Source: Chondrosia reniformis (Eukaryota > Porifera > Demospongiae > Chondrillida > Chondrillidae). Taken from it: DNA of 64,000 nucleotides. The notes beneath the pieces were generated by a model. The model was not told the DNA's origin. It did no database searches and saw nothing but the letters and a program-made list of their open reading frames with translations. The position numbers and the translations under genes are program-made. The DNA lies in NCBI GenBank assembly GCA_947172415.1, contig OX359200.1, positions 684,501 through 748,500 of the forward strand, written 5' to 3'. Positions 1 through 64,000 of this stretch are shown here, piece after piece. Position 1 is the stretch's first letter. The number at the start of each line of letters is the position of its first letter.

Positions 1-24
1 CAAGAATGTTTTTTATCAATGTAG

Positions 25-384
25 AACAATAGATGAACTTGAAATGTATCCTGAATATCAACCACAAATACAGTAAGTTGAAATATACATGTCTTGCATT
101 ATTGTAACTGACTAATGTAAATGTATATTAATAATATTCTGTATATGATTTGCAGGAGAATCCGAGCATTGAGAAATGAACTTGCTACAACTAAAGCTAT
201 TAGGGAAAAACTTGAGAAGGAAGTGATGATAAAGTCAAAGGAGACCAACAAGAATTCAAAGCTGTCCGCTGAAATAAAGTCCATTCAGAAGAAGACTGAG
301 ATGGAAAGATCTTTGTGCAAGAACTTAGAAGAGTACATTCAAGGCCACGAACTTGCACAATCTCTTTTGACAAGATTTTACTAA
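25..384 (+). CDS. 3' end of a second CAP-Gly protein gene copy (partial, 5' part outside window)
   Basis: Two terminal exons are visible: 25-72 (acceptor ATGTAG, donor GTAAGT) and 156-384 (acceptor TTTGCAG, stop TAA). They match exons 5 and 6 of the complete CAP-Gly gene at 4609-4968 almost base for base. I see only about four substitutions over roughly 390 bp; the coding ones are synonymous, so the encoded C-terminal tail is identical. The tail is a charged Lys/Glu-rich segment likely to form a coiled coil, ending in LLTRFY. Similarity decays quickly after the stop codon, which puts one duplication edge near 388 and 4972. Either a whole paralogue lies to the left or only the 3' end was duplicated; the window cannot tell. 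Confidence 0.75.
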
Positions 385-388
385 CTAA

Positions 389-819
389 CCTTATAACATT
401 TTTAAATTCTTTTTGCATTTTCTAAAATTTGATTGATCAATTGTGAATGAGTGAATTACCTTATATATCGCATATAAGAGCCTTGATGATTACCGGTATA
501 TATAAATAAAAATAATATATAGCTGTTCTGCAGCTGATCATCACAGCAAGTTATCTTAAAGAGCAGTTATTTCATTGGCACTGTCAAATGAACAACTTAA
601 TGAAAGCAATCTGTAATTCACAAAATAGCCTGAGCTCTCCATATATCCTACAGAATAATAATAATAATAATGATTATTAGAGTGACAATCAGAAAACTGA
701 CCAGCCAAAATTGGCTTATTTAGCTAAAATGTAAATACTGTACATGAAATATAATGATGAAATTCATCATCAGTTTTATAAGTGACTTAACTTGAACAAA
801 TAGATCTTGAAACTGGTCA
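389..819. other. Intergenic AT-rich stretch, no gene seen
   Basis: AT-rich sequence downstream of the partial gene. It holds a short TAA/ATA run near 656-672 and a palindrome around 765-780 (GATGAAATTCATC). No open frame or RNA gene is supported. On the minus strand it lies downstream of the HDV-like ribozyme, so it would be the body of any RNA whose 5' end that ribozyme makes. Confidence 0.5.
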
Positions 820-894
820 TGTACTTCTCTCAGCACAACTCAAGTAGAGTTGCCCCAGGGCACACCACGAGGAGGTGAAAGTACATCGTGCCCC
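820..894 (-). ncRNA. HDV-like self-cleaving ribozyme (copy A)
   Basis: Read on the minus strand, this 75-nt segment folds as the nested double pseudoknot of HDV-like ribozymes. P1 is GGGGCAC (894-888) with GTGCCCT (863-857), giving a terminal G-U wobble at the cleavage site as in HDV. P2 is TGTACTT (885-879) with AAGTACA (826-820). P3 is CACC/GGTG (877-874 and 866-863, sharing one base with P1) around loop TCCTCGT (873-867). Gs following P1' can form P1.1 with loop C residues. P4 is CAACTC/GAGTTG (852-847 and 841-836). J4/2 is TGCTGAGAG, with the candidate catalytic C at 833. Cleavage is predicted just 5' of 894. The family is known at 5' ends of non-LTR retroelements and in some host loci. 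No reverse transcriptase is visible nearby. Confidence 0.8.
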
Positions 895-1450
895 ACCCCA
901 CAGCGTTGACACTAACTATTGTGTAACAGAAGCTGTAACTGCGCAGTAATCTGCACTCATGGAGTTACTAGCCATGACATAGGAATCGATCAGCGTTAGC
1001 CTCACTTTCAGCCTATGCCAAGTCCGACCCTCCCGAACCGCAAACTGCCCCGATGAGAATCAGTGTGTTGCCACACCTTTAACTCCTCAGGATCGGATGA
1101 CGTCCTTGAAGTGGGGACTGGCGAAACAACTGCCCAAATCAGGTGTCGACAACCGACTTCAACTTACATAGTTACGCGATTACCTCAATCTCCGTGCCGT
1201 CAGACCCCAGCCGAAGCCAGAGCTAGTGAGGACCAATCCCAAGCACCAACCCTCCCACTGAGTTCCTGATCAAATTGCATATCCAACATGACAACAGGCC
1301 GCATTCTCAGCTCGCTGGCGGAGCCGAGGGGAATCCTGGGTCTACTTGTCTAGCGCTCCGAACAAGACTACTCGGGATAAGGAAAGACCACCGTCAGGCA
1401 CAGAAACTTTAGCAATCTCACGCGTCAAATAAGCCACTGGGGGTAAACTG
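895..1450. other. GC-rich block abutting the HDV-like ribozyme
   Basis: Base composition jumps from AT-rich to clearly GC-richer here and falls back after about 1450. The block lies directly on the 5' side of the ribozyme (minus-strand reading). It has short open frames only (for example a 68-codon frame at 1063-1269), with no recognisable domain. In composition and in its position beside a ribozyme it resembles the block at 43743-44043, but I could not align the two convincingly. It may be part of a mobile element or a transcribed leader. Confidence 0.4.
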
Positions 1451-1459
1451 AGATTTTTC

Positions 1460-1560
1460 ACACCTCGCCATCTTTTATATGGCCGCATTCCATTTTTCCC
1501 GCGCAAAATCCTTATTAGGAAATGATGGTCACGTGTTAAGATGACGTCAGCCTAAATTAT
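1460..1560. promoter_or_regulatory. Promoter-like stretch with CRE, E-box and reverse AAGATGGCG motif
   Basis: A perfect palindromic CRE (TGACGTCA) is at 1542-1549 and an E-box (CACGTG) at about 1530-1535. A minus-strand AAAAGATGGCG motif, like the YY1-type start motif seen at PPP4R1, has its ATG at 1471-1469. A short minus-strand frame follows that ATG and meets a GTGAGA donor-like site near 1420, so a minus-strand first exon is possible. On the plus strand this could serve the CAP-Gly gene about 1 kb away. Function is inferred from motifs only. Confidence 0.4.
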
Positions 1561-2591
1561 AGTTTCTTCGCTCCGACTTTCGCAATAGATACAAAATGGC
1601 TGACATAGCGATGCATCATCTGTCGAATATCTCCGCAGCTTTTCTTAATTGCGCGCTAGCCAGCAGTTAAACGTTATAAATCTAAAAAGCTTTAAAGCGA
1701 AGAAGCAAAGGTTTGTGATTTGTAAATTCAAAATTAGAATTAGTTTACCGAAGTTAGGCAAAAGAGGCATTTCTGATGGGTATGATGGATATGTAGCAGT
1801 GCTAATCTCTTATAATGGTATCGGGGAGTTCTATAAGATTGCCAAGCACGATTTTCTGTAGTCACAAATCGTTTGTTTACATTTTACAAAGAGCTTAAGT
1901 TTTTAGATCGAGCGAAGTAACACCTTTTTCAACTTGTTTTTTTTTTAAGATAGTGTATTGTATGCGTAGTTCTAAGTACATGTCTAGTTGATTTAATACT
2001 CTATGGCCCTAGCATGCATGAGCGAATGTTCTAATACACTAAGCAATTGTATTTACATGCTATTTAAGTTTAACTATATTGCACCTTTATACAGTTAGTG
2101 GGGAAATATTTCATTTTGACCTTAAATTGTTTATGGAAAGAAATTAAGCATACTAATTATACATTCGTTGATATGATTAACAATTTTACATGATATTTAA
2201 GTTTAACTGTATTATACCTTTGAGGATTGACAAATTTAAGGAATTTATGATATCATTAGAGCATGGTTTTATTACAGATAGTATGATAATAGTTGCAACT
2301 CTGGGCTTAATTCCCAGCAATAGCTTCTTTATCCTCTTTTCTTTTTTCTAAGTCCTAATAGCTCAAGCTCAATGTATAACGCCTAGAGCTGATTCTTTGT
2401 CCAATTAGATTCGTTTATTCCAAATATGGTATGAAATAGTTAATTATAAATTCAAATTCAAAGGGTATTTATTCAGCCACTTAGCATACAGCAGTACTCG
2501 TCCAATTGAGCCATAAGATTGCTCTCTCTCTCTCTCTCTCTCTAGATCTTTTCGTCTAATTATTTGTCCGATTTAGCTGTATACTTTTGAA
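1561..2591. other. Upstream region of CAP-Gly gene, no gene seen
   Basis: AT-rich non-coding sequence with a (CT)n microsatellite at 2522-2543, about 50 bp before the first coding exon. Untranslated exons cannot be excluded; no supported reading frame is present. Confidence 0.45.
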
Positions 2592-4968
2592 ATGAACAGC
2601 AGATTAGCAGCAGCTAAATGGGAGTCTTCCGTGGTAAGTTCTGATTGCTACCGTATGTGGTACTTTTCGATTTCAACTATATCATCTTTTTGCAGAGCTC
2701 ACCCGGAATCCCTGCACTGGGAAGTAACGTCTATGTGTGCGATTGTTCCAACTGCAAGAGTTTTAAACTGAACACTATCAGCTGTCCCGTGGTAGAAAGG
2801 AACACCAGGGTGCTTCCGTTTAACTCTTCCAAAGCCGCTCACTCTAGCAAGCTTAAGATTGGTGATCGCATATTAGTTGACAATTGTTGGCCAGGTAAGT
2901 AAATTATATACGAGTGGTAACTGTCAAATCATGTTCCGCTATAGAGTAAGCAATCAATAAACACCCGAATCGTTTTTCGGCCTCTCACATCTCAAAAACT
3001 AGAAAGCTATCAAATTCAAATAAACATCATTACACAGGCCTTTCTGAGAGAACATGGTGTGCGCAATCAGGTATTTCTATCTCACTGCATCTTTGCGCTA
3101 GAGACGGTTGAAGAGGGTGGTCGAAAATATCGATTTTCGGCCGATCCGATCGATATTCGGTCAAAGCACTATTGAGGAATGTCCACCAAATCTCCTCTAC
3201 GGATATGCTGGTACAATAATTCGAGTTTCAGACTCTAACTTACACATTTAAAAGGAGACATATATAGCTATACGTCCACTGCTCTTTGGCAAATCAATTT
3301 TCGACCACGATAATTTACGTTTATAGTTCTACTATAACTTTCCACTTCATTTGATTGCAAAATCTCTCTACATTAATTTACACAGAATCTATGGAAAACG
3401 TTATTTACTCGATCACTGGATCACTCCATACAAATTCCTGTGAAAAACTACTAAATTTAATATGAGTTATATATACAATTATGATTATTGTACATGAACA
3501 CGAAATATTATACAGCACACTGTGTAACGAATAAGACTTTTATTTGGAATCCGGTGATCAAGTAAAGAACGATATACTAATATATTCACGTACACTACAT
3601 GTATTATTTAAATTGGCACTGCAGGTACTGTGCGCTACATAGGAGACCTTGACGGAGCTTACAAGGGAAAATTTATTGGAATAAAACTGGACGACCCAGT
3701 AGGTGAACACGATGGCATTCTCGACGGAAAGCGCTACTTCCTGTGCCCTGTCAACCACGGGATTATTGTGACCGAAGACCGCGTGCATCTGGTGGTCTCA
3801 AAGCAGACGTCCAAGTATGCCGCCACTAAGGAGAAGATGCGCAGGTATTCACTTCCAGCCATTGCCAACAAGCCTGTTCAGGTGACTGCGCCAAGGAGAA
3901 AGACCATTGCCGCACCTTTCAAGGCTCCCAGCCCGCCTACTTCTCCTAAACCTGCCAAGGAGTGGTCTAAACTGTCTTTGAGGAGGCGCAGTGCTACCTC
4001 CAAAGGATCCCTTTCTCCAGTCGACCAGTCGAACCTAAAGTGTCCTCCCCAACAGCTGCTCTGTGAGGAGTGTTGCTCATCCAGACAAAAAGTGCAAATG
4101 AATTTGTCGAGGAGGTCAAGCAATGCAACACAAGTGTCAGATCTAGTAGAATCTCCACAATCAAAGGTATGCTCCTATTGTAGAGATAATGCATGCATGT
4201 AACTTATTAATTATCCCTTGTTTTATATATAGTCTTTTGGAGTTAAGCCCAACACAGCTCCTTCCGCTCTTCCAATTGAACCTTCTCTGAATTGCCTATC
4301 CACCACTCCGGGAATATCCACAGCTGAGATACCTCCCACACAGTCCTTTACTGGTCGTCTGCTGTCAGGCATGCCTCCAGAAGAACCCGTCAGTGCAGAC
4401 ACCCAACTGAAGGACTTGGAGCAGTTCACTGATTGGCTGAAGGCCTGGGGAGGTGGTCCTCGTGCTTGGACAATGGCCAACACACTCCAAAAACTAAAAG
4501 ATGCTCAGAGAAAGGGCTCTGCTGAAGTGCAGTGGCAAAAGTGAGTTTTAAAAATCGAGTTTTCTATATAAAAACGGAATTTTACAAGAATGTTTTTTAT
4601 CAATGTAGAACAATAGATGAACTTGAAATGTATCCTGAATATCAACCACAAATACAGTAAGTTGAAATATTCATGTCTTGCATTATTGTAACTGACTAAT
4701 GTAAATGTATATTAATAATATTCTGTATATTATTTGCAGGAGAATCCGAGCATTGAGAAATGAACTTGCTACAACTAAAGCTATTAGGGAAAAACTTGAA
4801 AAGGAAGTGATGATAAAATCAAAGGAGACCAACAAGAATTCAAAGCTGTCCGCTGAAATAAAGTCCATTCAGAAGAAGACTGAGATGGAAAGATCTTTGT
4901 GCAAGAACTTAGAAGAGTACATTCAAGGCCACGAACTTGCACAATCTCTTTTGACAAGATTTTACTAA
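2592..4968 (+). CDS. CAP-Gly domain protein, six coding exons, 455 aa
   Basis: Exons 2592-2633, 2696-2894, 3625-4166, 4233-4540, 4609-4656 and 4740-4968 join in phase with GT-AG sites and end in TAA. The start is the first ATG of the frame and begins MNSRLAAAKW. A CAP-Gly domain spans roughly residues 68-140: KIGDRILV, then the glycine-rich core, then RYFLCPVNHGIIV. The groove motif that is normally GKNDG reads GEHDG (residues 107-111), which replaces the lysine with glutamate. A Ser/Pro/Lys-rich linker (about 155-345) and a charged, probably coiled-coil C-terminus (about 380-455) follow. CAP-Gly domains bind EEY/F tails of tubulin, EB and CLIP proteins, so a microtubule-linked role is likely. 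I cannot assign it to CLIP, CYLD, KIF13B or another named family. The last two exons recur at 25-384. Confidence 0.85.
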
Positions 4969-5088
4969 CTAACCTTACTACAATGCATGTTTTTTAATTT
5001 TTTGTGCACTTTCTAAATTTTTTCTTCAACCAGTAGTATTCATACATACAATAGGAATGAGATATTAATTTAAGCAAGCATTTTTAGT

Positions 5089-5140
5089 TCAGTGGCAGTG
5101 GTCATAACCAGCTGTCCTGGGAGGAATTACTTTATTTCAT
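5089..5140 (+). repeat. tRNA-derived SINE-like fragment
   Basis: Carries an A-box-like GTTCAGTGGCAGTGG followed by CATAACCAGCTGTCCTGGGA, closely matching the better preserved minus-strand copy at 16196-16265. It sits just after the CAP-Gly stop codon and is too degenerate to be a tRNA. Confidence 0.4.
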
Positions 5141-5219
5141 GTCGTGACATTTGAGAAGGATTACTCGTAAGGTCTTTGGGAGAAGTTTACATTTTATCCA
5201 AAATTTGAATTTCCCACCT

Positions 5220-5263
5220 TTAACGTGATGTCATCAAAATCGTTAGCAATAAAAAGATGGCGG
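5220..5263 (+). promoter_or_regulatory. PPP4R1 start region with AAGATGGCGG motif
   Basis: Only 288 bp separate the CAP-Gly stop from the PPP4R1 ATG. A CRE-like GTGATGTCATC lies at about 5225-5235, and the initiator ATG is embedded in AAAGATGGCGG (5254-5263), a YY1-type motif often found at start codons of short 5'UTR housekeeping genes. Exon 1 contributes only 7 coding bases before its GTAAGT donor. Confidence 0.5.
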
Positions 5264-8200
5264 GTAAGTAGTCGGTTTTGTGGTAATCTATTAATATATT
5301 CCAAATCCTATCGTATGGTTCCCTGGTTTGTGATTCGGGCCTTAGAAACGTATATATAATATACATCGTTATGTATGAGACGTTTGTTTTGTTACGAATT
5401 TACTTTCCATAAATCCTAACAGATTTACAGATAGTAAATGGAGGAGGGGATGACTTCGGAGTTGAAGACGATGGAGAAGACTTAGGTTTGTGTAAAACCC
5501 CAGATAATTTGATGTTCCGACCTTTCTAGTTTCCATTTATTTCAATATGGTGTCATACGAAGCTTAATTGCAAGTTGTATGTGGAATCCATATTTGGTGG
5601 TTATTGCAGACGGGTCGCGCCGCGACTGTGTTCTTGTATTATAGGCACAGAATAATTAGATTTGAATCATGTTAACCATTCTTTGCTACCGAAATAGTTT
5701 GTAACCGCACGAGGTAGTCTCAAGACACGACTTTCTATGTTCGCTCTATAGGCGTCGAGGAGGAGGAGAAAGAACCTAAAGTGTCCCCATTGGATGAGCC
5801 AGCGAACGAAGAGTTAATGACAGCTCTAGAGAAACTGGAGAGGTTTCACAACAGCGAGGAGTTATATGACAGGCAAGTACTGTGGGTCCATAGACATGTT
5901 GCTATACCTTGTTGGTATTGATACTTATTGAAATGAGGAGTACCTATTACCAAAGTGTTTTATTGGCTGAGGGAACCAGAATAGTCTGTTTATTTGATAT
6001 ATGTATATTTCTGTATCATTCTGAACTGTCCATGTGACACACCTCTAAAGTACATGTACATGCCCCCTTTGGCACTGCTCTGTGTATCTGGTCCCAAACT
6101 CAGCCTAGTCTGGGTTCTACTTGCCACTTTCTTGTAGATATACCGCTTATGGTAACATCTTTATACTGGTCTGAAACAGTGTTCAGTCAGTTTGAAAGGA
6201 CATTCATTAGAATGCACAAGCCGTCAATAAAAGGTGCACTATAGTTGTGCATACTATGTAATTTCTCAACCACTTTAGATATGGTTGACACGAGGCTAAG
6301 GAATACAAATATTAGGGTACTTTCCTAGATCTGTAACTTGGGAAACCTGTAGAGATTGGATATGAGGATTCCGTTTCGTAACAATTTTTTTTCTTTTTTT
6401 TCCATTGGGCCAGAGAGCTGTTTCTGGGGAATTCTACCCTTTGTTATTGATCCTAGAAACCATTGTATATCTTGTATTGTTCTCTCAGTCCTACATGTAT
6501 GCAGTACAAGTACGTTTGTGCTTCTCTTAAAGGTTTTATCACATTTAATGTTGTAGGGAGTTGACAGCTCGTGAGATTTCCACTGCTGCAATGGTGATAG
6601 ATACATTCGATGACTTTGAGAAGCTCTGCGATCTCGTGCTTTTCATGTCCAGTGACACTGAGCCAATCATTCGCATGTCTGTTGTCGTCCAGACGTTAAA
6701 CATGTTCCAGCGCTGTAGTGAAATTCAGATGCCAATGGAGGACCAGATAGACATGCAACACAGACTTTTGAACATACCTTTATCAGCACTGAGGGACAAC
6801 AGTGATCAGGTAATACAGGAGTAGACAGTAATGATATACATATTTATCTGAAATAGATCATAGCCATAGCATATGATTACTGTAAGCACTCTGTCTCGCT
6901 TAGAATGTAGCCTCTACCTTAACTTATTAAGAAACCACAAGTGTTTCATTTGTGATGGATTAATAAGTTGATGAGCCCTAGGGAAGGTAAAAAAGCTGTC
7001 TGTGGTTATTAATGATTTTTGATCGTTGGCAGCCATTTTTAATAAGGATTTGGTCTCTTGGTGTATATTTTCCAGAGATGATCCGCAATGCGTACCTAAG
7101 TAGTGTGGACTTTAGTTGTTTCTTTTCCACATAGTTTGTGTCTGTTGATTTTCACTGTAATCATTTTATTTCTGCAAATTCATTTCCAATTTTCAATTTA
7201 GACAAGTTTTCATAGTGCTGTACTCCACTAAAACCAGTTTGTTCTAAAACATGCTCTGTCTTTCTGTGTGTATACATACATGTTATTGTGTATCGTCTCT
7301 ATTGTCTCATTATCAAAGGCCAATTGTAGCTCCAGACACACTCGTGCTAACTATAACCAATATATGTGCTATGTGTGAGCCAAGGACTCACAAACATCTA
7401 TAAGACAAAGATTCCTAGGGTCACTGATGAAGGGTGGAATTCCCAGAAGCAGATGTCTGGCTCAGTGGAGAAGAAGAGAAGAAAAAGGAAAAAACTCTTG
7501 TATCCACATTCAAAGCTCTCATAGGGGGGAGAGAGGGGAAGGGTAGAATAATCAGTAAACCAATTCTTATAGCGGGCAAAGTGTTCTTAATTAACAAATT
7601 GTGTCTTCATTATTATATACGTACATTTGACTGTATATAAGGAGTGTAGTAATAATGAATATGTTTAATGGTGGATGTATTTGATAATTTGCAGGTCCGA
7701 AGAGGTAGTCACATTTGCATTGCCAATATTCTTGAGGACAATGGACACAATGGTACGCATTTCTAAGTGAAGGCTAAGACAAGCTGGTAGTTGTGATTAA
7801 GACACTTCTTTTGCTGGTTAATGTCCAAGTCATGACATCTAACTTTTCTTTGTCCTCTAGGGCACATAGTTAAAAAGATATGCGAAGATGTTGCTTCCTT
7901 ATTTGGAGGTGATAGTAGCTATGAATATCGTTTAGATGGATTGGTGGTGAGTTGGCTAATTTGAAATTCCTCTTGGCACTATTTATGGTATATACGTACG
8001 TACACATACGTATAATACATCTATATTTTCCATATTGTCATATTTTTCCTCTCTTGAAATGACATTTCTTATGTAATATACGTATGGTTTGGATAGCGCA
8101 CTTAGAGATTAATTACGTAGATTTATGTCTTATTTACATACATAGATCTTAAGTCGAATTGCCGCAACACTCCAGGAAGACGTTCTGTTAAGGGAGTTTG

Positions 8201-11200
8201 CACCGCATTTTGAATATTTAGCAACTGATAACATGTTTCATGTCAGAAAAGCATTTGCAATGTGCTGTAAAGATATTGCCCCGAATTTGGGTCAAGAAAA
8301 GAATGAGGTGTATCTGGTGAGGTCCCCACCCTTCTCTGATACTTTAGTCACCCCTCTATTCCACTCCACTGTCCCCTCTGCCACTCCACTGTCCCCTCTT
8401 CCACTCCACTGTCCACTCTCCCACTCCACCGTCCCCTCTCCCACTCCACCGTCCCCTCTCCCACTCCACCGTCCCCTCTCCCACTCCACCGTCCACTCTC
8501 CCACTCCACCGTCCCCTCTCCCACTCCACTGTCCCCTCTGCCACTCCACTGTCCACTCTCCCACTCCACTGTCCACTCTCCCACTCCACTGTCCACTCTC
8601 CCACTCCACTGTCCACTCTCCCACTCCACCGTCCCCTCTCCCACTCCACCGTCCCCTCTGCCACTCCACCGTCCTCTCTCCCACTCCACCGTCCCCTCTG
8701 CCACTCCACCGTCCACTCTCCCACTCCACCGTCCCCTCTCCCACTCCACTGTCCCCTCTCCCACTCCATGCACTGTCCACTCTCCCACTCCACCGTCCCC
8801 TCTCCCACTCCACTGTCCACTCTCCCACTCCACTGTCCACTCTCCCACTCCACCGTCCCCTCTCCCACTCCACCGTCCCCTCTGCCACTCCACCGTCCCC
8901 TCTCCCACTCCACCGTCCACTCTCAAACTCCACCGTCCCCTCTCCCACTCCACTGTCCACTCTCCCACTCCACCGTCCACTCTCCCACTCCACCGTCCCC
9001 TCTCCCACTCCATGCACTGTCCACTCTCCCACTCCACCGTCCCCTCTGCCACTCCACTGTTCACTCTCCCACTCCACCGTCCCCTCTGCCACTCCACCGT
9101 CCCCTCTCAAACTCCACCGTCCCCTCTCCCACTCCACTGTCCACTCTCCCACTCCACCGTCCACTCTCCCACTCCACCGTCCCCTCTCCCACTCCATGCA
9201 CTGTCCACTCTCCCACTCCACCGTCCCCTCTGCCACTCCACTGTTCACTCTCCCACTCCACTGTCCCCTCCACCACAGCTTCCACTGTTCCTGCGACTCT
9301 GTGAGGATGAGGCTTGGGGTGTGAGGAAGGCATGTGCTGATGTGTTTATGGACATTGCTTCTTCGTGCAGCATAAAGATTAAACATTCCTTGCTAACGCA
9401 AGTCTTCATCAAGTTGCTCAAGGACACTTCACGATGGGTAAACTGCTCCCAATGCACTAATAATACAAATGACCTCTTACCACTCCTTGGAATCTCTTTA
9501 ATAATAGCAGGCCTGCATAGAGGCATTCACCCCCTAGGATTGATTTACCCCCCTAGACTTTTGGGAAGTTAAATAAACTGCTTCGACGCCCTCATACCTT
9601 TACCCTAAACTTTGAAAAATTTCATTTTGTCCCCCTGGCCCTAAGTTCTGCATGCAGCCCTGCATAGCACCTATTCCTAGCCATCCAGTGCTCAGAGGGT
9701 CGTCCTGAGAGAGGTAGATATTCCAACTTCCTCTTCCATAATTGTGTGTGTGTTGTCTGTCTCTTACGTACGTAGGTGAGGAAGGCAGCCTACCAGTCTC
9801 TTGGCCTTTTCATCACCACATTCAAGCCTCAGGAACTGGAAGAGGATGATGATGATTCTCTCCATCAAGTCGAGATTAAGGAAGAGAGGCTATCCAGTAA
9901 CTGTGTATCCAACTCCTCCTGTGGCACATCTGCTTCAGAAGGTTGCAGTGAACAAGTGGAAAGATGTCACAATCCCTTGCCTCAAGAACTACCTGAAGAC
10001 GGATACTCAATCAAAGAGACTTGGATCGAGCAGAAACTGAATGTCATTTCATATGAAAATTGTGAAACGGAATACAGTAATCTTCTGTTTTGGAAGCAGC
10101 CCATCCCACCATTAGATCTCGCCCTTATTGGCACTGAGGACAAGGAAGGGGAGAGGCAGGAAGGGGAGGGGCAGGAGGGGGAGGGGCAGGAGGAGGAGGA
10201 GCAGGAGGAGGAGGAGGAGGAGAGAACAGCATCCTTTGATCCTAAGTCGGAGAGCACTGCCTTCACCAATACACAGCAGTTTTCTGAAGAAAAGGCCGTT
10301 GTTCACTTTCTAGATGAGGAAGACGATGATCAGTGCACCCAGCCTCAAAGCTGTGATCTGATGAAGATCATAAATCGAACTGTGTCCGAGGAGTGTCTGG
10401 TGCAACAGACCAGTACGCCAGCACCTCTGACCAACGTCTCCTCACTAAGTGACATGGAACTGACCACATCAGATCATCCTGCCACTCCTCAAAGCTTTGT
10501 GAGTGCGGTTTGGTAGTGTAAAATAGATAAACATGATTGAGCACATTTAGCAAAGGCATGCTATGTTTAGACTTGTTAGTTGCCGAAATTATATGTACAA
10601 AGTGTAGGTTATATGGAATACGTAAGATACCATTTCCTTACATGCTATATGCCTATTCTGTAAAAGAGCCTATAGGGGAACTAAACCTGAAGAGAGCTTT
10701 GGATGAAGATACAGGAGTCGTTTCTTCCTTCTTTTCCCTTCTTTCATCTTCTTCTCCACTGGGTCAGACAGCCATTTCTGGGAATTCCACCCTTCATCAG
10801 TGATAATGTATATGTAATCACAAGCTTATATGCGGTTACTGAGTTTTCAGTGGGATATCGCAATGATGGCCATTCACAGTGAATTGACTGTGCCTCTTAT
10901 TATAGTTATACTTCAGTTGTGGAGTATAATTTGCCTTGGTTGCCCCAGCAACGGAGTGTATGTACATACATACATATATGTATACGTAACCATGCAAATA
11001 TGCCACCTACATGGGATTATGTACTATATAGAATTCCAGTTAGGGCCAGACAGCTGTTTCTGACAATTCCACCCTTCATCAGTGACCCTGGGAGTCTCTG
11101 TCTTTGTGGGTCCTTTGCAAATCAGGTTGCATTAGCAGTGTAGGAAGTTAATTATCAGCTGTGACTGGCGTAAATCTAGTCTAATTACTTCCTGTTTGTC

Positions 11201-14200
11201 TGTCCTCTTCCTGTACAGGAAATGGTTCCTGCAGAGCTCCTGGAGTATTACTTTGGTATGATAGACCAGGTGAAGGTGCAGCAGGTGGACGGAGAGCTCC
11301 CCTTCCTCTGTGCGTACTCCTTCCCTGGCGTGGTCCACACGCTGGGGGCCGCCGGCTGGCCTCAACTGAAACCAATCTTTGACCATCTCTCACAACACAT
11401 GCACGTGAGTTCCTATATAGCTGCACCTACGTGTAGGCGGGGCGGGTGTCTTTAGGGGGCGGGGCAGAACTAAACTATAGTAATATCACAGAGGGTCACT
11501 GCTAGGTTTACTTGAGTCTATTAGTAATATTTGAGCTTGTCCATATTCTCAGTTCACAATTAGTAGAACATTTTGTGGTTCAGTACTGAACTGGTTAGGT
11601 ACTCCCCTCAATATTGTGTTTTGTAGTGGAAAATTAGACGTGCTTTGGCCTTCAGCTTGCACGACATGGCGAGGTTGCTAGGAAGCGAGACAACAGTGTC
11701 AGACGTTCTTCCGGTTTTTGAAGATTTCCTGAAAGATGTTGAAGATGTCAGAATAGGTGTCCTTTCTTCATTAAGCGATCTATTCAAGGTAACGTGTTAT
11801 GCAATATTGTAGTAATATTGTGCAATATGATAGAGGTACATGCCATCATACATTTCCTGTTGTTACATAGCAAAAGACTAAGTACTCCTGTGTTCAAAAG
11901 TTGTAGGCCTCCCTTAGCAGACTGCCTCCCTTAGCAGACTGCCTCCCTTAGCTGACGGCCTCCCTTAGCCGAAGGCCTCCCTTAGCCGAAGGCCTCCCTT
12001 AGCCGAAGGCCTCCCTTAGCAGACTGCCTCCCTTAGCTGACGGCCTCCCTTAGCAGACTGCCTCCCTTAGCTGACGGCCTCCCTTAGCTGAAGGCCTTCC
12101 TTAGCCGAAGGCCTCCCTTAGCCGAAGGCCTTCCTTAGCCAAAGGCCTCCCTTAGCTGAAGGCCTCCCTTAGCTGAAGGCCTCCCTTAGCCAAAGGCCTT
12201 CCTTAGCCAAAGGCCTTCCTTAGCCAAAGGCCTCCCTTAGCTGAAGGCCTCCCTTAGCCGAAGGCCTCCCTTAGCCGAAGGCCTCCCTTAGCCGAAGGCC
12301 TCCCTTAGCCGAAGGCCTCCCTTAGCCGAAGGCCTCCCTTAGCCGAAGGCCTCCCTTAGCTGAAGGCCTCCCTTAGCCGAAGGCCTCCCTTAGCCGAAGG
12401 CCTCCCTTAGCCGAAGGCCTCCCTTAGCTGAAGGCCTCCCTTAATTTGTTTCAGACTGTGATAATGAGTGTAAGCTTGTCATGTGACAATGTTGACACTA
12501 ACTCTGATGTCAGGATGCTATAACCAGATACCCTATATCAGCAGTATGATATCATTTATTTAGTAATCTTTACAACTATTTTGAACTGTGCACCTTTTAT
12601 CTAATTGGTGTTTTACATTAAAACATAGTTCAATCTATAGTAGCTACAATTTTCTATTGCCACCATTTTATTATTACTATGGTAACCTGCTACTGCAACC
12701 ACATGTTAAGCCTTTTTGTGGTGAATGCACTTTTTGATGGGTTGGAAGAGAAGGTAGTTTTGTAGTAATAATAACTTATGAGACATTAGGTTTACCCAAG
12801 AAGTAGTCTAGCAGGTAAAACAATCCAAAATATTTAATTTCATGTCAATATGAACCTTGTAAAGGTTTTGTTGTAACTGTCAGTCTATGAAAACAAGAGA
12901 TTACAGTTCTGAACCATTAAAAGGAAGTTTTTGCATTTTATCTATTTGTACAATGACATTCTGAATATTTTGTCTGCAAACAAGATGATAATTTAATGGT
13001 TGTTATTCCTGACTGGCTATCTTGGAATGACTGCAACTCTATTGTCTCCACTTTATCAACAGATAATACCCAACCACAAGCGTACTGAATATCTACCACT
13101 TGTGAGAGATTTCTTGGAAGACCACAATGAGAGAAACTGGAGATACCGCCTCAAGTTGGCCGAACAGCTCAGTCTCATGTGTCACTTGTACCAGCCTGAC
13201 CTCATCACCAATCACATCACACCACTCGCCCTGGATCTTGCGTCTGACAAGGTATCAGACTTGCGGACAGCTGCCGGAGAACTAGTGAGTTTGGAGTGCA
13301 GTATGACCATATCACCGACCTGACTGGTCTCCTTGGTGGGTTGGTGGAAGTGGCCATTTGTCACAGTCGGAGCTGATCAACATGGCAACAATCTGTTCCT
13401 TTTTCTCTGTGAACGTATACATTTATTAATCATATAATATAGAATATTGATAAGTACGTGTTTGAAAGTGATTTTCCCTGATTAATTAGCTCTGTGTAAT
13501 CCTGGCCATAATGGAGGAGAAGGTTCACGAGAGCTGCATTGATTTGCTGTCTGTTCTGAAGGATGAGTTTGCTAACTCAGCAAGATGGACACTCAGGCTC
13601 ATGTGGGTTGCCATGGATACCACATTTGTTCAAATGCATATCCCAGAACATGTAGTATTACCAAACATTAGTCATCAAAATGTACAATATGTAGTTATTT
13701 TTATTTAAAATGACATTTAATACCAAATGAATGATATTAGAGAGATACGTAGATAGACAATTTTTTATTTCAACAGGATAGATCCTAACTACTATACATA
13801 TGAGGTCAATGTATTTTTATTCCAAATGAGTTTGAAAATTATACTCTATCACTCAATTTATCAGGTTGACATATCATTTCCTTTCATTTACTTGTGTAAC
13901 CTACCCCAGGCTGTCAAGTCATGTCTACAGTGTAATGTTTCCAAATATGGCAGTATTGCTACCTGACTGTAATAACTTGTAATGGGATGACAGTCACTCT
14001 GAAGTTGCTAGTCCATCTGGGCTTCACTCCATTAGCAAGATCTTTGCCTGGCTTCTGTTCCCATAGCAACTCCACTGTCATTGACACACATTCACATACG
14101 TACACTGACTAAAGACATAATATCTCTTAGTTTAATTAAGACTTCACATATCATTATCTGAAATCTGGTTTCTAAGATATGGCATCAGTTAATATAGCAA

Positions 14201-17200
14201 TTCTGTTGTAGTCTTACTAAAGGGCCATATTGCCATATTAGGTAGGTGGTCATATTGCCATATTAGGCAGGTGGTCATATTGCCATATTAGGTAGGTGGC
14301 CATATTGCCATATTAGGCAGGTGGTCATATTGCCATATTAGGTAGGTGGCCATATTGCCTTATTAGGCAGGTGGCCTTATTAGGGAAGTGTAAACTTATA
14401 TCTTGTTTATGATGTACATCTTGTTGCTATGGCAACCATATGTCATCTGTTTGTACACAAAAGCCATTTTGTCAAGGGCCTGATGACAGCCATTTAATTA
14501 AGGCTAGTTGTAGCTAACCTGTTGAAACTGGTTATAGATGCTATGAAAGCCTACTATTTATTACTAATGTCCTTTGATAGTCTGGTTATTTATATTTTGT
14601 ATGGTATTCCTTTGTTGGGTTTCACCAGCTGATAACAAGGAATGTTTTACGAGTATTTCAGTACATTCATATATCATTACATTAGTTGACTCATCTTTCA
14701 TTTTTATAATTTTTTATAAAGAAATCCTTATTCTGTTAGGATGCCTTTGTCTCCTTTTAGATGCATAGCAATTCCAGGAATCGTTCTGTCGAGAAGTCAT
14801 TTGTTCCTATCAATCATTTCCTTCTTCCAAGCCCTTAAGGAATGCGTAGACTACAAGAGGTTTTAACTTTTGTGTAGTGTACAGCGAAACCTCTAGTATG
14901 TACGTACCTCTAAATTGTGTCTCTAAATAGCATGTCTCTTAATCTCTAAATTGTCTCTTTGAATTGTGTCACTTAATTTTGTCTCTAAATTGTGCTTCTT
15001 TGAGAACTGCTTAGTTTATTTATATTAACATTATTGAGGCTATTTGTATTGGTGTAATGAGATTGGAACTAACATTATTATATACATTAGGAAATTCTCA
15101 GTGTCAGTCCTTTGTTCTAATTGGGTCCCATAGCAAACATTATGTGACCTCTACCACATCCCATTGTGTACCAGATGGGAAAATTGCAAGGGGATTCCCC
15201 TACATTTAAGTTCTCTAATATGAATCAAATTAATTTCCTTTCATGACAGCAGTACAGTTCCATTATGTAATATAACAGGATATTGGTGAAACCACTTTAT
15301 TTGAGGGTGCTGCTGTATGATATTGTCGTCTCTCTGCCTCATGAAGTTACATAATTGCGAGCGGCTAGAGGATGGGAAGTGGTAACCAGAGATGCTCCTA
15401 ATGCTTGCGTTAGACACACACCGTCATATCAGCCCATAGTTTCAATTGGATCATAATTCTATTAACCAGTATCAGTGTTGCTAGCTCTTCCATAGGTGGA
15501 GCGCTGTGAAGACTGAATGCCATCTCACAAGTGTTTAATGATGTGACACATATTTGATTAGGAAACTCAATATCTAGTACATGAACACCATTTTTCTTAC
15601 ATGCTACACCCACTTTAGAAAAAGGCCTATAGGGAACTAAACCTAGTAATAGCTTAGGGAGCTTAGAGCCTAGTGGGAGCTTAGAGCCTAGTGGGAGCTT
15701 AGAGCCTAGTGGGAGCTTAGAGCCTAGTGGGAGCTTAGAGCCTAGTGGGAGCTTAGAGCCTAGTGGGAGCTTAGAGCCTAGTGGGAGCTTAGAGCCTAGT
15801 GGGAGCTTAGAGCCTAGTGGGAGCTTAGAGCCTAGTGGGAGCTTAGAGCCTAGTGGGAGCTTAGAGCCTAGTGGGAGCTTAGAGCCTAGTGGGAGCTTAG
15901 AGCCTAGTGGGAGCTTAGAGCCTAGTGGGAGCTTATCTATGTTATATAGCCAGAACAAAATGACCTTAAAATAATAAAACCATTTCTGTACTTGTACACA
16001 AAATGGTCCAATAAAAAGGTACTGTCTGTTCATACATAACTGGTAATAAGAGCTGCACTACAACTATATTAGGTACCCCACCCACCTAACCCCCATTAGG
16101 AGAAAGCCTATTCCACCATCTTATTTTTGTGATCAAAGTGATAGTCAAACCACAATCATTATCAAGCATCATGAAGAGGGGAACCAAGGACCACTCACTC
16201 CTGGGAATCAATTCCAGGATAGCTGGTTATGACCACCAGTGCTCTGCCACTGAGCTACAATTAATTGTCACTGCACCACTCATATGCATACAAGTACTGG
16301 TGTCTTGTAATTCTCTGATTATACTGTTAATGCCCGTTTACTCACATGTATGTATGTTGAATTGATCCCAATATATGAAGTCTCTATCTTGTACATGCCT
16401 GTAGGTACATTAACCTGTGTGACCAAATTATTACACTGGGGTCCCTCTCGTGGGATCTCTTCAAGTCAGAGTGTCTGTCAAGCCTGCTTCATCTACATAC
16501 TGATGGTGTACCCAATGTGAGGATTGCCGTTGCCAGGGTGACAAAGTCGTTGCTTAGTAACAGTAAGTTAAATAAGTTTAAAAAATTTTAAATGGATTCC
16601 CTTTTTCTTAAACATGGACTCCAGTAGACAATCTATTTAGCTGGGAGCTTTGTAATATTTATTTACAAGTCCCTCTTCATCCCTTTATTCTCCTTGTGGT
16701 GGGTCATTCTAGGTCTTCTCTTAGTAGTAATGAAGAGTTTTCTTCTTTCTAAGGGAAGAGAGGGGTTTTATAATCCACTAAGCCTGGCTGAACCCGATGA
16801 TGTCATTATAGTCAGACTTCCTTTGCTAGTGACCTTACCTTGTTATCATGTGTACTGTATTGTGCATATACAGTGTAACCTGTATGAACAGTCACCTCTC
16901 TAGGAGGGCCGCCTCTCTAGGATGGTCACTTGCTTAAAGTGACCACTTCAATCAAGTCCCAGAAATCATATGTTACTGTTGACTCAGATAATCCGGTTAC
17001 CAGTCTAGTGCATGCGTGCTCCTGTATCTTCATCCAAAGCTCTCTTCAGGTTTAGTTCCCCTATAGGCTCTTTTACAGAATAGGCATATAGCATGTAGGA
17101 AAATGGTATCTTAGATTTTTCATACATCTACGTACGTACGTATGTGCCTCTCTAAATGGTCTTTACTGATGAAATTTCACTGTAAACTACATCTAACTAC

Positions 17201-20200
17201 CTTTACTGTTACTTCTATTAATTTTAACACAATAGTTATTAAATTACACATTCTATTACCCATGGTACTTAAAAGGGGTTAAAGTCCAATTTTTAGCTGA
17301 ATGTGTACTTGGTATTATTGCAGATTGTTACGTCATCAGGATGAGCTCTGCTTTACAGTGTGAATCCAAAAATCATTTTTTATTACACAGTGATTTTAAG
17401 ACTATATATAGTATTTACATACAACAGAATAGAGTGAGTACGTATACTGTATATTCATTATGTATACATAGCCGCTGCCTAACTCTAAAACCAGTGACAG
17501 ATTTAGGGGTGCTTTGGGTGCCAAAGCACCCCTCTGAATTTGCATTAGCCACATCTCAAACTTTTAGTAAAATACTAGTTAATCTGCCTCATTGTTGCAC
17601 TCCTATAAAACTTAGCGCCGACCCCTCTACCCTTATAAATGTCTAAGTCTGCCCCTGAAAACTACTACTGTACATGGCCTGGTGGAGAAGAAGAAGAATG
17701 AAAAGTCTCCAGGACCTGTATCTTCATCCAAAGCTCTCTCCAGGTTTAGTTCCCTATAGGCCTTTTAAAGAGTAGGTATAGCATGCAGGAAAATGGTGTA
17801 TTAGATTTTTCATACATGTTCCTTCTAACTGCTCATGATAATACTTATCTAAAATAACTTCACAACAGGCAGGTGTTTATATTGAAACTGAGGTAGGGTT
17901 AACTTAATTAGGAACCACTCACTGGTATGTTCTCCACTTGTTCCCATGAAGCCACTGGGATGAGGTAATAATGTAATGTAATGGACCTAAATGAGGTTCT
18001 AGTTGACTGCCCCATGATAATGTCTAGAAGGTGCTTTGTGGTTGGTTAAGGTACTGAATGAGTGCTAATGGACTCTGAAGCTCTTTGACTGATCCACTAA
18101 GATGGAGACTTGCTTTGAAGGCCTCAGCAGTGTGTATATCAATATTTGGTCCCAACTGTAGTTTGGTCTTCTTATCTAGTGACCTTTCCTGCTTGATGTG
18201 TCTTTTTAATAGACTCCCCTGCTAGAAGATTCTTATTTAAGAGCCTCTCCTGCTAATTGTATTTTTATTTAAAGGTCTCTCCTACCAGTATGCTCTCTTA
18301 TTTTACTTCCTTATCTGTGTACTACCAATTATTATTAGTTGATACAGGGTTACTTTCTGTACAATAGTTTATAGGAGAATTGTGTTATATGTTTCAACAA
18401 CATTTGGGGCTACTTGTGACAGAGTTCTGAATGATATTAGAACAGGTGTCTAATATCTCTTGCAGGTCAAGAGATATCCTTAGGACCTCGGGCAATATTG
18501 TAATATGTAAACGATGCTGGCTCTTTGACCCTGTAAATTGTAAGGTGCTATATTGTGTTGAGGCTATGTTAATTTAATTATTGACAGCCAGGCAGTGTGT
18601 TTATGTATAGACTTGGCAGTTTATAATCAGGAGGTGGAAACATGCTCCCAGTGACCTCACTGATCTTTCATCAGCTCCCATGTCAAGCTAGTTTGGCATA
18701 TACAGTGTATACACAATGCAAGTCATAACAATGTAAAATGCAATTACTGTATGAAGCCATGGAAGGGCCTGAATCTATATGTGCTAATGTTCGCATGGAG
18801 CACATCTGTTTAAAGGAATTTTATGGAGGCTAATTTTTCAATCTACAGCAGGTCTGTAAATTCTCTGTAAACCTACAAGTATAGAATTCCATACTAAATG
18901 TATTGCATATTTATTGAGAATACAATGTAAAGCAAAAAATTGTCACAGATGCATAATATACGTATATATCATGTAAATAAGTGATATTCCTTGTGTATTA
19001 TGGTACCTATTTCACAGATACACATATAAAGAAATGTATGTAGTATGGTACCTATTTCACAGATACACATATAAAGAAATGTATGTAGTATGGTAGCTAT
19101 TTCACAGATACACATATAAAGAAATGTATGTAGTATGGTACCTATTTCACAGATACACATATAAAGAAATGTATGTAGTATGGTACCTATTTCACAGATA
19201 CACATATAAAGAAATGTATGTAGTATGGTACCTATTTCACAGATACACATATAAAAAAATGTATGTAGTATGGTAGCTATTTCACAGATACACATATAAA
19301 GAAATGTACTTTGTAGTGCATGTTCACAGTTCTGTCAAAGGTCAGTCATTGTCATTCAGCATTCCTAGTTATCCTGAGAAAGTGTGTATTACCTACAAAG
19401 TCTTACCTTGCCCACTCATTGTGGTCACGCTATCTTCCTCAAGCACAAGCCCTTCTTCCTGGACATGTGGGAGAGGACTTGCTAGCCAGTTGCTAGGTAA
19501 CAGCTTATCTTCACCTCTTGCTTTATGTAGGCAAAGTCCTCTCTGACTCGAGTCTCTATGAGCAAATCTTCAAAGCTGTTGAGCTGCTGCAAGGAGATTG
19601 CGACAATGATGTCCGCTGCTCTGCTGGGGGGAGTCCCCTTCCTCGTCAGCACAAGCTCATGGAGAGTGAATCCAGTACTTCCCTGGAGCCCTGGTTTCAA
19701 GCTGACATTGACAATGTTCCTGAGTACAATCTAGTGAGCGGAGGAGAAGAGGTGTTTCTGTCGGATGAGCAATCAGTAACCAGCTCAAATCATGGCACTA
19801 ATGTTAACCATGTGGTTGAGCCACAGGAACACTCTGCAATAGAGATCAAATCCTCTTTATGGGAGGGTGATCACGCCCACACCAATCAAGAACACACCCA
19901 CCACAATCAGGAACACACTCACCATGATCAGGAACACACTCACCATGATCAGGAACACACCCACCACAATCAGGAACACACCCACCACAATCAGGAACAC
20001 ACTCACCATGATCAGGAACACACTCACCATGATCAGGAACACACTCACCACAATCAGGAACACACTCACCATGATCAGGAACACACTCACCATGATCAGG
20101 AACACACCCACAACAATCAGGAACACACCCACAACAATCAAGATCATGTCCATCTCAATAAAGTCCCTTCAAACCACCTCAATGTTAACTCAAGTAGTAT

Positions 20201-20776
20201 ATCAGACACTGATCACATGGATCCTTTAGAAGGTTTATGTAATAACGTCACTGGATTAACATTACAAGGTATGTGCAATGTTGTGCAATGTTGTGCAATG
20301 TTGCGCAATGTTGTGCAATGCCAAGTAAGCCCGTAAGCCACCATTTTTTGGAAAAATAAGTACATATTTCTTCTAATTTATCCTTTGGATGATTCATCTT
20401 TCAACTCTTTGAGCATCTAAGGCAGCAGTTAGTACATCTTTCATCAAATGTTTCAACCATGAAGGTCATCTTCAGCAAACACTTTGGAGGCTCAAGGAGT
20501 CAAAAGATGAACCATCTGATCATTTCTTTGTGGACTAGTGAAGTTGTGTGTTTAAATAGTGTATGAGTCCCTTATGGTATCCCATATCTTGGCCAAATTG
20601 CCTTTTTGGGTCATTTATTTCTACAAAAACAAATTAACTGTTGAATGTGTCCAAAACTGGATAATGTTCCCTCAAAAACCAAAGGAAGTGTTTCATGACG
20701 TCACCCGCCATTTGTCTATTGTTTAATTTTTGTTTATTTTGCAGGGAATTTTACTGATGAACATAGCGACTGTTGA
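5257..20776 (+). CDS. PPP4R1: Protein phosphatase 4 regulatory subunit 1, 16 exons, about 1080 aa
   Basis: Coding exons: 5257-5263, 5423-5485, 5752-5872, 6557-6809, 7695-7752, 7861-7946, 8146-8307, 9279-9437, 9776-10498, 11219-11404, 11627-11788, 13063-13284, 13490-13602, 16405-16562, 19531-20268, 20745-20776. All phases close and total 1081 codons including TGA. The protein starts MADL like the vertebrate subunit. HEAT repeats surround conserved strings such as MFHVRKAF, WGVRKACA, CAYSFPGV, NWRYRLKLAEQL and GVPNVRIAVA. PPP4R1 is a HEAT scaffold that binds PP4 catalytic subunit and directs its substrate choice. Between the two HEAT blocks is an acidic linker with a Glu/Gly run at about residues 424-453. 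The C-terminal exon carries a QEHTHHD/N repeat (about 937-1031). Intron 3 has a GC donor. Acceptor choice at exon 2 (5423, not 5431) is forced because the alternative gives an early stop. Confidence 0.9.
6335..6460 (-). repeat. Dispersed hammerhead-bearing repeat, degenerate copy
   Basis: Minus-strand copy in PPP4R1 intron 3. The TGGCCCA and CAGAAACAG segments are recognisable but the CTGATGA core is lost. Confidence 0.45.
7408..7530 (+). repeat. Dispersed hammerhead-bearing repeat, plus-strand copy
   Basis: Lies in PPP4R1 intron 4. It begins CCTAGGGTCACTGATGAAGG, followed by a purine-rich AAGAAGAGAAG tract and then a diverged form of the family's 'CATCCAAAGCTCTCA' segment. The ribozyme-like core is annotated separately. 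Confidence 0.65.
7418..7463 (+). ncRNA. Hammerhead-like ribozyme core in dispersed repeat
   Basis: Stem I is GGGTCA (7418-7423) with TGGCTC (7458-7463), including G-U wobbles. The core CTGATGA is at 7424-7430, a stem II of GGG/CCC at 7432-7434 and 7442-7444, GAAG (GAAA in sister copies) at 7446-7449, a minimal stem III, and GTC at 7455-7457 as the cleavage triplet. Caveat: the stem II closing position is an A-A mismatch. Confidence 0.4.
8345..9270. repeat. 20-bp minisatellite in PPP4R1 intron 7
   Basis: About 46 tandem copies of CCACTCCACCGTCCCCTCTC with C/T and C/A variants, some with short CATGCACT insertions. It fills nearly the whole intron, and its last copies run into the 3' splice site CCACCACAG at 9278. 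Because the unit lacks stop codons on either strand, long spurious open frames appear both ways. Confidence 0.95.
9508..9663. mobile_element. MITE-like element with terminal inverted repeats
   Basis: A 156-bp segment in PPP4R1 intron 8 begins GCAGGCCTGCATAGA and ends TGCATGCAGCCCTGC. The reverse complement of the end matches the start at about 12 of 15 positions. The interior is C-rich with CCCCCTAG motifs. No clear target duplication. Confidence 0.5.
10614..10808 (-). repeat. Dispersed hammerhead-bearing repeat, near full-length copy
   Basis: Minus-strand copy in PPP4R1 intron 9 with both halves of the family: the CTGATGA/GAAA end (near 10803) and the AGTTCCCCTATAGGC...ATGGTATCTTA end (near 10620). 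Stem I of the ribozyme core is degraded here. Confidence 0.65.
11033..11095 (-). repeat. Dispersed repeat, hammerhead-core fragment
   Basis: Minus-strand fragment with intact stem I arms (GGGTCA 11088-11083, TGGCCC 11048-11043), CTGATGA (11082-11076), GAAA (11060-11057) and GTC (11051-11049). Stem II is disrupted (GGG faces GTC). Confidence 0.55.
11906..12444. repeat. 17-bp minisatellite in PPP4R1 intron 11
   Basis: About 32 copies of GGCCTCCCTTAGCCGAA with variants (GCTGA, CCAAA, CAGACT). Variants are clustered, with runs of GCCGAA at the 3' end, as expected from local unequal exchange. Confidence 0.95.
14225..14385. repeat. 25-bp tandem repeat in PPP4R1 intron 13
   Basis: Six to seven copies of a unit containing GCCATATTAGGTAGGTGG, alternating GTAGG and GCAGG variants. 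Confidence 0.9.
15600..15655 (-). repeat. Dispersed repeat fragment that seeds a minisatellite
   Basis: Contains AAAGGCCTATAGGGAACTAA followed by ACCTAGTAATAGCTTA, the internal segment of the dispersed family, and passes directly into the 18-bp array. Confidence 0.6.
15656..15935. repeat. 18-bp minisatellite in PPP4R1 intron 13
   Basis: About 15 nearly perfect copies of GAGCCTAGTGGGAGCTTA. Near-identity between copies suggests recent expansion. The unit resembles CCTAGTGAGAGCTT of the adjoining dispersed repeat. Confidence 0.95.
16196..16265 (-). repeat. tRNA-derived SINE-like head or decayed tRNA
   Basis: On the minus strand, TAGCTCAGTGGC fits the A box and a GGAATTGATTCC segment resembles a decayed B box. 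An anticodon-like arm CTGGT/ACCAG encloses CAT, as in tRNA-Met. The acceptor stem does not pair, so this is not a functional tRNA. A relative is at 5089-5140. Confidence 0.5.
17020..17130 (+). repeat. Dispersed repeat, 3' part
   Basis: Plus-strand copy in PPP4R1 intron 14 from CCTGTATCTTCATCCAAAGC to TTAGATTTTTCATACAT, lacking the ribozyme end. Confidence 0.65.
17492..17657. mobile_element. hAT-type MITE-like element
   Basis: Starts CAGTGACAGATTTAGGGG and ends TGTCTAAGTCTGCCCCTG. These are imperfect terminal inverted repeats of the CAG-start form common in hAT elements, with an internal GGTGCTTTGGGTGCC...AAAGCACCCC hairpin. 166 bp, no coding capacity, in PPP4R1 intron 14. Confidence 0.6.
17680..17815 (+). 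repeat. Dispersed repeat copy
   Basis: Second plus-strand copy within 700 bp in PPP4R1 intron 14, with the GGTGGAGAAGAAGAAG purine tract and the TTAGATTTTTCATACAT end. Confidence 0.65.
18993..19295. repeat. 45-bp tandem repeat in PPP4R1 intron 14
   Basis: About seven copies of a 45-bp unit starting TATGGTACCTATTTCACAGA. The length is a multiple of three, which produces a spurious minus-strand open frame. Confidence 0.95.
19866..20150 (+). repeat. Coding 21-bp minisatellite (QEHTHHD/N) in PPP4R1 exon 15
   Basis: Twelve in-frame copies plus a degenerate thirteenth of a 21-bp unit encoding QEHTHHD or QEHTHHN. The C/T and G/A variants alternate the seventh residue between Asp and Asn. Since the period is seven codons, copy number can change without breaking the frame. 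His/Asp density could bind metal ions; that is inference. Confidence 0.9.
20269..20325. repeat. 10-bp tandem repeat at the start of intron 15
   Basis: About five copies of ATGTTGTGCA directly after the exon 15 donor site. Confidence 0.85.
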
Positions 20777-23340
20777 GAAGATGGAATATAATATATAAAT
20801 ATTTATAATATATCAACTGACACACTTTTATTGAAAAATAAATGAATATATTCTTAATTATGTTTATCTGCAAATACTAATTCGTAAGTATATGACCTTT
20901 ACATTAATTGGGTCATTGTCTATAATATATGTCAAAACAGTTTTTAAATTTTATTTCAAATGTGTTTGTGTATGCCTGTGTAAAGTGTATTACTAGTGAG
21001 CTCCTTCAATTCAATCAATGTTACTTTCATTTTCTGTTGAATAAACTGAAAACTTCTGAAGAATTTTGTTACTCTTAAACAATAATTGTTTTCAAAATAC
21101 TGAAAGTACGCCATACCGGTGCAGATGCAATGTTGTATGTTCACTGAATAGACTGAGGATTGCAAATAACTTGTGAAAATGTTTTACAGGAGAAGCATAT
21201 GCGTGTGTGTACTATAGTATTTTGTACATGAAATACTAACTATGCACATTTGTAGCTGTGATGTATGTATTTTTACATGATTGACCAGCCCAGCTATACT
21301 AAATACAGTAAATTGTCATATTTTTACAATATGCATTATAAACATCTTTATACAATGTGTCACAAATATAGCAAATGCAGACCATATTAATCTGAATAAT
21401 CTCAAAATCAAAAATCCGTATTCATCAAAATTTACCCATGCACTAAACATCATGTTGCTAAGTCAACAGATGTACTCAACAATACACTTATTTGAGAGTA
21501 CAGCTTGTCAGTTGTTTTAGCACTGATGAAGAACTTGTGTACGTGCAAAAGTAGGCATCAGTTTCACCTGTAAAATTACATTGTCTAGTGTACCTCTATC
21601 AACTGTTGCTTTGTCAGAATGGTCAATAAAGTTGTGTCTCCATGCTTTTGAAGTGACAGTGAAACATATGTGCAATGCCAGTAATTATAACATGCCACCA
21701 ATTTCTATGTTTACATGTTCTGATATGTGAACTGGAGACTGTTGTTACCTATTTGGTACAAATCTGTCTGCATTGTTAATACTGAACCATTGGATGTGTA
21801 AGTATAGTATATATATACAGTGTAAATAGCCCAGTAATCACCTGATATATTATACAAAACCAACAGCACCGGGGTGACTACTGTCTTCTTTGAGCAATTA
21901 TCAGCAACACTTCTTCAGAAGAAGTATTGCTAATTGCTCAAATAATTTCTCTATCAGCATATTTACATATATGCAGTGGGATCATGCAAATCTATGTGTG
22001 TTTTATGTGTAAGTTGGTAAGTCACTTTCCTAAAACACTTCTATTTGGTAATTTTGTTAAGAATTGGTTTATGTATATTCAACCTCTGAAATACGCAACC
22101 TTAAAAGGGTGACAATTAGAATTCATGATTCGTTAAATTGTTATTTCCCTAAAATCTCAAGATACATAATTTATTTTTATGTCAAACTGTCCTATAGAAT
22201 CATTCAAATGCAGTGTACATATACGTACATACGCCAGCACTTACTATTTGATTTGTGTATATATAAATACATACACAATTATGTAACTTAGGTCCATGTC
22301 CATACACAAACTATACAAAGCTGTACTAAAGCAGCTGTACTAATAATACTGAGTTGAGTGACGCTTCATCTTTGCTTAGCTCAGTGATCCTTGCAAGGCA
22401 TATTAGTAGCTGTGTTCACAAAAACTGGCAACAGTGTATGCCCACAAAAATTGTTGCTACAGTTTTTTTGTTTATGACTGATCAATCTGATGCAGTTTAT
22501 ATAAACACATCCTATTCCAGTGAAGAGCTCCTATGTGAACTGCATGTTGCCTGCCAAAAATTACAATATACATATCAAGAAAAATTACAAAGATTCCAAG
22601 GGTCACTAATGAAGGGTGTAAGTCCCATGCAATGAAGCAAAAGAAGAGAGAGGAGAAAGAGGAGATCCCTGTATCCTCATCCTAAGCTCTCACCAGGTTT
22701 AATTTATTATAGAGTAGGCATAGCATGTAGTATTATATTCATGTATGTGGCATGTATGAATGAATGGGTTAATTTAATTATGAGCCAATATTATGTGGCA
22801 GGCCTTCACCTGACATGTGGTGATGTCCATTGGCTAATGTTCTCAATGATATCATCTCTGTTGTATTGTAATGGGATAGGCTGAAAATACCTACAATACT
22901 TATTCAAGTGTTAGCTGACAAAATCTACGGCTACTGATACATTAGGGAGTTTGAATGGAAAATTAATCAACAGCGATACTCATTAGATTATACCAAAAAA
23001 GGAAAATGTTTGGCACCCTACGACCCAGGTATGTAAATCATAGTTTAGTATGATTTACATGTATAGAATTTGTATGTTGCAACATTCATGTCAAATCTAC
23101 TTGTTCCTGTAGACTATGAACATGCATATGTGCACCATCAATGCTCTACACTCTATACAATCATCACTATGGTCAACATGAAGCATTTAAAATTGAATTT
23201 CTCAAATTCATACTTAGCAATACATATACAATATACAATACATAGAACACACAAGTCCAGTTAATTAATGTTCAATTGTACATGTGATAATGCATAGTAA
23301 TTGTCGGTACTGATTTAATGCATTAAAATGATTACAATTT
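20777..23340. other. Intergenic region between PPP4R1 and ankyrin gene
   Basis: A polyadenylation signal AATAAA at 20837-20842 probably ends PPP4R1. The rest is AT-rich, with only one dispersed-repeat copy at 22592-22745. A 93-codon frame at 22354-22635 runs into that repeat and is not credible. The minus-strand ankyrin gene converges from the right. Confidence 0.55.
22592..22745 (+). repeat. Dispersed repeat, degenerate full-length copy
   Basis: Contains AAGGGTCACTAATGAAGGGT (core mutated from CTGATGA to CTAATGA), the AAGAAGAGAGAGG purine tract and the CCTCATCCTAAGCTCTCACC segment. Confidence 0.6.
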
Positions 23341-25950
23341 CTACCATGCTGTGCTCAGTCGTACAGTTGACGGTGGTCCCAGCATGGCTTTCTTCAGTAA
23401 TACTTCCATTGTTTCATCAGCGGCTACGTCAACAGGAAATTCACACTGGTTGTTGAGGATTGATGCTTTTGCCCCATTGTCCAGTAGGAATTGCGCAATC
23501 TGAATGCTGCCTACTGCAGATGCAGCATGTAGTGGCGTCCAGCCATCATGATCCCTAGTGTGAACGTCAGCCTTGAAGTCCTTCACCAGGAGCTGTAGCA
23601 TTACAAAGTTCTCCTCCAAAACTGCATGATGTATAGCCGCCACTTTACTGCTTTCACTGACATAGTCCACGCGAATGTGATCCTTTACTTTGAGTAGACG
23701 AGTAAGTTCCTCAACATCATTTGAAAGGATGGCCTCCTGGAAGAGGTAATCTGGGCTCCCTGCTTCTAGTGTGGGATCCAACGAATATTGTGGCTCGTCA
23801 AGTCTGAGTCCATTGTGGCTGTCACTTGATCCTTCCATAGTACTGATTCCTTGGTCTTCATCAATGTTAAAGTCCAACAGGAGCTTTGGGCTTCGACAAG
23901 ACTTGTCACTTGGCTCCAAATCGTAAGAGTCAATTGAGGAGATGGAACCAGAATTGAGTTTGAAACTGTTCTCAACTTGTTCGGGAGTGCGTTTTTCGTC
24001 AGTGGTGCTGCTAGTCGTGGCCAAGGCTGACGAGTCTCTACCTGCCTTTTCCTTCCGTCTCACGTTGACCAGACTCTTCACGGACATGCTCGATCGAAGT
24101 ACATCGTTTTCCTCGTCTGCATTAGACTCGTCATCATCGGCATAGCCATCACTCTCTCCTTCTTCGTCAGGTACCTCTTCAGCATCGCTCTCTGCCAAGA
24201 CAAGCGGATCACTAAATTCTGCTAGAAAGTTGCCATTCATTGCCGAGAGAAGCATCTTCTTCACTTGACGATTTTCAGCGATATCTGAAGGTGTTTCATT
24301 GTCGTCATTATGAATGCCAGGATCCGCATTTGCAAGAAGAAGACAGCGAACAAACTCTGCGTGACCTTCAATAGCAGCCGCATGCAAAGGCGTCCACCCT
24401 TCGCAGTCCTGAACATTCACGTCAGCCCCGTTCAATATCAGCATGCTGGCGCACTCCCAATTACCGTCCAAGGCGCTCTGGTGGAGAGCGGTCAGGCCAA
24501 TCGGACTCATGCGGTTAACGTCACTGATATTCTGTAAAACGTCCTTGACTTCTTCAATATCTCCCTCTGTCACAACGCTCTGTAAGACCACTTCTGGCTC
24601 AAAATGTACGCTTCGCCTTCTTCCTCCTTCGGGCACATTCGAACGCTTCCGACCAGGTAGAACTATGCTAGATTTCCTTGGTCGCGGGCTCCGGGACCGA
24701 AGGCCCATCGGCGCGCCGTCCATTACAGCTTCAGCCGAACAAGTTCTTCTCTTGTTTACAGCGCCATCCCTACTTAAAGATGTGGCTGTCTGCGAAATGT
24801 CTTCAAGTGAACGAGGACGGATGATTTTCTTTGGATTGACTATCGTTCGGCAGGGTCCCTTCAAGTACATTTGCATCTCCTCCTCCGACGAGTAACTGGA
24901 GTCGTTATCTGAGGAGTTCTCTTCGATACTAAAGAGAGGAGCTGATCTGGACAGGGCTACCTCCGGAATCACTAAGGAGTAATCAAAAAGTTCTGTCATT
25001 GTACCTTTTCCTACTTCCTTTAGGGCACTTACGCAAGAAGCATTCGCTCTACCTTTTCTAGAAGATACACACACTGTTACACTCTCTACAAACACGTCGT
25101 CGTTTCCAATCAACTGCAAAGATACTGCTGAACCTTCTTGGTCCTGCGGTAAATAGCCGCCGGATCTTGCCCCATGAATATCATTAGTAACCACATGAAT
25201 CTCATTATGTCTACTTTGAGAGTGTTTATTTGTCATCAATTCCTCATGAATATTGTTATCGACACACGTCTCCCAATGAATATCATTATCTGGATCTGCT
25301 CCATTATAGCTATCAGCATACCTTAGGGCTGGGTTGAAAGTCACTCCAACGCTTACTTGATCACAAACAACTCCTTTGGTTACTTTGCAATCATTTCCAC
25401 CTAAAATCAACACCAAATATTACTTTTATTGATGTGTCATATTCCTAGAACACCATATTCTCTAGGGAACACCTCGACCTAAGAGTAGGCACCCATTAGC
25501 TTACTTGTAAATTGATTCGAAGAAGCCCTCTTTCTGTTTCCAGGAAATTCTATCAGGTCCTCCATTTGTGCTGTTAACAGTTTAAAGATTGGACTGTCGA
25601 AATCAGCGAGGTCTACTGGGAGTTCACCCGAGCTTGTGACTGCAAAAACATCAGCACCCTTCGAAAGCAAATCCACTGCTATATCAAACTGATCTTGTAA
25701 CGAAGCGTCGTGTAAAGCTGTCCACCCCTGGGTATCACGACTTGTGACGTCTACTCCTTCTCCGATCAGCCACTTGGCTAGGTCGGCGTGCCCTCCTATT
25801 ATAGATATCTGTAGACAATTAAGACCAACCGAGTTTCTTAGATTAATATCTACACCATCTACTTTTACGAGCTGTTTCATAACGGCCAAGCAACCAGCAT
25901 GAGCCGACTTTAACATCACCCTCCTCTTCGTCTGACTCTCATGCGGTTGG
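23341..25950 (-). CDS. MYPT-like ankyrin-repeat protein with three modules (5' end incomplete)
   Basis: Two exons are clear: 25950-25505 and 25400-23341 (stop TAG), joined by a 104-bp GT-AG intron whose split codon closes exactly. Exon 25950 opens in phase 2 after a TTATAG acceptor, so a small first exon probably lies upstream, although an in-frame ATG at 25916 could start translation. There are three ankyrin modules: in the first exon, after the RSVHF motif (VHF at 24609-24601), and at the C-terminus. Each ends in a similar segment (ELPVDLA, ETPSDIA, EFPVDVA). RSVHF fits the R-x-V-x-F PP1-docking motif and precedes ankyrins exactly as in MYPT and PPP1R27. An acidic Asp/Glu stretch (about 24210-24090) and a Ser-rich linker separate modules two and three. 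Likely role: targeting PP1 catalytic subunit. Confidence 0.8.
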
Positions 25951-26269
25951 CTATAAATAAATATTTAAAGTAAACCGTATAAAATCAACAGAATTGAATG
26001 CCACACTGTCACCTGCACTAGGAGATATAATAATGTATACGCGTTCTATTGTGAGAACAGTTGCACTTGATTATACATTGGAATGTTTAATTTGAAAGAA
26101 TAAATTCATGAAAGTCAGTGGCTAAAATGGGTGCAAATTGAACCGAACACAATCAACCGTTTACATGTTAACAGTTTGTAAACTTTATGTAAAAGGATAA
26201 ACAACATAGTTTAATGATATTCAGTGCTGACTTCCGATTAATCATATTCATTAAGATAGCCCAAGAAAA
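25951..26269. promoter_or_regulatory. Shared divergent promoter region
   Basis: About 320 bp lie between the head of the minus-strand ankyrin gene and the plus-strand dynein chain ATG. Any missing first exon of the ankyrin gene must lie here or inside the dynein gene. AT-rich; no clear TATA box or CRE seen. A bidirectional promoter is inferred from geometry only. Confidence 0.4.
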
Positions 26270-27108
26270 ATGTCTGCCCAGAGTCAAACAAATGTAGAGG
26301 AATCTGATCGAAATGAGAATTTATGGTGCGTTGGGTGGGAAATAAGTGATATAAATGATAATTAAATATTAAAATCTTTATAAAGGAGTACCAGACAGAA
26401 GATTTATGTGTTCTTTTTACTCAGGACTACCATCTTAAACGATGTGGCTCAATCGTCCGCAAGATGTAGAATGCCGTCCGGTAAAACTCTTCTCGTACTT
26501 GGTAAGGCCTTTATAAATACTCACCAGTCATTATCATGTATTTGGAATAATGTGTCAGCCAGTAAAGTTTTGCAATTTATGTGTGTGAACAGTGATGCAT
26601 GGAAGAGTTAGATATTTTTCGACTATTACCTCATTTTTATTTTCTCTTCTCTTCTGTAATTGTCTGCATATGAAATGTGTGTGACTTAACTGTGCACTAT
26701 ATATGCACTTCAACGTAGCCATTTCACTATATTCTTAAGCTTATAATTATCATCATCACATTTGACTCTGGAAATAATGTAATAATCAAAGGTTTAAGAT
26801 TAGCTTTAAAGCTGCCCTTTTCTATATCTTTAGGAGAGGTGAGCTCCGGGAAGTCTGTTCTTGTAGACAAGATCTGTCAAGCCAGCAAGACCAAGAATCT
26901 TGTCCCCGGTCACCATCTCAGTGGTTGCTGCTTAGAGTACAGATACTTTGATGTTCGAGATGAAGAGACTGATGGTATGTCAGGGTCGTGTAATTATTGC
27001 AGAATATACAGACATACAGTTGAGACATTGAGATCCTTCCATCCATCCACCCACCCAGACAGACAGATAGACAGATAGACAGACAGACAGACAGATAGAC
27101 AAACAGAC

Positions 27109-27155
<47 letters not shown>

Positions 27156-27248
27156 TAGATAGATAGATAGATAGACAGACAGATAGACAGATAGATAGAC
27201 AGATAGATAGATAGACAGACAGATAGACAGACAGATAGATAGACAGAC

Positions 27249-27303
<55 letters not shown>

Positions 27304-30300
27304 TAGACAGACAGACATTGTACAGAAACTATAGCTAGCAAATTGTATGCAATTATCACAAGGGGACCTTATACTTAACAGTTGCATATGATAATATTAT
27401 ATGTCATGCACACTCCAATGACTGTACATTTGTTTTCTTTTGATATAGTATATATAAGATTTGTATTGTCTAGTGAACATAGGTAGGAAATGGTAAATCG
27501 CTGTATAGATGTCACAAATCTATTAGCTTGGGTGGGACTGTATAAGTGTATGATGCAATTATGTAATGGCTCTAATGCACATGAGTAGCTAGCTGCCTTA
27601 TTTCAATAAAAGTTTACTGTTAAACATAATTATTGAATAATAGATTGAAAACTGAAACAGATTGTCTCAGTGAATTGTGGAGGTTGCAATGAGAAACACT
27701 GTACTTGATTAATTGCTCCATTTTATAGCTCATGATTTGCATAATGTTGTCCATCCCTTCAAAGTAAACATGGCTATAAAGTAATGGACGCCTTCGACCT
27801 TATATGTAAAGTTTGTTCAAGCAGTAATGGAGATTATGAATTGCTATTTGTTACGACAATATCTTTTTAATTACTCTAGCCAAAATTGTAAGTAAGGTCA
27901 TTGCAGACATTTCAATAACTATTTACTTATCATCAGAAGTGGTGTAATAGGGCGTATGAAACATTGCAACCCAGAATAAGATGGTCTAGTATGAATAGTA
28001 AAACTATAAATGGTAGCAATTTGAGTTATTGTACAACAACACCTAACAATATCATCCACCAAGTTGAAATGTCAGCATACTCCACTGGGAGGATACCATC
28101 ATCACACTATTCAAGGTTTTGTAGTCCCAATATATAGAAGCCTCCTGAATCATCTGCATTCTAAATCCTGAGCTTAAGGACTGTGGTCCCCCGTTCATTC
28201 ACCGTGTACCCCGTTCATTCACCGTGTACCCCGTTCATTCACCGTGTGCCCCGTTCATTCACCGTGTACCCCGTTCATTCACCGTGTACCCCGTTCATTC
28301 ACCGTGTACCCCGTTCATTCACCGTGTGCCCCGTTCATTCACCGTGTACCCCGTTCATTCACCGTGTACCCCGTTCATTCACTGTGTGCCCCGTTCATTC
28401 ACTGTGTGCCCCGTTCATTCACTGTGTGCCCCGTTCATTCACTCTGTACCCCGTTCATTCACCGTGTACCCCGTTCATTCACTGTGTGCCCCGTTCATTC
28501 ACTGTGTGCCCCGTTCATTCACTGTGTGCCCCGTTCATTCACTGTGTGCCCCGTTCATTCACTGTGTGCCCCGTGCCCCATGTACGTATGCTTGTGCAAG
28601 TTTTTGACAGTATATGACAAACTTGTTAGTATAAATGGTAATTTAATACATATGTTCTAATACGTACGTATATGGGGATGTTTGATTTATTATGGGGTTT
28701 TTACATATATATTGTAATATTGTCAATGTGTTTGTTATTCTTATGGAGTTACTATTATGTTTAGAAATCAAATTATAAAGGTAATGATTTACTTTCAGTT
28801 GTATGTTCAATGTCCATATTAAAGTTGTTTGTGACTTGAAGACTTAACCTTAGCACATATAACTCAAAGGGTGACCACCTCCACTCATGGCTTCAGATTT
28901 CCTGTGCAGTAACCTTTCATGTGCTTTGTGAATTGAATCCTTATTAAATTCATCTCGTTGATTGGGTATCTCATGAAAGTTGTTTTCATGCAATGTACTT
29001 GTAAAGCTTTCGAGTGTGCTAATTTCTCTAGTTGTATATGGTTTATAGTAACTTCTACTATTTACATAAATACCCATCCTGATGCTGCCATTCCTTCTCA
29101 TGTTACTTACATAAATACCAATCCTGTCTTATGATGATGCTGCCATTCCTTCTCATGTTGTACATGTGGCAGCTGCTGTATGTCTATTCATAGCTCACAA
29201 ATAATTTCATTGTAATGGAGCTGTAGGGCACAGGAAAAATTCCCTTACATTAGGAGCAAGCTATTAATGTCTTTGGTTGGTTGTCTTTTGTCTTTTGAGA
29301 ATCTAAAGACGCTCAAAGTGTGAAAAATGAACCATTTGAAAGTTTCATAAATTTGATGTAGTTACTGTAAAAGAAATCCCTATCATCTAGCTACGTAATA
29401 ATGACACAGGCTTCTTCTGACCTTTGGAAATTCCACAGCTGACACATGAAATTTAATGTGGTGTAGTTGTTAATGGGAATCTACTTCCTTTCAGACAGTC
29501 ATGTTTCTGAGCTTGTAAATGTAAACATTGTTCATGTAGCAAAAATAACTTTACGCATATGTGTGTATATTTTGTTTCCATTTCCAGATTGGATATCTAG
29601 AATGGGTATTTGGATCTTGGATGGAGTGGTCTACCACAGTGACCTACTCAAGTTTGCCTTAAAGAAGGACGATGTGGACAACACGCTAGTAATGATTGTT
29701 GTGGATCTATCTAAGCCATGGAGCATCATGGAATCACTGGAGAGATGGGTGGATGTAGTCCAGAGACATGTTAACTCTCTAGACATTCCACCAGAAGACA
29801 TGAGATCTATGGAAGCTCAGCGTAAGACCATATTATTAAAGACATGATTGGCACATCACTATGAGGTTAAATTAGAATAGATTATATTCCTAGATCTACT
29901 TTTTAGGGAAAATGGGGCTTTGAATAGTACCCTCTAATCCACTGAGCCTATTGTATCTAGTGGGTCTATGCTATACATTAGCATTGGCAGGGCAAACCTG
30001 AGCAAGCCTTCTCACTGACATGCACCCAGTGACCTCTCTCCATGTTTGTATGTAAATGGATAGTAGGCTGGACAATAGTGGCCACAAAATGGCTACCTTT
30101 GTCCTAGTATGGGCTGGCTTGACATGTGCTCAGAACACTATGGCTTCCTCTCCAGTTAGCATTCTAACAGCATAATCTATGCTCTAAGTGAAGTGTGTGT
30201 AGTGGTTACTGCACTTGTTGGTAGAGCAGTTAGTTCTCACAACTCTCTGTATGTATGCATCTGGTTTAATAATTATTATTATTATTGTTTGCAACATAAA

Positions 30301-33300
30301 TTTGTGTATCTCAAAGGTGCCTTTCGGATTCACAAATTCACAATAATAGATTAATTAAATTTGTGTGTCTTCTATTGCTGGTATGTGTATAAAGCACTTT
30401 TGAAACTATGGGATTTTGATTGTTAGTAACACAATAATAATTATGTCCTATGTAGTGTATGAAAAGATTGTATGCTAATTGCCTGTACTACAAGGCTACG
30501 TACGTATGATAAAGTGAATAATTGCTGGAATTATATTACATTGACCAGCCAAGTACTAAGATAAGACTTTGTTGACTTGGCTGATCAGCTAATATCTTGT
30601 TCCAGTGATTATTCACTTCCTTCATGAATATCTGTGTTTACAGGGAGTATACTGCCTGATTTGCTAATTTTTGGGAAATCTTAGGAGCCTGCCTTGACCC
30701 AAATCCTTTGTAAGGTACCTTTTACACTTGAAGTTTAAGGGTATCCCAATTGATGTGGTAACACGACACTCCAGATGTGGTAATGTGATCTTTGGTACAC
30801 CTTCCATGCATTTCATTAAATCCTGTTTTGCTGGGAGAAGCATGTGACATTGTTTAGTTGATTCCCTGTCATTTGCACCTTCTCCCAGTTAACCTTTCAT
30901 CTGAAATAGAGAAATGACTGTAGTAGGGTTAAGAAAACTTTCTCATCCAATCATAATTCTTCTCCTGTGTCCTTGTCACTTTAAACAAGCCATTCTATCA
31001 AGTTAATGTATATCTAGAATGGAAGAGAATACACTGCAAATTAGTCACTTTTCACTTATTTTGGTACATTGTTTATTAATGTCTGTGCTGTCAACAATAA
31101 ATTGTATTTCATTCTCAAAGGCCTGCGTACATTTTTCAAACTAAACTTTTTCTGGAAACAGCCAAGTCTCTCTGTATACATAACTCTTGGAATGTTGTTA
31201 GGTTTGTATTAAATGTAATTATGATAATACGCTATTGTGCATGTTTGTACAACCCATTATCATATACATGGCGTTCTCCTATATGACATCTTGCCCTATT
31301 TGAAAATTGTCTGATAGCTGTTGCTAAGATACACTTTCCTACTGAGAAAGGGTAGAGTACAGTGTTAGGCATTTAGACACTCTAAAAATCAAAAGATGAT
31401 CCTTTCAAAAGACGGTACATATCTCTTCAAAGTTTGGGTGCATTGTTCCTACTTATGTAGCTACGTGTCTACATAGAAGTGATGTGTATGGTTAAGTCAC
31501 TTAACTTTCAGTATGCCACTTCTGTATGGTTAGCCTCATCACATGATCACTGTCTTGTTTCTTTTTCCAGATGTGTTAGTCACTGTCTCAAGCACTGTCA
31601 TCCCTACTTCTAACTTCATTCATGTTTCTATTCTACTTACAATTCTATATTTGAAATGTTTATTAAACTTGTTAAATATAGAAACTGTGTATTTACATAC
31701 GTATATACGTACTTGAATACAATTGAATTTAACCTTTTTGCAGATTTGTTTCATAATGAATCTATCAGGAATTACATGTAAATTATCTGTTTTTGATATA
31801 TTACCACTAATTAGTTTCCCTTTTATTTCTCACTCAGTTAGAAATTTGTTGAGATAAGAAAACGTTCTGTTATTTATTTGTTACCCACTGCTCATTACGA
31901 TGTGAGTAGTAATTTGTTCAACTGTAGAAACACAATGGGTCTTTTGTAGTCCACTTTAAAGACTTTATAATTGATATCTATATTGTGTGGCCAACTTCAC
32001 AAAGAAAGTTCATAACAAATTAATAGATTTTTATGACCATGTCCAGACAAGGGACATTTTATGTTTCCCTGTTACTGCTACAGACAGTCAGGTGTCCTTC
32101 ATTATAGACTTTGGTCCCCAATTGTTGACCTAACTAGCTTGATAACATTCCTCCATTTCATTGGGTGTAGAAAGTACAGCCCTTCAGCTACATAGGTACG
32201 TATATCTGTTTCTAAAGTACCTACATATACGTACGTACAGTGAAAGGTAAGAGTTATTGAGCGATAGTGCAGCCACTGGAGTTCACAAACAATCAATATC
32301 CGGGACGTTTTGATCTGTAGATCCTCCTCAACTGGTATAAAACTGACATAACTCACAAAAAACGTTTCTAATTCAGTTACCTATACACAGCAAGGAACCT
32401 TCATCAAATCATAAAGCAAATTGTTGTAAAATTGGATGTTGTAATGCAGTGATTGAGGTCTGTACCATGTCTGTTGCCTTGTCTAATTATGACTTGTTGA
32501 ATTGGCTTCTAAACACATCTTATCATATGGTCAGTGCTGGTGCTGTTAAAACAGGTTCCATTATTAATCTTAAACAATGTAATTATGCAATTTTGTTGCA
32601 TATTTACGCTAACATGAGGTACTTCTGTTAGTCTTTGCAACCATTAATTAAGTAGTGAGAAGAAGTTATGAAACTGAATGTTCCTCTAATTCCATCTGTT
32701 TTAGGTGTAATATCCACATTTGACAATGCTATTATTTGTGAGGAACTGAAGAGGAATGTATACAAATCCTGACCCTTTGTCTTGGGGCCTGTCAACACTC
32801 TGGCCTGTATGAGCAGTAATTTGTTGTGCATTCCAATGACTGGCTTTTATTTTGGAATGGAAATTGTTAATCTCTGTAGTCATGCAGTCTGCCTTTCAGA
32901 TCCTTTGGGCAAGATTAAACAATTGGGTTACAAAGTATAATGATATTCATGACTTCATATATGACCTATATTTGCCTTTAAATTCAAATTCACACATATC
33001 CTGGTGGTGGGTATGTGTATACTGGTAGAGCTGTGTGTGGTCTGGTAATGTACATGTATATGTGTTTGAATGAGACAAATATGGACCATCATTCCTGGAC
33101 TTATAACTATGAAGTTAAGGTACATATACGTATGTATGTAGACTGATAACTCAGGGCAAACCTGTAGATGATACAGTTAGACTTCTTTTCTCCACTTCTC
33201 TACTGGACCAGACAGCTCTTTTTGAGAATTTTCCACCTTTCATCTTTGGGTCTTCCTGATTCTTTGTATGCCCAAGCTTACAGTAGTATAGTTGAACATG

Positions 33301-36300
33301 TAAAGTTAGATTTCCTAATCATCCTTATAAGGAAGCCAGATATGGTAGGTGATTAGTAAGGTCCATTTGTCTTTTATGTAGCTTAGATACTAGACTACTT
33401 GAGGTTTAACAGTGAAAATGAGTTCACTCTCTTCCCATTAAGGAATAAAATATGTTTGTTATTCTGTTAATGACCATAGTATTATGTGTTTTCTGCGTAG
33501 CAGGTAGTTAATGTATTTCTCATTCAGAGGTATTATTTTACCTTATGCTATTTTGAAATGCTTTGTTGCCGCTGGAATTCCATTCAAATTAGCTGTAGAT
33601 ATATCTATGGAATGCATTGGTAGCAAGATAATCTTCTAAGCTGAGCCCCCATCACAGAGTGTTCAAATGATTGGGGTAGTCTTTGAAGTATGGAGTTAAT
33701 GGATACTTCCTTTGATCCGCTGCTACAAATGTCTCTGGTGGCATTCCCTGTACTTCTTACTCTTTAACCTTTTCCCTATCAAAGGCCTTCTTTCTCATAT
33801 TGATTTAGCTATCTGGAGATATAGCCTGTGATTAGGTTGCACTGGTAACATGGTATAGAGGTTAAAGTGCTCAGTCTAGGGCTCTCAAGCATATTGTCTT
33901 TGTTTTTCTGCCCAACGTCTGTTTGATAGGCAGTGTGTGCTACTGTTATCATTACTACATTCATTTGGTGTCGACTGAAATATCTTTTCCCTTTTTGTGT
34001 CTGTCTGTTTATGTAGTCGTGGAGAGATTTAGACAGTATGTTGACCCAGAAGAACAGAGCCACACTGACGGTACGACTGAGGGAAGCCATGTTTCTCTGC
34101 CGTTGGATGACAGTGTCCTTTCTCACAACCTGGGGCTGCCTCTTATTGTGGTTGGCACCAAATCTGATGCTTTCCCACACCTGGAAAAGGAACATGGCTA
34201 CAAAGAAGAACATTATGATTTCATTCAACAAAACATTAGGAAATTTTGCCTCAAATGTATCCTTTTTGTCATTCTATTGCCTAGCAACTGATATAGGTAG
34301 GTATGATAAACATGTTAGCATAGTTTTATCCCACAAACATATCCAACCATTAGATAATGGTATTCATAGACTTAAATAGATTCATGACTCTTGCTATGCA
34401 AACACAGGTGTTCCTTCTGCTGTCACGTTTTCATAGATATATTTATTCATTGTACATTTCCTTTGCATTATCAAAACCCTCTTAATTTAGTCTTCCCAAT
34501 TCCTTAAAAGGTTTGCCATTTGTTGTGGTGATAATCTTTTGTGGAAACTTTTGAATGTTGTTCTATTTCTGTGCCTACCGAATATGGAGTGATTGTCTCC
34601 AGGGTGGGGGGGGGGTTAGTATACCTTCAAGTACTCTTCTGTTCCATAACAAATAGTATGAGTCTTAGGAACACAATTTTGCAATCTAATAATACTAACA
34701 GTGTTCGCAATGGATTCATTGCTAATGGGTTGAACCGTTCAATTAGAAAATTGAGTTGCTGCGACCCATAATAATATCTCTACTTGCTATTATATTTGCA
34801 ACAAACAACTTGTTATTTTATCCGTTCCACAATGTACTGTACATATGAACAATGTTAGATCTAGCAATCGATTGCTTTAGAGTTGAAGTTTATCTTTATT
34901 ATTCAGTTAGTCACTCTTCATACACAACACACACTATTCAATTATAAGCCTTTTTAAGCATGTACGTATAGTCTAAACACCTTAACTGTTAATATCAAGA
35001 TGGAGCCGCCTTATTCTACGTATCCTCAGTGGAAGAGAGGAACTGTGATGTTCTCCACAAGTACATTGTACATCAAGCCTACGGACAGCCATTTACCAAT
35101 CCAGCTTCTGTTGTTGAGAAGGATGCCATATTTATGTGAGTTTCCATGACAACGTCATAGCAATCAAATGCCCATGGAGTTCATATAAGGATGGGGAGAC
35201 ATGCTCATTCTGTGGTGGTTTGCTAGAGTGTAGTTAAGAATTTTGTGACCAAAGTGAGCTGAGTATGACCTCAGCTGCGTAGCCTGTCAGCCTTCCTGTT
35301 GGCTGTCGAGATGGTACACCTAATTTGAATGGTATTGACACCAGTGAAATGTAGCCATCCATATTGAAACAGTAATTGTATAATAAGCTGGTCTATTTAG
35401 GAATACATGTCATATATTGATGTACATGTGTGTTGGTTATTCATGTTGCCGTGGTAAGCATGCCTCCCTCGTAGCTAATTAGTCTGAGAAGTTGCCTGAT
35501 ATAGTCCTCTCTATGTACGTACGTACGTATATCTCTACTTGCTTGACAATATATACGTAACTTGATGAGTGAAGGAAGGTATTCCCAGAAGCAGCTGTCT
35601 GGCCCAGTGGAGCAGAAAAATTAAGAGAAGACTCTTGTATCCTCGTCCAAAGCTCTCACTAGATTTAGTTCCCTATAGGTCTTTACTGTGGAATATATGT
35701 AGTATGCAGAAAAATGTTTATTTAGATTGCTCATGTAGTAGACTGTGACATATCAAGTGGATATGAGGAATGTGCAAGGTAGACCATTGTTGAGTGTTAG
35801 CTGTAAAGTTCATATCTGTTAGCTGTAAAGTTCATATCATCAAGTGAAAGACATGCATGCATCAAAGCTTCTGCATTCCGACATTCTGCCTCAAGAGGTC
35901 TCAAATGATTACCATATCCAAAAGTTTAGTGCTGAACCAAATTTAGTTGGAGCAACTTGGGAGAATGTGGTAGGAAGCCCCTCACATCCTCTGGCACATG
36001 TACACACATGCCATTCATGTGCACTTTTGGGAACACTTCTGTTTGGCTTGAAATCCTCAGGGAAAGTATCACAGCGCTGTCATCTTACACTCAATATCCT
36101 CATAACATTGCACACTCCTACACTCCCTTTGATCTCTGGAATCTATATCCTGATTATTTTACATAAAGCTCTTCCGTTTGGTGGCAAGCCTTTCTTTCAA
36201 ATATGCACTCCTTCATTGACAACCAAATGGTGTATCTTTGGATAGACAAACATTGTCTTTGATTTGGTTGGCTAATAATTCATTTTCAGTTTAAATTTTT

Positions 36301-39300
36301 CCATACTTTAGCCCTATCAGTACTCCTTGAATAAACTAATACCACATGTGCTACGTACATCTACTTTACAGTAAAAGGCCTATAGGGAACTAAACCTAGT
36401 GAGAGCTTCAGATGAGGATTCAAGAGATTTCTCCTTCTACTCCTCTTCTTCTCCACTGGGCCAGACAGCTGTTTCTGGGGATGCCACCCTTCATCAGTGA
36501 CCCTGGGATCGTTTTCTTCTTCTTCATCTTTTGTGAGTCTTTGGCTCTCTGTGTTTGTTATTGTATAAAGTATGTACTTATGTACGTATATAGCCTCGTC
36601 TCCTATATAAAACCTATGTAAGCAGTCACCTAAATAGGGTGGTCACTTCTGATTTATATTTGACTCTCAATGCCCTGGCAATATATACTTATATAATGGG
36701 CCATACATAAGACTTTCTATAATGCAGCCACCTCTCTAATAAGGCCAAGTTCAGCTGGCCCCAAGCTGAACACATTAATTAGGCTGTTTATAGTATTTAC
36801 GTACGTACATGTAGGTAGTGTATATATTGTATATGATATATATGTTTGTATATGTACTGGTGTAATATACTCCACTTATTATATGGCTCAGTGTAGTTAG
36901 TTCATATTTATGCATATATTGTATATACTTTATGTAGTGTATGTACGTATGTATGTGTATAATAGCATGGTATTTCCATTTATATCTACTTGTAACTAAA
37001 TTGTATCTAACATTCAAGTATTCTGTAGAATTCATATATGTTTAACAACAGAAATATGTTACTGTTGTAAGCATTGTTTGTGGTGACAGCCGCGAGTGAC
37101 ATAATGATGATTCCCAGCCCATCTAGTCCACAGTTAGTAAACCAGAAAATTCCTTCTGTAGAAGTTCCTTAATTTTTGTGTTGTTTACAAATCTTTTATC
37201 TGTTTGACAGCCAATAAAACTGACAGGTTTCTAATTAGGTGTTTGCTTTTGTCAAAATGGCTTTTGGACAGGTCCATTCTCTATTCTATTGTGTGTGGGT
37301 GGATACATTTTATAGTAATTTGACATTTCTTCACTAGTTATTTGATTCCTTGCATGAATGCCATCCCTGAATCAGACACCTTGCATGTAATCTTGTTCCT
37401 GATAAAACTTAGAGATATCTTGTGGGGGTAGTGATCATTTGGTAATAATAGAGGGCTTGTTTGACATATGAGGTATTTGAGAAAGCGAAACATGGTAGGT
37501 GTCTATTGCGTCTAGTTAGGATATTGTGTGGCTGTAATAGGAACTTCAAAGAGTAACATTGTTGTTCGCTAGGTCAAGATACTTGTGTACAGATTCACTG
37601 AAAAGGAGCTATTCAACTTGTGTGAATAGCGAGGTCAATTGAAATGTTGAGATGAATACAGGCTGCCCTCATTGTGAAGTCTGCATGCAGCAAGCAATCA
37701 ATGTTTACTTAGGAGAGCGATGTTTGATTGACTACACCTGATGCTTGTTGAAGGCCCTAATATGATGTGCAGTTAAGCATGTAGTCTACGACAATATGGA
37801 GCCAATTACAATGATCATTAGTATTACTGCTAAAAACAATGCCACATCTGTAGACGGGGAAGTTTTTAGCGTTCTTTTGGAAATTTGATAAATAATAATT
37901 TTATTTACTGCGTAGCTGCTAAACCTTTGAAGTGTCTCCTAGAATGTATGCTCTCAGATAGTAGTGGTGCTCTTAATCAAAGGCTACGCAGCCTCACTCA
38001 GTCTATATACAGTATAGTGATGTACATATGCTTCTAAGTCAAGTTTTAACACATTTACAGTCGGTGCATAAGTAGCTGCAGTGGTATGTATTGTCATGTC
38101 AGCAAAGTTGATTGTTTGGGTTGGAGCATGATAATTTGTGGTGACTCTTTGTGCATGAGAATGTTATCTTCAAACATTCCTCTACACTGTTAATGTAATA
38201 CAGCAATGTTCTGATGTCAGTTACTATAATTAGTAACTGTGATGTAGTTACTATAATTAGTAACTGTGATGTAATTACTTATTTTTAGTAACAATCACCT
38301 ACGTATGTATGCTATTTTGGCTCATCCTTCTTCCTTTTTATGTACTTGCTGATGTAGTCCATCTGGCTGGGACAGTGAAAAAAAGATTGCAATTTTAAAG
38401 GAACACATGAAAGACGTGGCCCCTGATTCCTCCTACCATGAAGTCATTAAAGCTAAACAGAGTACAGCGGTAAGAGACAATGGTAGTTTGCTTGTTTTCC
38501 GTCTTCTTGTCAATCATTAGCAGCTGTTATACCTTTTGTTGATTTCCTTGTGACATCTGATGAGGGGAGAGGTTGAATTAGAAGGAAAAACCTTTCCTGC
38601 AGTCAAACACATCACTGACCCTAGTGACCTATGTTTGTTACTATGGTGATGCCAATGAATATCATTAACCTGTCTAATTAGTTGTTGAAGCTTCCTATAT
38701 CTTATTATGTTAATACAGTGAGTTTCTTTAGTCCAATCAGACTTTAATTGACTCTTATATTAAGAATTTAGAATGTTAGTGTGAGATCATGTTATAGAGC
38801 ACTCAATTATCTCTATAGCCCCAGCTTATCACCTCACTTCTCTAGAATCAATAATTTTTTGTTTACATACAATTGGCAATGATATTCATGTCTTCTTCTT
38901 CTTACTAGAGTGTTACAGAAACTAAAGAGCTAGTGGCTGATGATGACCAAATCTTCCTCCAAACAACCCAAATTATTTTAAATAAGACGCCCTCCAAGGT
39001 ACGTGCATACATCTGTCAATACACAGTGAAACATTCATAAAAGGGACATCTCTTGAGACCAGAGGTACTGTCCTTATACAGAGTTTGTCCGTGCACATGT
39101 CTGTTAGTCTGTTAGTATATATACAGGTAAGATGTTTGTTAGTATATATACATGTAAGATGTTTGTTAGTATATATACATGTAAGATGTTTGTTAGTATA
39201 TATACATGTAAGATGTTTGTTAGTACACCCTTAAATTACATAAGGACTCACAAAAGTAAGAAGAAGACAAATACAGGTTTAGGTCCCTGTAGGCCTTTGC

Positions 39301-40175
39301 TCTAAAGTAGATATAGCATATTAAAACATGGTGTGTTAGATTAATCACGTGTAGTCAAAACTAGTCTGTTTCAGAGAGAGACACTGTAGACACGTATCTC
39401 CTTTCACTTCTACAGTCTCAACCGGCCCCTAAACCAACCAGTCAAGACTCCAGTCCGAAGCCCAAACAAGAGGTACAAGTGTTATTTAAATTGTAATTAT
39501 TTAACCATGTTTGTGCAGTAACATTGATAGGAAGTGATAGTCATATAGGCCTATCACTGCTGAATAGCCAATCCAATGGCACTACTATCAAGATGTCCAG
39601 TTATGAAAGCTATATTACGCTCTCTGAATTGTATAATTGTGTAATTTAGGATTTCAGGCTTCAGGAAGATGTTTTTATCTTATTTAATTCAACATGTCTT
39701 AAAACTATGAATCATGTTAATTTGAAACTGCCTATAATCAGTTTCATCTTCACTTCCTCCATATCCCTTAATCACAACCTCTTCTCCAATTCTCCACATC
39801 TCCTCACCTCCTATGTCCCCCCTCCTCCCTCCTCTCCTATCTCCTCTCCTATCTCCGCTACCATTTTCCCTTCTACAATATACCTTCCACTCCCCTCCCC
39901 TCCTCCCTCCTCTCCTAACTTCACTACCATTTCCCCTTCTACAATTTACCTTCCACTCCCCTCCCCTCCTCCCTCCACATCTCTCCATTACTGTCTGCCT
40001 CCCCTCTTCTTAGCATGCTCCTCAAGGTGAAGGAAAGGAGAAAGAAGCTGTCCTAGCCAATTTCTTCAACAGTCTTCTTGCAAAGGGGAAGACAGGGTCC
40101 TCCAAAGCTACTAAAGAGGCAACTGCTCAGATAGACAAACTGCAAGCAAAAACAGAGGGAAGATTGCAAAAATGA
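26270..40175 (+). CDS. DYNC1LI1: Cytoplasmic dynein 1 light intermediate chain, 10 exons, 434 aa
   Basis: Exons 26270-26325, 26425-26501, 26834-26974, 29588-29821, 34017-34256, 35000-35135, 38358-38469, 38909-38998, 39416-39472 and 40014-40175 join in phase (435 codons with TGA). The Ras-like domain has a P-loop GEVSSGKS at residues 45-52. Further family signatures are [30 protein letters not shown] (TKSD at 217-220) and [11 protein letters not shown]. The C-terminal effector helix [13 protein letters not shown] (about 394-406) is the segment that binds cargo adaptors in animals. At 434 aa it is shorter than vertebrate LIC1/LIC2 (about 490-520), mainly in the disordered tail. LIC1 versus LIC2 cannot be decided; one ancestral gene is likely. 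Introns carry many repeats. An AATAAA overlaps the stop (40176-40181). Confidence 0.93.
27049..27317. repeat. AGAC/AGAT tetranucleotide array
   Basis: About 270 bp of mixed (ACAG)n and (ATAG)n repeats in intron 3 of the dynein chain gene. Open frames on the minus strand (CLSV repeats) are artefacts. Confidence 0.97.
28181..28573. repeat. 20-bp minisatellite in dynein chain intron 3
   Basis: About 20 copies of CCCCGTTCATTCACCGTGTA with C/T and A/G variants that segregate: CCGTGTA variants dominate the 5' part, CTGTGTG the 3' part. Confidence 0.97.
33155..33260 (-). repeat. Dispersed repeat fragment
   Basis: Minus-strand degenerate copy in intron 4 of the dynein gene, recognised by GGACCAGACAGCTC and AATTTTCCACC; core lost. 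Confidence 0.45.
35570..35735 (+). repeat. Dispersed repeat copy
   Basis: Plus-strand copy in intron 6 with CCAGAAGCAGCTGTCTGGCC, TCCTCGTCCAAAGCTCTCAC and the TTAGATTGCTCATG end. The CTGATGA segment is altered. Confidence 0.6.
36365..36512 (-). repeat. Dispersed repeat copy with best-preserved ribozyme core
   Basis: Minus-strand copy in intron 6 of the dynein gene. Order on its own strand: core, AGTGGAGAAGAAGAGGAG tract, ATCTGAAGCTCTCACTAGG, TTTAGTTCCCTATAGGCC. The copy ends before the ATGGTGTATTAG tail. Confidence 0.7.
36458..36503 (-). ncRNA. Hammerhead-like ribozyme core, most complete copy
   Basis: Minus strand: stem I GGGTCA (36503-36498) with TGGCCC (36463-36458), six pairs with one G-U; CTGATGA (36497-36491); stem II GGG/CCC (36489-36487 and 36480-36478 or one base lower); GAAA (36475-36472); two-pair stem III with loop AGCT; GTC (36466-36464). 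Cleavage is predicted between 36464 and 36463. Short stem III and open stem I match the minimal type I hammerheads of metazoan retroelements. Weakness: A-A at the stem II closing pair, which is nearly always G-C. Confidence 0.45.
38220..38275. repeat. 27-bp tandem duplication
   Basis: TTACTATAATTAGTAACTGT repeated twice with GATGTA spacers, in dynein intron 6. Confidence 0.8.
39113..39230. repeat. 27-bp tandem repeat in dynein intron 8
   Basis: About four copies of a unit with GTTAGTATATATACATGTAA and GATGTTT. Confidence 0.9.
39260..39350 (+). repeat. Dispersed repeat, 3' part
   Basis: Contains AGGTTTAGGTCCCTGTAGGC and AACATGGTGTGTTAGATTAA; the ribozyme end is missing. Dynein intron 8. Confidence 0.55.
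39770..40012. repeat. CT-rich degenerate tandem tract at 3' splice site
   Basis: About 240 bp of CTCCCCTCCCCTCCTCCCTC-type sequence, including an approximately 75-bp direct duplication (near 39850 and 39925), running to the TTCTTAG acceptor of the last dynein exon. It acts as an oversized polypyrimidine tract. Confidence 0.8.
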
Positions 40176-41456
40176 AATAAACTTTCAAGAACATTTAGAA
40201 CTGTAACAGTCAATTTTGTAAATGCTCTACAGTATTATTATGAATCACACGTTATACCTAAGGCACATGTATAAATTTCTTATCAATGTGGTACCAATAA
40301 TTAAAGAAACCTGTTGATTTTTGAATCCAAAATGTAACAGTGCATGGCTGTATATGTGTCTCTGAGATGAGTTTGAGAATGTTTGAACCTTTTTCATTTT
40401 TTTCTTCTAGCCAATATACATGGCATTTTCCAATAGTATCAGGCTTACCGGTGCTTAAGCCAAAAAGTGGGTTAAGCACCAGGAGGCCTATAGGAACTAC
40501 AGGGTGTCATTTCAAGTCACCTCGATTGCATATTTCAATAGTACAAGGCTTGCCGGTGCCTAAACCAATAAGTGGATTAAGCACCAGGAGGCATACAGGA
40601 GCTGCAAGGTTTCATTTCAAGTCACCTATATGGCATTTTCCAATAGTATCAGGCTTGCCGGTACATAAGCCAAAACTTGGGTTAAGCACCAGGAGGCATA
40701 TAGGAACTACAAGGTGTCATTTCAAGTCACATTGATTTGCATTTTCAACGATTCGAATGACTGATTGCCATAAATAGCTAGCAGATTACTACATTGCTAC
40801 ATTATTTTCAGTATAGTTTAGATGACAGCTACATAGCGATCCTGTAGAGTTGTTTAAGCAGTGTCTGCTAGTTCATTTATGGCTAGATGGAATGACCCAA
40901 AGCAGTATTTACAACTAAAGACCACATGGATTAACAATCTACTACATTTTCACACCTAGCTACCAAACCTATCCCTCACTTGCCCGCCATCCATCTGTGT
41001 TTATACATACTACTACTGTCTTGTCCCTGCACACAAACATAGATGGCAGGTAGGTTTGTATATATATATATATATACTTTCTCACCCCAACACAAACATG
41101 GAAGGCATTCAGGAAGTATGGGGCAGCACACTACACAACACCAGCCTAGGAGGGTGAAACAGCTGTACGTGTCTGTGATTCTTTTTCCCTCTTTGTATGA
41201 CTGGAAGGCAATCCACTGATTGCCATTTAAATACTCTCCTAACCAATATAAGACTTGGTCGCTGGCCAGCATAATAATAATAATAATAATATTATTATTT
41301 TGAAGTGATTCACTTATTTATATGTACATATACTTCAACACATGCTATATATATTCTGTACATGTACTGTATAGACATACAGTTCCTTTGCATATAAATT
41401 ACATAGGCTGATGTACATATGTGTTTATAGTTTAAGCAGCTTTCTCTAAAAGTGGT
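40176..41456. other. Intergenic, 3' of dynein chain gene
   Basis: Holds the 105-bp triplicated element (40419-40737), a (TA)n run near 41059-41079 and a TAA/ATT run near 41272-41299. No gene is supported in the remainder. Confidence 0.5.
40419..40737 (+). repeat. Three 105-bp tandem copies with open 35-codon frame and hairpin
   Basis: Each unit runs from CATTTTCCAATAGTATCAGG to TCATTTCAAGTCAC. The first contains GGTGCTTAA (40450-40458) and TTAAGCACC (40472-40480), a perfect inverted repeat. Since 105 is 35 codons, one frame (40340-40735) stays open and repeats a segment like GLSTRRHIGTTRCHFKS. Coding is not supported by any family. Confidence 0.75.
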
Positions 41457-42796
41457 TCAGTTCATCAATTTCTCCAATTTGGCAACTTCACTTTTTCTGG
41501 AATAAGTTTTCTCCTGAGAGGCAGAATAAGAAGATTGTGTAGTACATACACTCACACATGCATGTAAAAGACTGCATTTAAATGAAATGTAATAGTGAAA
41601 GCTTTCATACCTTTACACCAATGAGCATACAGACATATACGTACATACAATTTTAAGGCGTAAACATGCAACCTGTTGAATACAAAGATCTATGGGTTCT
41701 CCCTAAGTCGTAAGTCTGGGAATACAGTCTATTCTAGTTTTTCCTTTGCCTCCTATTGATGCCCACCATAGAAACTGTTGTTTTAGATCATTCATAGGCA
41801 GCCATTTTTTGCTGCCTCTCTATACTTGAAGGGTACTACCCTATTCACTGACTATATATTACTCTGAAAATGTATTTTGACATGGAGTCTAAGATTTATC
41901 AATTAGTACACTAGATTAGACAGTCATAAGACAACTGAACTAATGCAGAAAATGTCTAATAATCTAGCATACAAATAGTATTAATAATATAGGTTAGTAG
42001 TGTGAATGCTAAATTACTAATTTTTTTCATAATCACTGGAACATATTACTCCTGATCAGCCCAGTGGCATGTATGTATAATACTATAATGCAATACATTG
42101 CTAGTCAGATGTCATATGACTTACTGGTTGTACACAAAGTGGTTCATATTTGTTAATGTTGAGATCAAACAGAAACACCTTCCCATCAGCAGTGCAGGCA
42201 GCAAACACACTTGAGGCAAAGTGGGACCAAGCAATGTCACACATACCACTGTTCAAATCATGCGTGAACATGGGATCCTCTGAAGGGGAGAAAACACATC
42301 AATTTCTGTACACAAGTATATACTATCCTAATATACTTACAAGTATATATACATTATACATACATCATTACTTAATTAAGCTGCCAATATGTACATATAT
42401 ACGTACATACATATGTACATACGTACGTAGTACTTAATAAGGTTGGCTGTATGTACATACGTATGTTTGCATATAAATAGCACATCTCTGTTTAATTAGT
42501 TAGCCAGGCACCTAATTATGAGGCAGTTCATAAAAGGTACGTATTTAGTGGAGTTCTACCTGGCAACACCTAAAATGTGGTCACATCAGTTATGCAGACA
42601 CTTTTATAATTACGTAGATGTATGAGAAATCCATCATACGTATACGTATGTATATTCCTTAGCAAAAGGACATTCATTGTTTTAAGAATTACTTATACGT
42701 ACTGTATAAGCTACACCTTTACGTACGCATCTTCAAATCTTAGCTTGTTCTGTAAATCAGGTGGAGAAATGTGCCACCAAGCACAATGTATATTAA

Positions 42797-43036
42797 TTAC
42801 ATGTATGCAAGGCCAAGCCCAACCATCACTCCAAGCCTAACCATCACTCCAAGCCTAACCCTCACTCCAAGCCCAACCATCACTCCAAGCCTAACCATCA
42901 CTAAAAGCCTAACCCTCACACCAAGCCCAACCATCACACCAAGCCTAACCATCACTCCAAGCCCAACCATCACTCCAAGCCTAACCATCACTCCAAGCCT
43001 AACCCTCACTCCAAGCTTAACCATCACTCCAAGCCT
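42797..43036. repeat. 18-bp minisatellite within DNAI1 relic
   Basis: About 13 copies of AACCATCACTCCAAGCCT. Six-codon period, so long artefactual frames occur. It occupies the place where the missing DNAI1 exons would be. Confidence 0.95.
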
Positions 43037-43186
43037 ACATTCCTTCTTATAATGCATCTTTAACTCATCATAAGCAGAAGATGGATCAATAGGCATCCAC
43101 AAACCTTCCCAAGTACTGGCGTTTACCACCATCAACAGAAACAAGCTTAGTTGTACACATACTGCACACGTTCACTTTTGTCCGTA

Positions 43187-43295
43187 CTACAACTCTACCA
43201 TCACATACCTTAACTATTTTCCATACTACGTATACAACTCTGTCATCACATACGTTAACTATTATCCATACTAAGTACTCTGGCTCTGCCATCAG
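43187..43295. repeat. Imperfect tandem repeat next to DNAI1 exon
   Basis: Two to three copies of a roughly 45-bp unit with CAACTCTACCATCACATAC and TTAACTATTTTCCATACTA. The last copy merges into the DNAI1-like exon end (CTCTGGCTCTGCCATCAG), suggesting the exon edge was itself amplified. Confidence 0.65.
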
Positions 43296-43667
43296 AGGAC
43301 ACTGAGTAGAAGTTGAGGTTGTTATCCACGTCGTTCTCTTGCCAAGCAACCTGCCACGCCGGATCAGCGTGCTTGCCACTCTTAGCTGTGGACTGGTAGA
43401 GGGGCACACTTCCCTTCTTCTTCTACAAATTGTATTAATGTGGAATCACATTTGTCACGATACACAAACTACTTTAGGAAAATATATATATAAAGGTTCT
43501 AGCGTTATGAAAAAAAAAAAAAAAGCGCGTCCCAAGTGTGTTTGGATACTCAGTGGGTGGTTCCAAAGTAATCGCGATATGCTGACGATAAGAAAAAAGA
43601 AAAAAAACAGCGTTTGGAACGGTTTCCAAATCTTTTACAATAATCAGCAAAGATAGAAGAAAAAAGA

Positions 43668-43742
43668 CCAGTCACGTTAGCCAGCAGAGACTGCTGTTAC
43701 CGTCGAGCACCACGAGGAGGTGTGACTTGGATTTTGCTCGAC
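43668..43742 (-). ncRNA. HDV-like self-cleaving ribozyme (copy B)
   Basis: Minus-strand reading: P1 GTCGAGC (43742-43736) with GCTCGAC (43708-43702), extendable to 8 pairs. J1/2 is AAAAT. P2 is CCAAGTCA (43730-43723) with TGACTGG (43674-43668), with one bulged A. P3 is CACC/GGTG (43722-43719, 43711-43708) around L3 TCCTCGT (43718-43712). GG at 43701-43700 suits P1.1. P4 is CAGCAG/CTGCTG (43696-43691, 43687-43682) with a three-base loop. J4/2 is GCTAACG, with candidate catalytic C at 43680. GCTAA at J4/2 matches HDV closely. Length and topology equal copy A at 820-894, with P3/L3 identical and P1, P2, P4 wholly different but complementary. Predicted cleavage is 5' of 43742. Confidence 0.85.
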
Positions 43743-44043
43743 GCAGGGAGTTCACGTTTACCATCCACAATGCGAGCCGTCCTTCCATCGCTGGTCGTCT
43801 GGGGCCAGGATCGTTGGTAACGCCTAACTCGTGCAGTTTCGGCTTTGGTAGTCACAGAGTGACAGAACCAGCCTTATCCCTCCCCGGGTTCCGTTGTATC
43901 GATAAATCGATAATTGGTGAGCACATCCCCATGGCACCAACCGATACAGGGCAGCTACGGAACCTAGACACTACCAAGCCAACGAGTAAGGACTTACTCC
44001 CTTACCCGAGGCTCCACGCTGGCAGGCCTGAATGGTCATGTTA
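43743..44043 (+). pseudogene. GC-rich coding relic related to satellite inserts
   Basis: A 105-codon frame (43727-44044) covers this block, but only part may be ancestral coding sequence. It contains TIHNA, RP, PGSLVT, SFGFGS and IIGEHIPMAPTD. The five inserts in the satellite encode the diverged counterparts TIHDAQRPGSVVT and IIGEHVSMAPTD, the latter in a different frame followed by a stop. Acceptor-like GCAG (43743-43746) and donor-like GTAAGG (near 43986) could bound an exon. I do not recognise the protein. It abuts the ribozyme with opposite strand sense. Confidence 0.4.
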
Positions 44044-44896
44044 AAATGGACTATTTATACTCAACTCTGTGTGATGAAAGTGAAAAAAGAGAAAAAAACG
44101 ATTGCCTTCGTAATCGATCCAACTTTTGGCGTATTTGGTGGTATTGTAGGCTTGCTTCTCGCCTCACTGTACTACCTGTGCTCTTATGAATGACCAGATA
44201 TTAACTTGTATATATACAAAAGTGGTATATTAAGCACCAGCTTAATATATAAACTATAACACTATAATTGTATAAAATGTTAAGCACCAGCATACTTATT
44301 ATACAGTTCTCCGAATGTTAAGCACCAGCTTAATATATAAACTATAACACTATTATTGTATAAAATGTTAGGCACCAGCCATAATTATTATACATTTCTC
44401 CGTATGTTAAGCACCAGCTTAATATATAAATTATAACACTATTATTGTATAAAATGTTAAGCACCAGCCATAGTTATTATACATTTCTCCGTATGTTAAG
44501 CACCAGCAGTTCTCCGTATAGTACTCCTTAGTACGGTCGTCGGGCTTTCCAAGTTTGTTTTTCGATGGCTTCGAGATATTAGTCGTTCTAATGCAAAAGG
44601 TTAAATAAAAACATTCAAAAAGAAAGAAGAACAATCGGTTTTGGAAGGCGCTTCGCCTGAAGGTGCAGTTAACTTGGACTTGATCGTTTATGGCGAACTA
44701 GGTAATGTGCTCTGCATTAGGGAATGAATCAGTAAATATCGAGGTTAGACAGTTCGTTTTAATTCTGTCAGGATAGAAAAGCGTGGAATACATTGAAGCG
44801 TTGGTTAATCATAGCGACTCACAGCCAGGTTTAGCAGCACGTAGGCCATGCAATGATACAACTCCAATACGCGCTCGCATGTATAAACAATATATA
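44044..44896. other. Region between relic and satellite
   Basis: Includes the TTAAGCACCAG repeats at 44222-44520. A 30-codon hydrophobic frame near 44098-44193 (GGIVGLLLASLYYLC) could be a membrane-segment exon, but no splice site or start supports it. The rest shows no gene. Confidence 0.4.
44222..44520. repeat. Tandem repeat with TTAAGCACCAG motif
   Basis: At least five copies of TTAAGCACCAG, several joined to CTTAATATATAAACTATAAC, with a composite period of about 115 bp. The same 11-mer marks the elements at 40419-40737 and 63966-64000. Confidence 0.8.
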
Positions 44897-47800
44897 TCTC
44901 TCACCATACATTAAATTTGTATAGCAGAATCTAATGTACATTTAGTGCTGTAGCTCTGTCAATTGGAAAGATGTGAAGCTGAAACTTGCTGTCAGCATTC
45001 ACAGACATCCATAAAACATATCCAAAGAGTTTTACAAATTTTGATGTTCACTCATATTTGCCCTATCTCTCACAATACATTAAATTTGTATACAAGAATC
45101 TAATGTACATTTAGTGCTGTAACTCTGTCAATTGGAAAGATGTGGAGCTGAAACTTGCTGTCAGCATTCACAGACATCCTTAAAGCATATCCAAAGAGTT
45201 TTAAAAATTTTGATGTTCACTCATATTTGCCCTATCTCTCACCATACATTAAATTTGTATAGCAGAATCTAATGTACATTTAGTTCAATAACTCTGTCAA
45301 TTGGAAAGATGTGGAGCTGAAACTTGTTGTCAGCATTCACAGACATCCTTAAAGCATATCCAAAGAGTTTTGCAAATTTTGATGTTCACTCATATTTGCC
45401 TTATCTCTCACCATACATTAAATTTGTATAGCAGAATCTAATGTACATTTAGTGCTGTAGCTCTGTCAATTGGAAAGATGTGAAGCTGAAACTTGTTGTC
45501 AGCATTCACAGACATACATAAAGCATATCCAAAGAGTTTTACAAATTTTGATGTTCACTCATTTTTGCCCTATCTCTCACCATACGTACATTAAATTTGT
45601 ATAGCAGAATCTAATGTACATTTAGTGCTGTAACTCTGTCAATTGGAAAGATGTGAAGCTGAAACTTGCTGTCAGCATTCACAGACATCCATAAAACATA
45701 TCCAAAGAGTTTTACAAATTTTGATGTTCACTCATATTTGCCCTATCTCTCACAATACATTAAATTTGTATAGCAGAATCTAATGTACATTTAGTGCTGT
45801 AACTCTGTCAATTGGAAAGATGTGAAGCTGAAACTTGCTGTCAGCATTCACAGACATCCTTAAAGCATATCCAAAGAGTTTTACAAATTTTGATGTTCAC
45901 TCATATTTGCCCTATCTCTCACCATACATTAAATTTGTATACAAGAATCTATTGTACATTTAGTGCTGTAACTCTGTCAATTGGAAAGATGTGAAGCTGA
46001 AACTTGCTGTCAGCATTCACAGACATCCATAAAGCATATCCAAAGAGTTTTACAAATTTTGATGTTCACTCATATTTGCCCTATCTCTCACCATACATTA
46101 AATTTGTATACAAGAATCTAATGTACATTTAGTGCTGTAACTCTGTCAATTGGAAAGATGTGAAGCTGAAACTTGGTGTTAGCATTCACAGACATACATA
46201 AAGCATATCCAAAGAGTTTTACAAATTTTGATGTTCACTCATTTTTGCCCTATCTCTCACCATACATTAAATTTGTATGCAAGAATCTATTGCACATTTA
46301 GTGCTGTAACTCTGTCAATTGGAAAGATGTGAAGCTGAAACTGGCTGTCAGCATTCACAGACATCCTTAAAGCATATCCAAAGAGTTTTAAAAATTTTGA
46401 TGTTCACTCATATTTGCCCTATCTCTCACCATACATTAAATTTGTATACAAGAATCTAATGTACATTTAGTGCTGTAACTCTGTCAATTAGAAAGATGTG
46501 AAGCTGAAACTTGGTGTTAGCATTCACAGACATACATAAAGCATATCCAAAGAGTTTTACAAATTTTGATGTTCACTCATATTTGCCCTATCTCTCACCA
46601 TACATTAAATTTGTATGCAAGAATCTATTGTACATTTAGTGCTGTAACTCTGTCAATTGGAAAGATGTGAAGCTGAAACTTGCTGTCAGCATTCACAGAC
46701 ATCCATAAAACATATCCAAAGAGTTTTACAAATTTTGATGTTCACTCATATTTGCCCTATCTCTCACCATACATTAAATTTGTATACAAGAATCTATTGT
46801 ACATTTAGTGCTGTAACTCTGTCAATTGGAAAGATGTGAAGCTGAAACTTGCTGTCAGCATTCACAGACATCCATAAAGCATATCCAAAGAGTTTTACAA
46901 ATTTTGATGTTCACTCATATTTGCCCTATCTCTCACCATACATTAAATTTGTATACAAGAATCTAATGTACATTTAGTGCTGTAACTCTGTCAATTGGAA
47001 AGATGTGAAGCTGAAACTTGGTGTTAGCATTCACAGACATACATAAAGCATATCCAAAGAGTTTTACAAATTTTGATGTTCACTCATTTTTGCCCTATCT
47101 CTCACCATACATTAAATTTGTATGCAAGAATCTATTGCACATTTAGTGCTGTAACTCTGTCAATTGGAAAGATGTGAAGCTGAAACTGGCTGTCAGCATT
47201 CACAGACATCCATAAAACATATCCAAAGAGTTTTACAAATTTTGATGTTCACTCATATTTGCCCTATCTCTCACCATACATTAAATTTGTATACAAGAAT
47301 CTAATGTACATTTAGTGCTGTAACTCTGTCAATTAGAAAGATGTGAAGCTGAAACTTGGTGTTAGCATTCACAGACATACATAAAGCATATCCAAAGAGT
47401 TTTACAAATTTTGATGTTCACTCATATTTGCCCTATCTCTCACCATACATTAAATTTGTATGCAAGAATCTATTGTACATTTAGTGCTGTAACTCTGTCA
47501 ATTGGAAAGATGTGAAGCTGAAACTTGCTGTCAGCATTCACAGACATCCATAAAACATATCCAAAGAGTTTTACAAATTTTGATGTTCACTCATATTTGC
47601 CCTATCTCTCACCATACATTAAATTTGTATACAAGAATCTAATGTACATTTAGTGCTGTAACTCTGTCAATTGGAAAGATGTGAAGCTGAAACTTGCTGT
47701 CAGCATTCACAGACATCCATAAAGCATATCCAAAGAGTTTTACAAATTTTGATGTTCACTCATATTTGCCCTATCTCTCACCATACATTAAATTTGTATA

Positions 47801-50445
47801 CAAGAATCTAATGTACATTTAGTGCTGTAACTCTGTCAATTAGAAAGATGTGAAGCTGAAACTTGGTGTTAGCATTCACAGACATACATAAAGCATATCC
47901 AAAGAGTTTTACAAATTTTGATGTTCACTCATATTTGCCCTATCTCTCACCATACATTAAATTTGTATGCAAGAATCTATTGTACATTTAGTGCTGTAAC
48001 TCTGTCAATTGGAAAGATGTGAAGCTGAAACTGGCTGTCAGCATTCACAGACATCCATAAAACATATCCAAAGAGTTTTACAAATTTTGATGTTCACTCA
48101 TATTTGCCCTATCTCTCACCATACATTAAATTTGTATACAAGAATCTAATGTACATTTAGTGCTGTAACTCTGTCAATTGGAAAGATGTGAAGCTGAAAC
48201 TTGCTGTCAGCATTCACAGACATCCATAAAGCATATCCAAAGAGTTTTACAAATTTTGATGTTCACTCATATTTGCCCTATCTCTCACCATACATTAAAT
48301 TTGTATACAAGAATCTAATGTACATTTAGTGCTGTAACTCTGTCAATTGGAAAGATGTGAAGCTGAAACTTGGTGTTAGCATTCACAGACATACATAAAG
48401 CATATCCAAAGAGTTTTACAAATTTTGATGTTCACTCATTTTTGCCCTATCTCTCACCATACATTAAATTTGTATGCAAGAATCTATTGCACAGTTAGTG
48501 CTGTAACTCTGTCAATTGGAAAGATGTGAAGCTGAAACTGGCTGTCAGCATTCACAGACATCCATAAAACATATCCAAAGAGTTTTACAAATTTTGATGT
48601 TCACTCATATTTGCCCTATCTCTCACCATACATTAAATTTGTATACAAGAATCTAATGTACATTTAGTGCTGTAACTCTGTCAATTGGAAAGATGTGAAG
48701 CTGAAACTTGCTGTCAGCATTCACAGACATCCTTAAAGCATATCCAAAGAGTTTTACAAATTTTGATGTTCACTCATTTTTGCCCTATCTCTCACCATAC
48801 ATTAAATTTGTATACAAGAATCTAATGTACATTTAGTGCTGTAACTCTGTCAATTGGAAAGATGTGAAGCTGAAACTTGCTGTCAGCATTCACAGACATC
48901 CATAAAACATATCCAAAGAGTTTTACAAATTTTGATGTTCACTCATATTTGCCCTATCTCTCACCATACATTAAATTTGTATACAAGAATCTAATGTACA
49001 TTTAGTGCTGTAACTCTGTCAATTGGAAAGATGTGAAGCTGAAACTTGGTGTTAGCATTCACAGACATCCATAAAACATATCCAAAGAGTTTTACAAATT
49101 TTGATGTTCACTCATATTTGCCCTATCTCTCACCATACATTAAATTTGTATACAAGAATCTAATGTACATTTAGTGCTGTAACTCTGTCAATTGGAAAGA
49201 TGTGAAGCTGAAACTTGCTGTCAGCATTCACAGACATCCATAAAGCATATCCAAAGAGTTTTACAAATTTTGATGTTCACTCATATTTGCCCTATCTCTC
49301 ACCATACATTAAATTTGTATACAAGAATCTAATGTACATTTAGTGCTGTAACTCTGTCAATTGGAAAGATGTGAAGCTGAAACTTGCTGTCAGCATTCAC
49401 AGACATCCTTAAAGCATATCCAAAGAGTTTTACAAATTTTGATGTTCACTCATTTTTGCCCTATCTCTCACCATACATTAAATTTGTATACAAGAATCTA
49501 ATGTACATTTAGTGCTGTAACTCTGTCAATTGGAAAGATGTGAAGCTGAAACTTGCTGTCAGCATTCACAGACATCCATAAAACATATCCAAAGAGTTTT
49601 ACAAATTTTGATGTTCACTCATATTTGCCCTATCTCTCACCATACATTAAATTTGTATACCACAATCTAATTTACATTTAGCGCTGCAACTCTGTCAATT
49701 GGAAAGATATGAAGCTGAAACTTGGTGAAAGTATTCACAGACATCCATAAAACATATCCAAAGAGTTTTGCAAATTATGAATTTCGCTCACATTTGCACT
49801 ATCTCTCACCATACATTAAATTTGTATACAGAATCTAATGTACATTTAGTGTCGTAACTCTGTCATTTGGAAAACTATGAAGGTGAAACTTGGTGACAGC
49901 ATTCACAGACATCTATCAAGTTCATCCAGTGAGTTTCTGAAATCTTGATGTTCACTCACGTTTGCCCTATCCCTCACCATACATTAAATTTGTATACCAG
50001 AATCTAATGTACATTTAGTGCTGCTACTCTGTCAATAGGAACGCTATACTTGGTGTCAGCATTCACAGACATCCATTAAACATATCCAAAGAGTTTTGCA
50101 AATTTTGATGTTCACTCATATTTGCCCTATCTCTCACCATACATTAAATTTGTATACAAGAATCTAATGTACATTTAGTGCTGTAACTCTGTCAATTGGA
50201 AAGATGTGGAGCTGAAACTTGCTGTCAGCATTCACAGACATCCTTAAAGCATATCCAAAGAGTTTTACAAATTTTGATGTTCACTCATATTTGCCCTATC
50301 TCTCACCATACTTTAAATTTGTATACAAGAATCTAATGTACATTTAGTGCCGTAACTCTGTCAATTGGAAAGATATGAAGCTGAAACCTCTTGGCTGTAT
50401 GCACATATAGCTATACAGTATATCCTGCTAGTTTTGTAAAATTTC

Positions 50446-51110
50446 AAAAAAGGATACCCGAGTTACTGCAGATCGAAAAATACCCTATTCTAAAGTATTG
50501 AAGATTCGCCAACCACAAGCGTTTTCATAGGCAATTACTTTATTTAAATAGAAGATAAAACCTTATAATAGTAGGCCTACCTGGACACATCTCTATGGTG
50601 GTTGCGGTTCCCATAGAGGTTGGTAGCGCTTAGACTCTGAAGCTGTCTCCTAATCGGTTGGTGCCATAGAGACGTGCTCACCAATAATCCGGATTTCGGG
50701 GGGGTTCCACGTAATGTGGGATTGGCATCTGATATCTTAGGATTCATATGAGTCGGCCATATCGAGAAGAACTGGTTCTTCTCACGCAAGTGACACCCAA
50801 AGCTCAACTCGGCAGAGCGTTACCACCGATCCCGGCCTCTGAGCGTCGTGGATGGTAGCGTTCGGTATGGTCCAATTTTTTTCCTTTGGAGTTTCTTTAG
50901 CAGTCGATTGGCGATTTTTCACTTTAGCGACATCCATATATTATAATATGGACAGATACTACTTCAAAACAATCAAGTATTACAGAGTGAATATCCATGT
51001 GCATTAAAATCTTTAAAAGCGTTCTCGTCATTCAAATATACATATAAAAGTAACGTATTTTCAATATTCCCTTCTCTAGGTCGGCCATTTATATTATTAC
51101 GAAACTCCCG
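50446..51110 (-). repeat. Non-satellite insert in satellite, copy 1
   Basis: About 660 bp replacing part of a satellite unit. On the minus strand it carries ATGGCCGACC near its start, a lysine-rich frame beginning MDVAKVKNRQ, and a 76-codon frame (50807-50577) ending at a CCAG/GTAGGC donor-like site. Distantly related to 43743-44043. Confidence 0.85.
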
Positions 51111-52420
51111 TACATTAAATTTCTATACAAGAATCTAATGTACATTTAGTGCAATAACTCTGTCAATTGGAAAGATGTGGAGCTGAAACTTGCTGTCAGC
51201 ATTCACAGACATCCTTAAAGCATATCCAAAGAGTTTTACAAATTTTGATGTTCACTCATTTTTGCCCTATCTCTCACCATACATTAAATTTGTATGCAAG
51301 AATCTATTGCACATTTAGTGCTGTAACTCTGTCAATTGGAAAGATGTGAAGCTGAAACTGGCTGTCAGCATTCACAGACATCCATAAAACATATCCAAAG
51401 AGTTTTACAAATTTTGATGTTCACTCATATTTGCCCTATCTCTCACCATACATTAAATTTGTATACCACAATCTAATTTACATTTAGCGCTGCAACTCTG
51501 TCAATTGGAAAGATATGAAGCTGAAACTTGGTGAAAGTATTCACAGACATCCATAAAACATATCCAAAGAGTTTTGCAAATTATGAATTTCGCTCACATT
51601 TGCACTATCTCTCACCATACATTAAATTTGTATACAGAATCTAATGTACATTTAGTGTCGTAACTCTGTCATTTGGAAAACTATGAAGGTGAAACTTGGT
51701 GACAGCATTCACAGACATCTATCAAGTTCATCCAGTGAGTTTCTGAAATCTTGATGTTCACTCACGTTTGCCCTATCCCTCACCATACATTAAATTTGTA
51801 TACCAGAATCTAATGTACATTTAGTGCTGCTACTCTGTCAATAGGAACGCTATACTTGGTGTCAGCATTCACAGACATCCATTAAACATATCCAAAGAGT
51901 TTTGCAAATTTTGATGTTCACTCATATTTGCCCTATCTCTCACCATACATTAAATTTGTATACAAGAATCTAATGTACATTTAGTGCTGTAACTCTGTCA
52001 ATTGGAAAGATGTGGAGCTGAAACTTGCTGTCAGCATTCACAGACATCCTTAAAGCATATCCAAAGAGTTTTACAAATTTTGATGTTCACTCATATTTGC
52101 CCTATCTCTCACCATACATTAAATTTGTATGCAAGAATCTATTGTACATTTAGTGCTGTAACTCTGTCAATTGGAAAGATGTGAAGCTGAAACTTGCTGT
52201 CAGCATTCACAGACATCCATAAAGCATATCCAAAGAGTTTTACAAATTTTGATGTTCACTCATATTTGCCCTATATCTCACCATACTTTAAATTTGTATA
52301 CAAGAATCTAATCTACATTTAGTGCCGTAACTCTGTCAATTGGAAAGATATGAAGCTGAAACCTCTTGGCTGTATGCACATATAGCTATACAGTATATCC
52401 TGCTAGTTTTGTAAAATTTC

Positions 52421-53085
52421 AAAAAAGGATACCCGAGTTACTGCAGATCGAAAAATACCCTATTCTAAAGTATTGAAGATTCGCCAACCACAAGCGTTTT
52501 CATAGGCAATTACTTTATTTAAATAGAAGATAAAACCTTATAATAGTAGGCCTACCTGGACACATCTCTATGGTGGTTGCGGTTCCCATAGAGGTTGGTA
52601 GCGCTTAGACTCTGAAGCTGTCTCCTAATCGGTTGGTGCCATAGAGACGTGCTCACCAATAATCCGGATTTCGGGGGGGTTCCACGTAATGTGGGATTGG
52701 CATCTGATATCTTAGGATTCATATGAGTCGGCCATATCGAGAAGAACTGGTTCTTCTCACGCAAGTGACACCCAAAGCTCAACTCGGCAGAGCGTTACCA
52801 CCGATCCCGGCCTCTGAGCGTCGTGGATGGTAGCGTTCGGTATGGTCCAATTTTTTTCCTTTGGAGTTTCTTTAGCAGTCGATTGGCGATTTTTCACTTT
52901 AGCGACATCCATATATTATAATATGGACAGATACTACTTCAAAACAATCAAGTATTACAGAGTGAATATCCATGTGCATTAAAATCTTTAAAAGCGTTCT
53001 CGTCATTCAAATATACATATAAAAGTAACGTATTTTCAATATTCCCTTCTCTAGGTCGGCCATTTATATTATTACGAAACTCCCG
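52421..53085 (-). repeat. Non-satellite insert, copy 2
   Basis: Near-identical to copy 1, 1975 bp away, inside the higher-order repeat. Confidence 0.9.
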
Positions 53086-54395
53086 TACATTAAATTTCTA
53101 TACAAGAATCTAATGTACATTTAGTGCAATAACTCTGTCAATTGGAAAGATGTGGAGCTGAAACTTGCTGTCAGCATTCACAGACATCCTTAAAGCATAT
53201 CCAAAGAGTTTTACAAATTTTGATGTTCACTCATTTTTGCCCTATCTCTCACCATACATTAAATTTGTATGCAAGAATCTATTGCACATTTAGTGCTGTA
53301 ACTCTGTCAATTGGAAAGATGTGAAGCTGAAACTGGCTGTCAGCATTCACAGACATCCATAAAACATATCCAAAGAGTTTTACAAATTTTGATGTTCACT
53401 CATATTTGCCCTATCTCTCACCATACATTAAATTTGTATACCACAATCTAATTTACATTTAGCGCTGCAACTCTGTCAATTGGAAAGATATGAAGCTGAA
53501 ACTTGGTGAAAGTATTCACAGACATCCATAAAACATATCCAAAGAGTTTTGCAAATTATGAATTTCGCTCACATTTGCACTATCTCTCACCATACATTAA
53601 ATTTGTATACAGAATCTAATGTACATTTAGTGTCGTAACTCTGTCATTTGGAAAACTATGAAGGTGAAACTTGGTGACAGCATTCACAGACATCTATCAA
53701 GTTCATCCAGTGAGTTTCTGAAATCTTGATGTTCACTCACGTTTGCCCTATCCCTCACCATACATTAAATTTGTATACCAGAATCTAATGTACATTTAGT
53801 GCTGCTACTCTGTCAATAGGAACGCTATACTTGGTGTCAGCATTCACAGACATCCATTAAACATATCCAAAGAGTTTTGCAAATTTTGATGTTCACTCAT
53901 ATTTGCCCTATCTCTCACCATACATTAAATTTGTATACAAGAATCTAATGTACATTTAGTGCTGTAACTCTGTCAATTGGAAAGATGTGGAGCTGAAACT
54001 TGCTGTCAGCATTCACAGACATCCTTAAAGCATATCCAAAGAGTTTTACAAATTTTGATGTTCACTCATATTTGCCCTATCTCTCACCATACATTAAATT
54101 TGTATGCAAGAATCTATTGTACATTTAGTGCTGTAACTCTGTCAATTGGAAAGATGTGAAGCTGAAACTTGCTGTCAGCATTCATAGACATCCATAAAGC
54201 ATATCCAAAGAGTTTTGCAAATTTTGATGTTCACTCATATTTGCCCTATATCTCACCATACTTTAAATTTGTATACAAGAATCTAATCTACATTTAGTGC
54301 CGTAACTCTGTCAATTGGAAAGATATGAAGCTGAAACCTCTTGGCTGTATGCACATATAGCTATACAGTATATCCTGCTAGTTTTGTAAAATTTC

Positions 54396-55060
54396 AAAAA
54401 AGGATACCCGAGTTACTGCAGATCGAAAAATACCCTATTCTAAAGTATTGAAGATTCGCCAACCACAAGCGTTTTCATAGGCAATTACTTTATTTAAATA
54501 GAAGATAAAACCTTATAATAGTAGGCCTACCTGGACACATCTCTATGGTGGTTGCGGTTCCCATAGAGGTTGGTAGCGCTTAGACTCTGAAGCTGTCTCC
54601 TAATCGGTTGGTGCCATAGAGACGTGCTCACCAATAATCCGGATTTCGGGGGGGTTCCACGTAATGTGGGATTGGCATCTGATATCTTAGGATTCATATG
54701 AGTCGGCCATATCGAGAAGAACTGGTTCTTCTCACGCAAGTGACACCCAAAGCTCAACTCGGCAGAGCGTTACCACCGATCCCGGCCTCTGAGCGTCGTG
54801 GATGGTAGCGTTCGGTATGGTCCAATTTTTTTCCTTTGGAGTTTCTTTAGCAGTCGATTGGCGATTTTTCACTTTAGCGACATCCATATATTATAATATG
54901 GACAGATACTACTTCAAAACAATCAAGTATTACAGAGTGAATATCCATGTGCATTAAAATCTTTAAAAGCGTTCTCGTCATTCAAATATACATATAAAAG
55001 TAACGTATTTTCAATATTCCCTTCTCTAGGTCGGCCATTTATATTATTACGAAACTCCCG
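54396..55060 (-). repeat. Non-satellite insert, copy 3
   Basis: Near-identical to copies 1 and 2, again at 1975-bp spacing; the satellite variants that follow differ from those after copies 1 and 2 from about 55240. Confidence 0.9.
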
Positions 55061-58000
55061 TACATTAAATTTCTATACAAGAATCTAATGTACATTTAGT
55101 GCAATAACTCTGTCAATTGGAAAGATGTGGAGCTGAAACTTGCTGTCAGCATTCACAGACATCCTTAAAGCATATCCAAAGAGTTTTACAAATTTTGATG
55201 TTCACTCATTTTTGCCCTATCTCTCACCATACATTAAATTTGTATAGCAGAATCTAATGTACATTTAGTGCTGTAACTCTGTCAATTAGAAAGATGTGAA
55301 GCTGAAACTTGGTGTTAGCATTCACAGACATACATAAAGCATATCCAAAGAGTTTTACAAATTTTGATGTTCACTCATATTTGCCCTATCTCTCACCATA
55401 CATTAAATTTGTATGCAAGAATCTATTGTACATTTAGTGCTGTAACTCTGTCAATTGGAAAGATGTGAAGCTGAAACTGGCTGTCAGCATTCACAGACAT
55501 CCATAAAACATATCCAAAGAGTTTTACAAATTTTGATGTTCACTCATATTTGCCCTATCTCTCACCATACGTACAAGAATCTAATGTACATTTAGTGCTG
55601 TAACTCTGTCAATTGGAAAGATGTGAAGCTGAAACTTGCTGTCAGCATTCACAGACATCCATAAAGCATATCCAAAGAGTTTTACAAATTTTGATGTTCA
55701 CTCATATTTGCCCTATCTCTCACCATACATTAAATTTGTATACAAGAATCTAATGTACATTTAGTGCTGTAACTCTGTCAATTGGAAAGATGTGAAGCTG
55801 AAACTTGGTGTTAGCATTCACAGACATACATAAAGCATATCCAAAGAGTTTTACAAATTTTGATGTTCACTCATTTTTGCCCTATCTCTCACCATACATT
55901 AAATTTGTATGCAAGAATCTATTGCACATTTAGTGCTGTAACTCTGTCAATTGGAAAGATGTGAAGCTGAAACTGGCTGTCAGCATTCACAGACATCCTT
56001 AAAGCATATCCAAAGAGTTTTAAAAATTTTGATGTTCACTCATATTTGCCCTATCTCTCACCATACATTAAATTTGTATAGCAGAATCTAATGTACATTT
56101 AGTGCTGTAACTCTGTCAATTGGAAAGATGTGAAGCTGAAACTTGCTGTCAGCATTCACAGACATCCATAAAACATATCCAAAGAGTTTTACAAATTTTG
56201 ATGTTCACTCATATTTGCCCTATCTCTCACCATACATTAAATTTGTATACCACAATCTAATTTACATTTAGCGCTGCAACTCTGTCAATTGGAAAGATAT
56301 GAAGCTGAAACTTGGTGAAAGTATTCACAGACATCCATAAAACATATCCAAAGAGTTTTGCAAATTATGAATTTCGCTCACATTTGCACTATCTCTCACC
56401 ATACATTAAATTTGTATACAGAATCTAATGTACATTTAGTGTCGTAACTCTGTCATTTGGAAAATTATGAAGGTGAAACTTGGTGACAGCATTCACAGAC
56501 ATCTATCAAGTTCATCCAGTGAGTTTCTGAAATCTTGATGTTCACTCACGTTTGCCCTATCCCTCACCATACATTAAATTTGTATACCAGAATCTAATGT
56601 ACATTTAGTGCTGCTACTCTGTCAATAGGAACGCTATACTTGGTGTCAGCATTCACAGACATCCATTAAACATATCCAAAGAGTTTTGCAAATTTTGATG
56701 TTCACTCATATTTGCCCTATCTCTCACCATACATTAAATTTGTATACAAGAATCTAATGTACATTTAGTGCTGTAACTCTGTCAATTGGAAAGATGTACA
56801 TGTGGAGCTGAAACTTGCTGTCAGCATTCACAGACATCCTTAAAGCATATCCAAAGAGTTTTACAAATTTTGATGTTCACTCATATTTGCCCTATCTCTC
56901 ACCATACATTAAATTTGTATGCAAGAATCTATTGTACATTTAGTGCTGTAACTCTGTCAATTGGAAAGATGTGAAGCTGAAACTGGCTGTCAGCATTCAC
57001 AGACATCCATAAAACATATCCAAAGAGTTTTACAAATTTTGATGTTCACTCATATTTGCCCTATCTCTCACCATACATTAAATTTGTATACAAGAATCTA
57101 ATGTACATTTAGTGCTGTAACTCTGTCAATTGGAAAGATGTGAAGCTGAAACTTGCTGTCAGCATTCACAGACATCCATAAAGCATATCCAAAGAGTTTT
57201 ACAAATTTTGATGTTCACTCATATTTGCCCTATCTCTCACCATACATTAAATTTGTATACAAGAATCTAATGTACATTTAGTGCTGTAACTCTGTCAATT
57301 GGAAAGATGTGAAGCTGAAACTTGGTGTTAGCATTCACAGACATACATAAAGCATATCCAAAGAGTTTTACAAATTTTGATGTTCACTCATTTTTGCCCT
57401 ATCTCTCACCATACATTAAATTTGTATGCAAGAATCTATTGCACATTTAGTGCTGTAACTCTGTCAATTGGAAAGATGTGAAGCTGAAACTGGCTGTCAG
57501 CATTCACAGACATCCATAAAACATATCCAAAGAGTTTTACAAATTTTGATGTTCACTCATATTTGCCCTATCTCTCACCATACATTAAATTTGTATACAG
57601 AATCTAATGTACATTTAGTGTCGTAACTCTGTCAATTGGAAAACTATGAAGGTGAAACTTGGTGACAGCATTCACAGACATCTATCAAGTTCATCCAGTG
57701 AGTTTCTGAAATTTTGATGTTCACTCACGTTTGCCCTATCTCTCACCATACATTAATTTTGTATACAGAATCTAATGTACATTTAGTGCTGCAACTCTGT
57801 CAATTGGAAAGCTATGAAGCTGAAACTTGGTGTCAGCATTCACAGACATCCATTAAACATATCCAAAGAGTTTTACAAATTTTGATGTTCACTCATATTT
57901 GCCCTATCTCTCACCATACATTAAATTTGTATAGCAGAATCTAATGTTCATTTAGTGCTGTAACTCTGTCAATTGGAAAGATGTGAAGCTGAAACTTGCT

Positions 58001-58222
58001 GTCAGCATTCACAGACATCCATAAAACATATCCAAAGAGTTTTGCAAATTTTGATGTTCACTCATATTTGCCCTATATCTCACCATACTTTAAATTTGTA
58101 TACAAGAATCTAATGTACATTTAGTGCCGTAACTCTGTCAATTGGAAAGATATGAAGCTGAAACCTCTTGGCTGTATGCACATATAGCTATACAGTATAT
58201 CCTGCTAGTTTTGTAAAATTTC

Positions 58223-58887
58223 AAAAAAGGATACCCGAGTTACTGCAGATCGAAAAATACCCTATTCTAAAGTATTGAAGATTCGCCAACCACAAGCGTT
58301 TTCATAGGCAATTACTTTATTTAAATAGAAGATAAAACCTTATAATAGTAGGCCTACCTGGACACATCTCTATGGTGGTTGCGGTTCCCATAGAGGTTGG
58401 TAGCGCTTAGACTCTGAAGCTGTCTCCTAATCGGTTGGTGCCATAGAGACGTGCTCACCAATAATCCGGATTTCGGGGGGGTTCCACGTAATGTGGGATT
58501 GGCATCTGATATCTTAGGATTCATATGAGTCGGCCATATCGAGAAGAACTGGTTCTTCTCACGCAAGTGACACCCAAAGCTCAACTCGGCAGAGCGTTAC
58601 CACCGATCCCGGCCTCTGAGCGTCGTGGATGGTAGCGTTCGGTATGGTCCAATTTTTTTCCTTTGGAGTTTCTTTAGCAGTCGATTGGCGATTTTTCACT
58701 TTAGCGACATCCATATATTATAATATGGACAGATACTACTTCAAAACAATCAAGTATTACAGAGTGAATATCCATGTGCATTAAAATCTTTAAAAGCGTT
58801 CTCGTCATTCAAATATACATATAAAAGTAACGTATTTTCAATATTCCCTTCTCTAGGTCGGCCATTTATATTATTACGAAACTCCCG
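58223..58887 (-). repeat. Non-satellite insert, copy 4
   Basis: Same insert 3827 bp after copy 3 with the same junctions, so it spread with flanking satellite and not by new insertion. Confidence 0.9.
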
Positions 58888-61800
58888 TACATTAAATTTC
58901 TATACAAGAATCTAATGTACATTTAGTGCAATAACTCTGTCAATTGGAAAGATGTGGAGCTGAAACTTGCTGTCAGCATTCACAGACATCCTTAAAGCAT
59001 ATCCAAAGAGTTTTACAAATTTTGATGTTCACTCATTTTTGCCCTATCTCTCACCATACATTAAATTTGTATGCAAGAATCTATTGCACATTTAGTGCTG
59101 TAACTCTGTCAATTGGAAAGATGTGAAGCTGAAACTTGGTGTTAGCATTCACAGACATACATAAAGCATATCCAAAGAGTTTTACAAATTTTGATGTTCA
59201 CTCATATTTGCCCTATCTCTCACCATACGTACATTAAATTTGTATGCAAGAATCTATTGTACATTTAGTTCAATAACTCTGTCAATTGGAAAGATTTGAA
59301 GCTGAAACTTGTTGTCAGCATTCACAGACATACATAAAGCATATCCAAAGAGTTTTACAAATTTTGATGTTCACTCATATTTGCCCTATCTCTCACCATA
59401 CGTACATTAAATTTGTATACAAGAATCTAATGTACATTTAGTTCAATAACTCTGTCAATTGGAAAGATGTGAAGCTGAAACTGGCTGTCAGCATTCACAG
59501 ACATACATAAAGCATATCCAAAGAGTTTTACAAATTTTGATGTTCACTCATTTTTGCCCTATCTCTCACCATACATTAAATTTGTATAGCAGAATCTAAT
59601 GTACATTTAGTGCTGTAACTCTGTCAATTGGAAAGATGTGAAGCTGAAACTTGCTCTCAGCATTCACAGACATCCATAAAACATATCCAAAGAGTTTTAC
59701 AAATTTTGATGTTCACTCATATTTGCCCTATCTCTCACCATACATTAAATTTGTATAGCAGAATCTAATGTACATTTAGTGCTGTAACTCTGTCAATTGG
59801 AAAGATGTGAAGCTGAAACTTGCTCTCAGCATTCACAGACATCCATAAAACATATCCAAAGAGTTTTACAAATTTTGATGTTCACTCATATTTGCCCTAT
59901 CTCTCACCATACATTAAATTTGTATACCACAATCTAATTTACATTTAGCGCTGCAACTCTGTCAATTGGAAAGATATGAAGCTGAAACTTGCTGTCAGCA
60001 TTCACAGACATCCATTAAACATATCCAAAGAGTTTTGCAAATTTTGAAGTTCACTCATATTTGCCCTATATATCTCTCACCATACATTAAATTTGTATAG
60101 CAGAATCTAATGTACATTTAGTGTCGTAACTCTGTCAATTGGAAAGATATGAAGCTGAAACTTGGTGACAGCATTCAAAAACATCCATAAAACATATCCA
60201 AAGAGTTTTACAAATTTTGATGTTCACTCATATTTGCCCTATCTCTCACCATACGTACATTAAATTTGTATACCAGAATCGAATGTACATTTAGTGCTGC
60301 AACTCTGACAATAGGAAAGCTATGAAGCTGAAACTTGGTGTCAGCATTCACAGACATCCATTAAACATATCCAAAGAGTTTTGCAAATTTTGATGTTCAC
60401 TCATATTTGCCCTATCTCTCACATTACATTAAATTTGTAAACCAGAATCGAATGTACATTTAGTGCTACAACTCTGACAATAGGAAAGCTATGAAGCTGA
60501 AACTTGGTGACAGCATTCACAGACATCCATAAAATATATCCAAAGAGTTTTGCAAATTTTAAAGTTCACTCATATTTGCCCTATATCTCACCATACATTA
60601 AATTTGTATACCAGAATCTAATGTACATTTAGTGCTGCAACTCTGACAATAGGAAAGCTATGAAGCTGAAACTTGGTGAAAGCATTCACAGACATCTATC
60701 AAGTTCATCCAGTGAGTTTCTGAAATTTTGATGTTCACTCATATTTGCCCTATCTCTCACCATACGTACATTAAATTTGTATACCAGAATCGAATGTACA
60801 TTTAGTGCTGCAACTCTGACAATAGGAAAGCTATGAAGCTGAAACTTGGTGAAAGCATTCACAGACATCCATAAAACATATCCAAAGAGTTTTGCAAATT
60901 ATGAATTTCGTTCACATTTGCCCTATCTCTCACCATACATTAAATTTGTATACAGAATCTAATGTACATTTAGTGTCGTAACTCTGTCAATTGGAAAACT
61001 ATGAAGGTGAAACTTGGTGACAGCATTCACAGACATCTATCAAGTTCATCCAGTGAGTTTCTGAAATTTTGATGTTCACTCACGTTTGCCCTATCTCTCA
61101 CCATACATTAATTTTGTATACAGAATCTAATGTACATTTAGTGCTGCAACTCTGTCAATTGGAAAGCTATGAAGCTGAAACTTGGTGTCAGCATTCACAG
61201 ACATCCATTAAACATATCCAAAGAGTTTTACAAATTTTGATGTTCACTCATATTTGCCCTATCTCTCACCATACATTAAATTTGTATGCAAGAATCTAAT
61301 GTACATTTAGTGCTGTAACTCTGTCAATTGGAAAGATGTGAAGCTGAAACTGGCTGTCAGCATTCACAGACATCCATAAAACATATCCAAAGAGTTTTAC
61401 AAATTTTGATGTTCACTCATATTTGCCCTATCTCTCACCATACATTAAATTTGTATAGCAGAATCTAATGTACATTTAGTGCCGTAACTCTGTCAATTGG
61501 AAAGATGTGAAGCTGAAACTGGCTGTCAGCATTCACAGACATCCATAAAGCATATCCAAAGAGTTTTACAAATTTTGATGTTCACTCATATTTGCCCTAT
61601 CTCTCACATTACATAAAATTTGTATACCACAATCTAATTTACATTTAGCGCTGCAACTCTGTCAATTGGAAAGATATGAAGCTGAAACTTGGTGTCAGCA
61701 TCCACAGACATCGATCAAGTTCATCCAGTGAGTTTCTGAAATTTTGATGTTCACTCATATTTGCCCTATCTCTCACCATACGTACATTAAATTTGTATAC

Positions 61801-62932
61801 CAGAATCGAATGTACATTTAGTGCTGCAACTCTGACAATAGGAAAGCTATGAAGCTGAAACTTGGTGTCAGCATTCACAGACATCCATTAAACATATCCA
61901 AAGAGTTTTGCAAATTTTGATGTTCACTCATATTTGCCCTATCTCTCACATTACATTAAATTTGTAAACCAGAATCGAATGTACATTTAGTGCTACAACT
62001 CTGACAATAGGAAAGCTATGAAGCTGAAACTTGGTGACAGCATTCACAGACATCCATAAAATATATCCAAAGAGTTTTGCAAATTTTAAAGTTCACTCAT
62101 ATTTGCCCTATCTCTCACCATACATTAAATTTGTATACCAGAATTGAATGTACATTTAGTGCTGCAACTCTGACAATAGGAAAGCTATGAAGCTGAAACT
62201 TGGTGAAAGCATTCACAGACATCCATAAAACATATCCAAAGAGTTTTGCAAATTATGAATTTCGTTCACATTTGCCCTATCTCTCACCATACATTAAATT
62301 TGTATACAGAATCTAATGTACATTTAGTGTCGTAACTCTGTCAATTGGAAAACTATGAAGGTGAAACTTGGTGACAGCATTCACAGACATCTATCAAGTT
62401 CATCCAGTGAGTTTCTGAAATTTTGATGTTCACTCACGTTTGCCCTATCTCTCACCATACATTAATTTTGTATACAGAATCTAATGTACATTTAGTGCTG
62501 CAACTCTGTCAATTGGAAAGCTATGAAGCTGAAACTTGGTGTCAGCATTCACAGACATCCATTAAACATATCCAAAGAGTTTTTACAAATTTTGATGTTC
62601 ACTCATATTTGCCCTATCTCTCACCATACATTAAATTTGTATAGCAGAATCTAATGTACATTTAGTGCTGTAACTCTGTCAATTGGAAAGATGTGAAGCT
62701 GAAACTGGCTGTCAGCATTCACAGACAGCCATAAAGCATATCCAAAGAGTTTTACAAATTTTGATGTTCACTCATATTTACCCTATATCTCACCATACTT
62801 TAAATTTGTATACAAGAATCTAATGTACATTTAGTGCCGTAACTCTGTCAATTGGAAAGATATGAAGCTGAAACCTCTTGGCTGTATGCACATATAGCTA
62901 TACAGTATATCCTGCTAGTTTTGTAAAATTTC

Positions 62933-63598
62933 AAAAAAGGATACCCGAGTTACTGCAGATCGAAAAATACCCTATTCTAAAGTATTGAAGATTCGCCAAC
63001 CACAAGCGTTTTCATAGGCAATTACTTTATTTAAATAGAAGATAAAACCTTATAATAGTAGGCCTACCTGGACACATCTCTATGGTGGTTGCGGTTCCCA
63101 TAGAGGTTGGTAGCGCTTAGACTCTGAAGCTGTCTCCTAATCGGTTGGTGCCATAGAGACGTGCTCACCAATAATCCGGATTTCGGGGGGGTTCCACGTA
63201 ATGTGGGATTGGCATCTGATATCTTAGGATTCATATGAGTCGGCCATATCGAGAAGAACTGGTTCTTCTCACGCAAGTGACACCCAAAGCTCAACTCGGC
63301 AGAGCGTTACCACCGATCCCGGCCTCTGAGCGTCGTGGATGGTAGCGTTCGGTATGGTCCAATTTTTTTCCTTTGGAGTTTCTTTAGCAGTCGATTGGCG
63401 ATTTTTCACTTTAGCGACATCCATATATTATAATATGGACAGATACTACTTCAAAACAATCAAGTATTACAGAGTGAATATCCATGTGCATTAAAATCTT
63501 TAAAAGCGTTCTCGTCATTCAAAATATACATATAAAAGTAACGTATTTTCAATATTCCCTTCTCTAGGTCGGCCATTTATATTATTACGAAACTCCCG
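62933..63598 (-). repeat. Non-satellite insert, copy 5
   Basis: Same insert and junctions 4710 bp after copy 4, with one extra A near 63523. One satellite unit follows before the array ends. Confidence 0.9.
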
Positions 63599-63869
63599 TA
63601 CATTAAATTTCTATACAAGAATCTAATGTACATTTAGTGCAATAACTCTGTCAATTGGAAAGATGTGAAGCTGAATCTTCTTGTCAACATTCACAGACAT
63701 ACATAAAGCATATCCAAAGAGTTTTACAAATTTTGATGTTCACTCATATTTGCCCTATATATATAGTCCGTATTTTTTGCTTTAAAATAAGACCGTGAAT
63801 TCATATGCATACAATTTTCCATAATTATATCCTATATGCTGCTCCCATTCTTCATCCACATGTACAAGT

Positions 63870-64000
63870 AGACGATGCTTAACATTCAGTGTACTTTAAG
63901 CACCGGAAAGCAAATGGGAACAGTTTGGGTCTGCAACTACTAAACCTACAGATGTATGATTAGCTGGTGCTTAAGCCAAAAAGTGGATTAAGCACCAGGA
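63870..64000. repeat. TTAAGCACC inverted-repeat element at window edge
   Basis: GGTGCTTAA (63966-63974) and TTAAGCACC (63988-63996) have the same arm sequence and the same 22-bp offset as at 40450/40472. A weaker relative, ATGCTTAA...TTTAAGCACC, precedes it near 63877-63903. The element continues beyond the window. Confidence 0.7.

Follow-up and report, generated by a model that had tools for sequence, protein, structure and literature searches.

Candidate multi-copy non-coding RNA genes in the sponge Chondrosia reniformis with an HDV-like ribozyme at their predicted 3′ ends

HDV-like ribozymes are widespread, and the jobs that they perform outside viruses and retroelements are mostly unknown. 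In the excerpts of the two reports cited here, the ribozyme of the R2 and L1Tc retroelements sits at the 5′ end (PMC8256844, PMC4035085); theta ribozymes, in the excerpted text of a third, are phage HDV-like ribozymes that are postulated to process tRNA 3′ trailers (PMC10879173). Our searches of the open-access literature brought up no description of an HDV-like ribozyme in a sponge, nor of one that forms the 3′ end in a family of eukaryotic RNA genes. Here we analyse a 64,000-nucleotide stretch of the genome of the sponge Chondrosia reniformis (hereafter, the window) that contains two such elements on its minus strand, each belonging to one of three families (A, B and C) that are repeated throughout the genome. 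From their sequences, we consider that these are probably multi-copy non-coding RNA genes whose 3′ end is formed by a ribozyme of their own rather than by poly(A).

The family A element occupies positions 43668–43742 (−), where the earlier note had placed an HDV-like ribozyme with the J4/2 sequence GCTAA and a perfect P1 of 7–8 bp; both the sequence and the ribozyme-model search that the note had suggested bear this out. With cmscan (4227 Rfam families against the 64 kb), 43742–43670 (−) matches RF02682 at 47.0 bits (gathering threshold 44; E = 1.5e-5), which is the sole gathering-level Rfam match in the window; RF00094 and RF01787 also match this place, below their cut-offs. Read by eye on the minus strand, P1 is GTCGAGC/GCTCGAC (7 bp; 43742–43736/43708–43702), P2 is AGTCAC/GTGACT (6 bp, plus CC/GG across a bulge; 43727–43722/43675–43670), P3 is ACC/GGT (43721–43719/43711–43709), P4 is CAGCAG/CTGCTG (43696–43691/43687–43682), and J4/2 is GCTAA (43681–43677). 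Within J4/2, position 43680 is what we take to be the likely catalytic C, by analogy with C75 of HDV; the analogy with HDV also predicts self-cleavage between 43743 (−1) and 43742 (+1), and the letter at −1 is C in 28/28 A copies. Nested folding without the pseudoknot gives P1, P3 and P4, with a z of −1.5, and 19/200 shuffles fold equally well. When the flanks were shuffled around a fixed core (400,000 trials for each family), a P1 + P4 + P2 rule, which is our own and lenient definition, was satisfied in 51 (A), 137 (B) and 4 (C) trials. Judged by sequence and fold, the family A element of the window is confirmed as a genuine HDV-like ribozyme.

Also in the window is a family B element at 819–894 (−), the other ribozyme of the earlier note. 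Rfam leaves it sub-threshold (RF02682, 26.6 bits at 894–819, below gathering), but it is a member of a repeated family, and the family parse assigns it a P1 of GGGGCAC/GTGCCCT, a P2 of ATGTACTT/AAGTACAT and a P4 of CAACTC/GAGTTG. The double-pseudoknot layout (P1 of about 7 bp, P2, a 3-bp P3, P4, and the core letters of L3 and J4/2) is present in family A by RF02682, and in all three families by parse.

The genome-wide count of related copies that the earlier note had proposed was made in one genome, that of C. reniformis (117,379,552 bases in 15 contigs), which comprises 14 chromosomes and the mitochondrion according to the excerpted text of its report (PMC12181767), where an RNA run, ERR10177766, is also listed. 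The 14-nt ribozyme core ACCTCCTCGTGGTG, which is common to families A, B and C, occurs exactly at 359 places, against 4 for the reversed pattern; the 15-mer CACCTCCTCGTGGTG occurs at 191 places (reverse, 0), and the C-type core GTACTTCTACCTCCTCGTGGTG at 160 (reversed, 0). The copies are related, so these counts do not represent independent events. RF02682 itself matches at least 61 places in the genome, 59 of them above cut-off, while RF00094 and RF01787 give no matches in this genome or in 14 control genomes. None of these 14 controls yields an RF02682 match, a result that is uninformative on other eukaryotes because the same 14 also yield neither U6 nor U2.

We read 91 distinct loci, counting copies that share an identical 400 nt once, and sorted them by the letter that precedes the core (A, 29; B, 36; C, 26); 13/19 further CCTCCTCGYGG places are, by eye, also C-type ribozymes. 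The bodies of B and C match one another in the same order and on the same strand (best nhmmer E values 4e-7 and 2.4e-6, in databases of a few dozen sequences). With nhmmer, the A body has no match of meaningful E value to the B or C bodies, the exception being a fragment of A body in opposite orientation that adjoins a C copy at the 5′ end of locus L087 (E = 7e-10). Broken copies are found at L045, L097, L098, L055, L087 and L089, the first three of these being broken 5′ or internally, and one P3 pair is lost in L142. A scan of prokaryote genomes found no B/C ribozyme, and four viral contigs carry the core; in one of them (L135), a 7-bp P1 and a GGCTAAT J4/2 were recognised by eye at 204–227 (−), with a tRNA-Leu at 543–619 on the same strand. 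To the eye, L135 and perhaps L133 look like a theta-type ribozyme rather than the sponge RNAs.

Loss of P1/P2 complementarity in other genomic copies, which the earlier note named as grounds for refutation, was looked for, and the outcome favours a ribozyme: P1 is fully paired (7/7) in 27/28 (A), 35/36 (B) and 25/26 (C) parsed loci. Furthermore, P1 has undergone double changes from GGGGCAC/GTGCCCT to GGGACAC/GTGTCCT in two C loci (L076, L077) and again in L117; P4 shows swaps between B and C (UA/CG and CG/AU), and alternative P4 helices were seen by eye in L116, L117, L125 and L131. In a set of ten ribozymes drawn from families B and C, 99.1% of helix cells are paired, against 34.5–60.0% with the partners slid. 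Nine cells are changed on both sides, which is reached by 0/500 shuffles; three pairs carry such two-sided changes, which 43/500 shuffles match, and the further pair types are equalled by 495/500, two of the five covariation measures being weak. These data indicate that, within their limited depth, the pairing of P1 and P4 has been kept by compensatory change.

In the body upstream of the ribozyme, substitutions keep predicted pairs hardly above chance in B (P 0.17–0.19), and only weakly so in C (P 0.055). These values come from alignments of 33/36 B loci (A1, without L051, L097 and L101) and 25/26 C loci (A2, without L065), with L098, L078 and L089 additionally omitted from the single-sequence body-pairing test. 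An alifold count had appeared to support covariation in the B body, largely on account of one misaligned, broken copy (L097) that supplied most of the double changes; we set it aside, the single-sequence test not being significant. One B body hairpin does compensate (CTCGGCT/AGCCGAG versus CTTAGTT/AACTAAG).

Another key result concerns the position of the ribozyme, which in the intact A, B and C copies that we read is the final part of a conserved block of approximately 290–575 nt that starts at a TATA-like box. Conservation spans from about 380 (A), 600 (B) or 700 (C) nt upstream of the core to shortly past the ribozyme, and in the alignments of all three families the letters start to diverge almost directly after the last P2 strand, at a distance of a few nt. 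Median pairwise identity (80 random pairs per family) is 0.98 for the A body, 0.57 upstream and 0.64 downstream; for family B the corresponding values are 0.99, 0.61 and 0.59. For family C, represented here by the 22 copies with a recognised intron, they are 0.90 (exon 1), 0.68 (intron), 0.92 (exon 2), 0.53 (upstream) and 0.57 (downstream). These identities, and the ORF, promoter and poly(A) counts given below, refer to loci in which the anchor has at most one mismatch (A, 28/29; B, 33/36; C, 24/26). The association of body and ribozyme also holds when it is approached from the body: a ribozyme lies beside the A body in 30/30 loci, these being the best 30 of 40 listed matches (locus L013 is the same place as L002), and beside the B body in 32/32 checkable matches of 40 listed (30 exact cores, and 2 with one or two changes). 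In both cases the matches checked were the best-scoring ones, and those of B were compared by eye.

In the window, the predicted family A body extends for 287 nt from its start to the cleavage site (43743–44029, −), and that of family B for approximately 555 nt (895–1449, −), beginning at the A of TCAG (1449). The GC-rich block that the earlier note described next to the ribozyme is indeed there; it is the conserved RNA body. The B bodies differ from one another by gaps of 1, 2, 5 and 15 nt. The C body is about 570 nt long after removal of a short intron, a GT...AG gap of 73–118 nt that is kept in 22/24 C bodies and that points to polymerase II.

Three further observations concern the surroundings. 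Downstream of the family A gene, at 43285–43430 (−), lies part of a dynein axonemal intermediate chain 1 exon (phmmer E = 4e-16), which substantiates the DNAI1 relic of the earlier note; its nearness to the ribozyme is incidental, since some A genes took this fragment with them when they were duplicated. It accompanies the A gene, mostly together with an 18-bp minisatellite, under 16 locus identifiers (L002–L054) that represent 11 distinct places, that of the window included. The right end of the window is occupied by long, interrupted arrays of a 169-bp satellite (44895–62874), and a palindromic stretch rich in TACGTA/GTAC (42387–42487) gives weak matches to microRNA families on both strands, and is probably of low complexity.

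The start of each block resembles a promoter. The family A copy has a TATA box TATAAATA at 44052–44059 (−) and an initiator-like TCAG at 44028–44031 (−); the family B copy has TATAAAA at 1473–1479 (−), 30 nt ahead of its predicted start. By hand count, the A of TCAG falls 30 nt past the first T of the TATA box in both window copies; the comparison of copies used for this reading left aside L045, L097, L055 and L089. A TATA-like box is present at a fixed place in 28/28 A, 33/33 B and 24/24 C copies, against 6/56, 10/34 and 6/12 control windows, respectively, so that the contrast for C is weak. Its letters differ among copies (TATAAAAG, CATTAAAAG, CTTAAAAAGG, TATATAAAGG, AATAAATAG) and its position is kept, as expected if it is function rather than sequence that is maintained. 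Further upstream, the family B copy in the window carries GCGCGGGAA (1496–1504, −), CACGTG (1530–1535, no strand assigned) and TGACGTCA (1542–1549, no strand assigned), which by their letters we take to be putative E2F-like, E-box and CRE sites. The putative CRE, E-box and E2F-like sites occur in 31/33, 31/33 and 27/33 B copies, against 0/34, 1/34 and 0/34 controls; among C copies the E2F-like site occurs in 17/24 (control, 0/12), the CRE in 10/24 and the E-box in 0/24, and none of the three occurs in any of 28 A copies. Cell-cycle control might be exerted through the E2F-like and CRE sites.

As to the polymerase that would transcribe family A, its pattern of T-runs (see below) fits polymerase III type 3, and polymerase III may be used. 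As regards a polymerase III promoter of the snRNA type, with a PSE upstream of the TATA box, no motif was seen in common between A and the upstream regions of two U6-like and three U2 genes; the motif that the three U2 upstream stretches do share is not in A (both comparisons by eye). We also set aside a spliced-leader reading of A, which carries GGTAAGG near its 5′ end, because B and C do not have such a start.

The bodies are apparently non-coding. The longest ATG-initiated ORF is 26 amino acids in 27/28 A bodies, 34 in 30/33 B bodies, and 36–64 in the 15 C bodies listed; an Rfam search of 14 loci (E up to 0.1) found nothing besides the ribozymes. A terminator-like run of six Ts directly follows the family A ribozyme in the window (43660–43665, −). 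No A body contains a T-run above 3, and a T6–T10 run lies within about 100 nt downstream in 28/28 A copies; C bodies contain T-runs of 4–7. After the T-run of A genes there occurs, once or twice, a 21-nt motif with a palindromic end, TTATCGTCAGCATATCGCGAT (43571–43591, −, in the window), which could be a binding site for a termination factor; with at most 5 mismatches allowed, 27/28 A copies have it in the 600 nt that follow them, whereas the stretches upstream have it in 0/28. Poly(A) signals in the 200 nt past the ribozyme number 0/28 for A (upstream control, 12/28) and 4/33 for B (10/33), and past the C ribozyme they are present in 4/8 countable loci (control, 5/8).

We envisage the following sequence of events for these putative genes. 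Transcription would begin about 30 nt past the TATA box, yielding a short, strongly conserved RNA body (approximately 287 nt for A, 555 nt for B, and 570 nt for C after intron removal). The HDV-like ribozyme would then fold as a double pseudoknot and cut at its own first G. The freed body would end precisely in a 2′,3′-cyclic phosphate and lack a poly(A) tail, and the short trailer left behind would carry a 5′-OH; in family A, transcription would then halt at the T-run.

The dispersal of the copies has to be weighed against this proposal. The blocks might be non-autonomous mobile elements (SINE-like, LTR-like or other) in which promoter and ribozyme serve a replication cycle, the sponge genes being only their copies. 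Consistent with this are the 359 dispersed core matches, the near-identical bodies within unrelated flanks, the existence of a few copies that are broken 5′ or internally (L045, L097, L098), and the occurrence of HDV-like ribozymes in retroelements, as described in excerpts of PMC8256844 and PMC4035085. On the other hand, the ribozyme is at the 3′ end rather than the 5′ end, the promoter elements are kept although the letters upstream of them diverge, many flanks diverge gradually without a sharp joint, and 22/24 C copies keep the intron and hence do not derive from cDNA. We also read the intervals that separate three pairs of adjacent copies (L069–L071). A Pfam scan of 26/32 ORFs of at least 70 amino acids gave no match to reverse transcriptase or gag (the 6 ORFs left out lie inside A units), and instead revealed three pieces of host genes: two in an interval flanked by A copies (glycosyltransferase 10, E = 6e-18; inositol monophosphatase, E = 5e-12) and one, PIH1 (E = 2e-7), in an interval flanked by B copies. 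No Pfam family matches a 194-aa ORF in L070. A retroelement carrier, the possibility raised in the earlier note, is not supported: what is conserved is the upstream side of the ribozyme, from a promoter up to the last ribozyme helix. This arrangement led us to reject a retroelement with a 5′ ribozyme, of the R2/L1Tc type, for which the three intervals read also gave no reverse transcriptase match in the 26 scanned ORFs; a solo-LTR reading was likewise rejected, the three neighbouring pairs flanking host-gene pieces or nothing recognised, and not gag-pol. Intron retention and interval content argue against a cDNA-borne element, and mobility at the DNA level remains compatible with them; overall, we regard a mobile-element origin as unlikely, although it deserves some weight.

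Should the fold be a relic, or a purely structural or protective 3′ domain that no longer cuts, one might point to the invariance of P2 across the parsed A copies and to the drift of P4 and J4/2 among C copies. Such a reading appears improbable to us in view of the compensation in P1 and P4, the retention of the J4/2 C and of L3 in nearly all parsed copies, and the presence of the ribozyme in all 62 checkable A and B body matches (the best-scoring ones). Still less do we favour a ribozyme that serves the downstream RNA, through R2-style release of a 5′ end or a translation start: HDV-like ribozymes do release the 5′ ends of R2 and L1Tc RNA, in the excerpts available of PMC8256844 and PMC4035085, but the sequence downstream of the sponge ribozymes is unconserved (the medians of 0.64, 0.59 and 0.57 given above) and in A it contains the T-run, making this very improbable.

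If non-coding RNA genes with ribozyme-made 3′ ends are indeed what these families are, they may amount to hundreds of sponge genes, partly with E2F-like/CRE promoters, and to a poly(A)-independent eukaryotic pathway of 3′-end formation alongside those of snRNAs and histones; we hold this broader proposition tentatively, at a little under an even chance. Were it true, it would offer a native and testable eukaryotic case of ribozyme-made RNA ends, provide hundreds of natural variants for structure–function work, and draw attention to a novel RNA, perhaps an abundant one, of an animal from an early branch.

The sponge ribozymes can be placed among known systems as follows. With described HDV-like ribozymes (drz; RF02682, HDV-F-prausnitzii, and RF00094) they share the P1-P2-P3-P4 layout and the J4/2 GCTAA, and family A exceeds the RF02682 gathering threshold; in contrast, B and C fall below the Rfam cut-off, the copies are gene-like and number in the hundreds, and a sponge is absent from the hosts listed in the excerpted text of PMC8256844. 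With R2, L1Tc/ingi and other non-LTR elements they have in common the ribozyme class and many dispersed copies; the ribozyme of R2 and L1Tc/ingi, as excerpted in the reports cited, lies 5′ in the element, whereas that of the sponge families closes a conserved block, with no reverse transcriptase match in the intervals read. The nearest precedent in the literature searched, so far as its excerpted text describes them, is the phage theta ribozymes beside tRNAs (PMC10879173), whose position, like that of the sponge ribozymes, would suit them to form a non-coding RNA's 3′ end; they differ in belonging to phage and acting on tRNA, no tRNA being found in the window, whereas the sponge families have an animal host and a body of 290–575 nt. 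The ribozyme belongs to a known class, and the novelty would lie in its use. Replication-dependent histone genes resemble the sponge families, as these are proposed here, in being multi-copy, TATA-driven, under E2F-type control, and furnished with a 3′ end without poly(A); unlike the sponge genes, which would be ended by a ribozyme, they are protein-coding and are ended by a stem-loop and the U7 snRNP.
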